DNA from: an uncultured Pelagibacteraceae bacterium
GTDB taxonomy: Bacteria; Pseudomonadota; Alphaproteobacteria; Pelagibacterales; Pelagibacteraceae
Assembly: GCA_902568465.1 (NCBI GenBank)
Contig: CACFQR010000002.1
Span: forward strand, 42,501 to 106,500
Direction: 5' to 3'
Length of the DNA: 64,000 bases
Below, piece by piece: positions 1-64,000 of this stretch; within the stretch, counting starts at the first letter, position 1; the number at the start of each line of letters is the position of its first letter. Made by a program: the position numbers and the translations under genes. A model generated the notes under the pieces. The model was not told where the DNA came from and ran no database searches. It saw only the letters and a program-made list of their open reading frames with translations.

Positions 1-2
1 TT

Positions 3-305
3 ATGAAAGATAACCAAGACCATTTTAACGTATTAAGAAAAATTAATAATAAACCCCAGTCCTCACAGAGAGAACTCGCAGAGGAGCTAGGATTTAGTTT
101 AGGTAAATTAAACTATTGTTTGAAAGCTTTGCAAGAAAAGGGTTTAGTAAAAATTGAAAATTTTAAGAAAAATCCTAAAAAAATTAACTATATATATGTG
201 CTCACTCCCAGGGGTTTAGCTGAAAAGACCAAACTTACATTAAATTTTATGAAAAGAAAAATGACAGAGTACGAAGAACTAAAAAAAGAGATTGAAAAAA
301 GGTAG
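3..305 (+). CDS. MarR-family EPS-associated transcriptional regulator
   Basis: A 100-residue winged helix-turn-helix protein. Residues 19-54 hold the HTH (RELAEELGFSLGKLNYCLKA), residues 59-72 the wing ending in the MarR-like LTPRG turn, and residues 73-100 a lysine/glutamate-rich helix that could dimerise. The length and tail fit the short EPS-associated MarR regulators found at the head of exopolysaccharide clusters. The ATG lies two bases into the window, so the upstream promoter cannot be seen and a longer start outside the window cannot be excluded. It is four bases upstream of the NusG-like gene, which suggests the two regulators are co-transcribed. Confidence 0.85.
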   Translation: MKDNQDHFNVLRKINNKPQSSQRELAEELGFSLGKLNYCLKALQEKGLVKIENFKKNPKKINYIYVLTPRGLAEKTKLTLNFMKRKMTEYEELKKEIEKR

Positions 306-309
306 AGGT

Positions 310-810
310 ATGTGGGTAGTTGCAAAAATAAAGGCGCAAGAAATTAACATTTTTAAGAGAAAACTAGTTGAAAAATTAGGTAATGAAGTAAAATTTTACA
401 CTCCAAAAATTCAATATAATAAATATTTTAAAAGTAAAGTAAAAAAATTTGAAAAATTAATTTTAGAAAATTACGTATTTTGTCACCATGATGAATTTAA
501 AAAAATAAATACAATTGAAAAAGTAAAATTTTTAAGAGGTTTACAGTACTTTTTAAATGGTCACATTCTTAATCAAACCGAAATAGAAAATTTTATAAAT
601 TACTGCAAATCTTTTGAAAACAAAAATGGATATTTAATGCCTCTATTTTTTAAAAATGTCATTAAAACAAAGGCGCAGTTTATTACAGGCCCATTTACAA
701 ACATGATGTTTGAAATTATTGAGAGACAAAAAAACAAATTAAAAATTTTGATTGGAAATATTGTTACAACGATATCAGATAATAAAAATTATTTATATCG
801 TCCAGTTTAA
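310..810 (+). CDS. NusG/RfaH-like transcription antitermination protein
   Basis: A 166-residue two-domain NusG paralogue. The N-terminal NGN domain begins MWVVAKIKAQE, the usual NusG opening. A KOW-like C-terminal domain follows a GPF motif at residues 127-129. An in-frame ATG at 292 would add six residues, but the start at 310 is preferred because it gives the canonical NusG N-terminus and follows a GGTAGAGGT stretch. Specialised NusG paralogues (RfaH, UpxY, LoaP) load on RNA polymerase and suppress termination in long surface-polysaccharide operons. Its position before a roughly 59-kb run of same-strand sugar genes supports that role. The DNA target is unknown; the hairpin at 853-875 is a candidate. 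Confidence 0.8.
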   Translation: MWVVAKIKAQEINIFKRKLVEKLGNEVKFYTPKIQYNKYFKSKVKKFEKLILENYVFCHHDEFKKINTIEKVKFLRGLQYFLNGHILNQTEIENFINYCKSFENKNGYLMPLFFKNVIKTKAQFITGPFTNMMFEIIERQKNKLKILIGNIVTTISDNKNYLYRPV

Positions 811-852
811 AAATAAGTTAAATATGTTGCACAACGACTTAAAACTTAAAAA

Positions 853-875
853 AGTCAAAGTGCGGAGCTTTGACT
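853..875 (+). promoter_or_regulatory. 8-bp perfect hairpin, candidate ops-like recruitment site
   Basis: AGTCAAAG (853-860) and CTTTGACT (868-875) form a perfect inverted repeat around the 7-base G-rich loop TGCGGAG. There is no T-run after it, so it is not a normal intrinsic terminator. It lies in the only sizeable spacer downstream of the NusG-like gene and six bases before the first sugar gene. The GCGGAGC core resembles the GCGGTAGC of the enterobacterial ops element that recruits RfaH. That resemblance and the position are suggestive, not proof. AAGTC at 852-856 could also pair with GACTT at 836-840, giving a weaker alternative fold. Confidence 0.5.
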
Positions 876-881
876 AAATTT

Positions 882-1790
882 ATGAGATGTTTAATTACTG
901 GAGGGGCAGGATTTATTGGCAGTAATTTAGCTGATCAGTTAGTAAAATTAGGTCATAACGTTCATATACTTGATAATTTAAGCCTTGGTAAATTGTCAAA
1001 TTTAGAACAGATTCAAAATAAAATTCAGTTTAATAAAGTAAATATTTGCGAAAATGAAAAAGAACTAGAAAAATATTTTTCAAATATTGACTGGGTATTT
1101 CATTTGGCTGGATTAGTAAATACTGAAGAAAGTATTAGAAATCCAAAAGATTTTTTTAATACCAATGTGAACGGTACTAAAAATATTTTAAAAGCAGCCA
1201 AAAATGCAAATGTAAAAAAATTTATTTATTCTGCAAGCGCAAGTTGCTATGGAGAAGTTAAAAAATATCCAATTAACGAAAATGTTGAGACTGATCCAAA
1301 AAACCCATACGCAGAAACAAAACTAATAGGGGAGCAGCAGGTAATAAATTGGTCAAAAAATTTTAGTCTCCCTGCCGTATCACTTAGATTTTTTAACGTT
1401 TATGGTCCTAGATCAATATCTAAAAAAGGTTATGGTGCCGTATTTTCAATTTTTTTATCTCAAAAAATTTCTAAAGAACCACTTACAATTGTTGGCGACG
1501 GGAATCAAACAAGAGATTTTGTTTATGTAAATGATGTAGTAGAAGCAATGATTTCAGCAGCTAAAAGTAAACGAGAGTCGTCTATATATAATGTTGGAAC
1601 TGGAAAAGAAGTAACCATAAATAAAATTGCAAATATTATTGGCGGAAAAAAGGTTTTTTTACCAAAAAGGCCTCAAGAAATAGAAAGATCAGTTGCTGAT
1701 ATTTCCAAAATTAAATCGGAATTAGACTGGAAACCAAAAATTCAAATAGAAGAGGGACTTAAAATTTTATTAAACAATATCAACACTTAA
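882..1790 (+). CDS. NAD-dependent sugar epimerase/dehydratase (UDP-glucose 4-epimerase-like)
   Basis: An extended short-chain dehydrogenase of 302 residues acting on a nucleotide sugar. It has the Rossmann GGAGFIG at residues 7-13, a serine-rich SASAS segment before CYG and the catalytic Tyr143-x3-Lys147 (YAETK). An in-frame TTG at 870 lies inside the hairpin. The ATG at 882 is preferred because it places the glycine motif at the usual distance from the N-terminus and follows TTT, as many starts here do. It opens the sugar-gene run. The exact substrate cannot be read from sequence; a 4-epimerase is the commonest role of this group. Confidence 0.85.
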   Translation: MRCLITGGAGFIGSNLADQLVKLGHNVHILDNLSLGKLSNLEQIQNKIQFNKVNICENEKELEKYFSNIDWVFHLAGLVNTEESIRNPKDFFNTNVNGTKNILKAAKNANVKKFIYSASASCYGEVKKYPINENVETDPKNPYAETKLIGEQQVINWSKNFSLPAVSLRFFNVYGPRSISKKGYGAVFSIFLSQKISKEPLTIVGDGNQTRDFVYVNDVVEAMISAAKSKRESSIYNVGTGKEVTINKIANIIGGKKVFLPKRPQEIERSVADISKIKSELDWKPKIQIEEGLKILLNNINT

Positions 1791-1792
1791 AA

Positions 1793-3311
1793 ATGCAAAA
1801 TAAAATCAAATCTATAGAAAAGTTAAAAAAAATAGCTCTAAAAGAAAAAAAAACAAGGAAAAAAAATTATTCTTTGTCACGGAACATTTGATTTGTTGCA
1901 TATTGGCCATATTAAACATTTTAAAGAAGCAAAATCATTAGGAGATAAACTTTTTGTAACTATAACATCAGATAAATTCGTAAACAAAGGACCTCAAAGA
2001 CCTGCGTTTAACGAAAAACATAGATTGGAATCTATTGCCTCTTTAAGTTTTGTTGACTATGTGGCTTTAAGTGATCAAAAGACTTCAATTGAAGTAATTA
2101 AAAATCTTAAACCAAATATTTATTGCAAGGGACCAGATTACAAAAATCACAAAAAGGATATCACTGGTGAAATCATAAATGAAATAAAGGAAGTAAAAAA
2201 AAATGGGGGGAAAATACACTATACAAATGATTTAACTTTTAGCTCTAGTAAGCTAATAAACTCTTACGGAAAAAATCAATCTTTCAATCAGAAAAAAATA
2301 ATAAATAATGTAAAAAAGAAATATAACTTCTCTGAAATTATAAAATTGATTGAAAAATTTAAAAAGATAAAAGTTTTAGTTATTGGTGAAGTAATAATAG
2401 ATCAATATGTTTTTTGTGAAGCTATGGGTAAATCTGGCAAAGAACCTATGTTAGCTTTAAAAGATATAAGAAGTGAACAATATTTAGGAGGCTCCGGGGC
2501 AATATGCAGACATCTTTCTGAGTTTTGCAATAAAATTTCGCTTTTAACAATGGTCGGTGAGAAGGGTGAGTTCGTAAATTATATTAGAAAAAATTTATCA
2601 AAAAATGTTAATTTTAAATACATTAAAAAGAAAAAATCTCCCACAATAATTAAAAAAAGATTTTTAGATTATATTAACTATAACAAAGTGTTAGGTGTTT
2701 ATTCTATTAATGATGACCCTTTAGTTGATAGTGATGAAAAAAAATTCAATAAATTACTCAAAAAAGAAATATCAAATCATGATTTAATAATTATCTCCGA
2801 TTATGGACACGGTATGATTTCTAATAAAAGCGCTAAAATAATTTCTAAAAGTTCCAAATATCTTGCTCTAAATGCACAAATTAATGCAGCTAATATTGGA
2901 CATCATAGTATGAGAAATTATAAAAATATGGATTGTGTAATTGTTAATGAAGGTGAACTTAGACATGAAATGAGAGATAAAAATAACCAGATTGAAGTGT
3001 TAATGAAAAAATTTTCATTACAACAAAAGGTTCAAAATTTGGTAGTTACGAGAGGTGTTGAAGGAGCGCTGCTTTATAACAAAAAAAAATTTATAGAGTG
3101 TGGTGCATTCGCTGAAACTGCAGTTGATAAAATTGGAGCAGGTGACGCAATGCTTTCTATAATTTCTCTATTTTTCAAATGTGGATTAACAAGAGAATTA
3201 TCGTTACTGGCCGGCTCTCTTGCAGCAGCACAATCTGCGCGAACAATAGGAAATAAAGAAGCTGTTAGTAAAGAAAAAATTTTTAAATCACTAGAGCATT
3301 TACTTAAGTAG
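1793..3311 (+). CDS. Nucleotidyltransferase-PfkB kinase fusion (HldE-like, reversed domain order), frameshifted near N-terminus
   Basis: The downstream frame encodes a cytidylyltransferase-like domain with HGTFD and HIGH motifs, then a PfkB sugar-kinase domain ending with the GAGD signature. HldE of E. coli has the kinase first; here the order is reversed. The likely product activates a heptose-like or other sugar by 7-phosphorylation and adenylyl or cytidylyl transfer. The natural ATG at 1793 is in another frame. Removing one A from the A8 run at 1859-1866 joins MQNKIKSIEKL to KKIILCHGTFDLLHIGH and gives 505 residues. Without that correction the HGTFD half of the active site has no start codon. 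It may be a sequencing error, real damage or a slippage-rescued gene. Confidence 0.75.
1859..1866 (+). repeat. A8 homopolymer at a frame break
   Basis: Eight A's between AACAAGG and TTATTC. Reading frames on either side of this run match one protein if one A is removed. A nine-A run at 1845-1853 is an alternative site, but correcting there changes the residues between the two runs without improving the match. Confidence 0.6.
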
Positions 3312-3342
3312 GTTTCTCACATTCTAAAAAATTAAATTGAGC

Positions 3343-4294
3343 ATGAAACACATTTTAATCACTGGAGGCTGCGGTTATACGGGCACCTTATTAACGAATG
3401 ATTTACTTAACTCAGGAAATAAAGTTACTGTAATAGATACTCAATGGTTTGGGAACTACTTAAAGCCGAGAAGTAATTTAAATATTATAAAGTTAGACAT
3501 TAGAAACTATAACAAAATACCTTTTAAGAATGTTGATGTAGTTATTCATTTAGCAAATATTGCAAACGATCCAGGCGTTGAGCTTGATCCTAAATTATCT
3601 TGGGAGGTGAATGTAGTAGCAACACAAAAACTCATTGAAAATTCAGTAAAAAATAAAGTGAAAAAATTTATTTTTGCTAGTTCAGGCAGTGTTTACGGTA
3701 TTAAAAAAGAGAAAAAAAGTAACAGAAGACCTACCTTTAGTTCCAATATCTACTTACAATATTACAAAAATGATAGCTGAGAGAGTAATTAAAAGTTACG
3801 AAAAGAAAATTTCAATTTACTGCATTAGACCTGCAACAGTATGTGGATATTCACCAAGAATGAGATTAGACGTAAGCGTCAATATGCTAACTTTTCAAGC
3901 CTTAAAAAATAGATCAATAACTGTACATGGTGGAAAACAAATAAGACCAAATATACATATAAAAGATTTAATTAATGTATATAAATTTTTTGTTAACAAA
4001 TCAGGAATTAAATCTGGAATGTATAATGCTGGTTTTGAAAATTTGAAAATTATTGATATTGCTAAAAAAATTTCAAAAATTATTCCATCAAAAATTATTA
4101 TAAAAAAAAACAATGATCCAAGATCGTATAGACAAAACTCAGATAAACTTTTATCAACTGGTTTTAAAAAAAAATTTAATGTTTCTGATGCCATTTATGA
4201 ACTTAAGGAAATGTTTGAAAGAAAAAAAATTAAAGAATCCGACAGGTGTTACACCGTAAAATGGATGAAAAAAATAAACTTAAAAAAAATTTAA
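3343..4294 (+). pseudogene. NAD-dependent sugar epimerase, broken by a +1 frameshift
   Basis: The first frame (ATG 3343, GGCGYTG Rossmann motif, FASSGSVYG serine motif) runs off the family alignment after residue ~125 and stops at 3780. The next frame supplies the rest: EKKVTEDLPLVPISTYNITK with the YNITK Tyr-x3-Lys pair, a substrate-binding segment and a normal C-terminus to 4294. Removing one A from the A7 run at 3712-3718 fuses them into 316 residues, the normal length for an extended SDR. As written, the first fragment lacks the catalytic Tyr/Lys and the second lacks NAD binding, so neither should work. It sits between the kinase fusion and a sugar aminotransferase. Confidence 0.75.
3712..3718 (+). 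repeat. A7 homopolymer at a frame break
   Basis: Seven A's in GAGAAAAAAAGTAAC. The frame before it gives the epimerase N-terminal half and the frame after it gives the C-terminal half; six A's would restore EKKVTED in one frame. Confidence 0.6.
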
Positions 4295-4303
4295 TTAAAT
4301 TTT

Positions 4304-5464
4304 ATGAAAAAAAATTATAAAAAACACAACTTTTACCCATCAGAATACAAAAAAAATTCTAAATTTAAAATTAACCATAGTTATTTGATAGAGCAATTTT
4401 CAGACTATACAAAAATTTTTAAAGAAATTGAAAAAGTTGTTGTCAGAGGAGATTATACACTTGGACAAATTGTTGATACTTGTGAAAAGAATTTTTCAAA
4501 AAGAACTGGCGCCAAGTTTGGAATTAGTGTTGGCAATGGGACAGATGCTTTATTTTTGGCTCTAAAAGCTTTAAATATTGGAAAGGGTGACGAAGTAATT
4601 ACCACACCTTATACATTTATTGCTACCGTTGGTTCTATTGTTACTGCTGGAGCCAAACCTGTTTTTGTAGATGTTAAAGATGATTATAATATAGATGAAA
4701 ATAAGATTGAAAGTAAAATTACTAAAAATACAAAAGCTATTATGCCCGTACATTGGAGCGGTAGAATTTGTGAACTTGGTAAAATAAAATCAATAGCAAA
4801 CAAATATAATTTAAAAATAATTCAAGACTCTTGTCACGCTATTGATGCAAAATTTAGAAATAAACATCCAGTGCATTTCGGAGACGTTTGTACTTATAGC
4901 ATGCATCCATTAAAAAATTTAAATATATGGGGAGACGGTGGATTTATAATTACCCAGAACGCTCAATTAGCAAAAAAATTATATTTAATTAGAAATCATG
5001 GCTTAGAAAGCAGAGATAAATGTGTAGTTTTTGGTTATAATTCACGTTTGGATTCTATCCAAGCAGCCGTAGCAACCTATAAAATGAAAAATAAACTAAA
5101 TAATATTACTAAAAAAAGAATTAAAAATGCTCGCACGTTAGATAGATTATTAAAAACAAATCCACATATTAAAACTGTAAAAAGATTAAATTATTTGAAA
5201 GAAGTTTTTCACTTATACCAAATAAATGTTGAAAGAAGAGATGAGTTACAAAAATACTTGCTTCAGCATAATATTGATGCAAAGGTACATTATCCAAGAC
5301 CTATACATCTTCAGCCTGCAGCAAAAAATCTTAATTATAAAAAAGGAGATTTTCCTAATGCAGAAAGAATAGCTAATTCAACTCTGTCTCTACCGGTTCA
5401 TGAATTTATTAAAGAAAAGCACCTAAAATACATGGCTTCTTTAATTAATAAATTTTATAGATGA
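4304..5464 (+). CDS. DegT/DnrJ/EryC1-family PLP sugar aminotransferase
   Basis: A 386-residue aminotransferase that should transfer an amino group, usually from glutamate, to a keto-sugar nucleotide or related ketose. It shows GNGTDAL at 78-84, the PYTFIAT loop near 102, Asp175 for the PLP ring nitrogen and the internal-aldimine Lys204 in the HPLKNL motif followed by GDGG. Length and motifs are normal, so it looks active. The stop overlaps the next start by four bases (ATGA), coupling it to the split transketolase. That suggests the aminated product or its precursor is a transketolase substrate or product, which is inference. Confidence 0.88.
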   Translation: MKKNYKKHNFYPSEYKKNSKFKINHSYLIEQFSDYTKIFKEIEKVVVRGDYTLGQIVDTCEKNFSKRTGAKFGISVGNGTDALFLALKALNIGKGDEVITTPYTFIATVGSIVTAGAKPVFVDVKDDYNIDENKIESKITKNTKAIMPVHWSGRICELGKIKSIANKYNLKIIQDSCHAIDAKFRNKHPVHFGDVCTYSMHPLKNLNIWGDGGFIITQNAQLAKKLYLIRNHGLESRDKCVVFGYNSRLDSIQAAVATYKMKNKLNNITKKRIKNARTLDRLLKTNPHIKTVKRLNYLKEVFHLYQINVERRDELQKYLLQHNIDAKVHYPRPIHLQPAAKNLNYKKGDFPNAERIANSTLSLPVHEFIKEKHLKYMASLINKFYR

Positions 5465-6258
5465 AAACCCAAAAAATTGCTGCGCTCTTAAGACTCAATG
5501 CTATTGAGATGTCACATAACGCAAAAGCTGCACATTTAGCATCGTCACTATCTTGCATCGATATCTTAACAGTGCTTTATGAAAAAATTTTAAAAATAAA
5601 TCCTAAAAGACCAAATGAACAGCACAGAGATCGTTTTATATTGAGCAAGGGTCACGCAGCGACTTCTCTTTATGCAATACTTGCATATAGGGGTTTTTTT
5701 AAAAAAAACTATTTAAAAACTTATGGAAAAAAAGGGTCTTTGCTAGAGGAACACCCAACACCTAAACTAAATGGGGTAGAAGCAGCCACTGGCTCACTAG
5801 GACACGGTCTTTCAGTAGGATGTGGAATTGCTCTTTCAGCCAAAATATCATCCAAGAAATTTAAAACAGTTGTTTTAATGGGTGACGGAGAATGTAACGA
5901 GGGTGCAGTTTGGGAAGCTGCGTTATTTGCATCCTCAAAAAAATTAAATAACCTTTATGCTATTGTTGATTTTAATAATTGGCAAGGCATTGGTCGTACG
6001 AAAGATATTCTGCAGCTTCATCCTTTTAAAAAAAAATGGGAAAGTTTTGGTTGGAAAGTTATAGAAATAAATGGACACGATCATAAAAAAATTGAAAAAG
6101 TTTTTAAGAATAAAAAAACAAATAAACCAATTTTAATTATAGCTAAAACTATTAAAGGAAGAGGGGTGTCATTTATGGAAGATGACAATAATTGGCATTA
6201 TCGTGTACCGAGTAAGTCTGATTTAATTAAAGCTAAAAGAGAATTAGGCATAAAATGA
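5461..6258 (+). CDS. Transketolase, N-terminal (thiamine-diphosphate) subunit
   Basis: This 265-residue protein matches the N-terminal third of transketolase. It has the SKGHAATS loop with His65, GSLGHGLS at 111-118 and the GDGE...N Mg-thiamine-diphosphate motif at 141-144 with Asn172/Asn173. The second half is a separate gene that overlaps by four bases, so the active enzyme is probably an alpha2beta2 complex. Split transketolases in sugar clusters move two-carbon ketol units on non-central-metabolism substrates. The acceptor here is not known. Confidence 0.9.
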   Translation: MKTQKIAALLRLNAIEMSHNAKAAHLASSLSCIDILTVLYEKILKINPKRPNEQHRDRFILSKGHAATSLYAILAYRGFFKKNYLKTYGKKGSLLEEHPTPKLNGVEAATGSLGHGLSVGCGIALSAKISSKKFKTVVLMGDGECNEGAVWEAALFASSKKLNNLYAIVDFNNWQGIGRTKDILQLHPFKKKWESFGWKVIEINGHDHKKIEKVFKNKKTNKPILIIAKTIKGRGVSFMEDDNNWHYRVPSKSDLIKAKRELGIK

Positions 6259-7169
6259 GAAATGCTTTTGCAAAAGCAATAACCAATTTAGCACAAAAAA
6301 ATAAAAAAATTGTTCTTTTATCGGGAGATATAGGAAATAAATTATTTATTAATTATAGAAAACTACAGCCAAAAAGATTTTTTAATTGTGGAATTGCCGA
6401 AGCTTCAATGACAGGAGTAGCTTCAGGATTAGCAGCAAGTGGTTTTCAGCCAGTTACTTACACTATAACACCTTTTAATACTGTAAGATGTCTAGAACAA
6501 ATACGACTCGATATTTGTTATCCAAATCTTCCAGTTATTATTGTTGGAACCGGCGCTGGATTATCTTATGCAAACTTAGGAGCAACTCACCACTCAATGG
6601 AAGATATTGCTGTTTTAAGAACTTTACCAAATATGAATATTGTATGCCCCTCTGATCCAGTAGAAGTAGAGCTGGCATTAAAGGAAGCTTTGCGTATTAA
6701 AAAACCAACTTATATACGTTTAGGAAAAAAAGGTGAACCAATTCTAAACAAAAATAATAGTAAATTTAAGATTGGAAAAGGAATTTTTTTAAAAAGAGGA
6801 AAAGATATTGCGTTAATAAGCGTTGGGAATGTATTACCAGTTGTTTTAGAAGCAGAAAAAATTTTTAGTGAAAAAAAAATATCTACAAGTGTTATTAATT
6901 TACATACAGTAAAACCAATCGACGAACATTTGTTAAAAAAGATTTTTATTGAATATAAAAAAATTATAGTTGTAGAAGAACATGGTCTAGCTGGTGGTGT
7001 TGGTAGTGCAATTTTAGAGTGGGGGAATAAAAATAAATTAAACTTACAAAAGCTTATTTGTTTAGGGGCGCCAGATAAGTTTTTAACTTCTTGCGGAAAT
7101 CAAAATGAAGCGAGACATTCAATAGGTTTAACAGCAAAAGAAATATTTAATAAGTTTAAGAAACACTAG
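6255..7169 (+). CDS. Transketolase, C-terminal (pyrimidine-binding) subunit
   Basis: This 304-residue partner carries the pyrimidine-binding domain, with the catalytic glutamate in NCGIAEASM (Glu49) and the C-terminal transketolase domain containing VVEEHGLAGGVGS. It starts within the stop of the N-terminal subunit (ATGA overlap), so translation is probably coupled and subunits are made in equal amounts. With the aminotransferase upstream and the phosphatase and kinase downstream, it forms a compact block that could build an unusual sugar from phosphorylated intermediates. Confidence 0.9.
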   Translation: MRNAFAKAITNLAQKNKKIVLLSGDIGNKLFINYRKLQPKRFFNCGIAEASMTGVASGLAASGFQPVTYTITPFNTVRCLEQIRLDICYPNLPVIIVGTGAGLSYANLGATHHSMEDIAVLRTLPNMNIVCPSDPVEVELALKEALRIKKPTYIRLGKKGEPILNKNNSKFKIGKGIFLKRGKDIALISVGNVLPVVLEAEKIFSEKKISTSVINLHTVKPIDEHLLKKIFIEYKKIIVVEEHGLAGGVGSAILEWGNKNKLNLQKLICLGAPDKFLTSCGNQNEARHSIGLTAKEIFNKFKKH

Positions 7170-7172
7170 TAA

Positions 7173-7757
7173 ATGGTTATAGGTTTCGATTTTGATAATA
7201 CGATTGTAAATTATGATAAAGTTTTTTTTTATTCAGCTTTTAAGAAAAATTATGTTCCAAAAACAATCTCAAAAAATAAATCGGCTGTAAAAAAGTACCT
7301 CTTTAAAAGAGGTGAATTGCAAAAATGGAGAATGTTACAATCAGAAGTTTACAGTAATGATATTTTAATGGCAAAGCCTTATAAAGGTTTTTTAAAAGTC
7401 ATAAAGAAGTTGGTTAACAATAAAATTAAAATCAAAGTAGTCAGCCATAAAACTATAAATCCATACTATGGAAAAAAGGTAAATTTGCATAAAATTTCAA
7501 GGAAATGGCTAAATAAAAATTTAACAAACTTTTATAGAAGAAAAGTAAAAGTTTATTTTGAAGAAACAGAAAAAAAAAAAATCTTACGTATTAAAAAACT
7601 TGGCTGCAACTATTTTGTGGATGACCTAGAAAATATTTTAAGCAAGTTACCAAAAAACATTGTAAAAATACTATTTTCACCAAACAAAAAAACCAATAAT
7701 AAAAAAAATTTTTTAGTAATAAATTCATGGAATGAACTTACTAAAAACTTAAATTAA
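7173..7757 (+). CDS. HAD-superfamily hydrolase, probable sugar phosphatase
   Basis: A 194-residue protein opening with the HAD motif I, DFDNT (Asp6 nucleophile, Asp8 acid/base). A VVSHKT segment fits motif II and a VDDLEN segment near residue 150 fits the acidic motif IV. It lacks a large cap domain and signal peptide, so it is likely a small cytoplasmic phosphatase. Three bases separate it from the transketolase gene and none from the kinase that follows. A role removing phosphate from the transketolase product or a later intermediate is plausible but unproved. Confidence 0.7.
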   Translation: MVIGFDFDNTIVNYDKVFFYSAFKKNYVPKTISKNKSAVKKYLFKRGELQKWRMLQSEVYSNDILMAKPYKGFLKVIKKLVNNKIKIKVVSHKTINPYYGKKVNLHKISRKWLNKNLTNFYRRKVKVYFEETEKKKILRIKKLGCNYFVDDLENILSKLPKNIVKILFSPNKKTNNKKNFLVINSWNELTKNLN

Positions 7758-8759
7758 ATGAGAGAATTATTATTTAAAAAGACTAAAAGTATACTGGCTA
7801 AAAATAATATTTTTAAAGCAAATCAATTTATTAGATTTCCAACAGGCAGAAATAATCAAGTATGGAAAATTTCTAACACTGAAAATCATTGGATAATTAA
7901 AATTTACCCCAAATTCAAAAATAATTATAATTTAAGACTTTTGAAAGAATTTAAATTCTTGAAAATTTTAGAGGAGCAAGGAATTTTTTGTGTACCCAAA
8001 TCAATCGACTTTGATAAAAAAAGAAACTTAGCTTTATATACTTATATACCTGGGAAAAGGGTTAATAAGATTAATGATAACTACATTGATCAAATATTAA
8101 ATTTTATTTATAAAATCAATAAATCTAAAAATACAAAAAAATTTAAAAATTTACCAAAAGCATCAGATTCATGTTTTAGTTTAAAACAGCATATTTTTTG
8201 TGTGCAGAGAAGAATAAATGAATTTAAAAATCTAAAACCAAAAAATTATTTGGAACAACAGGTTTATCTTTTTTTTAAAAATAAAATTTTTCCAGAATGG
8301 GAAAATAAAAAAAGAGAAATAGAGAATAATTTTACTGTAAAGGAAATAAATAAAAAATTTAATAAAAATGAATTAATTGTCTCACCATCTGATTTTGGTT
8401 TTCATAATATAATTGAAAAAAATAAAAAACTTTTTTTCGTAGATTTTGAGTATGCGGGTTGGGATGATCCAGCTAAATTAATATGCGATTTTATATGCCA
8501 GCCAGATTACAAGGTTGAAAAAAAATATTGGAACAAATTTATGCATGGATTATCTACAACACTTCCAAAAAACAACGAAATAGTAAAGAGAGTGAAAAAT
8601 GTGCTTCCACTTCACAGAGTAAAGTGGTGTTGTGTGTTGTTAAACGAATTTATAAAAAAAAATAAAACTAGAAGAAAACATGCAGGCTTTTTATCAAATT
8701 TTGTATTACAAAATCAGCTGCTTAAGTCCAAGAATTATTTTAGAGTAAATTTAGGTTAA
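7758..8759 (+). CDS. Choline-kinase/aminoglycoside-phosphotransferase-like kinase
   Basis: A 333-residue protein kinase-fold enzyme. It has an N-terminal nucleotide lobe with WIIKIYP (Lys48), the catalytic loop SPSDFGFHN (Asp212, Asn217) and the metal-binding DFEYAGWDDP (Asp229) typical of choline kinase, LicA and APH proteins. It should phosphorylate a small hydroxylated or amino compound. It begins directly after the phosphatase stop. In Gram-negative surface clusters such kinases prepare choline, ethanolamine or sugar phosphates; no LicC partner of clear identity is adjacent, so the substrate is open. Confidence 0.75.
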   Translation: MRELLFKKTKSILAKNNIFKANQFIRFPTGRNNQVWKISNTENHWIIKIYPKFKNNYNLRLLKEFKFLKILEEQGIFCVPKSIDFDKKRNLALYTYIPGKRVNKINDNYIDQILNFIYKINKSKNTKKFKNLPKASDSCFSLKQHIFCVQRRINEFKNLKPKNYLEQQVYLFFKNKIFPEWENKKREIENNFTVKEINKKFNKNELIVSPSDFGFHNIIEKNKKLFFVDFEYAGWDDPAKLICDFICQPDYKVEKKYWNKFMHGLSTTLPKNNEIVKRVKNVLPLHRVKWCCVLLNEFIKKNKTRRKHAGFLSNFVLQNQLLKSKNYFRVNLG

Positions 8760-8776
8760 CTTTATTTTTTATTAAT

Positions 8777-9571
8777 ATGTTTTTAACAAAAGAAGAAAAT
8801 AATTTAAGCAAAGAATTCTTTGAAAAGGGATACATCATAAGACCTGCTCAGAATATAAATGCTCTATCAGAAATAAGAAATAACTTAATTAAAAAAATAA
8901 CGAATTATTTAAAAATAAAAAAAAATGTTGATCCAAATAATTTTTTAAACAATATTCACAAAGAAATACCTGTAAATAAATTAAACGATCTTAGAGTACA
9001 CCTAATTAATGAGGTAAACTCAATTAGTAAGTTTAAAAATTTATATTTTCAAAGTGCTAAGAAATTTATTGAAATTTTAGTTGGTAACGAACTCGCGATG
9101 CAAAAAAAAATAAGTTTAAGTATACAAATCCCAAAAGATGACAGCTCACTTTTGCCTGTACATTCGGATACTTGGTCGGGCCTATCTCCATTTGAAGTGG
9201 TAGTGTGGATACCTTTGGTTGATTGTTATAAAACTAAAGCAATGTTTATACTTCCACCAAAACATAGCAGCGAATTAAATAATCAATTTAAGAAATTTTC
9301 AAGAAAAAGCAGCGAAGATATATTTAGAAAAATATCTAAAAAAATAAAGTGGATTGATATTAAATTTGGAGAAGTATTAATTTTTAACCAGCATTTACCT
9401 CACGGCAATAGAGTAAATAAAGAAAAAGAAACAAGATGGTCAATGAACTGCAGATTTAAAAGCATTTTTTCTCCTTACGCAGATAAAAAAATTGGAGAGT
9501 TTTACGAGCCTATTACTCTAAGAATAGCATCTAAAATGGGTATGAATTATCGTTTCCCGAAAATAAAATAA
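8777..9571 (+). CDS. 2-oxoglutarate/Fe(II) oxygenase of sporadic carbohydrate clusters
   Basis: A 264-residue oxygenase with the iron-binding facial triad: HSD (His129, Asp131) in LPVHSDTWSG and a distal histidine in NQHLPHGN (probably His209). Arg220 is placed to bind 2-oxoglutarate. It resembles the phytanoyl-CoA-dioxygenase-like family described from sporadic carbohydrate clusters in Leptospira and others. Expected chemistry is hydroxylation or oxidative tailoring of a sugar or its carrier-linked form. The LIC12192-like gene starts three bases after its stop, the usual pairing of these two families. Confidence 0.75.
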   Translation: MFLTKEENNLSKEFFEKGYIIRPAQNINALSEIRNNLIKKITNYLKIKKNVDPNNFLNNIHKEIPVNKLNDLRVHLINEVNSISKFKNLYFQSAKKFIEILVGNELAMQKKISLSIQIPKDDSSLLPVHSDTWSGLSPFEVVVWIPLVDCYKTKAMFILPPKHSSELNNQFKKFSRKSSEDIFRKISKKIKWIDIKFGEVLIFNQHLPHGNRVNKEKETRWSMNCRFKSIFSPYADKKIGEFYEPITLRIASKMGMNYRFPKIK

Positions 9572-9574
9572 TTT

Positions 9575-9970
9575 ATGAAAAAATTAAGAGGATATATTTT
9601 TAGCAGACCTTTTTTAGGAGAGAGAGTTCCTCAACATATTCAGAACCTAGTTTTAAGGGAGTATTGTTCTAGAAAAAAACTTCAATTTCTTTTGAGTTTT
9701 GTGGAATACAGATTTGAAAATAGTTCATTGATGTTGGAAAAAGTTTTGAATGAGCTAAATAGAATTGATGGAATTATTTTTTACAGTCTATTCCAAATGC
9801 CACAAGATGATAAAGAAAGAAAAGTTATATATAAAAAAATTTTAGGTAAAAAAAAAGAAATTCATTTTGCGGTAGAGGAAATTAAAATGAAAGATGCAGA
9901 AAGTGTAGAATTTGTTGAAAATATTTTTCTTATAAAAAAAACTTTACCTAATTGCTTATCGAAATTTTAA
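9575..9970 (+). CDS. Sporadic carbohydrate cluster protein, LIC12192-like
   Basis: A 131-residue protein whose opening (LRGYIFSRPFLGERVPQH) and internal IDGIIFYSLFQMP match the small family named for Leptospira LIC12192 that co-occurs with the preceding oxygenase. The beta-alpha pattern with a flavodoxin/resolvase-like core is visible, but no catalytic motif is recognised. It has no signal peptide or membrane segment and is presumably cytoplasmic. Its function is unknown. The family assignment is from memory of its signature segments, not a search. Confidence 0.7.
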   Translation: MKKLRGYIFSRPFLGERVPQHIQNLVLREYCSRKKLQFLLSFVEYRFENSSLMLEKVLNELNRIDGIIFYSLFQMPQDDKERKVIYKKILGKKKEIHFAVEEIKMKDAESVEFVENIFLIKKTLPNCLSKF

Positions 9971-9982
9971 TAATTTATAAAA

Positions 9983-10648
9983 ATGAGTAAAATTAGAGAC
10001 TTTATTACATCGTTACACAAATCTTCAAAAAGAGATTATTTAGATAGGATGTTAAATAATAAGGCTGAATGTATTAAAATTGCAAAGAAATATGATTATC
10101 ATTACTGGGATGGAAATAGAAGAACTGGCTATGGGGGCTATAAATATATCCCCGGACATTGGAAGCCGATGGCAGAAAAAATTCTAAAAACATATAACCT
10201 AGGACCTGGTTCTAAAGTTTTAGACGTAGGATGTGGTAAGGCTTTTTTATTGCATGAAATGAAATTATTAGAACCAAAGTTAGTCATTGAGGGTTTTGAT
10301 ATCTCTAACTACGCTTTAGAACATAATACTGATCTAACTAAACCTTATGTGTATTATCATAAAGCTCAAGAACCGTATAAGTACAAAGATAAAGAGTTTG
10401 ACCTAGTCATTTCTTTAAACTTATTACATAACCTAAGATTTTTTGATTTAAAGAAAGCTTTTTTAGAGATCCAAAGAGTTGGGAAACAATCCTATATAGT
10501 TGTTGAAAGCTATAGAAATGAAAAGGAATTATTCAATTTACAATGCTGGGCTACAGTATGCGAATCTTTTTTTGATACTGAAGAGTGGATCTATTTATTC
10601 AAAGAATTTGGATATACCGGCGACTACGAATTTATTTTTTTTGAATAA
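9983..10648 (+). CDS. Class I SAM-dependent methyltransferase
   Basis: A 221-residue Rossmann methyltransferase with motif I VLDVGCGKAF at 79-88, an acidic FDIS after strand 2 and the FDLVISLNLLHNL motif. The N-terminal extension with KYIPGHWKPMA probably shapes substrate binding. It lies between the oxygenase pair and a cupin, so methylation of the sugar made by this block is likely. Whether it is an O-, N- or C-methyltransferase cannot be told. Confidence 0.8.
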   Translation: MSKIRDFITSLHKSSKRDYLDRMLNNKAECIKIAKKYDYHYWDGNRRTGYGGYKYIPGHWKPMAEKILKTYNLGPGSKVLDVGCGKAFLLHEMKLLEPKLVIEGFDISNYALEHNTDLTKPYVYYHKAQEPYKYKDKEFDLVISLNLLHNLRFFDLKKAFLEIQRVGKQSYIVVESYRNEKELFNLQCWATVCESFFDTEEWIYLFKEFGYTGDYEFIFFE

Positions 10649-10682
10649 GCAATAATCAAAATTTAAATAATACTAATTCAAG

Positions 10683-11186
10683 ATGAAAAAAAAAAACTTA
10701 TTTGATAAAATTAAAAAATTAGAAAATACTATTTTAAAAAAAAACAATCTTAAAAAAAAGAATTCAAGAGTTTATTATACAGCAAAAAAAAATTTTAAAA
10801 TTTCAAATCAAAATATTTATCTATTAAAAAAATTACTGATTTATAAAAATCAGAACATTTTTAGAATATGTTTTCACAAAAGTGACAAAGACCATATTAA
10901 TGAAATGCTTATAATGGTTAAAGGAAGATTTTCAAACAAACCTCATAAACAAAAAAAATCAAGTGTTTCTTATCATCTGTTAAGTGGAAGTTTGTCCATA
11001 AATCTTCATAATAATAAAGGAAAAATTGTAAAAAAATATGACCTTGGTGAGAAAAAAAATAATCTAAAACTGCTAAGATTAGATGCAAATATTTTTAGAT
11101 CGCTTTCATGCTCAGGTAAATTCACAATTTTTATGGAAACATCATGTGGCCCCTTTAGCGATAGAAATACAAAATGGTTAAAATAA
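10683..11186 (+). CDS. WbuC-like cupin-fold protein
   Basis: A 167-residue protein with a lysine-rich N-terminal segment and a cupin core. RICFHKSDKDHINEML (with His65), the PHKQ metal-ligand segment (His88) and SLSINLHN fit the WbuC family found in O-antigen clusters. The metal and reaction are not established for that family; isomerase, epimerase or sensor roles have been suggested. It contains an eleven-A run immediately after the ATG that stays in frame, which is relevant to the nearby poly-A frame breaks. Confidence 0.6.
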   Translation: MKKKNLFDKIKKLENTILKKNNLKKKNSRVYYTAKKNFKISNQNIYLLKKLLIYKNQNIFRICFHKSDKDHINEMLIMVKGRFSNKPHKQKKSSVSYHLLSGSLSINLHNNKGKIVKKYDLGEKKNNLKLLRLDANIFRSLSCSGKFTIFMETSCGPFSDRNTKWLK

Positions 11187-11187
11187 A

Positions 11188-12492
11188 GTGAATATTTTAA
11201 GAAATTTTTTTAACAACAACACACTTCTAAAAGTAAAAAGAACTAATGGTTGTAATATCTTACTTAAAAATGGAAGAAAGATATTTGATATGACAGCTGG
11301 AATTAATTCTCATGCAATATTAGGTTACGGAAACACAAAGGTAATAGCAGCAATTAAAAAACAGGCTAGTCTTTACACACATGTAGACTACAAATTTTGG
11401 AATGATGAAAACTTGGTAAAATTATCTGACACAATTATTGGTAATTCAAAAAATGGTTTAAAAAGTGTTTATTTTTCAGGAAATTCTGGTTCCGAGGCAT
11501 GTGAAGCAGCTTTATTAATGAGTTATCAAACACATTTTTTATCAGGCAATAAAAAAAAATTATACGTTATTTCGAGAGATGAGTCTTATCATGGTTCAAC
11601 AATTGGTGCACTTACTTTGGGGGATAGAAAAAACACACATTTCTATAGTAAAAATTTAAAATTAAAGAGAGTAAAAATTCCTATGCATCACCCTCTTTAC
11701 TTAAAGAAAGATGGTGAAACTTTGGAAGAATATGCCAAAAGAAGTGCTAAGAATCTGGAATCAATAATTTTGAAAATTGGACCTAAAAACGTAGGAGCTT
11801 TTGTTGGGGAAACTATAATGGGAGGTTTGGTTGGCGACGTTCCACCAGCCCAAAATTATTGGAAACATATTCAAAAAATTTGTAATAGATATAATGTACA
11901 TTTAATCTTAGACGAAGTGTATTGTGGTACGGGCACAACAGGAAAATACTTTTGTTTTGATTGGGATAAAGTAAAACCAGATTTTGTTTTTATAGGTAAG
12001 ACTTTAGGTGCTGGTTATGGGGCAATAAGCGCTGTAATAACAACAAAAAAAATAGAGAATATTTTGAAGTCAAGTGGACGATTACAACACAACACTACCT
12101 ATCAAGGACACTCTCTTAGTGCTGCAGCAGCACTTCAAGTTCAAAAAATAGTTAACAATAGTATTTTTTTAAAAAAAGTTGATGAAGTTGGAAAATTTAT
12201 GAGAGATTATATTAATTGTGAACTTCAAAATCATCCTTTTTATAGAGAAGTAAGAGGTAGAGGTTTAAGGTTTTCTTTCGAATATAGTTGTAAAAATAGA
12301 AATAAGTTTAGTGAAAAACTTTACAATAATATTTTAGAAAAATATAATATATTAACCAGCACAAAATTTCACAGAATATGTTTTACACCCCCTCTAATAA
12401 TAACAAAAAAAGAAGCTGAACGTTCATTAGATATAATTATAAGTGAGTTCATAAAAATTTCTCAAAGTTGGTCGAATAAATATAATAATTAG
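11188..12492 (+). CDS. Class III PLP aminotransferase (glutamate-1-semialdehyde aminomutase-like)
   Basis: A 434-residue fold-type I PLP enzyme. It has the phosphate-binding GNSGSEACEAAL at 98-109, ESYHGST at 132-138, LDEVYCGTGTTG with Asp242 and the Schiff-base Lys271 in IGKTLGAGYGA. A GTG start is used one base after the preceding stop; no closer ATG keeps the normal N-terminus. Members in sugar clusters transaminate sugar or short-chain aldehydes or isomerise amino groups. A second aminotransferase in this block suggests that the final residue carries more than one amino group or an amino-acid-like substituent. Confidence 0.85.
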   Translation: MNILRNFFNNNTLLKVKRTNGCNILLKNGRKIFDMTAGINSHAILGYGNTKVIAAIKKQASLYTHVDYKFWNDENLVKLSDTIIGNSKNGLKSVYFSGNSGSEACEAALLMSYQTHFLSGNKKKLYVISRDESYHGSTIGALTLGDRKNTHFYSKNLKLKRVKIPMHHPLYLKKDGETLEEYAKRSAKNLESIILKIGPKNVGAFVGETIMGGLVGDVPPAQNYWKHIQKICNRYNVHLILDEVYCGTGTTGKYFCFDWDKVKPDFVFIGKTLGAGYGAISAVITTKKIENILKSSGRLQHNTTYQGHSLSAAAALQVQKIVNNSIFLKKVDEVGKFMRDYINCELQNHPFYREVRGRGLRFSFEYSCKNRNKFSEKLYNNILEKYNILTSTKFHRICFTPPLIITKKEAERSLDIIISEFIKISQSWSNKYNN

Positions 12493-12502
12493 ATAAATTT
12501 AC

Positions 12503-13888
12503 GTGAGCTCAAGCGCTGTATTTAAAATGAAACACCCCCTAACAAGAATTAAGTATTTTCTTAACAAGCAATTCATTGATTTAAAAAAAGGTGGTATAAA
12601 AACACTAATAAAAAAAATTACAATTTTTATTAAACTTGCAATTAATATAGTAAATCCATTTTACTATTTTGCAATAATACTGCTATTTTTTTCTTACCTA
12701 ATTAGACCCTTTTTTTTAATTCGATGGGATATTTTACATTCAGAAAAAATAGGTCATTTCGCTGCAAATACAGAAATTTATTGTTGCAAAAAAGACTTTT
12801 TAATTAATGTACCTAAAAAAAAACATATAGATCTTTTTTGTTTAGGTGAGAAAGTCTGTAACAAACAATTAGCTTTGATGTGGAAACGTGAACTTAATAT
12901 TTTACCACGTTATATATTATATCCAGTTATAGTAATTAATAATATTGTAAGCAAATTACATAAAGGATCATCAATTCACCAAATTCATATTAAAGAGGAT
13001 ATTTATTCAATTGAAGATAATGAGAAACTTAAAAGAGTGTCCACACATAGAGATCTTCATAGTTTAATACCCAAAACAGGCCCTCACCTTAATTTTACTA
13101 GAGATGAAATTTTGAAAGGCGAAAAATATCTGAAAGAATTTGGTCTAAAAGAAAATTCTAAAATTGTTTGTCTTATTGTTCGCGACTCAGCTTACGAGAA
13201 AAGTTACTTAAGTAATGCCGATTTAGACTTAAGCTATAATGACTATAGAGATCAAAATATTTCGGAGTATATGCCTGCTGCAGAAGAATTAACCAAGAGG
13301 GGCTATTGGGTTTTTAGAATGGGTAAGGTTGCATCTAAAGCAATTAAATCATCAAATCCACGTATAATAGATTATGCAAATTCTAGAATAAAAAATGATT
13401 TTTTAGATATTTACTTAGGATACAAATGTAAGTTTTGCATAAGAACAGCAGGCTATGGCGCTGTTCCACAAATTTTTAGAAAGCCTATATTATATATCGA
13501 AGGTCCTATGGCCGACTTACAGGGAAATGAGAAACAAGATCTTATTTTGTTGCCACACTACTACTCAAAAATAAAGAAAAGGAAATTAACTATTTCGGAA
13601 ATATTTAGAGAAGGGGTTTGCGACATCAGAACAACAGAAGGATATAAGAATTTAGGAATTGAGGTTCAGCATAATACCTCAGAAGAAATAAAAGATGTTG
13701 TAATCGAAATGGTTGAAAGGTTAGAAGGTATTTGGAAAGAAAATTTTGAAGATCTTTCATTACAGAAGAGTTTTTTTGAGATTTTTGAAAAGAATTTAAT
13801 TTTTTACAACAAAAGAAAATTGTTTGGTGAAATTAAAGTTAGACAAAGCTCAAATTTTATCAAGAAAAATACTTTTTGGCTTAAATAA
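12503..13888 (+). CDS. TIGR04372-type putative glycosyltransferase
   Basis: A 461-residue protein with one hydrophobic helix at about residues 45-72, then ILHSEKIGHFAANTE, and a C-terminal half with the IVRDSAY, YWVFRMGK and RTAGYGAVPQIF motifs of the TIGR04372 family. The fold is GT-B-like, and activity is assumed from its recurrent place in glycan clusters. The start could be GTG 12503 or ATG 12527, which removes eight residues; no ribosome site decides. The membrane helix suggests that it works at the cytoplasmic face on a lipid-linked glycan. Confidence 0.75.
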   Translation: MSSSAVFKMKHPLTRIKYFLNKQFIDLKKGGIKTLIKKITIFIKLAINIVNPFYYFAIILLFFSYLIRPFFLIRWDILHSEKIGHFAANTEIYCCKKDFLINVPKKKHIDLFCLGEKVCNKQLALMWKRELNILPRYILYPVIVINNIVSKLHKGSSIHQIHIKEDIYSIEDNEKLKRVSTHRDLHSLIPKTGPHLNFTRDEILKGEKYLKEFGLKENSKIVCLIVRDSAYEKSYLSNADLDLSYNDYRDQNISEYMPAAEELTKRGYWVFRMGKVASKAIKSSNPRIIDYANSRIKNDFLDIYLGYKCKFCIRTAGYGAVPQIFRKPILYIEGPMADLQGNEKQDLILLPHYYSKIKKRKLTISEIFREGVCDIRTTEGYKNLGIEVQHNTSEEIKDVVIEMVERLEGIWKENFEDLSLQKSFFEIFEKNLIFYNKRKLFGEIKVRQSSNFIKKNTFWLK

Positions 13889-13924
13889 TCTATATATGTT
13901 ACAGTACAAAGATTAAATAAGAAT

Positions 13925-15004
13925 ATGTTTGATATAAATTTTTTTGAAAAGTCTTATCCTATAAAAAGGAAAATCGCAGATGGCCTGATGTCTGCAAGAG
14001 ATGTTGACGCTATAGAAAAAGAATTAGAGAATCTTAGAAGCGAAGTTCCAACAATTTTCAATATTGAAACAACTAATTATTGCAATATGAAATGTGTTAT
14101 GTGCGCTAGAACGATCTACATGACAAGAAAAAATATTTGGATTGAAGATGAGTTGTTTGAAAAAATGCTTAATAAAGTAAATACTTACAAAAAAGAAGAC
14201 ATGGAAAAATTTTGGTCTTGGTTAGAAACAAATACAAATTTTAAATCTTCAGAAGTTTCAGAGAATGGTTTTTATTTTTCAATTGTTTCAAGATGTTTAA
14301 TATTGCACGGTTTTGGAGAACCCTTTTTAGATAAGTATTTAATCAAACGATTGGAGCTTTGTAAGAAAAAAAATATTCCAACCTATTTTTCATGTACCCC
14401 TGCCACGATGACAGTTGATAAAGCTGTGAAAGCGATGGAGGCTGGCTTAACTGTTTTAAAGTTTTCTTTAGATGCTATGGATGAAGAAAGCATAAAGTCT
14501 ATAAGAGGAAAAAAAGCAAATTATCAGGAGTCGATAGATAAAATTCATGAATTAATTAAAATAAAAAAAGAAAAGGGACTTAAAACTTTATTAGTCCCAT
14601 GTATGATTGCTTTTGACAAAGATGAGAAAAGTTTGATGCTTCATAAAAAATTTTTAGATTTTTGGAAAGACAAGGATGTTTATGCTTATGTTAAAAGCCA
14701 AGATAATCGTTGGTTATTTGAAAAAAATAAAAATCTAGAAAATAAATCTCACTACAAAACTCAATACTGCGAGTACCCATGGACTTCAGTTACAATTATG
14801 GCTGATGGAAATGTTGTTCCATGCACACAAATATCAAACAATGAAATAGTATTGGGTAACGTTAAAGAAAACACTTTAGAAGAGATTTGGAACGGTAAGA
14901 AGTATCAAGAGTTAAGAAAAATGCATATCAGTGGTAAATTCCCTGCTAATCATAAATGTTCAAAACAATGCGATCAAATTAAGTTACACGAACATTTAAA
15001 ATAA
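13925..15004 (+). CDS. Radical SAM enzyme with SPASM-type C-terminus
   Basis: A 359-residue protein. The [4Fe-4S]-SAM motif CNMKCVMC (Cys53, Cys57, Cys60) follows IETTNY, and a GEPFL segment matches the SAM-binding GGEP strand. The C-terminal Cys pattern (YCEYPW, VPCTQ, HKCSKQC) fits an auxiliary-cluster SPASM/twitch domain. A roughly 40-residue insertion between the Cys motif and the GEP motif is unusual. Such enzymes in glycan clusters perform dehydrogenation, epimerisation or deoxygenation. It precedes a CMP-sugar-synthetase-like gene, and a similar radical SAM pairing recurs at 43077-44973. Confidence 0.8.
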   Translation: MFDINFFEKSYPIKRKIADGLMSARDVDAIEKELENLRSEVPTIFNIETTNYCNMKCVMCARTIYMTRKNIWIEDELFEKMLNKVNTYKKEDMEKFWSWLETNTNFKSSEVSENGFYFSIVSRCLILHGFGEPFLDKYLIKRLELCKKKNIPTYFSCTPATMTVDKAVKAMEAGLTVLKFSLDAMDEESIKSIRGKKANYQESIDKIHELIKIKKEKGLKTLLVPCMIAFDKDEKSLMLHKKFLDFWKDKDVYAYVKSQDNRWLFEKNKNLENKSHYKTQYCEYPWTSVTIMADGNVVPCTQISNNEIVLGNVKENTLEEIWNGKKYQELRKMHISGKFPANHKCSKQCDQIKLHEHLK

Positions 15005-15020
15005 TTTCAAAAAAAGTAAG

Positions 15021-15716
15021 ATGAAAAAAATTGAAGATATTTCTCTAGTAATTTATGCTAGATTAAATTCTCAGCGATGTCCAAATAAAATGGTTCGACC
15101 ATTTGCTAACTCAACACTTTTAGATATTGGAATAAAAAAAGTTTTAAGTTCTAAAATCATACCTAAAAAAAATATTTATATTGGGGTCTATGAAAAAAAA
15201 CTTATTGATATCGCAAAAAAATACAAGGTTAATATATATAAAAGAAGTAAAAAATCAGCAGAGTCAGAAGGTTTTCCAGTATCAAAATATTACGAATTTT
15301 GGAATAAAATACCTTTTAAAAATGTTGTGATGTTAAATGTTTGTAGTGTTTTACTTGATATCAAAACAATAGATCAATTTATAAGAACATATTTAAAAAC
15401 AAGTTCCAGAGGTTTATTTGCAGTTGTCTCTAAAAAAAACTATTTTTGGAATAACAAAAAAAATTTAATTACAAAAGCGCCTAAAAAAAAATCTACGATG
15501 AATACTAAATATCTAGATTCTATGTACGAAGCGGCTCACTGCCTACAAGCAGGAAAACTATCTGATATAGGCCAAGATATTTGGATGGGAAAATATTTAA
15601 AAAAAAATGATCCTGAGTTATTCACGATACCAGAAGATGAGGCTTTTGATATTGATTACGAATGGCAATTTAAAGTAGCAGAGTCGTTGTACAAAAATAA
15701 ATTTAAAATAAAGTAA
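15021..15716 (+). CDS. CMP-sugar synthetase-like nucleotidyltransferase (SpsF/NeuA group)
   Basis: A 231-residue GT-A-fold nucleotidyltransferase. VIYARLNSQRCPNKM matches the nucleotide-binding loop of acylneuraminate/3-deoxy-manno-octulosonate cytidylyltransferase relatives. FDIDYEWQF near the C-terminus matches the metal-binding D-x-D of the family. The variant loop (ARLNSQR rather than ARxGSKR) points to the SpsF-like branch, whose sugar is unclear. The gene follows the radical SAM gene by 16 bases. Confidence 0.7.
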   Translation: MKKIEDISLVIYARLNSQRCPNKMVRPFANSTLLDIGIKKVLSSKIIPKKNIYIGVYEKKLIDIAKKYKVNIYKRSKKSAESEGFPVSKYYEFWNKIPFKNVVMLNVCSVLLDIKTIDQFIRTYLKTSSRGLFAVVSKKNYFWNNKKNLITKAPKKKSTMNTKYLDSMYEAAHCLQAGKLSDIGQDIWMGKYLKKNDPELFTIPEDEAFDIDYEWQFKVAESLYKNKFKIK

Positions 15717-15724
15717 TATCTTAA

Positions 15725-16555
15725 ATGACCAGTTTATCTACAAAACCTTGGAATATAAAAGAAAATATAAATATTTCCCACAAGGAACATTTATATAATA
15801 AACAATCTGGAAAAATATTACAGAAAAGTATTTTTAAAAAAAAAATATATTTTTCTAACAATATAATTTTTGCAAGGTTTAACAAAAGTTTAGATCAACC
15901 CTTTAAATGGATTAAAAAATTAAAATTAACTGACAATTGTGTAATTTTGGATGTAGGGGCAAATGTTGGCATCAACTCAATTTGTTATAAAAAGATTTTT
16001 AAAAAATCAAAAATATACTCTTTTGAACCAATCAAAAACACATTTAAAATTTTAAAAAAAAATATTAAAAGAAATAAATTAAATGGCTCAATAAAAACGT
16101 TTAATTTTGGTTTTTCAAATAAAAATAAAAAAGCTTTTATGAGCATACCAACAGCACAACAAGGTGAAAGATACAAGCACTATTTAAGTTCAGCTTTATA
16201 CAGTCTTTATGGAAAAGGAAAAAAAAAGATAAAAACAAAATTATTAACAATAGATAAATTTGTAAAAGATCATAAAATTAAAAGAATTGATTTTATAAAA
16301 ATAGATGTTGAAGGTCATGAATATGAAATTTTAGAAGGAGCAAAAAATTCTATAAAAAAATTTAAACCAATAATACAATCTGAGTTTAATTATATAACAA
16401 GACTATTATCAAAAAAAAATTATAAAAATTACTTAGAGTTTGCTAAAAAATATAATTACAGAATAATGCTTTTGGGAAAAGGTTACAAAATTATAAATAA
16501 ACCAAACTTGAATAAAATTTCAAAATATAAATTTTCAGATTTTATATTTTTTTAA
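15725..16555 (+). CDS. FkbM-family methyltransferase
   Basis: A 276-residue SAM methyltransferase with VILDVGANVGINS (motif I), SFEPIKNTF (motif II) and the FkbM hallmark DFIKIDVEGHEYEILEGA. FkbM relatives usually O-methylate sugars or other hydroxyls. It lies nine bases after the nucleotidyltransferase. The second FkbM protein at 41160 is clearly divergent, so the two probably have different acceptors. Confidence 0.85.
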   Translation: MTSLSTKPWNIKENINISHKEHLYNKQSGKILQKSIFKKKIYFSNNIIFARFNKSLDQPFKWIKKLKLTDNCVILDVGANVGINSICYKKIFKKSKIYSFEPIKNTFKILKKNIKRNKLNGSIKTFNFGFSNKNKKAFMSIPTAQQGERYKHYLSSALYSLYGKGKKKIKTKLLTIDKFVKDHKIKRIDFIKIDVEGHEYEILEGAKNSIKKFKPIIQSEFNYITRLLSKKNYKNYLEFAKKYNYRIMLLGKGYKIINKPNLNKISKYKFSDFIFF

Positions 16556-16572
16556 ATTGCTTATAAAATAAA

Positions 16573-17466
16573 ATGCAAAACATCATTGTTTATGGAAGAG
16601 GGTCAATTGGAGTTAGACATGCTAAAAATCTAGAAAAACTTAATTTTAATCCTATCTTTTTAAGAGTTAAAAAGAAAAAAAGTATTCCCAATGACAATTT
16701 AAATGTACCAGAAGTATTTAGTTTTGATGAAGCATTAAAATATAATCCAATAGGGGCAGTTATTTCTACACCAACAATCTTTCACACCAAGCACGCCCTT
16801 GAGTTTCTTGAAAAAAATATTCCTGTATATATAGAAAAACCCCTGGGGTACAAAATAAATTCAGATCACCTAAATATGCTTGAAAATTACTCAAAAAAAA
16901 CAATTATACATGGTGGATTTAATTACAAATACTCTCCTGAAATTAATAGCTTTAAAAAAAAATTCTTTGAAATGAAAAAAAAAATTAAAGAGGCAAAAAT
17001 TATATGGAAAACTGATTTAAAAGAATGGCACCCGTGGGAAGATTATAGAGAAAGTTATGCATTTAGACCAGAATTAGGTGGGGGAGTAATACACACATGT
17101 TCTCACGAAATAAATTTTTTGGTAGAGCTTTTTCCAAATGCAAAATTAAAAAAAGTAAAAAAATCTCTTTTTGAAAATATTTGTACTAGCTGTGAGGCTA
17201 ATTATGTTGAAAATTTAATAAATATTCAACTAAATTTAGATTTTATGAGTAATAAAAAAAAAAGGGAAATTTCTTTTACTTTACAAAATGATAAAGTCAT
17301 TAAATTTGATTTTAACAAATATTCAGAAGATAAAATTAAAGATATATCTTGCTATGAATCAGTCAAAGATTTTGTTAATTGTATTAAAAAGCAGTCAATG
17401 CCAAAATCTAATTATGAGGACTCAAAAAAAACATATTTATATTGTGAAAGTTTATTAAATGAATAA
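16573..17466 (+). CDS. Gfo/Idh/MocA-family sugar oxidoreductase
   Basis: A 297-residue NAD(P)-dependent enzyme with the Rossmann GRGSIGVRHAKNL at the N-terminus and the Gfo/Idh EKP motif (IEKPLGYK). A LGGGVIHTCSHEINFL helix carries the histidine typical of the catalytic HD/E pair. It overlaps the first NeuB gene by eight bases, which ties it to nonulosonate or related aldulosonate synthesis. It could oxidise or reduce a sugar hydroxyl or keto group. It is slightly shorter than most family members. Confidence 0.8.
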   Translation: MQNIIVYGRGSIGVRHAKNLEKLNFNPIFLRVKKKKSIPNDNLNVPEVFSFDEALKYNPIGAVISTPTIFHTKHALEFLEKNIPVYIEKPLGYKINSDHLNMLENYSKKTIIHGGFNYKYSPEINSFKKKFFEMKKKIKEAKIIWKTDLKEWHPWEDYRESYAFRPELGGGVIHTCSHEINFLVELFPNAKLKKVKKSLFENICTSCEANYVENLINIQLNLDFMSNKKKREISFTLQNDKVIKFDFNKYSEDKIKDISCYESVKDFVNCIKKQSMPKSNYEDSKKTYLYCESLLNE

Positions 17467-18496
17467 CAAAGAAAATTTTGATTTAAAAAGCAGATTACCT
17501 TTTTTTATAGCTGAGATTGGTCATAACCACCAAGGTTCAGTCGAAACAGCCAAAAAAATGATAAAAGCTGCAAAAGATAGTGGTGCTAGTGCAGTAAAAT
17601 TACAAAAAAGGAATAATAAAAAGCTATACACCAAAGCATTGTATAATCAAATCTACGACAATAAAAACAGCTATGGGGAAACTTATGGCGAGCACCGAGA
17701 ATTTTTAGAATTAGGTAAAGAAGAATATTTAGAACTCAAAAAATATTCTGACAGCCTAGGTATAATATTTTTTGCGACTCCATTTGACTTTGATAGTGTT
17801 GATTTTTTAGAGGAAATAGGAGTAAGTGCCTATAAAATAGCATCTGCTGATTTAATTAATACTCCGTTACAAAAATATATTGCAAAAAAAGGTAAGCAGA
17901 TTTTTTTAAGCACAGGAGGAGGAACTATTAATGATATCACTAGGGCATGCAAAGCAATTTTGCCAATAAACGAAAAACTTTGCATACTGCATTGCACCGC
18001 TTCTTATCCAGCAGATATTTCAGACATGAACTTAAATGTTATACCGAAACTAATTAAAGAATTTCCGAAACAAATTATAGGAATATCTGATCATGAACAT
18101 GGTATTGATGCAGCTGCAGTAGCTTTTATGCTTGGCGCAAGAGTTTTTGAAAAACACTTCACTTTAAATCACAGCTGGAAAGGGACAGACCACTCATTTT
18201 CTTTGATGCCTGAAGGTTTAAAAAAATTGATTAGAAATATTAATAGAATTCCCAAAATGCTCGGTGACGGAAATAAACAACTTTTAGAAAGTGAAAAAAA
18301 ACCACTTAAAAAAATGGGTAAATCAATAGTTGCAAATAAAAATTTACCAGCTGGACACAAATTAACAGAAAAAGATATTGCATTAAAATCTCCCGCAGGA
18401 GGTTTACCACCTTACGAGTTAGAAAATATTTTGGGTAAATCTTTAAAAAAAGAATTAGCGGAAGATGATTTAATAACTAAAGAAATTGTTAAATAG
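17459..18496 (+). CDS. NeuB-family nonulosonic acid synthase (paralogue 1)
   Basis: A 345-residue aldolase of the NeuB/SpsE family: a TIM barrel opening with IAEIGHNHQGS, then VKLQKR, IASADLIN and ISDHEHG segments, and a C-terminal SAF/antifreeze-like domain from about residue 285 (SIVANKNLPAGHKLT). The family condenses phosphoenolpyruvate with an amino sugar such as ManNAc. It differs clearly from the second NeuB at 21001 and has no NeuC directly beside it, so it likely uses another substrate. It follows an oxidoreductase with an eight-base overlap. Confidence 0.85.
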   Translation: MNNKENFDLKSRLPFFIAEIGHNHQGSVETAKKMIKAAKDSGASAVKLQKRNNKKLYTKALYNQIYDNKNSYGETYGEHREFLELGKEEYLELKKYSDSLGIIFFATPFDFDSVDFLEEIGVSAYKIASADLINTPLQKYIAKKGKQIFLSTGGGTINDITRACKAILPINEKLCILHCTASYPADISDMNLNVIPKLIKEFPKQIIGISDHEHGIDAAAVAFMLGARVFEKHFTLNHSWKGTDHSFSLMPEGLKKLIRNINRIPKMLGDGNKQLLESEKKPLKKMGKSIVANKNLPAGHKLTEKDIALKSPAGGLPPYELENILGKSLKKELAEDDLITKEIVK

Positions 18497-18557
18497 AAAT
18501 TTTTAAAGTCAAAAAATAAAAAACCTCATCTCTATTTCATAACCAATACCTCTCACA

Positions 18558-20351
18558 TTGTTAAAAAAATATAAAATATTATTTAACCAAAAACAAAAAA
18601 TTCACGTTATAATTTTGTTTGCAGGTATTTTGATTACCAGCTTGCTAGAGATGGTTGGTTTGGGGTCTATCCCACTTTTTATAAGTTTAATTTTAAATCC
18701 AGAAAACATCATTTCTTATTTACCAGAAAATAATTTAATATCATTTTGGATAAGTAAGGACTATTTAGATCAAGTCATAATAGCTTCATTTATAATATTA
18801 CTATTTTTCTTTTTAAAAAATATTTTTATATTTTTAATAAATTTCTTGCAGGCAAGTATTTGGAGAGATTTAAATATTCAAACGTGTAAAAGATTATTTA
18901 AAACTTATCTTTTCATTCCTTATTTTATGCACTTAAATTTAAACCCAGCAATTATAAATAGAAATATTACTAGAGAAGTATTAATTGCAACTCAGTATTT
19001 AGATTCTTCATTAATTTTTCTTCGTGAAGCTTTATTAATAGCAGTCATTTTTGTTTTATTGATAATTGTAAATCCGTCAATAAGTCTACTTGTTTTTTTA
19101 GGAATAGGTTTTTTTGGAGTTGTTTTTTATTATTTGATTAAAAAAAAAATGGTCCAGCTTTCTAAACTTGCTCTCTATCATCGCGGTCGTCAAACCCAGC
19201 ATATTAATCAGGTTTTTGGCGCAATAAAAGACACTAAAATTTTATCTAGAGAAAAATTTTTTGTAGATGAATTTAAAAGTGAATTAGATGGAGCTGAAAG
19301 AGTAACTTTTTTTTCTCAAGTTATTAACAAAATTCCTCGCCTGGCAATGGAATTTTTTGGCGTTCTTGCAATTTTATTAGTTTTATTATTTTTAATATAT
19401 GAGGGCAGAGCAGTTGATGAACTAATGCCTTTATTAGCCTTTATTGGTGTAGCTATAATTAGACTGATTCCCTCATTTAATACAATTATCACAACATCTT
19501 CTTTAATGAAAAGATCTTCTGTTTCATTTAACCTTGTTATTGATTTATTAAAAAAATTTGAAAGTCATTCATTAAATAAAGATTATAAAATTACTTTAAA
19601 TGAAAAAAATGGTAACTTTTTTAAAAAAGGAATTAAATTAGTAAACGTAAATTTTAAATATTCAGAAGCAAACAACGAGGTTTTGAAAGATATCAATATA
19701 GAGATTAAACCTGGAATTTCTGTTGCTTTTATCGGGACAACGGGTGCGGGCAAGTCTACTCTGGTTGATTTAATTCTAGGCTTACTTAAGCCCAGCAAAG
19801 GTAAAATATTAATAGATGAAGAAGATCTAGAAAAGAATTTTAAAAAATGGCAGAATCAAATTGGTTACATACCTCAAGATATATATTTATTAGACGATAC
19901 AATTAAGAAAAATATTGCCTTTGGTATTCATGATAAAGACATTAATCTAAGTAAAGTTGAAAGATCAATAAAACTAGCACAATTAGAAAAGTTTATTTTA
20001 AGCTCAAAAGACGGACTCGACACAATCGTTGGAAATAGAGGAGTAAGATTGTCTGGTGGCCAAAGACAAAGGATAGGGATAGCAAGAGCCCTATATAACG
20101 ATCCAAAGATACTTGTACTAGACGAAGCAACGAATTCTTTAGATATTCAAACTGAAAAAAAATTAATGGAAGATATAGAAAGTTTAAAAGGTAAATATAC
20201 ATTAATTATAGTAACGCACCGGCTATCCACAATAGAAAAATGTGACAAGATTTATATTATCGATAAAGGATCAATTTATACTGGGGAAAACTACAAGGAA
20301 GTAGCAGAAAAATTTAAGAATTTTAACGACAGAATAAGTTCAAAAAAGTAA
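18558..20351 (+). CDS. ABC half-transporter, probable lipid-linked glycan flippase (PglK/MsbA type)
   Basis: A 597-residue fused permease-ATPase. About six membrane helices fill residues 10-320. The ATPase follows with Walker A GTTGAGKST (393-401), the LSGGQ signature (498-502), Walker B LVLDE (519-523) and the switch histidine in VTHRLST. It fits exporters such as PglK, Wzk and MsbA that flip polyprenyl-linked oligosaccharides or lipid A. The TTG start is used because no ATG precedes the first helix. It is the only transporter of glycan in the window and lies inside the nonulosonate genes. Confidence 0.88.
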   Translation: MLKKYKILFNQKQKIHVIILFAGILITSLLEMVGLGSIPLFISLILNPENIISYLPENNLISFWISKDYLDQVIIASFIILLFFFLKNIFIFLINFLQASIWRDLNIQTCKRLFKTYLFIPYFMHLNLNPAIINRNITREVLIATQYLDSSLIFLREALLIAVIFVLLIIVNPSISLLVFLGIGFFGVVFYYLIKKKMVQLSKLALYHRGRQTQHINQVFGAIKDTKILSREKFFVDEFKSELDGAERVTFFSQVINKIPRLAMEFFGVLAILLVLLFLIYEGRAVDELMPLLAFIGVAIIRLIPSFNTIITTSSLMKRSSVSFNLVIDLLKKFESHSLNKDYKITLNEKNGNFFKKGIKLVNVNFKYSEANNEVLKDINIEIKPGISVAFIGTTGAGKSTLVDLILGLLKPSKGKILIDEEDLEKNFKKWQNQIGYIPQDIYLLDDTIKKNIAFGIHDKDINLSKVERSIKLAQLEKFILSSKDGLDTIVGNRGVRLSGGQRQRIGIARALYNDPKILVLDEATNSLDIQTEKKLMEDIESLKGKYTLIIVTHRLSTIEKCDKIYIIDKGSIYTGENYKEVAEKFKNFNDRISSKK

Positions 20352-21011
20352 ATGTATACCGCACTAATAATAAAGCCTAATAAACCTTTTTCAAAAAAAG
20401 TTATTTTACTTTGCAAAAAAACATTTCCTAAGTTAGATATTTTTTTTTCAACTAATAAAAAAAAAATTCCTCAAAAATTGAAAAATAAAAAGTATGATTT
20501 AATAATATCTTATTTATCAACATGGGTTATTCCAGAAAATATTTTAAAAAAAACTAAAAGGTTTAATATTAATTTCCATCCTGGTCCTCCAAAATATCCC
20601 GGCATCGGATGTTTTAATTATGCAATTTATAATAAAGATAAAACTTATAGTTGTACTGCCCATTTAATGCAAAAGAAGGTAGATAGTGGAAAAATAATAG
20701 AAATCAGTAAATTTAAAATTTCAAAAAATGAAAGCATTAAAACTTTAAGTTTAAAAACATATAAAAAAATGTTTTTTTTATTTAAGAGAGTAATAAAGAA
20801 AATTAAAGGAAATAATATTTCTTTTAAAAAAATAAAATGGGCAAAATCTACTTACAAAAGAATTCATTTAGATAATTTATCAACAATAAGAATTAAAGTT
20901 AATAATAAAGAAATGGATAGATTTATCAGGTCTACTTACTTTTCAGGTTATTCTTTTCCAAGAGTAAAAATAAATAATCATACGTTTATTTATAAAAAAA
21001 ATGCGCGCTAA
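20352..21011 (+). CDS. Formyltransferase-like enzyme (sugar N-formyltransferase)
   Basis: A 219-residue protein of the methionyl-tRNA formyltransferase fold. The catalytic Asn-His-Asp set is visible as NINFHPG (Asn74, His76) and KKVDSGKI (Asp111). It lacks the tRNA-binding C-terminal domain, so a sugar amine is the likely acceptor, with N10-formyltetrahydrofolate as donor. It follows the ABC exporter without a gap and overlaps NeuB by 11 bases, which suggests N-formylation of a nonulosonate or its precursor. Confidence 0.8.
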   Translation: MYTALIIKPNKPFSKKVILLCKKTFPKLDIFFSTNKKKIPQKLKNKKYDLIISYLSTWVIPENILKKTKRFNINFHPGPPKYPGIGCFNYAIYNKDKTYSCTAHLMQKKVDSGKIIEISKFKISKNESIKTLSLKTYKKMFFLFKRVIKKIKGNNISFKKIKWAKSTYKRIHLDNLSTIRIKVNNKEMDRFIRSTYFSGYSFPRVKINNHTFIYKKNAR

Positions 21012-21996
21012 AATAATCCTAGAAGCAGGTGTAAATCACAATGGAAGCATCAAAAAGGCAATAAAAATGGTCGATATTGCAGCAAAAGCTAAAGCAGATT
21101 ACATAAAATTTCAAACTTTTTTTGCGGAGGATTTGGTTACCCAGAAGGCCTCTAAAGCATCTTATCAAAAAAAAAATACTAAAAAAAAAGAGTCACAATA
21201 TAAAATGTTGAAAAAATTAGAATTGAGCAAAAATGATCACTTAAAATTAATAAAGTATTGTAAAAAAAAAAGAATTAAATTTTTATCATCTCCTTTTAGT
21301 ATTAATAGCTTTAACTTACTACATAAGCTTGGGCAAAAAACCATCAAAATTCCCTCTGGAGAAATAAACAATTATCCGTATTTGAAGCATATCGGAAGTT
21401 TTAAAAAAAAAATAATAATTTCAACTGGCATGTCTAATTTAGAGGAAGTAATAAGAGCTGTTAAAATATTAAATGGAGCTGGAACTCCAAAGAAAAATAT
21501 TACTGTTTTACATTGTAATAGTGAATACCCATCACCAACAAAGGATCTAAATTTAAATTCTATTTTTACATTAAAAAAACATTTAGGCTTAAAGATTGGT
21601 TACTCAGACCATAGCATTAGTAAAATTACTCCAGTAATTGCAGTTGCACTTGGCGCTTCAATAATTGAAAAACATTTTACATTAAATAAAAATTTAAGTG
21701 GGCCAGACCATAAAACCAGCTTATCTACGGCTGAAGTTTTCGAAATGATGCAATATATAAGAGAGACAGAAAAAATTTTAGGAAGTTATAAAAAAAAACC
21801 AACTAAGAGTGAAAGTAAAAATATTAAAATTGTAAGAAAATCTATTGTAGCGAAAAATAATATAAAAAAAGGTGATAAATTTTCTAAAGAAAATCTAACA
21901 ACAAAAAGACCCGCTCTTGGAATTTCTCCAATGAAATGGATGAAAATTATCAATACCATTGCTAGAAAAAATTATAAAAAAGATGACTTTATATAA
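21001..21996 (+). CDS. neuB: N-acetylneuraminate/legionaminate synthase
   Basis: A 331-residue NeuB with ILEAGVNHNGS, IKFQTF, KIPSGEINN, the VLHCNSEYP strand and the IGYSDHS loop, then a SAF domain from about residue 275 (SIVAKNNIKKGDKFS). It condenses phosphoenolpyruvate with ManNAc or a 2,4-diacetamido-hexose to give a nine-carbon ulosonic acid in the cytoplasm. The adjoining NeuC, PtmE-like and NeuA genes make a complete core. The PtmE-like gene favours a legionaminic over a plain sialic route, but substrate choice is inference. Confidence 0.9.
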   Translation: MRAKIILEAGVNHNGSIKKAIKMVDIAAKAKADYIKFQTFFAEDLVTQKASKASYQKKNTKKKESQYKMLKKLELSKNDHLKLIKYCKKKRIKFLSSPFSINSFNLLHKLGQKTIKIPSGEINNYPYLKHIGSFKKKIIISTGMSNLEEVIRAVKILNGAGTPKKNITVLHCNSEYPSPTKDLNLNSIFTLKKHLGLKIGYSDHSISKITPVIAVALGASIIEKHFTLNKNLSGPDHKTSLSTAEVFEMMQYIRETEKILGSYKKKPTKSESKNIKIVRKSIVAKNNIKKGDKFSKENLTTKRPALGISPMKWMKIINTIARKNYKKDDFI

Positions 21997-23155
21997 AAAA
22001 AAAATATGCTTTGTGACAAGCAGTAGAGCTGAATATGGAATGATTAAAAATTTGCTATTTCAAATAAAAAAATCTAAAAAATTAAATCTTAAAATACTAG
22101 CAACAGGAACGCATTTAAGCGCAAGACATGGTTTGACTTACAAAGAAATATTGCAAGATGATTTACAAATATATAAAAAATTAAAAATTTCTATAAATTC
22201 AGATACGTCGTTAGCTATATCTCGAGCCATATCTGAAGGAGTAAAAAAATTTTCTAAAGAATTTAATTCACTTAGACCAGATCTAATTTTAATTTTAGGA
22301 GATAGATTTGAAATTTTTTCAGCCGCTATTGCTGCAATGTCAGAAAGAATACCCATCGCACATATACATGGTGGAGAATTAACAGAAGGAGCAATTGATG
22401 ATGCAATGAGACATTCTATTACTAAAATGTCCCATCTACATTTTGTTGCAGCAAAAGAGTATAAAAATCGTGTTCATCAGCTTGGAGAATCTAAAAAGTT
22501 TATATATTTAGTAGGAGGTATGGGCGCGGATATTATAAAAAATATGAAGTTTATAAATAAAAATGAATTGCAAAAAAAATTAAAATTTATTTTTAGAAAA
22601 AAAAATATTTTTGTAAATTTTCACCCAGTAACTCTAGAAAAAAACTCGTCAAGGAAACATATAAAAGAAATTTTAAAAGCTTTAAAACTATTAAAAAAAG
22701 TAGGTATAATATTTTCTATGCCAAATGCTGACCATAATAGTAAAATTATTTATGATGAAATAAATAGTTTTGTTAAAAAAAATAAAAACTCTATAGCATT
22801 TAAATCACTTGGAAGTTTAAAATATTTGTCATGTCTAAAATTGTGTAATGTAGTTTTAGGAAATTCCTCAAGTGGCTTATTAGAAGCGCCGAATTTAAAA
22901 ATACCAACGATAAATATTGGTGATCGCCAAAAAGGTAGAGCTAAATCGGGATCTGTCGTGGATTGTTTACCAACTCAAAAAAAAATTTATTTAAATTTAA
23001 CAAGTATTTTAAGTGGAAAAAAAAAATTTAAAAATAAAGATTTTTTCAGTCCTTACGGTCAAGGAGGAGCAAGTAAAAAAATTCTTAAAATTCTTGAAAA
23101 AGTAAATTATAAAAACTTACTTAAAAAAAAGTTTATAAATATTGTTAGGACATAA
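21983..23155 (+). CDS. neuC: Hydrolysing UDP-N-acetylglucosamine 2-epimerase (NeuC/LegG type)
   Basis: A 390-residue GT-B-fold enzyme. It opens CFVTSSRAEYG and holds LGDRFE (Asp107, Glu110) and AHIHGGELTEGAIDDAMRHS, the hallmark of NeuC/NeuC-like epimerases. A NSSSGLLEAP loop near the C-terminus binds UDP. It releases ManNAc or the 4-acetamido-6-deoxy analogue for NeuB. TTG 21959 would also open the frame; ATG 21983 is preferred because it starts eight residues nearer the first strand. It overlaps neuB by 14 bases. Confidence 0.88.
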   Translation: MTLYKKKICFVTSSRAEYGMIKNLLFQIKKSKKLNLKILATGTHLSARHGLTYKEILQDDLQIYKKLKISINSDTSLAISRAISEGVKKFSKEFNSLRPDLILILGDRFEIFSAAIAAMSERIPIAHIHGGELTEGAIDDAMRHSITKMSHLHFVAAKEYKNRVHQLGESKKFIYLVGGMGADIIKNMKFINKNELQKKLKFIFRKKNIFVNFHPVTLEKNSSRKHIKEILKALKLLKKVGIIFSMPNADHNSKIIYDEINSFVKKNKNSIAFKSLGSLKYLSCLKLCNVVLGNSSSGLLEAPNLKIPTINIGDRQKGRAKSGSVVDCLPTQKKIYLNLTSILSGKKKFKNKDFFSPYGQGGASKKILKILEKVNYKNLLKKKFINIVRT

Positions 23156-23158
23156 AAG

Positions 23159-24223
23159 ATGAAAAATATTTTAATCAATCCAAATGTTAAAATAATTTAT
23201 GCCATGAGAAGACTTAGTGAAACTGGTGAAAGAGGTCTTATAGTAGTAGACAAAACTAAAAGATTGCTAGGTTCACTTACTGATGGTGATATAAGAAGAA
23301 ATATTCTAAAAGGTTATAATTTAAATTCATCAATTAAAAAAATATACAATAAAAAACCTCTCTATTTAATAGATGATAAATTTACAGAAAAGAACGTCAG
23401 ATTAATATTCAACAAAAAAAATATAGATGTTATTCCAATATTAAATAAAAAAAGAAAATTTACTAGATATCTAACTAGAAATAATTTTTTTAATAGTTCT
23501 AAAAAAATAATAATTATTCCTGATACTAGTGTAGTAATTATGGCAGGTGGGAAAGGGTTGAGATTAAATCCTTTTACAAAGATTTTGCCAAAACCGCTTG
23601 TCCCACTTAATGATAAGACTATTATAGAACATATAATTGATAAATTCGTTTCGTTTGGAATAAAAAACTTTACTTTAACTCTCAATTATAAAAGCAAAAT
23701 TTTAAAATCATTTTTCAAAGAATTGAAAAATACTAATATTACAATTAAATTTTTAGAAGAAAAAAAACCTCTTGGAACCGCGGGAAGTTTAAAACTTTTA
23801 AAGAACAAACTTCCAAATAATTTTTTTGTAAGTAATTGCGATGTATTGATAAAAGCAGACTATAAGGAAATTTACGATTTTCATAAAAAAAATAAAAATA
23901 TTGTAACAATAGTAGCCTCAACTAAGGAGTTAAAAATTCCTTATGGAGTTTGTAAAATAAATAAAAAAGGCCTCCTATCGCAGATAGATGAAAAACCATC
24001 TTATAATTTTTTAGTTAATACAGGTTTATATGTAATTAATAGTAAATCTTTAAAACTAATTCCATCTGGAAAAAGATTTGATGTAAATGAACTAATAAAT
24101 AAAATTAAAAAAAATAAAGGTAGGGTAGGTATTTTTCCTATCAATGAGAAGTCGTGGTTTGACGTTGGACAGTGGAACGAATATGAAAAAACTACAAAAG
24201 AAATAAAACTATTAGATGTTTAA
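23159..24223 (+). CDS. CBS-domain sugar-phosphate nucleotidyltransferase (PtmE-like)
   Basis: A 354-residue fusion. Residues 1-115 form a CBS pair (GLIVVDKTKRLLGSLTDGDI; VIPILN) and residues 120-350 a nucleotidyltransferase with MAGGKGLRLNPFT, LPKPLVPL and SNCDVLI. PtmE of Campylobacter has the same layout and makes GDP-glucosamine for legionaminic acid. Its place between neuC and neuA supports that pathway. The CBS pair may sense an adenosyl or cytidyl ligand. No PtmF (isomerase) or LegB/LegC is recognised nearby, so the route is incomplete in this window. Confidence 0.82.
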   Translation: MKNILINPNVKIIYAMRRLSETGERGLIVVDKTKRLLGSLTDGDIRRNILKGYNLNSSIKKIYNKKPLYLIDDKFTEKNVRLIFNKKNIDVIPILNKKRKFTRYLTRNNFFNSSKKIIIIPDTSVVIMAGGKGLRLNPFTKILPKPLVPLNDKTIIEHIIDKFVSFGIKNFTLTLNYKSKILKSFFKELKNTNITIKFLEEKKPLGTAGSLKLLKNKLPNNFFVSNCDVLIKADYKEIYDFHKKNKNIVTIVASTKELKIPYGVCKINKKGLLSQIDEKPSYNFLVNTGLYVINSKSLKLIPSGKRFDVNELINKIKKNKGRVGIFPINEKSWFDVGQWNEYEKTTKEIKLLDV

Positions 24224-24920
24224 AAAATATAAAATATTATCCCTTATTCCAGCTAGAATTGGTTCAAAAGGTTTGAGAAATAAAAATGTTAAAAAGTTTT
24301 TTAACAAACCTCTAATTTCTTGGTCAATAAAGGCTTCTAAAAAATCAAGGTATATTGATTATACTTTGGTGTCCTCTGATTCTGAAAAAATTATAGATAT
24401 TTCAAAAAAATTAAAAGTTAATGCTCCTGTTAAAAGACCAAAAAATTTAGCACTTGATAGTTCTAAGATTAAAGATGTTATATTTCACTCTTTTGAGTGG
24501 TTAAGAAAAAAAAAATTGAAATTTGACTACTTTATTTTATTACAACCAACTTCACCGTTAAGAAGCGAAAAGCATATAGATGATGCTATAAGATACTATT
24601 TTAAAGTCTCTAAAAAGACTAAGGAAACTATGGTTTCTGTAACTGAGGCACCAATCAAGGCTAGTTTAATCATGAAAGCTGAAAAAAAGTACGCAAAATT
24701 TGCAATAAGTGACAATAAAAATATTAAAAATTTAAGAAGACAATATCTAAAAAAATATTTCATACCTAATGGGGCGATATATTTTGCAAATATAAAACGC
24801 TTTAAAGGTGATTTTTTTACAAAAAACATGATTTATTTTGAAATGTCAAACAAAGTTTCTATAGACATTGACGATATAAAAGATTTTAATAAAGGTATAA
24901 AATATAAAAATAACTATTAA
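24216..24920 (+). CDS. neuA: CMP-nonulosonate (acylneuraminate) cytidylyltransferase
   Basis: A 234-residue NeuA/LegF. LIPARIGSKGLRNKNV is the CTP-binding loop, LLQPTSPLR the sugar-acid binding segment, and SIDIDDIKDF the metal-binding DxD near the C-terminus. It activates the ulosonic acid made by NeuB as a CMP sugar. Of the five proteins of this fold in the window it has the most canonical motifs, so it is the best candidate for the true CMP-nonulosonate synthetase. It overlaps the PtmE-like gene by eight bases. Confidence 0.88.
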   Translation: MFKKYKILSLIPARIGSKGLRNKNVKKFFNKPLISWSIKASKKSRYIDYTLVSSDSEKIIDISKKLKVNAPVKRPKNLALDSSKIKDVIFHSFEWLRKKKLKFDYFILLQPTSPLRSEKHIDDAIRYYFKVSKKTKETMVSVTEAPIKASLIMKAEKKYAKFAISDNKNIKNLRRQYLKKYFIPNGAIYFANIKRFKGDFFTKNMIYFEMSNKVSIDIDDIKDFNKGIKYKNNY

Positions 24921-24922
24921 AC

Positions 24923-25090
24923 ATGAGCTTATTAAAAGGAAACTACAAAGTTAAAACAGATATAAAAAAAAAGAAATTATCCAAAGAAGATATTCTTGAA
25001 GAAAAGTTTGAAAAAGCTGCATCCAAAAGATTGGGAGGTAGTATGGTTTACATCAAGAAAAAAAAAATAAATTGGGATTTAAAAGATTAA
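24923..25090 (+). CDS. Small basic protein of 55 residues, function unknown
   Basis: An ATG two bases after the neuA stop opens a 55-codon frame ending TAA at 25088-25090, four bases before the next gene. The protein is rich in lysine, has a helical charged middle (KEDILEEKFEKAASKRLGG) and a C-terminal INWDLKD. There is no signal peptide or membrane segment. The tight spacing on both sides and the ten-A run that keeps frame argue that it is real. It is not a family I recognise; a small helper of the neighbouring cytidylyltransferase or Maf-like protein is possible. Confidence 0.6.
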   Translation: MSLLKGNYKVKTDIKKKKLSKEDILEEKFEKAASKRLGGSMVYIKKKKINWDLKD

Positions 25091-25094
25091 GTTT

Positions 25095-26126
25095 TTGACC
25101 AATTCATTCTCATCGAACAATAAGTTTATAAGCAAATTACATCAAAAATTTGCAAGTGTTACATATAAAAATATTGTACCTGAGGTTAAAAAAAATGTTT
25201 TTTATAATTTAAAGCATTTAAAAATAGGAAAATCTATCTCCGAGCTAAGAAATTACAATATGAATTCAAAAAATGCCATAGTAGTCGGCGGAGGTCCTAG
25301 CTTAAGAAAAATTGATCAAATAAAAACTTTAAAAAAATACGCAAAAAAATTTATAATTATATCTTGTGATGGATCATTGTTTTATCTTTTAAGTAATAAA
25401 ATAGTCCCGGATCTAGTGGTTACGCTTGACCCACATCCAACTAGAATCATTCGATGGTTTGGAGACAAAACTCTAAATCTTAAAAAAATTAAAAAAGATA
25501 ATTATTTTTCAAGACAAGATATAGAAAAAAAATTTAACAATGAGTTAAAATCTAACAAAAAAATAACAAAATTATTTGATCATTATTCGAAAAAATTAAA
25601 AATTGCCCTATGTACTTCATCCTCAAAAATGGTAGTTCAAAGGCTTAAAAACTCAAATGCCAAGCTGTTTTGGTGGAATCCTTTTTTAGATGATCCTAAA
25701 AAAAAGGGAAGTTTAACAAAAAGTATTTATAAAAAAAATAAATTTCCAATAATTAACAGTGGAGGCAATGTAGGGGCTGCCGCGTGGATGATGGCAGATA
25801 GTTTATTTAATTGTAAAAAAATTGCGCTTATAGGTATGGATTTTTCCTACTATATAGACACACCTATAGAATCTACTCAATATTATGATATTTTAAAAAG
25901 TATATTTAAAAAAAAAGATATAAACATTTTTTTTTCCAAAATTTATAATCCTAAATTAAAAAAATATTTTTTTTCCGATTATGTTTATATTTGGTATAAA
26001 AAATGCTTCTTAGAGATGGTTAGAAATACAGAATCAAAAACTTATAATTGTACAAAAGGTGGCATTTTGTTTGGTAAAAATATAAAATTGCAAACTCTCA
26101 ACGAGTTCTGTAAAAAAGGTATATAA
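25095..26126 (+). CDS. DUF115/MptE-like protein, Maf-glycosyltransferase relative
   Basis: A 343-residue protein with IVVGGGPSLRKI, IISCDGSLFYLL and VTLDPHP segments, the signature of the DUF115/6-hydroxymethylpterin-pyrophosphokinase-like core of Maf proteins. Later, NSGGNVGAAAWMMA and ALIGMDFSYY complete it. Maf proteins transfer pseudaminic or legionaminic acid to flagellin serine/threonine. This copy has only the central domain. It sits right behind CMP-nonulosonate genes, so a nonulosonate transferase role is likely. A TTG start is used; the first in-frame ATG is about 55 codons later, near the conserved core. Confidence 0.7.
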   Translation: MTNSFSSNNKFISKLHQKFASVTYKNIVPEVKKNVFYNLKHLKIGKSISELRNYNMNSKNAIVVGGGPSLRKIDQIKTLKKYAKKFIIISCDGSLFYLLSNKIVPDLVVTLDPHPTRIIRWFGDKTLNLKKIKKDNYFSRQDIEKKFNNELKSNKKITKLFDHYSKKLKIALCTSSSKMVVQRLKNSNAKLFWWNPFLDDPKKKGSLTKSIYKKNKFPIINSGGNVGAAAWMMADSLFNCKKIALIGMDFSYYIDTPIESTQYYDILKSIFKKKDINIFFSKIYNPKLKKYFFSDYVYIWYKKCFLEMVRNTESKTYNCTKGGILFGKNIKLQTLNEFCKKGI

Positions 26127-26131
26127 ATTTT

Positions 26132-27730
26132 ATGGCTAAAGTTCTAATGATAAATCCCATGGTAAGGGAAGAAGATGACCCAAAACATGTTCCAATGGGA
26201 ATGGCGCAGTTAGCTGCTATTGCAATTAAAAAAGGTCATCAAATACAAATTTATGACCATAATGCCTGGAGAGCTGATGATGAACAAATTAAAGAAGTTA
26301 TTTTGTCTGATAACTGGGATTTAATTGGTATAGGAGGAATAACAACTGCGTACGCATCTATAAAAAAAATAGCAAAAATGGCAAGAAAAATATTACCTGG
26401 TGTAACTATCTCATTAGGAGGGGGAGTTTTAACTTCTTTACCTAAAGAAATTATGAAGTGGCTGCCCGAAATAGATTTTGGTTTTATTGGAGAAAGCTAT
26501 GTAACTTTTCCAGAAGTTTTAGAAATGATTGATGCAGGAAAAAGCGATTGGCATAAGATTAATGGAACGATAAGTAGACTAGAAGGTGGTGAGCTGTATT
26601 TTTCTCCAAAAAGAGAACTGATAGATAATCTGGATGCTTTACCATATCCAGCTTACGACCTATTCCCAGTAGAAGAAGTTTATTTTAAAAACAGTGCAAT
26701 GATGTATTCGGAAGCAGGTATGTTAGCAACTCGTAGATTAGATATTAATGCTAGCATAGGATGTTCTTTAATTTGTCGATTTTGCTATCACTTAGGAATC
26801 GCAGGTGACATGAGATACAAAAAAGATGCTAAAGGAAAGATTGTAAATGTAGAATTTGATCAACCAAAAAATTATACAAGAACCATAAGATATAATAGTC
26901 CTGAGTATGTTGTTCAATTAGCTAAGTATGTAGAAAAAAAATATAATGCTAATTATTTGTATTTTCTTGATGAAAATCTCATGACAATGGATGTTTTTTC
27001 AAGAAGAACATGGCTCAAAGAAATATGTAAGCTTTGGAAAGAAAATGATTTAGTTCCGAAAAAGAGAAAAGACGGAACATGGAAAGGTTTGTATTGGTCA
27101 GGAACAAGTCACGCAACTTTATGCGAGCCTGAAATATTAAAAACCATGGGCGAGCATGGATGTGCACATTTAGTTTACGGATATGAAGCATTTGATGATC
27201 GAATACTTAAGCTTATGGGAAAAGGATCGACACGAAAAACTAATATAAGAAGTTTTTTTTGGACCTTAGAAGCAGGCATTAGACCAATACCAAACCAAAT
27301 CATAGGTTTTCCCACTGAAGATTTTGATTCACTAAAAATGCAAATGAAGGCATGGGATGATCTTGGAGTAATGGTTAAACCCCATTTTGCCACTCCATAT
27401 CCAGGCTCTGAATGGTTTACTGTGTATAGAAAAAAAATAGAAGAACAATATAAGGGACAAGGTAAAAAACTTGGACTTAGCGATGATCTAGAAGCATTTA
27501 TACTTGATCTAGGTGACGCGACCAGAGTTTCAGCGGTAATCTCTAAAAATTTTAATGCTGTTGAATTAATAGGTCTAAGAGAAATGATGGTCCATAGACA
27601 ATATGAAAAAATCGACCAATATGAACAAGAGTGGAGAAAAAAACACAAAATTCCCGAAGGACAACCTTCAACATTATGCGGTCAAGATAATAAAGAAAAA
27701 AATTTAGAGATTAAAGCCGCAGCAAAGTAA
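26132..27730 (+). CDS. Cobalamin-binding-domain radical SAM enzyme
   Basis: A 532-residue protein. Residues 1-130 form a B12-binding-like Rossmann domain (LIGIGGITTAYASI, SLGGGVLTS). The radical SAM motif CSLICRFC (Cys211, Cys215, Cys218) lies in the middle, with a long C-terminal half. The classic DxHxxG cobalamin ligand is not evident (YDHNAWRADD is the nearest), so cobalamin may bind base-off without a histidine, or not at all. Relatives carry out methylations or rearrangements on unreactive carbon. Its place suggests a sugar or lipid-carrier modification. A BtuB-like receptor lies later in the window. Confidence 0.78.
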   Translation: MAKVLMINPMVREEDDPKHVPMGMAQLAAIAIKKGHQIQIYDHNAWRADDEQIKEVILSDNWDLIGIGGITTAYASIKKIAKMARKILPGVTISLGGGVLTSLPKEIMKWLPEIDFGFIGESYVTFPEVLEMIDAGKSDWHKINGTISRLEGGELYFSPKRELIDNLDALPYPAYDLFPVEEVYFKNSAMMYSEAGMLATRRLDINASIGCSLICRFCYHLGIAGDMRYKKDAKGKIVNVEFDQPKNYTRTIRYNSPEYVVQLAKYVEKKYNANYLYFLDENLMTMDVFSRRTWLKEICKLWKENDLVPKKRKDGTWKGLYWSGTSHATLCEPEILKTMGEHGCAHLVYGYEAFDDRILKLMGKGSTRKTNIRSFFWTLEAGIRPIPNQIIGFPTEDFDSLKMQMKAWDDLGVMVKPHFATPYPGSEWFTVYRKKIEEQYKGQGKKLGLSDDLEAFILDLGDATRVSAVISKNFNAVELIGLREMMVHRQYEKIDQYEQEWRKKHKIPEGQPSTLCGQDNKEKNLEIKAAAK

Positions 27731-27744
27731 AAAAATAAATAAAA

Positions 27745-29565
27745 ATGAACGAACATCAATTTCTTGATAAAAGAGATCAAAATGGAGATCTGTTAAAATT
27801 TTCCGGTTATTTACACGCAAAAAAAACAACCGAAAAATTAATGGATATGATTTCTTATTCGAAAATCTATAAATTAATTTGTACTAAATTTCCTAAAAAG
27901 TACGTAGACGCTTATTTCTGTAAAATGATACACCACCAAATTCGTCCAATAAGTAATCAAATAGTGATTTCAAACTGGGAAATACAAAATGGGAAATCTC
28001 CTAGAAAAACCAAAATAAATGTAGGAGATTTTTTTATGAGTAAGCATCTAAACGATGTTATTGAAGATCCTAAAAAATTTATTTTCTACGATAAGACTAA
28101 AAGTTTAAAAAAAATCAGTAAAGATATTTTTGATAAAATAAGGTTAATTTATTATAAGTTTTTAAGTATAAAAAATATTTTTTTAAACAACAAAGTAAAT
28201 CTTAAAGAGGAACATAATTCTTTAGCAGTATGTTACGCACACGGTATTTCTGAAAGCAATAGATCAGATTTATTTTGGCTTTACGGCTTTGATAAAAACA
28301 TTTCTAACGTGATATTGTACGTCCAATACCCTTATATGTTAAGAAAATTTAAGGAAAAAAAAATAATTAAAAAATTAATAAAAGAAAAAAAGATTAAACT
28401 TTTAAAAATATGGGAAGAACAAAATATTAAAAAAAAAATATCACATAATAAACTTATTAGTGAAATTAAAGAAGCTTGTGATAACAGTCCTTTAGATAGA
28501 TTAGTTTTAAAAAAATCAATCGAGCTAGTTAAAAAAGTAGAGTTTTGGCAAAACTTGTTTTTAAAGTATAAAATTAAAGTACATATTGATCCACATGAGA
28601 TAGAAAATGAAATTTTAATAAAACAAATAGCAATTAATTTATTGGACGGATGTTCTTTGGGGTATAACTGCTCATATATAAGTGAAAAGGAAGGTATTCA
28701 CTATAACTATTATCCAAATGATGTTTTCTTTTGTTGGGGTAAAAAAGACTTGAAAAATTTCAAAAGAAAAATTGATAATAAAACTGCTACAAATGTTAAT
28801 TATTTTTTAACCTCAGGTTATCCATATACTTATTTTCCACAAAAAAAACAGTTAGAAATTAATAGTATTAAGACAAAATTAAAAAATAGTGGGGCAAAGT
28901 TCACAATACTTTTTTTAGACACATCAGCAGGCACTAATAGCGATTATTATGACCAGTTTTTATCAATAGAAAAATTGGAAAAAATTTATAAATTTTTATT
29001 TAACCTAGTTCTTTCCGATAAAGAGGTTGGCTTAATATTAAAACCAAAGAAAACTAAAAACTTAAAAGAATTGAACAATCTTGATTCTTATATTAATAGC
29101 GCAATAAATACAGGTCGTTGTCATGTTGTAAACAATGCTTCCGGAGGTATACCCTGGCACTATTCCGAAATATCAGATGTAGTTCTTTCGGTAACTATTG
29201 AAGATATCCCAACCTCTTTGTTGGATTGTATAATTAATAATAGAGATAAGAGAGCTGCTTTTATTAATTTTTCAAATCTTAAAAAATTAGATCCAGATTT
29301 TTATTCTTGGGGAAAAGATAGAGTAGTATTTGATGATGTTGAAAAAATGATAAATTCATTAATAAAATTTAAATCAGAAAAAACATCTAATGGTAACTTT
29401 GGTTTATGGAAAAAAGATTTTATAGATGAATTTGACTCATTTAGAGATAATAAGTGTGGTTATCGAGTTGGCAACTATATAAAAATGCTGCTAGAAAACT
29501 TTGATAAAGGTTTAAGCAAGAATCAATCAATAGAAATTGCAAACAAAAATTTTTTACCTATATAA
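27745..29565 (+). CDS. Large protein of unknown function, GT-B-like C-terminus
   Basis: A 606-residue protein with no confident family. Around residues 155-190 a CYAHGISESNRSDLFWLYG segment and a lysine-rich helical region are seen. The C-terminal third has FTILFLDTSAG, LILKPKKTK, and SEISDVVLSVTIEDIPTSLLD, which resembles the second Rossmann domain of GT-B or CDP-glycerol-transferase-like proteins. There is no signal peptide or membrane helix. The layout parallels the proteins at 34563 and 47008. I infer a glycosyltransferase or glycan-phosphotransferase role, with low certainty. Confidence 0.55.
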   Translation: MNEHQFLDKRDQNGDLLKFSGYLHAKKTTEKLMDMISYSKIYKLICTKFPKKYVDAYFCKMIHHQIRPISNQIVISNWEIQNGKSPRKTKINVGDFFMSKHLNDVIEDPKKFIFYDKTKSLKKISKDIFDKIRLIYYKFLSIKNIFLNNKVNLKEEHNSLAVCYAHGISESNRSDLFWLYGFDKNISNVILYVQYPYMLRKFKEKKIIKKLIKEKKIKLLKIWEEQNIKKKISHNKLISEIKEACDNSPLDRLVLKKSIELVKKVEFWQNLFLKYKIKVHIDPHEIENEILIKQIAINLLDGCSLGYNCSYISEKEGIHYNYYPNDVFFCWGKKDLKNFKRKIDNKTATNVNYFLTSGYPYTYFPQKKQLEINSIKTKLKNSGAKFTILFLDTSAGTNSDYYDQFLSIEKLEKIYKFLFNLVLSDKEVGLILKPKKTKNLKELNNLDSYINSAINTGRCHVVNNASGGIPWHYSEISDVVLSVTIEDIPTSLLDCIINNRDKRAAFINFSNLKKLDPDFYSWGKDRVVFDDVEKMINSLIKFKSEKTSNGNFGLWKKDFIDEFDSFRDNKCGYRVGNYIKMLLENFDKGLSKNQSIEIANKNFLPI

Positions 29566-29578
29566 AATAATTTTTTAA

Positions 29579-30229
29579 ATGAGCAATAATAAAGCAAATG
29601 TTACGGTTATCGATTATGGTACAGGAAATCTTTTAAGTTTAAAAAGAGCTTTTGAGCATGTTGGAGCAAAAGTAAATATTACTAATGACCATAAGTTAAT
29701 TTTAAATTCTTCGAGGGTTGTTTTACCAGGGGTTGGAGCTTATGGAAAAGCCATGGATGCACTAAAAGATCTTAATCTAACTGAGAGTATTATTTCAGTA
29801 GCAAAAAAAGAAATTCCATTCCTGGGTATTTGTTTAGGTATGCAACTTTTACTATCGGAAAGTGAAGAGTTTGGTTTTAATAAAGGTCTTAATTTAATAG
29901 AAGGTAAAGTGAAATCTATACGAAATGTAATCAAAAAAAATAATGTAAAGCTACCTCACATAGGATGGAATACATTAAAAAAAATTGAAAAAATTAAATT
30001 AGATGAAAAAAATTTACTTTATAATTACAATGAAAAAGATTCTTTTTATTTTATTCATTCGTTCGCTTCATTCCCAAAAAATTTAAATCATAGGTTGTTC
30101 GACACAGTGTATGAAAGTATAGATCTTCCAGCAATAATTGGTTATAAAAATATTTATGGTTTTCAATTTCATCCTGAAAAAAGTGGAAAAACTGGACTAA
30201 AACTTTTGGAAAAATTTTTGAAAATATAA
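29579..30229 (+). CDS. hisH: HisH-type glutamine amidotransferase
   Basis: A 216-residue class I glutaminase with the nucleophile Cys85 in LGICLGMQLL and the His198-x-Glu200 pair in FQFHPEKSG. The N-terminus (VIDYGTGNLLS) is typical of imidazole-glycerol-phosphate synthase HisH. In O-antigen clusters HisH pairs with HisF and a WbpG/PseA amidotransferase to make acetamidino groups. Neither partner is present here, so its ammonia acceptor is unknown. It lies between a GT-B-like protein and an oxidoreductase rather than with histidine genes. Confidence 0.85.
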   Translation: MSNNKANVTVIDYGTGNLLSLKRAFEHVGAKVNITNDHKLILNSSRVVLPGVGAYGKAMDALKDLNLTESIISVAKKEIPFLGICLGMQLLLSESEEFGFNKGLNLIEGKVKSIRNVIKKNNVKLPHIGWNTLKKIEKIKLDEKNLLYNYNEKDSFYFIHSFASFPKNLNHRLFDTVYESIDLPAIIGYKNIYGFQFHPEKSGKTGLKLLEKFLKI

Positions 30230-30239
30230 AGATGATTTT

Positions 30240-31412
30240 ATGAAAATATTAGTAATCGGAACAGGCATGTATGTAACAGGCAGAAATACCGAAGGGTATG
30301 GAACGATATTCCCATCAATAATTGAGTTTCAAAGAATTCATAAAATAAAAAATCTAGAAGTAATATTTACGGCAAAAAATTTTAGCAATGTTTCGAAAGC
30401 AAAGAAGAAAATTTCTAATGCAATTAAAATTTCAGGCGTGAAAATAAAAACAAAATTTTATCCAAATTCAAAAAATGATAATAAAAGTTATATAACTATT
30501 TTAAATAAGGATAAAAATATTAAATGTGCAATAGTTGTTGTGCCAGACCATTTGCACTACGAAGTTATAAATAGATGTTTAGATAAAAATATCCATACAT
30601 TAGCAGTTAAACCATTTACTACAAAAGTAGATGATGCAAAAAAATTAATTATTAAAAAAAATAAAAGAAATTTATTTGGTTTAGTCGAATTTCACAAAAG
30701 ATTTGATAAACACAATTTATTACTAAAGGATAAATATGAAAGTAAAAAATTAGGAGATCCTTTATATTTTAATGTTGAATACAGCCAAAAAAAAATGATA
30801 CCAGAAAAAGTTTTTAAAAGTTGGGTAGAAAAGACCAACATACTTCAGTATTTGGGTATTCATTATATAGATATTGTTTATTTTATAACAAATGCAAAAC
30901 CATTAAGAGTTATAGCTATGGGACAAAAAAAATGGTTAAAAACTAAAAAAATAAATGCATATGACTCTATCCAATGTATGATTGAGTGGAAGACAAAAGA
31001 TAATATTAAGTTTAATCAAACTTTGGTAGTCAATTGGATTGACCCTAATAACAATAGCTCAATGTCATATCAAAAAATTAAGTTTTGTGGAACAAAAGGC
31101 AATTATGAGTCAGATCAAAAAAAAAGAGGTATTAGAATTGTATCTGATGAAAGAAATCTAGAGGAACCTAACCCAGATTTTTGTCAAATGTTTAGAGCAG
31201 GTGATTCACAAACATGGTCAGGCTATGGAGTGAATAGTGTTTTAAATTTCTTAAGTGGAATTAAAAAAACACTATTTAAAAAAGAGCACTACTCAAAAAT
31301 TTTTGCACCTAATAGCGCCCATTTTGAAGATGCGCTAGTATCTACAGCTGTTATAGAAGCTGCAGAAAAAAGTCTAAAAAATAAATCTAAGTGGCAAAAA
31401 ATTAAAATTTAA
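30240..31412 (+). CDS. Gfo/Idh/MocA-family oxidoreductase
   Basis: A 390-residue enzyme with the N-terminal Rossmann GTGMYVTGRNTEG, a VVVPDHLHYEVI strand and AVKPFT, the variant EKP motif. The LGIHYIDIVYF helix carries the usual catalytic His. The N-terminal glycine motif is atypical (GTGMYV rather than GxGxxG), and a long C-terminal region has RAGDSQTWSGYG. It is unlike the shorter relative at 16573. Sugar dehydrogenation or reduction within the nonulosonate block is the likely role. Confidence 0.78.
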   Translation: MKILVIGTGMYVTGRNTEGYGTIFPSIIEFQRIHKIKNLEVIFTAKNFSNVSKAKKKISNAIKISGVKIKTKFYPNSKNDNKSYITILNKDKNIKCAIVVVPDHLHYEVINRCLDKNIHTLAVKPFTTKVDDAKKLIIKKNKRNLFGLVEFHKRFDKHNLLLKDKYESKKLGDPLYFNVEYSQKKMIPEKVFKSWVEKTNILQYLGIHYIDIVYFITNAKPLRVIAMGQKKWLKTKKINAYDSIQCMIEWKTKDNIKFNQTLVVNWIDPNNNSSMSYQKIKFCGTKGNYESDQKKRGIRIVSDERNLEEPNPDFCQMFRAGDSQTWSGYGVNSVLNFLSGIKKTLFKKEHYSKIFAPNSAHFEDALVSTAVIEAAEKSLKNKSKWQKIKI

Positions 31413-31419
31413 TTTTAAA

Positions 31420-32133
31420 ATGAAACCTAATATTTATGCAATGATCCCAGCAAGATCTGGAAGCCAAAGGTTAAAGTTAAAAAATTTAGCTATTTTAAAT
31501 GGCAAACCACTTATTTTTTACGCAATTCATTCTGCAAAAAAGTCTAAGATTTTTAAAAAAATATTTGTTAATTCAGAAGATAGTATTTTTAAAAAAATTG
31601 CAAAAAGATATAAAGTTAATTTTTATAAGCGAAATAAAAAATTAGCTTCATCAAGTACTAAAAGTGATGATGTAGTATATGATTTTTTTAAAAATAATCC
31701 AAAAGTAGACATTTTAGTTTGGGTAAACTCAATAGCTCCGCTTCAAACTGGGCAAGAAATAAAAAAGATTGTAAATCATTTTGTAAAAAAAAACTTCGAC
31801 TCTCTTATAACAGTAGAAAATAAAAAAACACATTGTAATTATAATAATAAACCACTTAATTATTTAAAAAATTCGAAATTTGCTAAAACACAAGATTTAA
31901 AAGCAATTCAAACATTTGTTTATTCTATTATGATGTGGAGAAAAAAAACTTTTTTAAATCAGTACAAAAAAAATAAAAATGCAATTTTATCTGGAAAATC
32001 TTTTTTTTACCCTGTTAAAAACCCAAGTAACATTATAATTAAAACTGTTGATGATTTAAAATTAGCAGATTTATTTATTAAATCTAAAAATAAAAAATTC
32101 TCTTTAAAATATGACAAAATCATCAATAATTAA
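31420..32133 (+). CDS. Acylneuraminate cytidylyltransferase-like protein
   Basis: A 237-residue GT-A protein with MIPARSGSQRLKLKNL as the nucleotide loop and WVNSIAPLQTG in place of the usual LLQPTSPLR. The C-terminal TVDDLKLAD takes the place of the DIDxxxD metal motif and lacks its first aspartate. These changes could mean an altered substrate or weak activity. It overlaps the following dehydrogenase by 23 bases. Confidence 0.72.
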   Translation: MKPNIYAMIPARSGSQRLKLKNLAILNGKPLIFYAIHSAKKSKIFKKIFVNSEDSIFKKIAKRYKVNFYKRNKKLASSSTKSDDVVYDFFKNNPKVDILVWVNSIAPLQTGQEIKKIVNHFVKKNFDSLITVENKKTHCNYNNKPLNYLKNSKFAKTQDLKAIQTFVYSIMMWRKKTFLNQYKKNKNAILSGKSFFYPVKNPSNIIIKTVDDLKLADLFIKSKNKKFSLKYDKIINN

Positions 32134-33163
32134 TCATAAAGAATTAAAGTTTTTTATTTCAAAAATTCTAAAAAAGGCAGGTTTAGATAATTATTCAAAT
32201 AAATCTGTAACAACAGGGCTTTATGAAGCGTCACTAAGAGGCGTAGATTCTCATGGAGTCAATCTACTCTATCACTATGTTTATTCAGCTATTAAAGGAC
32301 GAAAAAATCCGAAACCTAAATATAAATTTTATAAGTCTTTCCCTGCCCTAGGTATTTTAGATGCAAATAATGCGTTCGGACATGCAGCTGGGATGAAAGC
32401 AATTGATATTTGCATGAAAATTGCAAAAAAATTTGGTGTAGGTGTTGTTGCAGTTAAAAATTCCAGCCATCCGGGTGCCCTTGCCAGTATGGTACTTAAA
32501 GCTGCTAGAAAAAACTATATGGCTTTTGCATTTACTCATGCAGACTCTTTAATGTTGTCTCACAATGGTAAAAAGCCTTTTTTTGGAACTAATCCAATAT
32601 GTTTTGCGGCACCCAGAAAAGAAAAAGATCCTTTTTGTATTGATATGGCCACAAGCATGATTTCTTGGAATAAATTATTAAATTTTAGAAATAAGGGAAA
32701 AATGGTAAATAATAATTTAGCTGCCGACAGTGAAGGAAAAATTACCAGAAATCCTTTTAAAGCTAGATCTCTATTAGCTGCGGGAATGTATAAAGGTTAT
32801 GCCCTAGCTTCCATGGTAGAAGTTCTTTGTGGCGTCTATACTGGAATGAATTTCGGTACCAGTATTCCAGCTATGTATAAGTATTCTATGAAAAAACCTC
32901 GAAAATTAGGGCAGTTTTATATAGTTATAAAACCCAATGGAGCTATAAATCTAAATAGTTTTTTAAATAGAATGCAAAGCCTCACTTCAAAAGTTAGAAA
33001 GCAAAAATCTAGATCAAAAGCAAATAAGGTTATGATGCCCAACGATCCTGAAATAATAAATAGTAAAATTAGACGTTTAAAAGGTATACCACTAGATAAA
33101 GAAACCTTAAAAAAACTTAAGAATTTATCGAGAAATTTTAATATTCCTTTAGTTTTAAATTAA
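32111..33163 (+). CDS. Malate/L-lactate (Ldh_2/MDH2) family dehydrogenase
   Basis: A 350-residue protein of the type-2 malate/lactate/sulfolactate/ureidoglycolate dehydrogenase family. It shows RGVDSHGVNLL near the N-terminus with the catalytic His, VAVKNSSHPGALASM, FFGTNPICFAAP and the KGYALASMVEVLCG segment. The family reduces 2-oxo acids with NAD(P)H. In nonulosonate or amino-acid-decorated glycans it could reduce an ulosonic acid keto group or make a hydroxy acid substituent. It sits between two cytidylyltransferase-like proteins. Confidence 0.82.
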   Translation: MTKSSIINHKELKFFISKILKKAGLDNYSNKSVTTGLYEASLRGVDSHGVNLLYHYVYSAIKGRKNPKPKYKFYKSFPALGILDANNAFGHAAGMKAIDICMKIAKKFGVGVVAVKNSSHPGALASMVLKAARKNYMAFAFTHADSLMLSHNGKKPFFGTNPICFAAPRKEKDPFCIDMATSMISWNKLLNFRNKGKMVNNNLAADSEGKITRNPFKARSLLAAGMYKGYALASMVEVLCGVYTGMNFGTSIPAMYKYSMKKPRKLGQFYIVIKPNGAINLNSFLNRMQSLTSKVRKQKSRSKANKVMMPNDPEIINSKIRRLKGIPLDKETLKKLKNLSRNFNIPLVLN

Positions 33164-33164
33164 A

Positions 33165-34526
33165 ATGACTTCTAAAAAACTAGTATCCATAATAATACGA
33201 ACTAAAAATGAGGAGCGTTGGATAACACCATGTTTAGAAAGTATTTTTAACCAAACTTATAAAAATTTTGAGGTTATTATTGTAGACAACTGTAGCGTCG
33301 ATAAAACTATTCAAAAGGCGGAGCAGTTTAAAATATCAAAAGTTATAAAAATCAAAAAATTTTTACCAGGTAAAGCTATAAACCTTGGTATAAAACATTC
33401 AAAAGGAAAGTATATTGTTATTTTATCAGCACACGCAATTCCTACAAATAATTCATGGCTCCAAAATTTTGTTAAAGCGATTGAAGAAGATAAAAAATAC
33501 GCAGGTGTTTACGGACGACAAGAGCCAATGTCATTTTCTTCTGCAGCTGACAAGAGAGATATGCTGCTAGTTTTTGGACTAGATAGAAAATATCAAATTA
33601 AAGATAGTTTTTTTCATAATGCTAATTCTATCATAAGAAAAGATGTTTGGAAAAAAATTCCATTCGATGACAAAATAACAAATATAGAAGATAGGATATG
33701 GGGACAAGAAGTATTAAAAAAAAATTACAAAATATTGTACGAGCCAGAATCTAGTGTATACCATTATCATGGAATACATCAGGAAGGTAATTCAAAAAGA
33801 CTTAGTAATGTAGTTAAAATAATTGAGTCGAAACAAAAAAATTACAAAACGGGTAAACTTAATCCAGCAAAAATTAATATTGTTTCAATTATTCCAGTTA
33901 GGGGCGAAACCCAAAAAATATCTGGAAAATATCAACTTTCTTATACAATAAAAGCAGCTAAAAAATCTAAATTCATAAAAGATGTTTTTGTTTCAACAGA
34001 CTCTAATAAAACCGCTGAGATTGCAAAATCTTTAGGGGCCAAATGTCCTTTTATTAGGCCGGCACATTTGTCAGACCCACACGTGAATCTTGAAACAGTT
34101 CAAAAATATTCTCTTAGAAAATTAGAACAAAAAGGTATCCTGCCTGATCTAGTCGTGCATTTAGAGGAAACATTTCCGCTTAGATCTTATAAAATGATAG
34201 ATGAAATGATAACTAGACTTTTACAAGGGGGTTACGACACAGTTATAGCAGCTCATAGAGAAATAGGATCTATGTGGTATGAAAAAAATGAAAAGAATTT
34301 CGAAAGAATTGATAAAGGTGATATACCCAGAGAATTCAAGGAAAAAACTCTTGTCGGTATTCAAGGGCTATGCTGCATAACACATCCAGAATTTGTAAGA
34401 AAAGGCAGTTTACTTGGTAAAAAAATTGGTTTGTTTGAGTTAAAAGATAAATTAAGTACTTTTGAAGTAAGAAATAAAATTGACAGATTTACAGCAGAAA
34501 AATTAATCAAAAATTTTGTATTTTAA
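33165..34526 (+). CDS. Fusion of GT2 glycosyltransferase and CMP-sugar-synthetase-like domain
   Basis: A 453-residue two-domain protein. Residues 5-215 are a GT2 domain (IIIRTKNEE, IVDNCSVDKT, EDRIWGQE) in which the usual DxD is replaced by SAH at 88-90. Residues 238-450 are a NeuA/SpsF-like domain (VSIIPVRGETQKI, VFVSTDSNKTAEIA, VVHLEETFPLR). A synthetase fused to a transferase would allow channelling of an activated acidic sugar to its acceptor. Loss of the DxD and of the standard PARGGSK loop leaves open whether both halves are catalytic. Confidence 0.8.
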   Translation: MTSKKLVSIIIRTKNEERWITPCLESIFNQTYKNFEVIIVDNCSVDKTIQKAEQFKISKVIKIKKFLPGKAINLGIKHSKGKYIVILSAHAIPTNNSWLQNFVKAIEEDKKYAGVYGRQEPMSFSSAADKRDMLLVFGLDRKYQIKDSFFHNANSIIRKDVWKKIPFDDKITNIEDRIWGQEVLKKNYKILYEPESSVYHYHGIHQEGNSKRLSNVVKIIESKQKNYKTGKLNPAKINIVSIIPVRGETQKISGKYQLSYTIKAAKKSKFIKDVFVSTDSNKTAEIAKSLGAKCPFIRPAHLSDPHVNLETVQKYSLRKLEQKGILPDLVVHLEETFPLRSYKMIDEMITRLLQGGYDTVIAAHREIGSMWYEKNEKNFERIDKGDIPREFKEKTLVGIQGLCCITHPEFVRKGSLLGKKIGLFELKDKLSTFEVRNKIDRFTAEKLIKNFVF

Positions 34527-34562
34527 ACAAGAATTTTTACTAAAAATTTTACAAATACCAGC

Positions 34563-36419
34563 ATGAGAATAAGAATCGTAGAATTTGCAGACGAACTGAA
34601 AAAAAAAGAGTTTGCAAAAGGTGAAAAGGTTGTAGCATTAAATATATGTGCTCAAGCATTTTTAAAAAAAAATAAAATTGAATTTGAAAATTCCTTAAAT
34701 TTTTTCGGGTTAGATGGACATCAAACTGTATTAAAAGAAACAAAAAAAATAATGAACGTTTTAGATCAATATATAAATTTTAGTGACAAAAATAAACTGA
34801 GCTCTTCTTATAATGAGGGTTTTAATAACTATCTGTTTTTTTATTTAAGATATATTTTAATTTTACTTTACATAATACAAGAGATTATAAAAAAATATAA
34901 GCCTACCGAAATTGTAGTACCAGAATCTACTAAAATTGAAAATTTTGATTATTATTGTTCTCCAAAAGATAGGCTCTTAGCTCATTTAGTTTCAAAATAT
35001 ATTAAAGAAAATAATTTAAAGATAAAAATAATTAAGGAAAAAAAAAATAATAAATTGAATTTTTTAAATTTTTCTATATTTAAAAAATTTTTAAAGAAGT
35101 TGGTTTTTTCAAGTTCTTTCTTTTTATTTAAATACCTTTTTTCTAAAAAAAATACCTACCTAGTAATTAATGATAGCAATAACTTTGACAATATTATTAA
35201 GCAGATTAAAATTGAAAAGTCTGAAATGAAACCTATTTTTTTTAGTCTTTCTACCAAAGGTCTAAAAAAATACATTTTAAGTATATTAAAAGGAAAAGTT
35301 TTTAATTTTTTTTTAATTCCAGATTTTACCAATTATGAAGATAAAAAAAATATTAGAAATACTTTAGATAATTTTACTTCGCAGTTATTAAATAATAAAG
35401 ACATAAATTATCTCAATATAAATTTGGTAAATGAAATAAATAGCTTTGTCTCTAATACAATGTACAAAGCATTTGTAGAATTTAACAGTCAAGTAAATTT
35501 TTTATCAAAAATTATTAAAATTACAAATCCTAAATTTATGATTTGTCAGCACACTCTATTATTAGGTCGAGCTTTTGGAGAATTAGCAAAAATTTATAAT
35601 ATCCCTGCCATGGTAGTGTCACATGGAACGCATGTTTCACATGAGCAGGCTGATATAAAATATGAATGGAATAGGCTTGCAGATATTATGATAAATAAAA
35701 ACTTCCCCTATATCGCTGCACAAAATCCTCATATGCGTAAATTTTTAGATGATAACAATTATAAAAAAAATCAAATCATTAACACGGGACCCTTGTTATA
35801 TAATAAAATCAATCTTTCAAAAAAGGAAGTAGGTGATATAAAGAAAAAATTATTTAAAAGCCACGCAGATAAAAAAATCATATTACATGCCGGCACGCCC
35901 AAAATGAGAGGATCAAATAGACTTTATGTTTATGAAACTGTAGATGAATATATTAAAAATATTAACAAACTCATTAGTGTTTTTGAGAATGAAAAAAATA
36001 TTTTTTTTGCAATTAAATATAGAAAAAATCCAAGAATTATGCTGCAAGATTTTAAGGAATTAATAAATGAGACAGAAAATTGTAAAGTATATTCTGACGA
36101 AAGTGAATTTTCAGATTTTTTAGCTACATCCGATGTTATGATAAGCTACTCATCTACCGCAATAGATGAGGCACTTTACAACAAAATTCCCATTATTTTG
36201 TATGATCCAGATAAGAAATATTCACATATTTCGTCAGCAAAAAATAGCAAAGGAAATCTAAACGACAGTGTATTTTACTGCTCAGACTTGAAAGAAATAA
36301 ATTTTACAACGCAGAAAATATTCCAGAATAAAGAAGAATTAATGAAAAATGATCTTTTTTGGGAGAAGCATATTTTTAGCAATAATAAACAAGAAAACTG
36401 GTTACCATATTTAATTTAA
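34563..36419 (+). CDS. Probable surface-glycan glycosyltransferase, GT-B-like (618 aa)
   Basis: An N-terminal half with a hydrophobic helix near residues 92-110 and a TEIVVPES strand is followed by a C-terminal Rossmann-like half. The latter has FMICQHTLLLGR, AMVVSHGTHVS, ILHAGTPKMRG, a KVYSDESEFSDFLATSDVMISYSS-like end region and DEALYNKIPIILYDP. These are typical of capsule and teichoic-type transferases. No family name is certain. It follows the GT2-synthetase fusion by 36 bases and may use the same activated sugar. Confidence 0.65.
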   Translation: MRIRIVEFADELKKKEFAKGEKVVALNICAQAFLKKNKIEFENSLNFFGLDGHQTVLKETKKIMNVLDQYINFSDKNKLSSSYNEGFNNYLFFYLRYILILLYIIQEIIKKYKPTEIVVPESTKIENFDYYCSPKDRLLAHLVSKYIKENNLKIKIIKEKKNNKLNFLNFSIFKKFLKKLVFSSSFFLFKYLFSKKNTYLVINDSNNFDNIIKQIKIEKSEMKPIFFSLSTKGLKKYILSILKGKVFNFFLIPDFTNYEDKKNIRNTLDNFTSQLLNNKDINYLNINLVNEINSFVSNTMYKAFVEFNSQVNFLSKIIKITNPKFMICQHTLLLGRAFGELAKIYNIPAMVVSHGTHVSHEQADIKYEWNRLADIMINKNFPYIAAQNPHMRKFLDDNNYKKNQIINTGPLLYNKINLSKKEVGDIKKKLFKSHADKKIILHAGTPKMRGSNRLYVYETVDEYIKNINKLISVFENEKNIFFAIKYRKNPRIMLQDFKELINETENCKVYSDESEFSDFLATSDVMISYSSTAIDEALYNKIPIILYDPDKKYSHISSAKNSKGNLNDSVFYCSDLKEINFTTQKIFQNKEELMKNDLFWEKHIFSNNKQENWLPYLI

Positions 36420-36425
36420 TAACTT

Positions 36426-37436
36426 ATGAAAATTTTAGTTACAGGAGTTGCGGGATTCATAGGATTTCACGTTGCTCATAAACTTATTAAAAAAAAATAT
36501 AATGTAATTGGTTTAGATAATTTAAACAATTATTATGATCAAAAATTAAAATTGGCAAGATTAAAAGAATTAAAAAAAGCATCTAAAAAAAATAAAAACT
36601 TTAAATTCTTTAAAATTGATATTTGTTCAGAAAAAAAATTGAAAAACTTATTTATAAAGAATAAATTTAAAAAAGTTTTACATTTTGCTGCGCAAGCTGG
36701 AGTAAGATTCTCTTTAAAAAAACCAGAACAATATATTCAAAGTAACCTGGTAGGTTTCTTTAATATTTTAAATTTATGCAAAAGTCATAAGATCTCCCAT
36801 TTAGTTTACGCAAGTAGTAGTAGTGTTTATGGTGCTAATAAAAAAATACCATTCAAAGAAAGTGATGGCGTTAATCATCCAATTCAACTATATGCAGCAA
36901 CAAAAAGATCAAATGAATTAATGGCCCACAGTTACAGCGCTTTATACAAACTTCCTACAACTGGAATTCGATTTTTTACAATTTATGGTCCCTGGGGTAG
37001 ACCAGATATGGCACTCTATAAGTTTGTTAAAAATATTTTAATAAATAAACCAATAGAAATTTACAACAGAGGCAAACATATGAGAGATTTTACTTATATT
37101 GATGATGCAGTAAATATGATAATGAAAGTTCTGCAAAAAGCTCCAAGACAAAACAAAAATAATTTTAAATCAGATGACCCTTCAAAAAGTTTTGCGCCTT
37201 TTAATATAATAAATATTGGTAGTAATAAACCTATTACCTTAATCAATTATATAAAAAAGATAGAAAAAATAACCGGAAGAAAAGCACACAAAAAATATCT
37301 TAATTTACAAAAAGGAGATATTATAAAAACTCACGCAAATATTTTGAAATTTAATAAGATTTATAGCTTTACAAAAAAAACAAATTTAAATGATGGACTT
37401 AAAAATTTTATTAATTGGTATAAAAAATATAATTAA
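36426..37436 (+). CDS. UDP-glucuronate 4-epimerase-like enzyme
   Basis: A 336-residue extended SDR with GVAGFIG at 7-13, LDNLNNYYD, FAAQAGVRFS, SSSSVYG with Ser132 and YAATK (Tyr156, Lys160), then MRDFTYIDD. The LNNYYD and AGVRxS motifs mark the UDP-glucuronate 4-epimerase (LspL/Cap1J) group. It would convert UDP-GlcA to UDP-GalA for an acidic sugar. UDP-GlcA supply could come from the dehydrogenase that starts at 63747, though that enzyme's substrate is not fixed. Confidence 0.85.
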   Translation: MKILVTGVAGFIGFHVAHKLIKKKYNVIGLDNLNNYYDQKLKLARLKELKKASKKNKNFKFFKIDICSEKKLKNLFIKNKFKKVLHFAAQAGVRFSLKKPEQYIQSNLVGFFNILNLCKSHKISHLVYASSSSVYGANKKIPFKESDGVNHPIQLYAATKRSNELMAHSYSALYKLPTTGIRFFTIYGPWGRPDMALYKFVKNILINKPIEIYNRGKHMRDFTYIDDAVNMIMKVLQKAPRQNKNNFKSDDPSKSFAPFNIINIGSNKPITLINYIKKIEKITGRKAHKKYLNLQKGDIIKTHANILKFNKIYSFTKKTNLNDGLKNFINWYKKYN

Positions 37437-37439
37437 ATT

Positions 37440-38294
37440 ATGAGAAAATGGTTTAAGTATTTAATACTTTTTGGCGAGGAGAGAAAAAAAAATATTAAAA
37501 AACATGATAAATTTAATGAGTTTGAAAAAGCAATGGGTGGATATGAGTCAAATGAGCATTATGATGATAAGGATAAGTTTAATGCAAAGTATTTAAATGG
37601 CAGATTTTATCATTACAACAAATACCTAAAAAAAAATATAAATTCACAAATGAAAATTTTATCAGTAGCTAGTGGAAGATGCATAAATGAGCTTCAATTT
37701 ATAGATCAGGATTATGATATCACATGTTCAGACTTAGATATTCCTGCAAGTTATGAATTAGCAAAAAAAACCTTTAAAGAATATAAGTTTGAAGTTTTGA
37801 ACATTTTACAATCTCACACAAATGAAAAGTATAATTGCGTATTATCTTTAGGCCTGGTTTATGCATTTTCAGCAAATGAATTTAAAATATTCTTTAGTAA
37901 TATAAATAAAAGTTTAGATGATGGTGGGATACTAATACTTGATTCAAGCTCAAGTCAGAATAATTTTATCACTTTTTTTTATGATAGAATATATCTAAAG
38001 ATAGAAACATTAATAATTTCTATAATATTAAACTTAATTGGAAAAAAAAACTCTATGGGTATTAGGCACCATGGTTATAAATTTACAAACAACGAAATTA
38101 TAAGTTTTGCAAAAGCAAATGGTTTTGAATTACTTGGTGTTGATAAATGTGACTATTTGACAGAAATTTTAAGGAGCAAAATAGCAAGCAAATTAACAAA
38201 AATAATACCTTTTTCAAAATATTTTTTTATAATTTTTGGTTTTCCAATGCCATATTTACGTTTTTTTAAATTCAAAAAAATTAAAAGTTTATAA
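37440..38294 (+). CDS. SAM-dependent methyltransferase
   Basis: A 284-residue protein with ILSVASGRCINELQ as a divergent motif I, ITCSDLDIP as the acidic strand-2 motif and YNCVLSLGLVYAF and GGILILDSSS later. An N-terminal tail of about 60 charged residues precedes the domain, and a hydrophobic stretch around 180-205 may contact membrane. Motif I lacks the normal GxGxG spacing (SGR), so binding is somewhat uncertain. It starts four bases after the epimerase stop. Confidence 0.7.
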   Translation: MRKWFKYLILFGEERKKNIKKHDKFNEFEKAMGGYESNEHYDDKDKFNAKYLNGRFYHYNKYLKKNINSQMKILSVASGRCINELQFIDQDYDITCSDLDIPASYELAKKTFKEYKFEVLNILQSHTNEKYNCVLSLGLVYAFSANEFKIFFSNINKSLDDGGILILDSSSSQNNFITFFYDRIYLKIETLIISIILNLIGKKNSMGIRHHGYKFTNNEIISFAKANGFELLGVDKCDYLTEILRSKIASKLTKIIPFSKYFFIIFGFPMPYLRFFKFKKIKSL

Positions 38295-38320
38295 GTTAAA
38301 TTTAATAATATTTTTACATT

Positions 38321-39286
38321 ATGAAAGAGATTTTTTGCACTATCGGACCTTCATCATTAAATAAAAATTTTTTAAACGGGATTAATGGATCTAAAGTTTC
38401 AGTTATTAGAATAAATTTATCTCATACTAAAATTATAAATTTAAAGAAAATTTTTAAAAAAATTAGAAAATACACAAAAATTCCAATTTGCTTAGATACT
38501 GAAGGTGCACAAATTCGAACTGTATTTAAGGAAAAAAAATTTTTAAAATTAAATAAGCTTCTTAAAATTGATAATGATCTCAAATCAAGAAATTTAAAAT
38601 TATACCCAGATATTTTTGATAAATTAAGAAAAGGATTTATTTTAGATGTAGGTTTTGAAAATTTAAAAATTAAAATAATTAAGAAAAAAAAAAATTTTCT
38701 GGTAGCTAAAGTTATTTCTGCAGGTTACTTAGATAATAATAAAGGTGTGCACATAGAAAATAAAAATATTAAATTGCCACCACTTACAAAAAAAGATTTA
38801 AAAGCTATAGAAATTGGAAAGAAATCTGGAATTAATCACTATGCATTATCTTTTACTAATTCACATAAGGATGTATTATTTTTTAATAAGATTTTACCCA
38901 GATATAAAAAATTTTTTAAAATTGAAACAGGTAATGCAATTAAAAATTTAAGTTCGATCCTAAAATTATGTAATAATATATTAATTGATAGAGGAGATTT
39001 ATCAAAAGATATTAACTTAATCAATGTACCTGTTGCACAAAGAAAGATTCAAAAACTTGCCACAAAAAAACAAAAAAAAGTTTATGTTGCAACTAATTTA
39101 TTAGAATCTATGGTAGAAAAATCATACCCAACCAGATCTGAGTTAAATGATATTTATAATTGTTTAGAGTTAGGTGCAAACGGATTAGTTTTAGCAGCTG
39201 AGACCGCTGTTGGAAAATGGCCCTTAGACTGTGTAAAAATGCTTTCAGCAATAATTAAACGATACGAAAAAGAAAATAAAAAATAA
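38321..39286 (+). CDS. Short pyruvate-kinase-like enzyme lacking the C-terminal domain
   Basis: A 321-residue protein with the pyruvate kinase barrel: CTIGPSS, IRINLSH (Arg30, Asn32, Ser34), LDTEGAQIR (Asp59, Arg66), FKIET (Lys200, Glu202), DRGDL (Asp226), VATNLLESM (Thr258) and PTRSEL, AAETAVGKWP. The main catalytic residues are therefore kept. The family is usually about 470 residues; the allosteric C domain is absent and the B lid (67-150) is reduced. The canonical DTKGPEIR is DTEGAQIR. It lies among sugar genes, not central metabolism. A PEP-linked or carboxyphosphate-like reaction is possible; the substrate is unknown. Confidence 0.85.
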   Translation: MKEIFCTIGPSSLNKNFLNGINGSKVSVIRINLSHTKIINLKKIFKKIRKYTKIPICLDTEGAQIRTVFKEKKFLKLNKLLKIDNDLKSRNLKLYPDIFDKLRKGFILDVGFENLKIKIIKKKKNFLVAKVISAGYLDNNKGVHIENKNIKLPPLTKKDLKAIEIGKKSGINHYALSFTNSHKDVLFFNKILPRYKKFFKIETGNAIKNLSSILKLCNNILIDRGDLSKDINLINVPVAQRKIQKLATKKQKKVYVATNLLESMVEKSYPTRSELNDIYNCLELGANGLVLAAETAVGKWPLDCVKMLSAIIKRYEKENKK

Positions 39287-39297
39287 TAGATTTATTT

Positions 39298-40266
39298 ATG
39301 CTTTTGGAAAAAAAACCTATAATAGTTGTAAGTCATCCAAGAAGTGGATCTCATTTTTTAATTAATTCATTAAGACAAAATGCTGACTATTTGTTTAGTG
39401 TGCAAAAACCTTTTTTTGCTCTGGACTCTTTACTTGTACCTGGAGATAAAACAAATAGTGAAAAGTTTATAAAATGGTACAAGGAAGCTATTTCATTAAA
39501 AAAAACTCCAGTGATCGAAGCGAAATGTTTGTTGGAGGATTTAGAGCAATTCGTAAACAAAATGTCAAAAGATAGACTGGATGTTCAAATAATTAATCAT
39601 ATATTAAAAGAAGGAATTTTTATAAATCTAATTAGAGATCCAAGAGAATGTTTACTATCTTGGTATAAACTTAGCAAAAGTGGGGGAGCTATGGCATTCG
39701 GGGCATCTAAAATAAGATTAGCAAACTTAAGTTATAAAGATTTTCATGAATTACCAAATATTCATAAACTTACATATAAAGATTTTAGTGATTATGACAC
39801 TTCTACTGTAAAATACTGTGCCTATCATCACTACAGCTGGGAAAAGCATGTATCTAGCAAAAAAGGTTTAATTGTATACTACAAAGATCTAAATAAAAAT
39901 TTTAATGAAACTATCACTTATGTTTTCAGTTTTTTAAAAAAAAACTTTAATCATAGTCATTGGCCAGAAAAATTTGTTAGGCCACCTGATGCGTATAAAT
40001 CGAGATATTACAGAAAAATTGGTAAATTAATTAAAAAATTTGAAGGATTCATATATTCCAAATTTAGTGAAAAAATTTTAAAAAACTTATTTAGAATGGA
40101 CGTAAATAATTTAAGAAAGGCTATTGATTCTGCCTTTTTATCTAGTCAAGTTCCACTAGTAGATAAGGATTATAAGCCAGACCAGAAAACTAATGATCGA
40201 ATTCTTAAAAATTATAATGAAGCTTACAAAAAATATTCAGGAAACATACAAAAAAAATTTAATTAA
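39298..40266 (+). CDS. Sulfotransferase-family protein
   Basis: A 322-residue protein with the PAPS 5'-phosphosulfate loop VSHPRSGSHFL at 11-21 and the 3'-phosphate motif IRDPRECLLSWY at 112-123. A KYCAYHHYSWEKH segment and an IVYYKDL strand follow as in carbohydrate sulfotransferases. It has no signal peptide, so it would act in the cytoplasm on a nucleotide- or lipid-linked sugar. PAPS synthesis genes are not in the window. Confidence 0.82.
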   Translation: MLLEKKPIIVVSHPRSGSHFLINSLRQNADYLFSVQKPFFALDSLLVPGDKTNSEKFIKWYKEAISLKKTPVIEAKCLLEDLEQFVNKMSKDRLDVQIINHILKEGIFINLIRDPRECLLSWYKLSKSGGAMAFGASKIRLANLSYKDFHELPNIHKLTYKDFSDYDTSTVKYCAYHHYSWEKHVSSKKGLIVYYKDLNKNFNETITYVFSFLKKNFNHSHWPEKFVRPPDAYKSRYYRKIGKLIKKFEGFIYSKFSEKILKNLFRMDVNNLRKAIDSAFLSSQVPLVDKDYKPDQKTNDRILKNYNEAYKKYSGNIQKKFN

Positions 40267-40293
40267 AGAAATTTTAAACTAAATATATAGATT

Positions 40294-41163
40294 ATGAAAA
40301 TAACAGTATTAGGTGGAAGTGGTTTTGTTGGTTCGCATGTAGCAGATAAACTTACTGAAGCTGGCCATAAAGTAATTATTTTTGACTTAAAAAAAAGCAA
40401 ATATTTAAAGAAAAACCAACAAATGATCGTTGGAAATATTTTAAATAAAAAATTATTAGAGAAGGCTATATCTAAATCGGATATTGTTTATAATTTTGCT
40501 GCTATAGCGGATATAGATCAATCAATTTCGCTACCAGTTGAAACTGCCAAAGTAAATATATTGGGAGAGTTGAATGTTTTAGAATTATGTAAAAAATATT
40601 CTATAAAAAGACATATCTTTGCAAGCACCATTTATGTCTACAGTTTAAGTGGAAATTTTTATAGATGTTCAAAACAGGCTTCAGAAAGTTTTATAGAAGA
40701 ATATAATAAACTGCATAATCTAAATTATACAATTTTGAGATTTGGATCGTTGTATGGGCCAAGATCAGATAAAACTAATGGTATATACAGAATTATTAGA
40801 TCTGCTTTAAAGAAGAAAAAAATTGTTTACGAAGGAAACAAAAAAGCTATAAGAGAATATATACATGTGGAAGATGCTGCAGATTCAAGTGTTAAAATTT
40901 TAAACTCAAAATTTAAAAATAAACATTTAATTTTAACAGGTCAAAGACCAAAAAAAGTTTATGATGTAATGAAAATGATAGCCGAAATTTTAGGTTTAGA
41001 TAAAAAGTTTCAATTTAAAAATATATCAACTAGCGGTCATTATATTAAAACTCCATATACATATATTCCCAAAATAGCTAAGAGGTTTTCTCAGAAAATG
41101 CAAATTGATCTTGGAAAAGGCTTATCTCAACTAATCACAGAAATAAAAAAAGAGAAAAATTGA
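40294..41163 (+). CDS. NAD-dependent sugar epimerase/dehydratase
   Basis: A 289-residue extended SDR with GGSGFVGSHV at 8-17, YNFAAIADIDQS and a catalytic segment ASTIYVYSLSGNFYRCSKQASE in two pieces. Here the Tyr is in FYRCSK, so the Tyr-x3-Lys pair is kept, although the protein is slightly short in that region. REYIHVEDAA follows. The substrate is unknown. It overlaps the FkbM gene by four bases. Confidence 0.82.
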   Translation: MKITVLGGSGFVGSHVADKLTEAGHKVIIFDLKKSKYLKKNQQMIVGNILNKKLLEKAISKSDIVYNFAAIADIDQSISLPVETAKVNILGELNVLELCKKYSIKRHIFASTIYVYSLSGNFYRCSKQASESFIEEYNKLHNLNYTILRFGSLYGPRSDKTNGIYRIIRSALKKKKIVYEGNKKAIREYIHVEDAADSSVKILNSKFKNKHLILTGQRPKKVYDVMKMIAEILGLDKKFQFKNISTSGHYIKTPYTYIPKIAKRFSQKMQIDLGKGLSQLITEIKKEKN

Positions 41164-42005
41164 AAGAATTAATAAAAAAATTTTTAAATTATATAATTAA
41201 ATTAATTGTAAATTTATTTAATACTTTTAATATTGGTAGATATATATTGGATAAAATAAACTCCAATATTTATAAAGTTTCTATCCCTGTAAAAAATGAA
41301 AAAGTTAACCTTAAATTTTATAGTCCCAATAGATTAAATTATTTTAGAATTAACACTTTTTTTTCAAAAGAGCCAGAAACCCTAGGATGGATTGATCAAT
41401 TTGAAAGTGATTCAGTATTTTTTGATGTGGGAGCAAATATTGGCCTATACTCATGTTATGCTGCAAAGAAAAAAAATTGTAAAGTTTTTTCTTTTGAGCC
41501 ATCTGTATTTAATTTAGATCTTCTGGCTAAAAATATACATTTAAATTCTTTATCAAAAAAAATTGTGATTGTTCCTAACCCCTTAACAAATATTAACAAA
41601 ATTTCTGAATTTAACATGTCAACAATTGAGGCCGGGGGTGCACTTTCAACTTTTGGTGAAACTTATACCCATGATGGGACTGAAATAGAAAAAAGTTTTA
41701 ATTATAATGTTCCAGGAACCACACTTGATGAAACAATAAGTTTTTTTAAACTTCCGCAACCTAAATATTTAAAAATTGATGTAGATGGTATTGAACATTT
41801 AATAATAGAAGGTGCAGACCAAACTCTAAATAGTGTTCAAAGTATTTTAGTAGAAGTTAACGATAAATTTAAGCTACAGAATGATAAAATTAATAAAAAG
41901 CTTACTGAAAAGGGCTTTGAGATGAGAGAAAAAAAACAATCTGAACTTTTATCTAAAACAGAACAAGTAAAAGATGTTTTTAATCAAATTTGGTACAAAA
42001 AATAA
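41160..42005 (+). CDS. FkbM-family methyltransferase
   Basis: A 281-residue SAM methyltransferase with VFFDVGANIGLYS, FSFEPSVFNLDLL and KYLKIDVDGIEHLIIEGA, the FkbM signature with D-x-D-G. An N-terminal amphipathic or hydrophobic stretch (residues 5-30) may touch the membrane. The TTG start overlaps the upstream TGA; no ATG is near. O-methylation of a sugar hydroxyl is the common role. Confidence 0.83.
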   Translation: MKELIKKFLNYIIKLIVNLFNTFNIGRYILDKINSNIYKVSIPVKNEKVNLKFYSPNRLNYFRINTFFSKEPETLGWIDQFESDSVFFDVGANIGLYSCYAAKKKNCKVFSFEPSVFNLDLLAKNIHLNSLSKKIVIVPNPLTNINKISEFNMSTIEAGGALSTFGETYTHDGTEIEKSFNYNVPGTTLDETISFFKLPQPKYLKIDVDGIEHLIIEGADQTLNSVQSILVEVNDKFKLQNDKINKKLTEKGFEMREKKQSELLSKTEQVKDVFNQIWYKK

Positions 42006-42008
42006 TTA

Positions 42009-43076
42009 ATGATATCTAATCATTTACATAAAATTAAAAGAACATCTAATTATGATTTTTTAAACAGATCTAATTATTTAAGATTAGATAGAAATGAAAG
42101 AAATTTTCCTTTTTCAAAAAAAATTATCGCTAATTTAAAGGAGAAAATAAATAATTATTCACTACAATCTTATCCTGCAGATAAAAAGGGGCTTGCAAAT
42201 AAAATTGCTAAATATGAAAAAGTTGATCTAAAATATATTGAAATTGTACCCGGGTCAGACTCAGCAATTAAGTACATATTTGAATTATTTTCTTTTAAAA
42301 GAAGTGGTTTGTCATCAATTTTTCCAACTTATGGAATGATCGATGTTTATGCTAAAATTTATCAATCGAAGCTTATAAAAATAAAAACCCAAAGCAATGA
42401 GAAATTTGATTTTAAAAAATATTTTACAAAAAAAGTGGGCTGGATATATATAGCAAATCCAAATCAACCTGATGGTTCAATTATAACAAAGGAAAATATT
42501 ATTAAGATTATTAAATACGCCAATAAGAAAAAAATTTTAGTTGTTATTGATGAAGCCTATATACATTTTAGCACACATGCTTCATTAACAAACTATGTTA
42601 AAAAATTTAATAATTTAGTAATATTAAAAACGTTTTCAAAATTTCCAGGCCTAGCTGGTTTAAGAATAGGTTATTTAATTGGAAATCCAAAATTTATAAA
42701 ACTATTTAATACAGTTCGTCCAATATTTGACACTTCTTCCATTTCAATGTTAATAGCAGAATACTTTTTAGATAATAAAAAAATTGGAAAAAATCACCTA
42801 AAAGAAATTAAATTATCAAAAAAATATATGATAAAAGAGTGCAAGAAAAGAAATCTAAAATTTATTAAAACGGAGACAAACTTTTTTTATATTAAAATAA
42901 GAGGTTATCAACTTCAAAAAATTCATAAAAAATTAATGCAAAAAAGAATTTTAGTAAGATCAAATTTAATTGGTAATTTTAAGTTTATAAACAATACAAT
43001 AAGGGTGACTTTGTCATCAACAAAATACATGAAAAAATTTTTTAAAGCTTTAGATACAATTAAACTGGTTAGTTAA
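42009..43076 (+). CDS. HisC-like PLP aminotransferase (first of two)
   Basis: A 355-residue class I/II aminotransferase resembling histidinol-phosphate aminotransferase. It has YLRLDRNE at the N-terminus, ANPNQPDGS with the conserved Asn/Pro, VIDEAYIHF with Asp181 and the Schiff-base Lys211 in KTFSKFPGLAG. The following gene is a CMP-sugar-synthetase-like protein directly abutting. It is probably not a histidine enzyme: a paralogue lies 2 kb downstream and the setting is a glycan locus. CobD-type decarboxylases share the fold and are an alternative. Confidence 0.82.
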   Translation: MISNHLHKIKRTSNYDFLNRSNYLRLDRNERNFPFSKKIIANLKEKINNYSLQSYPADKKGLANKIAKYEKVDLKYIEIVPGSDSAIKYIFELFSFKRSGLSSIFPTYGMIDVYAKIYQSKLIKIKTQSNEKFDFKKYFTKKVGWIYIANPNQPDGSIITKENIIKIIKYANKKKILVVIDEAYIHFSTHASLTNYVKKFNNLVILKTFSKFPGLAGLRIGYLIGNPKFIKLFNTVRPIFDTSSISMLIAEYFLDNKKIGKNHLKEIKLSKKYMIKECKKRNLKFIKTETNFFYIKIRGYQLQKIHKKLMQKRILVRSNLIGNFKFINNTIRVTLSSTKYMKKFFKALDTIKLVS

Positions 43077-43823
43077 ATGATTTGTGCTTTAATTATTGGA
43101 AGAGCGGGTAGCAGAGGGTATCCCAATAAGAATGTGGCAAATGTATTGGGTAAAAAACTTTGTGAATATCCTATTTTAGCAGCAAAAAATTCTAAACATG
43201 TTGATAAAATTTATATTTCTACTGACTCACCCGAAATTAAAGAAATTGGTCTTAAACATAATGCTAATATTATTGAAAGGCCTAAAAATTTAGCCACAAA
43301 TGAGGCTTTAGGTGAAGATGTTTTTAGACATGGCTACCTGCATATCAAAGATTTGTTAAAAGTTGAAAAAAAAAATGTGGAGATAATGGTACTACTTTTT
43401 GCAAATGCTCCTACTGTTTCTCCAAAAATGATAGATGAAGGAATTGAAATTTTACGTGCTGATAAATCTGCAGACTCGGCAGTAAGTACTTCAGTGTATA
43501 ATATGTGGAGTCCTTTAAGAGCTAGAAAAATCGACAATAAAGGTCTTTTAAAGCCATTTGTTCCTTTTGAAACATTTGGTGATCCTAAAACTTTAAATTG
43601 TGATAGAGACTCACAAGGAGAAGTTCACTTTGCAGATATGTCGGTTTCTGTAGTAAGGCCAAAATGCTTAGAGCATATGTCAGAAGGTTTACTACCACAA
43701 AAATGGATGGGACAAAATATAAGAGCTATAAAATCCTGGGGTGGTTGCGATGTTGATTATGAATGGCAGATCCCGGGTGTAGAATACTGGTTGAAAAAGA
43801 ATAAAATTAATTATGAAGATTGA
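43077..43823 (+). CDS. CMP-sugar synthetase-like nucleotidyltransferase
   Basis: A 248-residue NeuA-fold protein with LIIGRAGSRGYPNKNV (the CTP loop, with GRAGSRG in place of PARGGSK), IYISTDSPEI and VLLFANAPTVSP (the sugar-acid segment). CDVDYEWQIP near the C-terminus supplies the metal-binding acidic residues. It sits between an aminotransferase and a radical SAM enzyme, unlike ordinary sialic genes. Its substrate may be a non-nonulosonate acid or phosphate. Confidence 0.76.
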   Translation: MICALIIGRAGSRGYPNKNVANVLGKKLCEYPILAAKNSKHVDKIYISTDSPEIKEIGLKHNANIIERPKNLATNEALGEDVFRHGYLHIKDLLKVEKKNVEIMVLLFANAPTVSPKMIDEGIEILRADKSADSAVSTSVYNMWSPLRARKIDNKGLLKPFVPFETFGDPKTLNCDRDSQGEVHFADMSVSVVRPKCLEHMSEGLLPQKWMGQNIRAIKSWGGCDVDYEWQIPGVEYWLKKNKINYED

Positions 43824-44973
43824 AAAAAGACCATACGATAAAAATAAAAGCTTTGTTAATTTTAGATCTATTAAAAAAGATGAAAATTATAAATTAGTAA
43901 TAGATAAAATAAAAATTATACTATCTGATAGTAATAGAATACAAAAATTAGATAAAAACAAAAAAGTTATTGTTAATTATTTAAAAAAGGATCTTATAGA
44001 TAATAAAAAGACAGATCGTCCAAAATTCAAATTAACCCCAAATATCACTAAAGAAATGACACTATTGGAGAACAAAGATATACTGAGATATCTTTTGCAT
44101 AGATATAGATATGATATCTATCCTTTAATTCTTAAAATGGATGATTATCCTCCTTATTTACAAATAGAACCAACCTCTTTTTGTAATTTTAGGTGTGTAT
44201 TTTGTTTCCAATCAAACAGAGAATTCTCAAAAAGATCTAGTGGGTATATGGGTCATATGACTCTGGATACATTCAAGAAAGTTGTTGATCAGGCCGAAGG
44301 TAATATTGAATTTATATCTTTAGCATCAAGAGGAGAGCCTCTTATTTGTAGAGATATCGATAAAATGTTATTATATGCAAAAGATAAATTTTTAAATCTC
44401 AAAATAAATACAAATGCCTCTATTCTAAATGAAAAAAGAGCACATGCTATACTTCAAAGTGGAGTTAGAACTTTGGTATTTTCAGCAGATGCAGCAGATA
44501 AAAAATTGTATAGTAAATTAAGAGTAAATGGAAAATTAGACAAAGTGTTTGCTAATATTAATTTATTTAAAAAAATAAAAGAAAAACACTATCCAAAAGC
44601 TAAAATAATCACTCGAGTATCTGGAGTTAAAGTTGTAAAAGAACAAAAATTTAGTGACATGGAAAACTTTTGGAAAGATTTAGTTGACCAAGTAGCTTTT
44701 GTTGATTACTGCCCTTGGGAAAATGTTTACGCAAGTAAAATTAACAAGCTGACAAAACCTTGCTCAGAACTCTGGCGAAGAATGTATGTTTGGTGGGATG
44801 GTAAAAGTAATCCTTGTGAAGTAGATTATAAATCTGATCTTACACCAGGTGATATTTTTAAAAAAAATATATCACAGCTTTGGACCTCAAATTCTTACCA
44901 AAATATTAGAAAAAAACACTTATCCAAAAATAGAAAATCTATTGCACCATGCAATAAGTGTTTTTCTGTATAA
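43813..44973 (+). CDS. Radical SAM/SPASM enzyme
   Basis: A 386-residue enzyme with CNFRCVFC (Cys124, Cys128, Cys131) after a long N-terminal extension of about 110 residues. RGEPLI is the SAM-binding strand, and a SPASM-like Cys set (CPWENV, KPCSELW, NPCEVDY, APCNKCF) ends the protein. It overlaps the synthetase by 11 bases. Proteins of this group dehydrogenate or deoxygenate small substrates. The extension is not recognised. Confidence 0.8.
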   Translation: MKIEKRPYDKNKSFVNFRSIKKDENYKLVIDKIKIILSDSNRIQKLDKNKKVIVNYLKKDLIDNKKTDRPKFKLTPNITKEMTLLENKDILRYLLHRYRYDIYPLILKMDDYPPYLQIEPTSFCNFRCVFCFQSNREFSKRSSGYMGHMTLDTFKKVVDQAEGNIEFISLASRGEPLICRDIDKMLLYAKDKFLNLKINTNASILNEKRAHAILQSGVRTLVFSADAADKKLYSKLRVNGKLDKVFANINLFKKIKEKHYPKAKIITRVSGVKVVKEQKFSDMENFWKDLVDQVAFVDYCPWENVYASKINKLTKPCSELWRRMYVWWDGKSNPCEVDYKSDLTPGDIFKKNISQLWTSNSYQNIRKKHLSKNRKSIAPCNKCFSV

Positions 44974-44975
44974 TT

Positions 44976-46055
44976 ATGATAATTAAAAACAATTTACACT
45001 TAAAGGAAATAAAGAGATTTAGAGTTTCAGAGGGTAGGGATTTAGAAAAAGGCCTAAGACTTGACAGAAATGAAAAAGTTGATTTTTGGCCAAATGATTT
45101 TATTCAAAAAGTTTTATCAAGTAAGCCAAAAAGTTTTTTTAGCACATATCCTGAAATTTCTAATTTATACAAAAAACTAGCAAAATTTAATAATGTTAAT
45201 GAAAATCAAATTTTAATCACATCAGGTATCGATGGTTCCATAAAAAATTTATTTTCTGTTTTATTAAACTCAGGAGATACAGTAGGTGTTTTTAGCCCAA
45301 CTTATTTAATGTATGAAGTTTACTCTAGAATTTATAAGGTAGATTGTTTTCAAATCAAATATTCTAACGATTACAAAATAAATCAAGATGATTTAAATAA
45401 TTTTTTTAAATTAAAACCAAAAATACTTTTTGTTCCCAATCCAAATCAACCTATAGAAAGTTCTTTGAGTCTAGCAGAGCTAAGAGATTTGGCTGAAAAA
45501 TGCACGAAAATCGGATGTTTTTTAGTTGTTGATGAAGCTTATTATCACTTAGGTGCTGATACGGCCCTTTCTCTAATTAAGGATTTTGATAATATAATCG
45601 TAGTTAGAACATTTTCCAAAGCATTTGGAGTTCCTTCAATTAGAACAGGATATACAATTTCAACTTCAGAAAATATGGAAATCATTTCAAAGATGCGAAT
45701 AGCACATGAACTAAATTCTGTGAGTATCGCTGTAGCAGAATATTTATTAGATAATTTTGATATGGTTGAAAATTATTGTGAAAAAATAAAGACCTCAAGA
45801 GATTTAACGCTTAAAGATTTAAAATCTATAGGGCTTAATGTGAGAGGTAAACATGGAAATTATATTTTAGTAACTTTTAAAACTGAAGAAGTTGCAAAAA
45901 ATATAGTTAAATTTTTAAAAGAAAAATTAATTTATGTTAAAGGACCTTATTTAAAGCCTTGGAACATGTGCATTTGTTTTACTGTTGGACCCCAAGAGTA
46001 TATGAAAAAATTCATTTCTGCTATTAAAGAAGCCAAAGAAAAAAATATTTTTTAA
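44976..46055 (+). CDS. HisC-like PLP aminotransferase (second of two)
   Basis: A 359-residue paralogue of the aminotransferase at 42009. It has LRLDRNEKVD, SGIDGSIKNLF, PNPNQPIESS, VVDEAYYHLG with Asp186 and TFSKAFGVPSIRTGY with Lys215. GTG 44958 would add six residues inside the upstream gene; ATG 44976 is preferred. With the first copy it brackets the synthetase and radical SAM genes, so the four may act in one pathway and the two aminotransferases may use successive intermediates. Confidence 0.8.
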   Translation: MIIKNNLHLKEIKRFRVSEGRDLEKGLRLDRNEKVDFWPNDFIQKVLSSKPKSFFSTYPEISNLYKKLAKFNNVNENQILITSGIDGSIKNLFSVLLNSGDTVGVFSPTYLMYEVYSRIYKVDCFQIKYSNDYKINQDDLNNFFKLKPKILFVPNPNQPIESSLSLAELRDLAEKCTKIGCFLVVDEAYYHLGADTALSLIKDFDNIIVVRTFSKAFGVPSIRTGYTISTSENMEIISKMRIAHELNSVSIAVAEYLLDNFDMVENYCEKIKTSRDLTLKDLKSIGLNVRGKHGNYILVTFKTEEVAKNIVKFLKEKLIYVKGPYLKPWNMCICFTVGPQEYMKKFISAIKEAKEKNIF

Positions 46056-46069
46056 TCTATATACAATTT

Positions 46070-47002
46070 ATGAAAAAAGTCATTATTACTGGTGGACTTG
46101 GTTATATTGGATCACTATTAACTAAAAGATTAATAGAAAAAAATTATAAAGTGGTGATACTTGATAATTTTTTGACGAATACTACAAAATATATAAAGGG
46201 AACAGAACTAATTAAGTGCGATATTACAAATCCTAAAGATTTATCTCGAATAAAAATAAAAAATTCATCTGCTATTTTACATTTAGCTGCGCAATCATCA
46301 GGCCCAAACTCTTATAATAATCCAAATTTAGATATTAATATAAATGTTCTTGGCACAGTAAATTTAATTAATTTCTGTAAAAGTAATAACATTAAAAAAT
46401 TTATTTATGCTTCTTCGTTCACGGTTTACGGAGATAATGAAGATCATGAAATGTTGGATGAGAAATGTATTTGTAATCCAAAATCTTTTTACGCTATCTC
46501 AAAATATGCATCAGAAAAATATTTACAGCTATTGTGTGAAAAATTTTCAATAAAGTGGAACATTTTAAGAATGTTCAATGTTTACGGACCTGGTCAGGAT
46601 ATGTCTAGAACTGATCAAGGAATAGTTTCTATATATTTAAATTACATAAAGAATAAAAATACCCTACCTGTAAAAGGAAGTCTTAAACGATTTAGAGATT
46701 TAATATTCATAGATGATGTAATAGATGCTTGGGTACTTTGTTTAGAAGATAAAAAAAATTTTAATCAAATTTTTAATCTAGGTTCTGGTGAAAAAATTTA
46801 TGTTAAAAAAATGATACATGAAATTATAAAATTATATAAAAAACAAAAAAAAATGAAAATAAAAGTTATCGAATCTACCCCAGGCGATATTATGGGATGT
46901 TATGCTAATATTAAAAAAATTAAAAAATCTCTTTCATTCGCTCCAAAAATTAAATTTCAAGAGGGGATAAGACTGTTTAAAAAATGGGTAGATGAAAATT
47001 AA
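46070..47002 (+). CDS. NAD-dependent sugar epimerase (UDP-glucose 4-epimerase-like)
   Basis: A 310-residue extended SDR with GGLGYIGSLL at 8-17, LHLAAQSSGPNSY, YASSFTVYG and the YAISK catalytic pair, then FRDLIFIDDVIDAW and NLGSGEKI. All key residues are present. It is a normal length for 4-epimerases or 4,6-dehydratase relatives. It precedes a probable glycosyltransferase by five bases. Confidence 0.84.
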   Translation: MKKVIITGGLGYIGSLLTKRLIEKNYKVVILDNFLTNTTKYIKGTELIKCDITNPKDLSRIKIKNSSAILHLAAQSSGPNSYNNPNLDININVLGTVNLINFCKSNNIKKFIYASSFTVYGDNEDHEMLDEKCICNPKSFYAISKYASEKYLQLLCEKFSIKWNILRMFNVYGPGQDMSRTDQGIVSIYLNYIKNKNTLPVKGSLKRFRDLIFIDDVIDAWVLCLEDKKNFNQIFNLGSGEKIYVKKMIHEIIKLYKKQKKMKIKVIESTPGDIMGCYANIKKIKKSLSFAPKIKFQEGIRLFKKWVDEN

Positions 47003-47007
47003 TTTTC

Positions 47008-48354
47008 ATGTCTGTGGCAAATTACCAAAATCAAGTTATAAATAAAATAAAAGATTATTTGATTAGAATTAACAAAAGTAGCATCAATACTAGTAAAAGT
47101 GCATTGTGCTATTTTGTTGGATGGGATTTATCGACAGGTTTAACTAATATTAGATCGAAAATTGATTTTAGAAAATCATTTACATTTTTTTTAGTATATT
47201 TAAGAGATTTAATGAGCATTGGTTATCAACATAACTATAACTTAATTTCATCAATTAAGAATTTTGAATTTGAAAATATGGTAATTACTTGGGCAGAAAA
47301 AAAAAGTTTTAACTCAAATGGTTCACTTAACGATACGTACACTAGATCTAATTCAAGAAAAATGAGCAACACATTATGGCTTGTTATATATATGGATTTT
47401 GAACTCCCTAAAAATTTAGACAAAAATATAATAATCCTAAAACGTAGTTCAAAACCTAATTTTAATTTGTTTTATTTATTTAAAACAATTCTAAAAATTT
47501 TCTTACAAAATTCACTTAATCTCAAAAAAGTGGCTCATTACGCCTCCTCCCACTCAAATTTTGGCAATATTGTCTTAAAAAAAACCAAACCTTATTTGAG
47601 TAATAAAAAATTAAAAAAAATATTCATGCCTTACGAAGCTCAACCTTTTCAACAGATGATAATATCATTTACCAAAAAAAATAATAAAAAAATAAAAATT
47701 TTAGGTTACATTCACGATTTTGAACCTATAACACCTAATTTAATATATAAAAAAGATTCTCCAGACTTGCTTTTGTTACCTGGAAAGCAGCGAAAAAAAT
47801 ATTTTTCAAATCATCTTAATTGGCCAAAAAAACGTATAAAAACCATACCATCTTTAAGATATTACAGGGATGATTTTAAAAATATTTTAAAAAATAAAAT
47901 ATTATTGCCTAGCGGTATTTATAATATAAAAAAGGTCACAGAACACATCGAAACTTTCCTTAGTTCTACATCAAATAATAGTCTTAAACCTATTAAAGTT
48001 AGGATTCACCCATCATCTACTAGTCCTAAGTTACAAAAAAAACTAAAAGAAAATATAGATAAAATTATTATAAAAAATAAAAATAAATTTTCAAATAGTT
48101 CAAAAAACAAGGATACAACTATTGTAATCGGAATCACGTCACTTTTAATAATAGCCTTAGAAAATAGAAGTAGAGTTATTCAAATTTGTATGGATCCAGA
48201 AATACAAGCCTATTCTAAGTTTTTTTCTTCTAACATTGTAACTGAAAGATTAGATGAAAATATTTTTTCTTACAGTTTGAAAAAAAAGGAAAATTGTTTT
48301 AGTTTTGGAAATAAGAAAAATTCATTAAATAAGATTATAAGAAGTTGTAGATAA
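47008..48354 (+). CDS. Probable glycosyltransferase, GT-B-like, unassigned
   Basis: A 448-residue protein with no clear family. FMPYEAQPFQQMIISF and KILGYIHDFEPITPNL in the middle and KVRIHPSST, TIVIGITSLLIIALENRS near the end parallel the nucleotide-binding half of GT-B transferases. It has no signal peptide. Its stop is two bases before the TonB receptor start, so the receptor is in the same transcription unit. The function is inferred from fold hints and place only. Confidence 0.5.
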   Translation: MSVANYQNQVINKIKDYLIRINKSSINTSKSALCYFVGWDLSTGLTNIRSKIDFRKSFTFFLVYLRDLMSIGYQHNYNLISSIKNFEFENMVITWAEKKSFNSNGSLNDTYTRSNSRKMSNTLWLVIYMDFELPKNLDKNIIILKRSSKPNFNLFYLFKTILKIFLQNSLNLKKVAHYASSHSNFGNIVLKKTKPYLSNKKLKKIFMPYEAQPFQQMIISFTKKNNKKIKILGYIHDFEPITPNLIYKKDSPDLLLLPGKQRKKYFSNHLNWPKKRIKTIPSLRYYRDDFKNILKNKILLPSGIYNIKKVTEHIETFLSSTSNNSLKPIKVRIHPSSTSPKLQKKLKENIDKIIIKNKNKFSNSSKNKDTTIVIGITSLLIIALENRSRVIQICMDPEIQAYSKFFSSNIVTERLDENIFSYSLKKKENCFSFGNKKNSLNKIIRSCR

Positions 48355-48356
48355 AA

Positions 48357-50219
48357 ATGTTACTCATATTAAAATCTTTTATTATTTTTTTATTTTACTT
48401 TGTTTCTTATGCACAAGGCGAGATAAAGGAGTGTAAATGGAATGATAAAAAAAATATTCCATGCGTAACAATTGTAAAACCAACTCCAAATACATCAATA
48501 ATTTCTGAAATTGGCGTTAGAAAAAATATTATTACAGCAAAAGAAATAGATGATTATGGGGCTATAGATGTCAACGACGTATTAAAAATGGTTAGTGGAA
48601 TTAATTTAACACAATCTGGCCCGAGAGGACAACAAACCTCCGTTTTCACAAGGGGCACAAATTCAAATCACACTCTTGTTCTCTTAAATGGTATACCCAT
48701 AAATGATCAATCTTCAACACAAGGTCTTCATGATTTTGGTTCAGATTTCATTCAAAATATTCAACAGGTAGAAGTTTATACTGGGCCTAATGGCGCTCAC
48801 TTTGGACCAAATGCAATAGGTGGAGCTATAAATTTTATTACTTCTAATGATTTTGTAAATAAAATTAAAATAACTGGATCAAATAATCAAAATAATACTA
48901 TTAGCACAAACTATAATACTATTACAGATGATGGGCTAGCTCTTAATTTAAAGTTAGCTTTAACAAATAGTAAAACCAATAGTGCAAAATATAATGGGAT
49001 TGAAAAAGACTCTTTAAAAAATATTAATGGTAATCTAAACATAGAAAAATGGTTAAATGAAAATCTTAAATTTAAAACAACTTTTTTAGGAAGGAATACA
49101 GTAGCTGAGTATGACGGATCATCTTCAGAAGAAGAATATACAGGAGATAATCTTATGTATGGTGCTCAGATTGGTTTAGATTATCAAAGAAAAAACACGG
49201 AAGACTCTATAATTCTACATTACCACAAATACGATCGAGAATATCGAGAGGCAGGAACTGTAGATGAATATGGAAGTAACGCTTATACATTAAGGGGAGA
49301 AAGAAAAACTCAATTAGGCGATAAAATCTCATATGGCTTTGGTGGTGAGTATAAATATGACTGGGGAGAATTTGAAAATAAAGGATCTTATTCCTCATCT
49401 ACGAAAGGACACACAGACAATAAAGGTTTATTTTCAAATATTGGTTTTAAACCTTATGAAAATACAATCATCTCTCTTTACGCAAGATCAGATGATCACA
49501 AAACCACAGGTACAAACAACACATATAAAATAAATTTTACTCAGAATATTAATAAATTAAAAATAGGTGCCACACATTCCACTGGATTAAGAAATCCATC
49601 ATTGTATGAATTGTATGGAACTGATAGCACTGGATATTCAGGAAATACTAAATTGGATCCAGAAAAAAGTAGTTCTAATGAAATTTATGGAGAATATAAT
49701 ATTTCAAAAGATTTTTTAGTTTCTGTTACAGGATTTAAGTCGAACATATATAACCAAGTAGAGTATTCAAACAAACAATATATCAATAATTCAAGCAACA
49801 TAGATTTAAACCAGTCTGGCGTAGAAACTGCAATAAGCTGGAAAAACGAAAACCAAAAAATATCTTTATTTGGAAGTTCTCTTTCAAGCAAGAAGACAAA
49901 TGGAGTAGATCAACTCAGAAGACCAGAAAAAACTTATGGTATAAAATATACGAATAAATTTAATAATAGTCTAATTGGACCAGTTCAACTAAGTTTTGAT
50001 TATAATCATTATGGTAAACATTGGGATACACATTCAACCAACTGGTCTACTACTCTTATGGATTCAACAGATATAATAAATTTAGCTTTGATTAAAAACT
50101 TTCTGGGGCAGGAATTCTCAATTAATATAACAAATTTATTTGACGAGGCCTACCAAAGACCACATGGATATACTCAGGATGGTAGAAAAATAAGATTTGG
50201 ATTTGCTAAAAAATATTAA
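48357..50219 (+). CDS. btuB: BtuB-like TonB-dependent outer-membrane receptor
   Basis: A 620-residue receptor. Residues 1-21 are a signal peptide ending near SYAQG. The plug follows (NDVLKMVSGINLTQSG, FTRGTNSNHTLVLLNGIPIND, VEVYTGPNGAHFGPNAIGGA). A 22-strand-type barrel extends to the C-terminal FGFAKKY, with the penultimate-region aromatic expected for BAM recognition. It resembles cobalamin receptor BtuB in size and plug. No cobalamin riboswitch can fit, since only two bases separate it from the gene before. The ligand is therefore unproved. TonB, ExbB and ExbD are not in the window. Confidence 0.8.
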   Translation: MLLILKSFIIFLFYFVSYAQGEIKECKWNDKKNIPCVTIVKPTPNTSIISEIGVRKNIITAKEIDDYGAIDVNDVLKMVSGINLTQSGPRGQQTSVFTRGTNSNHTLVLLNGIPINDQSSTQGLHDFGSDFIQNIQQVEVYTGPNGAHFGPNAIGGAINFITSNDFVNKIKITGSNNQNNTISTNYNTITDDGLALNLKLALTNSKTNSAKYNGIEKDSLKNINGNLNIEKWLNENLKFKTTFLGRNTVAEYDGSSSEEEYTGDNLMYGAQIGLDYQRKNTEDSIILHYHKYDREYREAGTVDEYGSNAYTLRGERKTQLGDKISYGFGGEYKYDWGEFENKGSYSSSTKGHTDNKGLFSNIGFKPYENTIISLYARSDDHKTTGTNNTYKINFTQNINKLKIGATHSTGLRNPSLYELYGTDSTGYSGNTKLDPEKSSSNEIYGEYNISKDFLVSVTGFKSNIYNQVEYSNKQYINNSSNIDLNQSGVETAISWKNENQKISLFGSSLSSKKTNGVDQLRRPEKTYGIKYTNKFNNSLIGPVQLSFDYNHYGKHWDTHSTNWSTTLMDSTDIINLALIKNFLGQEFSINITNLFDEAYQRPHGYTQDGRKIRFGFAKKY

Positions 50220-50252
50220 TGTTTAATTCTGAAAAAAAGTTATAATTAAAAA

Positions 50253-50765
50253 ATGCCAAATATTTTAATCAATTTAAAAAAAGAAATTTTTCCATTAAGT
50301 TTGATCTTAATCTTAATAATATCAAGATTAATACCTCATCCACCTAATTTTACACCAATTATATCGGTAGCAATAATTAGTAGTTATTTTTTTAAAGATA
50401 AATTTTTATCTATTTTAGTATTAATGATTTCAATGATTTTGTCTGATTTTTTAATTGGATTTCATAAAAATATTTTTTTTGTATACCTGTCATTAGTTAC
50501 AATCACTTTAGTTTTTTATAATCTTAGAGAAAAAATAAACTTTAAAAGTATGTTCTTATTTAGTTTTTTCGGTTCACTAATTTTTTATTTAATTTCAAAT
50601 TTTGGAGTTTGGATTTTAGGCACCATGTATGAAAAAAATTTCAGTGGATTATTGAATTGCTATATTATGGCCATACCCTTTTTTAAAAATACTTTTTTAT
50701 CCACATTATTTTTTTCATATGCAGTTTTAGTTGCAGATAGTCTTTATAGGAAAAAATTTATATAA
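50253..50765 (+). CDS. DUF6580-like integral membrane protein (ECF S-component-like)
   Basis: A 170-residue protein with about five membrane helices. RLIPHPPNFTPIISVAIISSYFF and ILSDFLIGFHKN, both read in short pieces here, are typical of the DUF6580 family, whose layout resembles substrate-binding S components of ECF vitamin transporters. It lies 33 bases after the TonB receptor, suggesting a joint uptake route: outer-membrane receptor, then inner-membrane carrier. No ECF ATPase or T component is nearby. The family name is from memory. Confidence 0.7.
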   Translation: MPNILINLKKEIFPLSLILILIISRLIPHPPNFTPIISVAIISSYFFKDKFLSILVLMISMILSDFLIGFHKNIFFVYLSLVTITLVFYNLREKINFKSMFLFSFFGSLIFYLISNFGVWILGTMYEKNFSGLLNCYIMAIPFFKNTFLSTLFFSYAVLVADSLYRKKFI

Positions 50766-50809
50766 TTAATTTTTTAAATTAAGTTAAGCTTTAGATTCGT
50801 TTATTTGAT

Positions 50810-51871
50810 ATGAAAGAACTAGAAATTTATAAAAATTTAAAAGTAGTTGTCACAGGATCTACCGGATTCAAAGGTTCATGGCTCTGTTTTTGGCTGTCTT
50901 CTCTCAAGTCTAATGTTGTTGGTATTGCCCTGAAACCAGAGCCTGGATCAGTAATATTTGATCAGCTAGGGCTAAAAAAAAAAATTAAACAAATCTATTT
51001 AGATATCAATAATTTTGAAAAATTAAATAAAGTTATAAAAAAGGAAAAGCCCGACATAATTTTTCACTTGGCTGCTCAATCAATAGTATCTTTAAGCTTT
51101 CTAAAACCTACAGAAACAATTATGACAAATGTGCTTGGTAGTACAAATATTTTAGAAACTGTCAGGCGCAATAAGGTTAAAAATTTGGTCTACATAACAT
51201 CAGATAAATGTTATTTAAATGATGGAAGATCGACCGCATATTATGAAAATGATATACTGGGAGGAGAAGATCCATATTCTGTTTCAAAAGCATGCGCCGA
51301 ATTAGTTTTTCAAACTTATTTTAATAGCCTTTTAATTAATAGTGAAAAATTAAATTACGCGACAACCAGAGCAGGTAATGTAATTGGAGGTGGCGACATG
51401 AAAAAAGACAGGATAGTACCTGACGTTATTAAATCTTTGAAATACAACACTGAACTAGTTATTAGAAGTCCAGATTCAACGAGGCCCTGGCAGCATGTGT
51501 TAGAGCCTTTATCGGGATATCTGTTACTAGGTAGCTTATTAATAAACAAAAAACTATCCTATAAATTAAAACCAAATTGGAATTTTGGACCTAGCACTAC
51601 AAATTGTAAAACAGTTTTGCAAGTTACAAAAAAGATAATTTCAATATGGGGTACTAAAAAAAATATTACTATAAAAAGTAATAAAAAATTTAAAGAAGCT
51701 GGTCTTCTAATGTTAAATAACAAAAAGGCAAAAAAAGAGCTAAATTGGTCTCCCAAGCTAAGTTTTGATGAAACAATATTGATGACTGTCGATTGGTATA
51801 AGTCGTTTTTTAAAAGAAAAAATATTGAAAGAGTGTCTGCGGAACAAATACAATATTTTTCGTCAAAGTAA
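50810..51871 (+). CDS. rfbG: CDP-glucose 4,6-dehydratase
   Basis: A 353-residue extended SDR. GSTGFKGSWLCFWL at 16-29 with the tryptophan-rich tail is specific to RfbG-type enzymes. TSDKCY carries the Thr-Asp-Lys triad (130-133), and Tyr156 and Lys160 complete the site in DPYSVSK. RPWQHVLEPLSGYL is the family's substrate loop. It makes CDP-4-keto-6-deoxyglucose. Together with rfbF at 53132 and the C-methyltransferase between them it defines a CDP-deoxysugar route. Confidence 0.92.
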   Translation: MKELEIYKNLKVVVTGSTGFKGSWLCFWLSSLKSNVVGIALKPEPGSVIFDQLGLKKKIKQIYLDINNFEKLNKVIKKEKPDIIFHLAAQSIVSLSFLKPTETIMTNVLGSTNILETVRRNKVKNLVYITSDKCYLNDGRSTAYYENDILGGEDPYSVSKACAELVFQTYFNSLLINSEKLNYATTRAGNVIGGGDMKKDRIVPDVIKSLKYNTELVIRSPDSTRPWQHVLEPLSGYLLLGSLLINKKLSYKLKPNWNFGPSTTNCKTVLQVTKKIISIWGTKKNITIKSNKKFKEAGLLMLNNKKAKKELNWSPKLSFDETILMTVDWYKSFFKRKNIERVSAEQIQYFSSK

Positions 51872-51885
51872 TTATATTCAAATTA

Positions 51886-53121
51886 ATGATTACAAAAAAA
51901 TGTAGAATTTGTGAAAAAAGGTTATTAAATGTAATAAAATTTAATAAGGTTGCTCTTTCTGGGTCTTTTTTAAAAAAAAATCAAATTAGAAAAGAAAAAA
52001 AATACTCCCTTTCTCTTTTGGTTTGCAAAAGTTGCAAACACGTACAGATCAACAACATAATTAATCCAAATATTCTTTTTTCGCACTATGATTGGGAAAC
52101 TGGAGTTTCAAAAAGCAATATTTCTCTTATAAGAAGCTTACTATTCAAACTTCGTAAAAACTTTAGATTTAAAAAAAATAGTAAAATATTTGAAGTTGCA
52201 AGTAATGACGGAACTTTATTAAATGAATTTAAAAATTATTGTGGAAAATCAAATATACTTGGAATTGACCCAGCTAAAAATTTAAAAAAAATTTCAGATA
52301 AAAAAAATATACCAACAATACTTGGTTATTTTTCTTACAATAAGTCAAAAGAAATTTATAAAAAATATAAAAAATTTGATTTTTGTGTAGCAAGAAATGT
52401 GATTGCTCATGCCAAAGACCCAAATAGTATTTTTAAAGGTGTAAAAAATATTTTAAAAGAAAAGGGAATTTTTGTAATTGAAGTTCCACATCTCTATAAT
52501 ATTTTTAAGGACAATCAATATGACAATATATTTCATGAACATCTCGGGTTTCATTCTTTAAAATCAATAAAGGATTTGTGTAATATAAATTTACTGAAAC
52601 TTATTGATGTAGAGTTAATTGATTCACAAGGTGGTTCAATACGGTGTTATATTTCTCACCAAAACTTTAAAAAAAAAATAAATAACAGAGTTAAAAATAT
52701 TTTAAAAAAAGAAATCGAAATAGGTTTATTTAAATTGACTACATGGAAAATTTTTTCTAATAAGATTTCTCATCATAGAAAAAAATTAAGAAACTATCTA
52801 TTAAAAATAAAAAATAATAAAAAAATTATATCTGCATATGGTGCATCTGGAAAAGGACAAGCATTGTTACAATTCTGTGGAATTGATAGTAAGATTATTA
52901 GTCATGTCTATGATAAAAGTATTTTTAAACAGGGCAAATACACACCTGGCACTCATCTAAAAATAGTTAACCCTAAATTTATTAATAAACATATGCCCGA
53001 TTATCTTTTATTATTATCCTGGAATATAGTTAGAGAAATAGCAAGACAGGAAAAAAAATATTTAAGTGGAAATGGAAAAATAATTATTCCATTCCCAAAA
53101 CCAAAAATTTTTATTAGATAG
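51886..53121 (+). CDS. Zinc-containing sugar C-methyltransferase
   Basis: A 411-residue protein with the three-part layout of NDP-hexose C-methyltransferases: an N-terminal zinc motif (CRIC at 6-9 and CKSC at 47-50), a SAM Rossmann domain (FEVASNDGTLLNEF) and a C-terminal domain with SAYGASGKGQALLQF and HVYDKS. TylC3-type relatives add a branched methyl at C-3 of a 4-keto-6-deoxy sugar. Its position between rfbG and rfbF implies CDP-4-keto-6-deoxyglucose or a derivative as substrate. Confidence 0.85.
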   Translation: MITKKCRICEKRLLNVIKFNKVALSGSFLKKNQIRKEKKYSLSLLVCKSCKHVQINNIINPNILFSHYDWETGVSKSNISLIRSLLFKLRKNFRFKKNSKIFEVASNDGTLLNEFKNYCGKSNILGIDPAKNLKKISDKKNIPTILGYFSYNKSKEIYKKYKKFDFCVARNVIAHAKDPNSIFKGVKNILKEKGIFVIEVPHLYNIFKDNQYDNIFHEHLGFHSLKSIKDLCNINLLKLIDVELIDSQGGSIRCYISHQNFKKKINNRVKNILKKEIEIGLFKLTTWKIFSNKISHHRKKLRNYLLKIKNNKKIISAYGASGKGQALLQFCGIDSKIISHVYDKSIFKQGKYTPGTHLKIVNPKFINKHMPDYLLLLSWNIVREIARQEKKYLSGNGKIIIPFPKPKIFIR

Positions 53122-53131
53122 TATTGATTTT

Positions 53132-53830
53132 ATGAAAGTAATTATTCTAGCAGGAGGTTTCGGTACTCGCTTATCAGAATATACCGATAGCATACCAAAG
53201 CCAATGGTACCTATTGGAGGCAAACCAATCCTACATCATATAATGCAGTTTTATGCAAAATTTTCTCACAAAGATTTTTATGTAGCCCTTGGTTACAAAG
53301 GTGATGTTATTAAAAAATACTATAATAAAATTCATACAGATTGGAAAATTAATTTAGTTGATACTGGCGAAAATTCTATGACTGGCGGACGTGTTAAAAG
53401 GATGCAGGAATATATTGGAAATGAAACTTTTATGCTTACTTACGGTGATGGCTTATCAAATATTAATATTAATGATCTTTTGGCATTTCATAAAAAGCAT
53501 GGGAAAATGGTTACAATATCAGCAGTCAGGCCACCAGCAAGATTTGGTTCGCTCAAATTAAAAGAATCTGAAGTATTAAGTTTTAAAGAAAAGTCACAGC
53601 TCTCAGAAAGTTGGATTAACGGTGGTTTTTTTGTAATTAACCCTAGTTTTTTTAAATTAATTGAAAATGATCAAACAGTTTTAGAAAAAGAACCATTAGA
53701 GAGAGCAGTGGAAATGAAAGAGTTGGCAGCTTTTAGGCATGAAGGTTTTTGGCAATGCATGGATCATAAAATGGATAAAGATTTGCTTGATGAAATGTGC
53801 AAATCTGGAAAAGAGCCTTGGCTAAAATAA
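53132..53830 (+). CDS. rfbF: Glucose-1-phosphate cytidylyltransferase
   Basis: A 232-residue nucleotidyltransferase with ILAGGFGTRLSEYT, KPMVPIGGKPILHH, GYKGDVIKKYY, TGGRVKRM and YGDGLSNI, the RfbF signature including the T-G-G-R loop. It is about 25 residues shorter than the usual 257, mainly in the loop after KYYN. It makes CDP-glucose for the dehydratase at 50810. The order rfbG-methyltransferase-rfbF is inverted from the Salmonella rfbF-rfbG order. Confidence 0.92.
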   Translation: MKVIILAGGFGTRLSEYTDSIPKPMVPIGGKPILHHIMQFYAKFSHKDFYVALGYKGDVIKKYYNKIHTDWKINLVDTGENSMTGGRVKRMQEYIGNETFMLTYGDGLSNININDLLAFHKKHGKMVTISAVRPPARFGSLKLKESEVLSFKEKSQLSESWINGGFFVINPSFFKLIENDQTVLEKEPLERAVEMKELAAFRHEGFWQCMDHKMDKDLLDEMCKSGKEPWLK

Positions 53831-54735
53831 TTAAACCAAATATTTTAGTAATTGGTGGCACAGGATTTATAGGCTATCACTTGCTTTTAGAGGCCAAAAG
53901 GAAAGGTTGGAAAACAACAAGTGTTTCTCTTAACAAACCAAAAAAATATCGCTTTGTAAAAGGCGTTAAATATATAAAAGTTGATATCTATAATCAAAAT
54001 GATTTAAAAAGAAAAATTAAAAAAAACTTTGATTATGTAGTTAATCTAGGAGGGTACGGAAGTCATATACCTTTTGAAAAAGGTGGCGATAAATTATTCA
54101 AGTCTCACTTTATGGGTTTAGTTAATTTAATTAATGTAATTTCTAAAGCCAAATTAAAAAAATTTATTCAAGTTGGAAGTAGCGAAGAATATGGAGATGC
54201 TAAAGCTCCACAAAACGAAAATTCCAAAGGTTCAGTTAATTCTCCATACGCTATGGCCAAATTATCATGCTCCAACTTTTTAAAAATTCTACATAAAACT
54301 GAAAAATATCCATCTACAGTTTTGCGTTTTTTTTTAGTTTACGGAAATAAACAAGACAGTAATCGTATTTTGCCTCAAATTATAAAAGGATGTTTAAATA
54401 ATAAAAAATTTGCAGTAACAAAAGGAGATCAAATGAGAGACTTTTGTCACATAAAAGATATAATTGATGCAATTTTTTTAACACTTAAATCTAAGAAGGC
54501 CAATGGCGAAATTCTAAATATAGGATATGGCAAACCAAAAAAAATTAAATTCATTATAAATTATATTCAAAAAATAATAGGTAAAGGAAAGCCTATATTT
54601 GGTAAATTAAAATATAGAGATAATGAAAATTTAAAGCTTTATCCAAATATTAAAAAAGCAAAATCGCTTTTAGGATGGTCTCCAAAAATTAGTCTAAAAG
54701 TTGGTCTTAATAGCGTAATAAAATCATATAGATAA
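53818..54735 (+). CDS. NAD-dependent 4-ketosugar reductase/epimerase
   Basis: An extended SDR of about 305 residues with GGTGFIGYHLL, YVVNLGGYGSHIP, QVGSSEEYG and SPYAMAKL with the Tyr-x3-Lys pair. MRDFCHIKDIIDA and LGWSPK follow. No ATG is available: GTG 53797 or TTG 53818 within the rfbF 3' end are the options. TTG is preferred as it leaves a normal tail before the first strand. It probably reduces the 4-keto group after C-methylation. Confidence 0.8.
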   Translation: MAKIIKPNILVIGGTGFIGYHLLLEAKRKGWKTTSVSLNKPKKYRFVKGVKYIKVDIYNQNDLKRKIKKNFDYVVNLGGYGSHIPFEKGGDKLFKSHFMGLVNLINVISKAKLKKFIQVGSSEEYGDAKAPQNENSKGSVNSPYAMAKLSCSNFLKILHKTEKYPSTVLRFFLVYGNKQDSNRILPQIIKGCLNNKKFAVTKGDQMRDFCHIKDIIDAIFLTLKSKKANGEILNIGYGKPKKIKFIINYIQKIIGKGKPIFGKLKYRDNENLKLYPNIKKAKSLLGWSPKISLKVGLNSVIKSYR

Positions 54736-54740
54736 TTTAA

Positions 54741-55652
54741 ATGACAAGTAAACCATTGGTAAGCATTATAATGAATTGTTATAATGGACAGGCTTATTTA
54801 AAAGAAGCCTTAAATAGTATTATTAATCAAACATACCAAAATTGGGAATTAATTTTTTGGGACAATCTATCAACAGACAATAGTAGAAAAATTTTTGAAG
54901 ATTTTAAAGACAAAAGGTTTAAATATTTTTTATCTAAAGAACATACTGTACTTTATCATGCTAGAAATTTAGCGATACGAAAAAGTGAAGGAGAATTTTT
55001 AGCTTTTTTAGATACCGATGACATGTGGGCTAACAATAAACTAGAAAAGCAAATTTCTTTGTTTGAAAAAGATTCAGATATCGGTCTTGTATATGGGAAT
55101 TGTTGGATACATACAGAAAAAAATATAATTAAAAAGACAAAAATATTTTCAAAGAAATTACTTCCAACAGGAAATATTACAAAAGCACTCTTCGAAGATT
55201 ATAAGGTTGGTCTTCTCACAATCATGATAAGAAAAAGTTATTTAGATAATTTTGACAATGTTTTTAGCGTAAAATATGATTTGCTGTCAGATTTTGATTT
55301 TGTAATTAAATTTTCACTTAAAGCTAAAATTGATTGTATACAAGAGCCAATAGCGATCTATAGACGCCACAAAAACCAACTACAAAGAATCTATTCTTAT
55401 AAACAAATAGAACAATTAGAAAAATGGTATAGCAATATAAAAAATTTTCCAGAATTAAAAAGCTTTAATATCATGCCAACGCTTGAAAAAAGAATAAAAT
55501 ATTTAAAAGTTTTAAAATTAATAAATGAAAAAAAATATTTAAAAAGTTTTATTTCAATTATTAATTTTCCAATGAGTCTTACTAAAATAAAACTAATACT
55601 AATATTACTACTACCTAATTTTATAATAAAAAATTTCGTAGATATAATTTAA
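54741..55652 (+). CDS. GT2-family glycosyltransferase
   Basis: A 303-residue inverting GT-A enzyme with VSIIMNCYNGQAYL, WDNLSTDNS, FLDTDDMW (the DxD) and the catalytic LLSDFDFVIKFS. A C-terminal hydrophobic stretch (NFPMSLTKIKLILILLLPNF, 20 residues) could anchor it to the membrane. It transfers a sugar to a growing lipid-linked chain on the cytoplasmic face. It starts six bases after the reductase, so it may transfer the CDP-sugar made here. Confidence 0.87.
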   Translation: MTSKPLVSIIMNCYNGQAYLKEALNSIINQTYQNWELIFWDNLSTDNSRKIFEDFKDKRFKYFLSKEHTVLYHARNLAIRKSEGEFLAFLDTDDMWANNKLEKQISLFEKDSDIGLVYGNCWIHTEKNIIKKTKIFSKKLLPTGNITKALFEDYKVGLLTIMIRKSYLDNFDNVFSVKYDLLSDFDFVIKFSLKAKIDCIQEPIAIYRRHKNQLQRIYSYKQIEQLEKWYSNIKNFPELKSFNIMPTLEKRIKYLKVLKLINEKKYLKSFISIINFPMSLTKIKLILILLLPNFIIKNFVDII

Positions 55653-55662
55653 CCAAGTAATC

Positions 55663-56682
55663 GTGTCTGATACCAAAAATCTTGTAATAATTAATAACGA
55701 AAAAGTATTTTCCAACGAAAATGGCTTTTTTTGTGATAATATTGACTTAAAATCTATACCTGAAGGTTTAAGCAAAAACTTTAATCTTTTAGCCATCTTA
55801 CGAACCTCTACAAATGAAAGATCGCATAAAATTAATTTAAAAAGTATAAAGCTTGCTAATAATATATTTAAATTTTTGTTTTATATTTATAAAACTTTTG
55901 AAAAGAAAAATACTAAATATTTAATTATTTCAATAACACCATATACTTTTATATCCTATTTATTTTTATTAATTTTTAGAAAAAAGACTTTTCTATATTT
56001 AAGAAGCAATGGCTATGAAGAATACAGAGCCATCCTAGGATTTTTCGGGCCAATAATTTATCACATCATGTATTCTGTTCTTACCTTCAGAACAAAGATC
56101 ATTACATGCCAAGAAAGATTAGTTAAAAAAAATATCAAAAGTGATTTAGTTTTTCCTTCCGAACTAAACTCTCATTGGAAGACAAACACTTCAAAACCAT
56201 TACTTAACAAACCAAAACTTTTATATGTTGGAAGAATAAAGGTAGAAAAAGGTATATTTTCCTTGATTAATTTGATTAAAAAAATGAATAACTTTTGCGA
56301 ACTTTCAATTGTAGGTAAGAGAGAAAAAGAGAATTCGCATAATAATATAAGTTATATAGGTAATGGCTTTAATCACGAAGAATTAATAAAAATTTACGAC
56401 GAACACAATATTGTGATTTTGCCATCTTTTACCGAGGCACACCCAAAAGTAGTTGATGAAGCTCTATCTAGATTAAGACCAGTAATTATTTTTAACGACA
56501 TCAAGCACATTATCGGCAGCCGAAAAGGTATTTTCGTTTCAGAAAGAAACAAAAACTCAATTGAGAATTTAATAAATTATATATTAGAAAATTATGATGA
56601 AATTCAAAAAAATATAAAAACAAATACTCTTTCGACTAAAGAAAAATTTTTAAGTGATATTTGTAAAATAATTGAAAAATAA
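55663..56682 (+). CDS. GT4-family glycosyltransferase
   Basis: A 339-residue GT-B retaining enzyme with LLYVGRIKVEKG (donor-site lysine), SYIGNGFNHEELIKIYDEH and ILPSFTEAHPKVVDEAL, the E-x7-E motif. It has a short hydrophobic segment near 95-110 (PYTFISYLFLLIF). GTG start at 55663. It is a normal length if slightly short at the N-terminal domain. The donor is unknown. Confidence 0.86.
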   Translation: MSDTKNLVIINNEKVFSNENGFFCDNIDLKSIPEGLSKNFNLLAILRTSTNERSHKINLKSIKLANNIFKFLFYIYKTFEKKNTKYLIISITPYTFISYLFLLIFRKKTFLYLRSNGYEEYRAILGFFGPIIYHIMYSVLTFRTKIITCQERLVKKNIKSDLVFPSELNSHWKTNTSKPLLNKPKLLYVGRIKVEKGIFSLINLIKKMNNFCELSIVGKREKENSHNNISYIGNGFNHEELIKIYDEHNIVILPSFTEAHPKVVDEALSRLRPVIIFNDIKHIIGSRKGIFVSERNKNSIENLINYILENYDEIQKNIKTNTLSTKEKFLSDICKIIEK

Positions 56683-56683
56683 A

Positions 56684-57727
56684 ATGAATTTAACAAAAAA
56701 AATATTATCTCATAGATACATTTATAATGAAAAAGATATTGATACAAACAATACACGGTATGATTTATTAAAAAAGATAAATGATTTATTAAAAAAAGAA
56801 GGCAGGAAAGAAAGAGCTTGTTGTCCTATTTGTGAAGGTTTAGAGGCATGTATAGTTTCTGAACGTGACAGATATGGTTTACCAATTACATTAATGGTTT
56901 GTACTCAATGCGGCTTGATCTATTCCAAAGAATATTTTTCTGAAAATTTTCTGCTAGATTATTATAAATCTGTTTATAATCAATTTAAAACTGGAAAAAC
57001 TGATAATCAACTCTTTTTAGAAAGAACCAAGTTAAATTCACCTAGCGATCAAAGATATAAATATATAAAAAAAATTTTAGGAAAAAAATTTAATGATTTG
57101 AAAATTATAATGGAACCTGGTTGTAACGATGGATGCAATCTTTCCCCTTTTTTGAATGATGGCAAAAGTGTTTACGGATGTGATTTTGACGAAAAAAAAA
57201 CAAAAATTGGAATAGAGCATGGTATTAATATTCTTACAGGTGGCATTGAAAAATTAATCGATACTAAAAAAAAAGCTGATTTAATCATTTTATCTAATGT
57301 ATTAGCACATGTTACTGATCTAAAAAAATTTATGGCTGGTGTCAAAAAATTGCTTAACACCGATGGCTATATTTTTATAGAAACACCTGGATTTAGAGGT
57401 TGGTGGGACCATATAAGAGTTCTTAGACAGTATAGAAAAAACTTTTTAGATTTTATCCAATTCGAATTTTGTTACATTTTTGATTTAAGTTTATTAATCA
57501 CTTTACTAAATAGTTATAATCTTAAGCTTTACCACGGCGATGAAAGTATACGTTCAATTTTTAAGATAGATGAAAATAAAAGCGGACATTTAAATAAGTC
57601 CTTCAATAATAGTAATAAAATAACGAAATCTAATGCTGACTATTTATTAAGTATGGAAAAAAAATTTTTAAAATTTATATCTTTTAAAAAAAAATTTTCT
57701 AAAATTCTTAAAAGAAACAAACCATGA
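56684..57727 (+). CDS. Class I methyltransferase with N-terminal zinc motif
   Basis: A 347-residue protein. CPIC at 47-50 and CTQC at 73-76 form a zinc-ribbon, then MEPGCNDGCNLSPF is motif I and LIILSNVLAHVTDL the motif IV region. It lacks the large C-terminal domain of sugar C-methyltransferases. TTG 56672 would add four residues; ATG 56684 is preferred. An O-methyl or C-methyl role on a sugar is plausible. It overlaps the FAD oxidoreductase by four bases. Confidence 0.8.
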   Translation: MNLTKKILSHRYIYNEKDIDTNNTRYDLLKKINDLLKKEGRKERACCPICEGLEACIVSERDRYGLPITLMVCTQCGLIYSKEYFSENFLLDYYKSVYNQFKTGKTDNQLFLERTKLNSPSDQRYKYIKKILGKKFNDLKIIMEPGCNDGCNLSPFLNDGKSVYGCDFDEKKTKIGIEHGINILTGGIEKLIDTKKKADLIILSNVLAHVTDLKKFMAGVKKLLNTDGYIFIETPGFRGWWDHIRVLRQYRKNFLDFIQFEFCYIFDLSLLITLLNSYNLKLYHGDESIRSIFKIDENKSGHLNKSFNNSNKITKSNADYLLSMEKKFLKFISFKKKFSKILKRNKP

Positions 57728-58845
57728 AAAACACCGATGTAGATGTAGTTATTATTGGAGCCGGTGTTATTGGTTTATCCATCGGATATTTTTTTTCAAA
57801 AAAAGGAAAAAAGGTAATAATTTTAGAGAAAGAAAAAAGTTTTGGAATGGGCAATTCATCAAGAAATACCGAGGTTATTCATGCTGGCATCTATTATGCA
57901 AAAAACTCTTTAAAAGCTAAACTGTGTATTGATGGAAAAAAAAAATTATACGAATTTTGTGAAAAATATTCTATATCTTTTAAAAGAACGGGCAAATTAT
58001 TTATCGCTACAACTAAAAAAGAAATACCAGCTTTAGAAAAGATTAAATCTCAAGCAGAAATAAATGGTTTAATGGATTTAAAATATTTAAAAAAAAATGA
58101 AGTTAAAAATGTTGAACCTGCAATAGAATGTGAAATGGCTGTATTATCTCCGTCATCAGGAGTGGTAGACTCTTATGGTTTGATGCAATGTTTATTAAGA
58201 TTAAACGAGGATAATGGAGCTTTATTATCTACCAGATCCCCATTTATTGACGCAGAATATAAAAATAATTTTTGGAAGGTTTACGTTGGCGGCGCCAACA
58301 AAACAGAAATAAATACTAAAGTTGTAATTAATGCTGCAGGACTTAATGCAATTAAAATTAGTAATCAAATCAAATCAAATAAAGAAATTCCACTCTCTAA
58401 TCCTGTAAAAGGAATTTATCTTCGTTATTCTGGTAAATCACCAATTAGTCATATTGTTTATCCTTCCCTGGTTCCTGGAAAAATAGAGGAAAGAGTTGAT
58501 GCAACTCCTGATCTTAATAAAAGTTTACGCTTTGGACCAAGTGTTGAAAAAGAAGAAATTACTAATACAGACGATTATAGTATTAATACAGATATTAAAA
58601 AAAGGTTTTTGCCCTCTATTAAAAAATATCTACCCAGCATAGACGAAAATAGACTTACCTTAGATGTGGTAGGCATTAGACCCAAGATAAAGAAAATAAA
58701 TAATTCTATTCCAGATTTTATATTCGAGTGGGGAAAAGATGAAGGTTGGTTAGATTTATGGAATATAGAATCGCCAGGTTTAACAGCAAGTCTTGCAATA
58801 GGTGAGCATATTTATAATAAAGTAAAAAATAGTAATTTAATATAA
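57724..58845 (+). CDS. FAD-dependent oxidoreductase, L-2-hydroxyglutarate dehydrogenase-like
   Basis: A 373-residue DAO-family flavoprotein with VVIIGAGVIGLSIGY (FAD Rossmann, glycines 12-17), the SSRNTEVIHAGIYY active loop of LhgO-type proteins, VINAAGLNAIKI and a C-terminal ESPGLTASLAIG FAD motif. It oxidises a 2-hydroxyacid, probably passing electrons to quinone. In a glycan cluster it may act on a uronic, ulosonic or lactyl-type group. The ATGA overlap with the methyltransferase suggests a shared pathway. Confidence 0.83.
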   Translation: MKNTDVDVVIIGAGVIGLSIGYFFSKKGKKVIILEKEKSFGMGNSSRNTEVIHAGIYYAKNSLKAKLCIDGKKKLYEFCEKYSISFKRTGKLFIATTKKEIPALEKIKSQAEINGLMDLKYLKKNEVKNVEPAIECEMAVLSPSSGVVDSYGLMQCLLRLNEDNGALLSTRSPFIDAEYKNNFWKVYVGGANKTEINTKVVINAAGLNAIKISNQIKSNKEIPLSNPVKGIYLRYSGKSPISHIVYPSLVPGKIEERVDATPDLNKSLRFGPSVEKEEITNTDDYSINTDIKKRFLPSIKKYLPSIDENRLTLDVVGIRPKIKKINNSIPDFIFEWGKDEGWLDLWNIESPGLTASLAIGEHIYNKVKNSNLI

Positions 58846-58863
58846 TATTATCTTATAAAAATT

Positions 58864-59646
58864 ATGACAATAATTAACTTTATCAAAAAAATTAAAAAAA
58901 CAAAATCACCAATAGATTTATTTTTTAAAATTACACAGCGTATTAACACTGTGCTGATATTTCCAAAAGGAGGTTTTACAAGATATCCAATTGATATTTT
59001 TATGAAAAAAATTTCTCATGACATTTTTAGTGAAATGAAAGTTTTAGACGTAGGTGCAGGTGACAAGCCATATCAAAAATTATTTAAAGGTTGCAGCTAT
59101 GAGTCTTGTGATCACGAAATAATTTCTAAAGAAACAAGCGCTGCTAAAAATACTGATCATTCTTTTTATTGTGATATAACCCAAAAAATTCCCAAACCTG
59201 ATAATTATTACGACTTAATAATTTGTAATGAAGTTTTAGAGCATCTCAATGAGCCTTACTTAGCTCTGAAAGAATTCCATCGCATACTACGCCCCGAAGG
59301 TAAACTAGTAGTTACAGCTCCACAATGCCACGGCTTACATCAAGAACCATATAATTATTTTAACTATTTAAGTTATGGATTAGAGTATTTGTTTAAAAAA
59401 GCTAAATTTACTAATATTGAGATTACCCCATTAGGGGGTATTTTTCATCTTTTAGGAAAAGTTTTAAATAACAGTGTAGGCATTTTGCTTTTTAGGAAAA
59501 GTATAATAGGTAAATTATTATTTTATCCTATTGAGCTATTAGTTAAAATTATACTGTATTTATTATCTATTTTACTATTTTATCTAGACTATTTCGATAA
59601 AGAAAAAAAATGGACCATACATTATGGTTGTGTTTGTAAGAAATAG
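58864..59646 (+). CDS. SAM-dependent methyltransferase (Methyltransf_11 type)
   Basis: A 260-residue enzyme with VLDVGAGDKPYQKLF, YDLIICNEVLEHLNEPYLAL and LRPEGKLVVTAPQ. Two hydrophobic C-terminal stretches (about residues 205-245) suggest membrane contact, so the acceptor may be lipid-linked. It is the last plus-strand gene of the long run and ends nine bases before the convergent minus-strand gene. Confidence 0.84.
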   Translation: MTIINFIKKIKKTKSPIDLFFKITQRINTVLIFPKGGFTRYPIDIFMKKISHDIFSEMKVLDVGAGDKPYQKLFKGCSYESCDHEIISKETSAAKNTDHSFYCDITQKIPKPDNYYDLIICNEVLEHLNEPYLALKEFHRILRPEGKLVVTAPQCHGLHQEPYNYFNYLSYGLEYLFKKAKFTNIEITPLGGIFHLLGKVLNNSVGILLFRKSIIGKLLFYPIELLVKIILYLLSILLFYLDYFDKEKKWTIHYGCVCKK

Positions 59647-59655
59647 ATAAATAAT

Positions 59656-60894
59656 TTATTTACCCACCACTTTAGGTTTTGGAAGAGGAATAATAAACTT
59701 ACCCCTGAAACCTTTTTTTCTTAAATTTTTAATAAGTTCTTTTGAAATATGCCATGACAGTAAAATGGCATATTCTGGTTTATCCTTATAAAGTTTCTTT
59801 TCAGAAACTATTGGTATGCTCGTACCTGGCATATAATTTCCAATTTTATGCGAACCTTCAACCTCACAAACACATTTAATTAATTCATCAGTTAAACCAA
59901 GATAGTGTATTAAAGTACTAGCCCTAGATGGAGCACCAATACCATAAATCTTATGATTTTTTTGATTAATTACATCAAGCAATTTATATAATCGTAATTT
60001 TGATTGGATCACATTAGCCTTAAATTTGTTAAAGCTTTTCCAATTAATAAATTTTTTTTCATAATTAATGATTTTTGATACAGATTTAAAATTTTTATAT
60101 TGACCTTTTTTTGCTGCATAAACTCTAATAGATCCACCATGTGTTGGTATTTTTTTTGCATGAAATATAGATAAACCATACTTATCAAATAAATACTTTA
60201 AGCTTTGTAAAGAGTAGTATCTTAAGTGCTCGTGATAAATTGTGTCATATTGCAACTCTTTCATTAAAGATACTAAGTAATGTGATTCTGTAATAAAAAC
60301 ACCATCCTTCTTTAAAATTCTTAAAATATTTTTCATTAAAACATGAACATTTTCAATATGAGCAAAAACATTTGTAGCCGTTATGATTTTTGCCTTGCCA
60401 AATTTTTTTAAAATATATTTCGAAGTTTTTTTATCAAAGTATTTTATTATAGTATTAATACCTCTTCTAATTGCGATTTTACCAATATTTTCTGGCGTTA
60501 CTCCCAAAACTTTATGTTTTATTTTAAAATTGCTTAATAAATTTCCATCATTAGATCCAATGTCTACAATTAAGTCATTGCGATTTAAATTTAATATATC
60601 TGAACATTCTTTATATAGTTCCTTAAAATTTTCCCTTAATATTTTTGTTGTGCTACTCGTGTAAGGATATTCCTTTGGAAACAAAATATTTTTATCCACT
60701 AAAGTATTTAACTGAACAAGTCGTGATGATTTTGAATATACCAGCTCTGCTGGAAAAAATATCGCCTCCTCTTTTTTGTTGCTAATTTTTTGAAGTTTAT
60801 TTACAGGAGGTAAAAATCCTAAAGATATAATAGTCTTAAGATCTCTAGAATTTGAGATTTGGCATTTATTTATTGTTATTGATTTTTTTTTCAT
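59656..60894 (-). CDS. Sugar C-methyltransferase lacking most zinc ligands
   Basis: A 412-residue protein with the C-methyltransferase layout: an N-terminal motif with LGFLPPVNKLQ, motif I VDIGSNDGNLL, FAHIENV, THGGSIRVYA and the C-terminal IYGIGAPSRASTLI. The zinc CxxC pairs of its relatives are CQIS (residues 11-14) and SKSS (54-57), so only one Cys remains. The start at 60894 follows the upstream stop by two bases; a longer frame to 60933 would overlap it. It is co-oriented with the broken glycosyltransferase and may form a two-gene operon. Confidence 0.82.
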   Translation of the reverse strand: MKKKSITINKCQISNSRDLKTIISLGFLPPVNKLQKISNKKEEAIFFPAELVYSKSSRLVQLNTLVDKNILFPKEYPYTSSTTKILRENFKELYKECSDILNLNRNDLIVDIGSNDGNLLSNFKIKHKVLGVTPENIGKIAIRRGINTIIKYFDKKTSKYILKKFGKAKIITATNVFAHIENVHVLMKNILRILKKDGVFITESHYLVSLMKELQYDTIYHEHLRYYSLQSLKYLFDKYGLSIFHAKKIPTHGGSIRVYAAKKGQYKNFKSVSKIINYEKKFINWKSFNKFKANVIQSKLRLYKLLDVINQKNHKIYGIGAPSRASTLIHYLGLTDELIKCVCEVEGSHKIGNYMPGTSIPIVSEKKLYKDKPEYAILLSWHISKELIKNLRKKGFRGKFIIPLPKPKVVGK

Positions 60895-60896
60895 AG

Positions 60897-61611
60897 CTAA
60901 TGTTTCTTTAAAAGAACTTTTTCTAAAAAACAATAAATTAGTGTAAATAAATATTTTGATTTTAGTTCTTTAATATTAAATTTTGCCTTGCCATCTTTTC
61001 TATTTTGCCATTTTATAGGTATTATTTTGTAATTCATTTTTCTTGAAATAATTTTTAAGGGCATTTCTAAAAAAATATTAAAATCTTCAGATATTAGTGG
61101 CATAGATTTAATTAAAGCTTCTTTCTTATAAATTTTAAACGCATTAGTGAAATCATTATAATCACTTAAAAAAATAATTTTTGTAATGTAATTAAAAATA
61201 CGATTTAAAATTAATTTTTTTATCGGATATTTGATTGTTGATGATCCAGTTACAAATCTAGAACCAAATACCGCGTCAATTTCTTTCTCTTGTATTAATT
61301 CATAATATTTTTTTAAGTCTGTTATATCGTCCGATAAATCGGCCATCATTATACAAATTGCCTCTCCAGTCGATTTATCAATACCTAAATTAATAGCCCC
61401 CCCCAAGTCCCTTTTTTTTATTATTAAGTAATTTAATTTTATTGTTTTCTCTTGTTTTTAAATTAATTATTTCATAGGAGTTATCATCACTAAAGTCGTT
61501 TATAACTATTATTTCGTAATTAATTTCACTAATACTATTTATTATAAAATCTAAAGTTTTAGAAATACCAACGCTTTCATTTCTGACGGGTAATATGATT
61601 GATAGTTTCAT
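60897..61611 (-). pseudogene. GT2 polyprenyl-phosphate-sugar-type glycosyltransferase, off-frame at a G8 tract
   Basis: The frame from ATG 61611 gives IILPVRNES, YEIIVINDFSDD and KKGLGG, then stops at 73 residues. The next frame continues GGAINLGIDKSTGEAIC, MADLSDD and a normal C-terminus. The break is at eight G's on the coding strand (61397-61404); seven G's give a continuous 237-residue DPM1-like enzyme without membrane helices. In the written state no functional transferase is made from the ATG, though a TTG inside the tract could start the second part. It is a candidate on/off switch. Confidence 0.75.
61397..61404 (-). repeat. G8 homopolymer, candidate contingency tract
   Basis: Eight consecutive C's on the plus strand (G on the coding strand) in an A+T-rich genome, exactly at the frame break of the glycosyltransferase. 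I see no longer G or C run in the window; the next are six G's at 2205-2210, which are in frame. Removing one G restores KGLGGAINLG. A T8 run at 61412-61419 is adjacent, but correcting there would destroy the conserved KGLGG. Confidence 0.7.
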
Positions 61612-61617
61612 AAGATA

Positions 61618-61646
61618 AATATATGTGATAACAGAATAGCAGTAAA
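61618..61646 (-). promoter_or_regulatory. Weak sigma70-like promoter for the minus-strand pair
   Basis: On the minus strand TTTACT (61646-61641) and TATATT (61623-61618) are 17 bases apart, a reasonable -35/-10 pair. The predicted start would fall at or next to the ATG at 61611, so the transcript would be nearly leaderless. In A+T-rich DNA such matches arise by chance. Some promoter for the two minus-strand genes is expected in this 48-base divergent spacer. Confidence 0.25.
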
Positions 61647-61659
61647 TTTTTTAAAGAAA

Positions 61660-62685
61660 ATGAAAATTTTAGTAACAGGCGGGTGTGGATTTGTAGGGTC
61701 GAATATTGCGGTCTTTTTAAAAAAAAAACTGCGAAATTCAAAAATTAATACTTTGGATAACTTGTGCCGAAGAGGCTCTTATATTAATTATGAAAGATTA
61801 AAAAGATATAAAATTAAAAATTATAAATTTAATATAGAAGATTATTCTAAAATAAAAAAATTACCAAAATATGATTTAATCATTGACTGCTGCGCTGAAG
61901 CAGCTGTAGAGGTTTCTAAAAAAGATGTAGATAGAGTTTTTAATACCAATTTAATTGGGACTTTTAACTTATTAAAAAAATGTGTTGCAAACAAATCAAG
62001 TTTAATTTTTCTTTCTTCTAGTAGAGTTTATTCAATAAATTTACTAGATAAATTAAAAAGTAAAATAAAAAAAAATATAAAAAAACATTTCTTAATTGAT
62101 AAACTGTTAAGCACAAATGGAGCAAAATCTATATATGGATTTACAAAATTTAGTTCAGAAGAACTTATTAAAGAGTATTCTTATTTATTTAAGTTAAAAT
62201 ATATTATAAATAGATTTGGTGTAATTTCTGGTCCATGGCAATTTGGAAAACAAGAGCAAGGTTTTGTAAGCTTATGGATTTGGAGCCACTTAAACAAAAA
62301 AAAACTTAGCTACATTGGATATGGGGGCAAAGGTCATCAGGTGAGGGATGTAATACATATAGAAGATGTCTGCGAATTAATATTAAAACAAATAAACCAA
62401 TTTTCAAAAAAACATAACCTATTATTGAATGTAGGTGGTGGAAGAAATAATGCCATATCGTTAAAAACTCTTACTCAGAAATGCCAAATAATCACCGCAA
62501 ATACTATTAAATTTTCTATAAAAAAGAAAACCTCAGTTTATGATATACCTTATTTTGTTACAGATAATTCAAAAGTGAATAATTTGTACAAGTGGAAACC
62601 TCAAAAAAGTATAGATGATATAATTACGGACACTTATTTATGGATGATTGTAAATTTAAATAAAATAAAAAAATATTTTAAATGA
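61660..62685 (+). CDS. NAD-dependent epimerase, CDP-paratose 2-epimerase-like
   Basis: A 341-residue extended SDR with GGCGFVGSNIAVFL at 7-20, LDNLCRRGSYINYERLK (the RRGS stretch is characteristic of CDP-paratose 2-epimerase relatives), SSSRVYSI and YGFTKFSSEE with the Tyr-x3-Lys pair. VRDVIHIEDVCE follows. The family inverts C-2 of a CDP sugar. It heads a plus-strand set after the divergent spacer and overlaps the next epimerase by four bases. Confidence 0.8.
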   Translation: MKILVTGGCGFVGSNIAVFLKKKLRNSKINTLDNLCRRGSYINYERLKRYKIKNYKFNIEDYSKIKKLPKYDLIIDCCAEAAVEVSKKDVDRVFNTNLIGTFNLLKKCVANKSSLIFLSSSRVYSINLLDKLKSKIKKNIKKHFLIDKLLSTNGAKSIYGFTKFSSEELIKEYSYLFKLKYIINRFGVISGPWQFGKQEQGFVSLWIWSHLNKKKLSYIGYGGKGHQVRDVIHIEDVCELILKQINQFSKKHNLLLNVGGGRNNAISLKTLTQKCQIITANTIKFSIKKKTSVYDIPYFVTDNSKVNNLYKWKPQKSIDDIITDTYLWMIVNLNKIKKYFK

Positions 62686-63737
62686 GCGTTGTATTAATAA
62701 CAGGATCTTGCGGATTAGTTGGAGCAGAGTCCACAAAGTTTTTTTGTGAAAAAGGCTTTGATGTCGTGGGAGTAGACAATAACTATAGAAACTTTTTTTT
62801 TGGCTCAGATGGAGATACTACTTGGGTTAAAAAAAATTTAATGAAGAAATATAAAAATTATGTACATTTTAACTCAAATACTCAAAATTATTCAAATTTA
62901 GAAAAAATTTTTAGAAAATATAAAAAATCAATAAAATTAATAATACATTCTGCGGCGCAACCTTCACATGATTTAGCAAAAATTATACCAATGGTAGATT
63001 TTAAAACTAATGCAGAATCCACTATAAACTTATTAGAACTTACAAAAAAATTCTGCCCAGAATCTCCATTTATATTTATGTCAACAAATAAAGTTTATGG
63101 AGATAATCCAAACTTTCTTCCACTTATCGAAGGTAAAACAAGATGGAAATTGAAAAAAGGTAATAAATTTTTTCGAGGGATTGACGAAAGTATGTCCATA
63201 GATAATTGCATACATAGTTTATTTGGAGTATCTAAAATTTATGCAGATTTAGCTGTTCAAGAGTATGGGAGAAATGTAGGGTTAAAAACAGTTTGTTTCA
63301 GAGCTGGATGTATAACTGGACCAATGCATTCAGGAGCTAAGCTTCATGGTTTTTTATCATATTTAGTTAAGTCATGCTTAACTAAAAAAAAATATACAAT
63401 TATTGGTTACAAGGGGAAACAAGTAAGAGACAATATTCATAGCTCCGATCTGATTCAATGTTTCTGGAATTATTATAAAAAGCCAAGAAAAGCAGAGATT
63501 TATAATATAGGTGGCGGAATCATGTCAAATTGCTCAGTATTAGAAGCTCTTGAATTAGTTAGCAAATATACAAATTTAAATATAAAAAAAGAATATATAA
63601 AAGAAAATAGAGTTGGAGACCACATTTGGTATATTTCAAATATTAATAAATTCAAGAAACATTACCCCAAATGGAAGCAAACTTATGATAATTCTAAAAT
63701 CATAAAAGAGTTAATTGAAAGTATTTGGGAAAAATAA
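62682..63737 (+). CDS. NAD-dependent epimerase, CDP-paratose 2-epimerase-like (second)
   Basis: A 351-residue extended SDR with LITGSCGLVGAESTKFF, VDNNYRNFFFGSDGDTTW (the FFG segment shared by RfbE-type proteins), IHSAAQPSHDLA and MSTNKVYGD. A FGVSKIYADL stretch offers Lys four residues after Phe instead of Tyr, so the Tyr-x3-Lys pair is altered there. VRDNIHSSDLIQCF follows. It is paired with the epimerase before it; such two-gene pairs may form a complex or act in sequence. Confidence 0.78.
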   Translation: MSVVLITGSCGLVGAESTKFFCEKGFDVVGVDNNYRNFFFGSDGDTTWVKKNLMKKYKNYVHFNSNTQNYSNLEKIFRKYKKSIKLIIHSAAQPSHDLAKIIPMVDFKTNAESTINLLELTKKFCPESPFIFMSTNKVYGDNPNFLPLIEGKTRWKLKKGNKFFRGIDESMSIDNCIHSLFGVSKIYADLAVQEYGRNVGLKTVCFRAGCITGPMHSGAKLHGFLSYLVKSCLTKKKYTIIGYKGKQVRDNIHSSDLIQCFWNYYKKPRKAEIYNIGGGIMSNCSVLEALELVSKYTNLNIKKEYIKENRVGDHIWYISNINKFKKHYPKWKQTYDNSKIIKELIESIWEK

Positions 63738-63746
63738 ACATATATT

Positions 63747-64000
63747 ATGGCAAAAAGACTTAATAATAACGAAATCAGTATAATAGGTGGCGCTGGACAT
63801 GTAGGATTTCCTCTAGGATTAGTCTTTGCGTCAAAAAATTTTAAAGTAAATTTAATCGATTATAACAAAATATATTTAGAAAAAATTAGCAGGGGAATAC
63901 CTCCTTTTTTAGAAAAAGGTTCAAAAAAATTATTAAAAAGATGCCTTTTAAGAAAAAAACTATTTACTTATTCTAATTATGAATCTTTAAAAAATAGTAA
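63747..64000 (+). CDS. Nucleotide-sugar dehydrogenase, N-terminal part (cut by window end)
   Basis: An ATG nine bases after the preceding stop opens a frame that continues past the window. The 84 visible residues show IIGGAGHVGFPLGLVFA (NAD-binding Rossmann, glycines 14-20), a LIDYN acidic strand 2 and a GIPPFLEKG segment, matching the UDP-glucose/GDP-mannose dehydrogenase family. It would oxidise C-6 of a nucleotide sugar to a uronate. The exact substrate needs the missing C-terminal domains. Confidence 0.8.
   Translation, partial: MAKRLNNNEISIIGGAGHVGFPLGLVFASKNFKVNLIDYNKIYLEKISRGIPPFLEKGSKKLLKRCLLRKKLFTYSNYESLKNS

Follow-up and report, generated by a model that had tools for sequence, protein, structure and literature searches.

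The window analysed here is a stretch of 64,000 nucleotides on contig C2 of G000, a Pelagibacteraceae genome of 1.01 Mb, and it opens with two regulatory genes, a 71-bp spacer between the second of these (a NusG paralogue) and the first sugar gene, and a long run of genes for surface sugars. The features on which the argument turns are as follows.

3 to 305, + strand: marR_EPS, first gene of the cassette, a MarR-family EPS-associated regulator of 100 aa (TIGR04176 in NCBIfam, 138.1 bits, exceeding the family cut-off of 88)
310 to 810, + strand: NusG paralogue of 166 aa, NGN plus beta-barrel KOW, proposed antiterminator (weak UpxY/RfaH-type profiles, AlphaFold, structure matches)
836 to 856, + strand: upstream hairpin with arms GACTT (836-840) and AAGTC (852-856), which covary in relatives
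857 to 860, + strand: AAAG linker preceding the core, its last two positions A in 99% and G in 96% (alignment of relatives)
861 to 868, + strand: ops-like core TGCGGAGC, which is ops GCGGTAGC without T6 (104 of 106 distinct loci)
871 to 872, + strand: proposed equivalent of T-1 G+1 of the consensus pause (ops T11 G12), T in 93% and G in 92% of 103 loci, in a register inferred by comparison with ops
853 to 875, + strand: 8-bp stem of the sequence-only reading, an alternative to pairing of the upstream arms, seen in 1 of 104 loci, that of this genome
882 to 1790, + strand: NAD-dependent epimerase/dehydratase, first gene of the sugar operon (PF01370, E 1.9e-61); the gene at this place varies among relatives
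882 to 59646, + strand: co-directional run of surface-sugar genes, the proposed target (61 of 63 heuristic ORFs on the + strand, first opposite gene at 59656)

Because the 16S, tRNA-Ile, tRNA-Ala and 23S genes lie upstream on the same strand and the 5S gene lies downstream (C2:122645-122759), the whole window lies inside a split rRNA operon, between 23S and 5S. It thus occupies the place of HVR2, described in HTCC1062 as a hypervariable 48-kb region of surface genes between 23S and 5S (PMC2217521), with the cassette, in the order marR_EPS, nusG paralogue and element, at the 23S end of the island. The paralogue is found downstream of the 23S gene on the same strand, 0.4-13.4 kb away, in all 10 of the relatives' loci that have both on one contig. 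Over the roughly 20 kb past the element 343 of 351 genes are co-directional (20 relatives, picked from 107 for their long contigs), compared with 108 of 167 in the first stretch past the 23S gene of genomes without a paralogue match (192 of 283 when a second stretch is added); counted per locus, 19 versus 9 with short pieces dropped, this gives p = 1.1e-4, a comparison that is confounded because islands of different kinds may be represented among the stretches without the paralogue.

A promoter scan of the window found no excess over shuffles. In the relatives the marR ORF is readable in 100 loci, and 88 of these have TGTTCAA-type palindromes just ahead of it, most of them over a sigma-70-like promoter; in L004, L102 and L144, for example, a tandem TGTTCAA-N3-TTGAAC overlaps TTTACT..16-17..TATAnT before marR_EPS. 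Judging from these motifs, palindromes and promoter are likely the MarR_EPS operator and the cassette promoter in the relatives. Within the window's gene run, the overlapping out-of-frame ORFs of one epimerase (3337-3780 and 3674-4294, region 3337-4294) and the poly-A run that precedes the late-starting gene at 1893 (1791-1893) each suggest a frameshift, real or from sequencing.

The sequence-only reading had taken the gene at 310-810 for a specialised NusG/RfaH-like factor, and the predicted fold bears this out, though the protein falls under the family profile cut-offs. Sequence searches of the PDB, whether with the paralogue itself or with its alignment, returned no NusG, and fold comparison alone revealed the relationship. 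Against profiles it reaches 13.7 bits for Pfam NusG (cut-off 22.2), 30.6 for UpxY (NF033644, cut-off 100), its top NCBIfam match, 14.8 and 19.7 for the RfaH families TIGR01955 and NF006534 (cut-offs 144.5 and 124), and 10.6 for LoaP (cut-off 125). The AlphaFold model, made with 90 aligned sequences (mean pLDDT 88.8), predicts an NGN domain and a five-stranded beta KOW domain, and both Foldseek and VIA-align group it with NusG/RfaH; its best structural match is RfaH on the ops-paused polymerase (8pen_P, Z 10.1, 97 residues, 3.2 A), and 6tqn_G is matched at Z 9.2. By this modelled NGN plus KOW fold the ORF is a member of the NusG/Spt5 superfamily. The alpha-helical autoinhibitory C-terminal domain of RfaH is absent from the model, where five strands and no helical hairpin are predicted. 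As canonical NusG is encoded on another contig (a Pfam NusG search of the genome returned the canonical copy only), the paralogue is the second factor of its genome.

Among 148 relatives the paralogue is matched at E 0.001 or better in 28, and GCGGAGC follows the gene on its 3' side in 26 of 26 full-length loci. A family-wide search matched it in 107 of 397 Pelagibacteraceae genomes, and 107 loci were examined, 106 of them distinct (L104 repeats L020), with the fragmentary paralogues in G004 and G008 excluded. TGCGGAGC lies 36-69 nt past the paralogue's stop codon in 104 of the 106 distinct loci; of the two exceptions, L125 reads ACGGAGT, in which the outer G-C has become A-T by a paired change, and L177 has the paralogue and lacks the element. 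In 103 of 107 loci a relative of marR_EPS precedes the paralogue by no more than 700 nt, and the first gene past the element varies (epimerase, NeuB-like, transporter, radical-SAM and others, as named from their translations). GTGCGGAGC occurs once in the window (shuffle mean 0.01) and once in the 1.01-Mb genome. The 11-mer AAGTGCGGAGC was found in the genomes of 31 of the 148 relatives; since all 10 inspected sites unlinked to the cassette (in 8 genomes of the order and 2 more distant ones, with G144:C89 and G142:C78 left out) fall within ORFs, its presence outside the cassette looks like chance. The conserved site after the SAR11 NusG paralogue is real and far from chance.

Three side observations concern the distribution of the cassette. 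Only 16 of 140 near-complete Pelagibacteraceae genomes have the paralogue, through either lineage bias or loss of the island from assembled genomes. Weak paralogue matches in L027, L028 and L031 have one in-frame TAA inside longer frames and are possible remnants. One genome (G031) has two cassettes (L010 and L030) on two contigs, each past a 23S end; with 8% contamination, it may represent two organisms.

The sequence-only reading had proposed an ops equivalent beside the NusG paralogue in the form of an 8-bp G-loop hairpin, and had made the conservation of that stem-loop in relatives' spacers its test. The stem exists as described, with AGTCAAAG (853-860) perfectly complementary to CTTTGACT (868-875) around the loop TGCGGAG (861-867), six bases 5' of the ATG at 882. 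As a conserved feature, however, it was lost in the comparison: the stem closing over TGCGGAG has 0-3 bp in 92 of 104 loci and at least 5 in 12, and 8 bp is found in this genome only, on which grounds we reject it as the functional hairpin. What the relatives conserve instead is the loop sequence together with C868, a second hairpin upstream (836-840/852-856), and T871 G872. The idea of an ops equivalent itself draws strong support from comparison, through the core in 104 of 106 loci, the JUMPstart/ops layout and the ops cores of other Alphaproteobacteria. On the minus strand the 8-bp stem of 853-875 runs into T-rich sequence, and a terminator scan scores it as intrinsic, which may be chance.

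The upstream hairpin terminates 1-5 nt 5' of TGCGGAGC in most loci and its arms covary. A stem of at least 5 bp is present in 95 of 103 N-free loci, and the best stem averages 7.47 bp compared with 6.21 when the 5' halves are swapped between loci (at most 6.57 in 300 trials). Loci whose 3' arms are unusual, 34 in number, behave alike, with a mean of 6.47 versus 4.96 for swapped arms and none of 1000 permutations as good. There are 77 distinct arm pairs among 104 loci, three of which lack a stem of 4, and a separate run with different settings agrees on the covariation. These arm-swap controls replaced RNAalifold because MAFFT left the variable loops out of register.

Past the core the conserved T and G stand at +10 and +11, followed by a weaker YTAAA. 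The consensus pause is G-10 Y-1 G+1, and the G of GCGG sits at -10 when counted back from the conserved T, matching that spacing. In the Rfam structure of ops/JUMPstart (RF01707) a hairpin lies directly 5' of GGGCGGUAGCGUG; the SAR11 loci likewise have a hairpin immediately 5' of the core and, by sequence, a terminal TG as at a pause site. The full core GCGGTAGC with T6 is absent from the SAR11 loci, which have GCGGAGC in 104 of 106 cases. An Rfam scan of positions 780-960 up to E 10 returned nothing credible and no JUMPstart, and RF01707 searched up to E 1 in L002, L012 and L016 gave no match, compared with 60 bits for the E. coli control. The JUMPstart leader lies between galF and rfbB in E. 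coli, and a 40-mer from it matched 2369 of 5426 E. coli genomes.

The ops element pauses polymerase at U11 and is read as DNA in E. coli; changes at G4, G5, A7 or G8 abolish recruitment, and T6, which is flipped into RfaH, can be changed to A at the cost of a roughly threefold reduction (PMC5995543). The SAR11 core retains C3, G4, G5, A7 and G8. We compared the ops-reading residues K10, H20, R23 and R73 of RfaH with the SAR11 paralogues, with column equivalence set by alignment: the K10 site is D, K or N, the H20 site is mostly D/E (K in the window), and the R73 site is R or K in 80 of 86. At the level of the alignment, the paralogue's divergence at these positions would be in keeping with the loss of T6.

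A class-wide search with the SAR11 alignment (385 genomes) gave five further candidates, four of which have TGCGGTAGC 3' of the gene, each past a hairpin recognised by eye. Among 40 distinct loci from other Alphaproteobacteria in which a MarR-type gene neighbours a NusG paralogue, an ops core lies within 150 nt downstream of the paralogue in 11 (nine with the full GCGGTAGC and two T-less) and neither form does in the remaining 29; these loci are mostly the best-scoring ones and a non-random choice among 124 genomes with a TIGR04176 match (30 loci plus 12 further positions inspected). As a control, of the 357 further ORF ends in these 40 loci only 3 are followed by an ops core. In six of seven non-SAR11 loci where marR_EPS exceeds the cut-off (L068-L070, L072, L073 and L075), the exact ops core, as GTGCGGTAGC or CTGCGGTAGC, is instead found about 40-80 nt upstream of marR_EPS. 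The T-less core TTGCGGAGCGTGCGCC past the paralogue in L082 and L088 belongs to a non-SAR11 family, which places the T-less form outside SAR11 as well.

Together, the conservation, linkage, covarying hairpin, ops layout, predicted fold and co-directional run suggest that the element at 836-872 is probably a cis-acting, ops-type pause and loading site for the locally encoded NusG-type antiterminator, and it is from these that we infer pausing, binding, recognition as DNA rather than RNA, and antitermination. Going by this anatomy, RNA polymerase transcribing marR_EPS-nusG would pause at T871/G872, an RNA hairpin would arise behind the paused enzyme in the exit channel, and the exposed non-template strand would present a small GC-GGA-GC loop. 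Freshly made paralogue from the adjoining gene could then capture both this loop and the polymerase and remain bound, and the modified polymerase would resist NusG/Rho- or terminator-dependent stops over the tens of kilobases of the sugar island. Processive elongation of this kind is proposed because of the anatomy, the long co-directional run and the known behaviour of NusG paralogues (PMC7593976, PMC7819879). A MarR-type promoter switch, suggested by the palindromes in relatives, would decide when the cassette is on. Against the loading-site reading we count the missing ops T6, the D/E (K in the window) at the H20 site, the lack of an RF01707 match, L177 without an element, and the 29 of 40 other loci without a core.

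If the signal works as RNA, the paralogue or another protein would bind the nascent stem-loop and the single strand GUGCGGAGC, and not the non-template DNA. LoaP probably works through an RNA hairpin in its leader, the covarying hairpin of the SAR11 element would form in the transcript, and the core is equally legible as RNA. However, the core retains the ops register with TG where ops pauses, and the same gene family has elsewhere the exact ops core, which is DNA-read in E. coli (PMC5995543), so that we regard recognition as RNA as unlikely.

A hairpin within a short intergenic spacer could also be an attenuator or terminator placed between the regulatory pair and the island, to be overcome by several factors of which the paralogue is one, and UpxY does work on a leader (PMC7819879). 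The hairpin here has no U-run after it, however, and a terminator scan found none on the + strand at this place, which makes such a role improbable.

GGAG is the core of a Shine-Dalgarno sequence and stands 12-13 nt 5' of the start codon in about one fifth of the loci, but the distance to the start runs from 5 to 153 nt over the 104 loci, a spread that speaks strongly against a Shine-Dalgarno role; eight near-invariant bases and a covarying hairpin go beyond a ribosome-binding site, and most of the homologous alphaproteobacterial sites are GCGGTAGC, which has no GGAG, so that a part in ribosome binding or translational control of the following gene is very improbable. Equally hard to credit is a recombination boundary, where island cassettes would be exchanged at a short conserved block, for while the genes past the element vary between genomes and the island is hypervariable (PMC2217521), the arms vary in sequence yet stay paired, which a crossover site does not need, and the core is merely 8 bp.

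Within the preferred reading of a pause and loading site, SAR11 may use a code of its own, in which an RNA pause hairpin is combined with a T-less 'mini-ops' loop and is served by a beta-type paralogue without the base-reading residues of RfaH, acting in cis only, once per genome, on a 60-80 kb island between 23S and 5S. We consider this extension possible, with chances somewhat short of even. The loading site would in any case be a concrete, testable candidate for recruitment in a dominant group of ocean bacteria and in other Alphaproteobacteria, and would give SAR11 a means of expressing the hypervariable surface island by which its cell surfaces are shaped. The literature describes the recruitment of locally encoded NusG paralogues as unknown (PMC7593976), and among open papers we found no report of an ops-like site with a NusG paralogue in SAR11 or Alphaproteobacteria.

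Several known systems share parts of this arrangement. LoaP of Bacillus is likewise a NusG paralogue adjoining a long biosynthetic operon, but the SAR11 protein lies far under the LoaP cut-off. The alphaproteobacterial RfaH-like CL4 proteins of Wang et al. 2020 are NusG paralogues encoded next to an HTH regulator and genes for the envelope (PMC7593976), as in SAR11, whereas section 11 of that paper states no recognition site for CL4; the SAR11 proteins were compared with CL4 by description. UpxY of Bacteroides capsule operons is also a locally encoded NusG paralogue heading a capsule-type operon, but it acts on a leader upstream of its own gene (PMC7819879), in contrast to SAR11, where the site is downstream of the gene.

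A close likeness is also seen with ops/JUMPstart and RfaH of E. coli. In both elements GCGG..AGC comes straight after a hairpin and a TG follows at pause distance, so that E. coli (GCGGTAGC..TG) and SAR11 share one layout, with the SAR11 core lacking T6. Both head long operons for surface polysaccharides as part of the leader, where a NusG paralogue serves them, as described for ops (PMC5995543) and proposed for SAR11. They differ in that the SAR11 TG stands one base further from AGC and that RF01707 does not recognise the SAR11 element. RfaH acts in trans on several sites, whereas the gene of the SAR11 factor adjoins a single downstream site, of which the window's genome has one copy, and the SAR11 KOW domain is predicted to be beta, with no alpha-helical hairpin. 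The shared layout points to an early origin or a wide spread of ops-type loading, and to a T6 contact that can be dispensed with or has been replaced; if SAR11 does read a code of its own, ops-type loading would be a widespread proteobacterial device rather than a late enterobacterial one.
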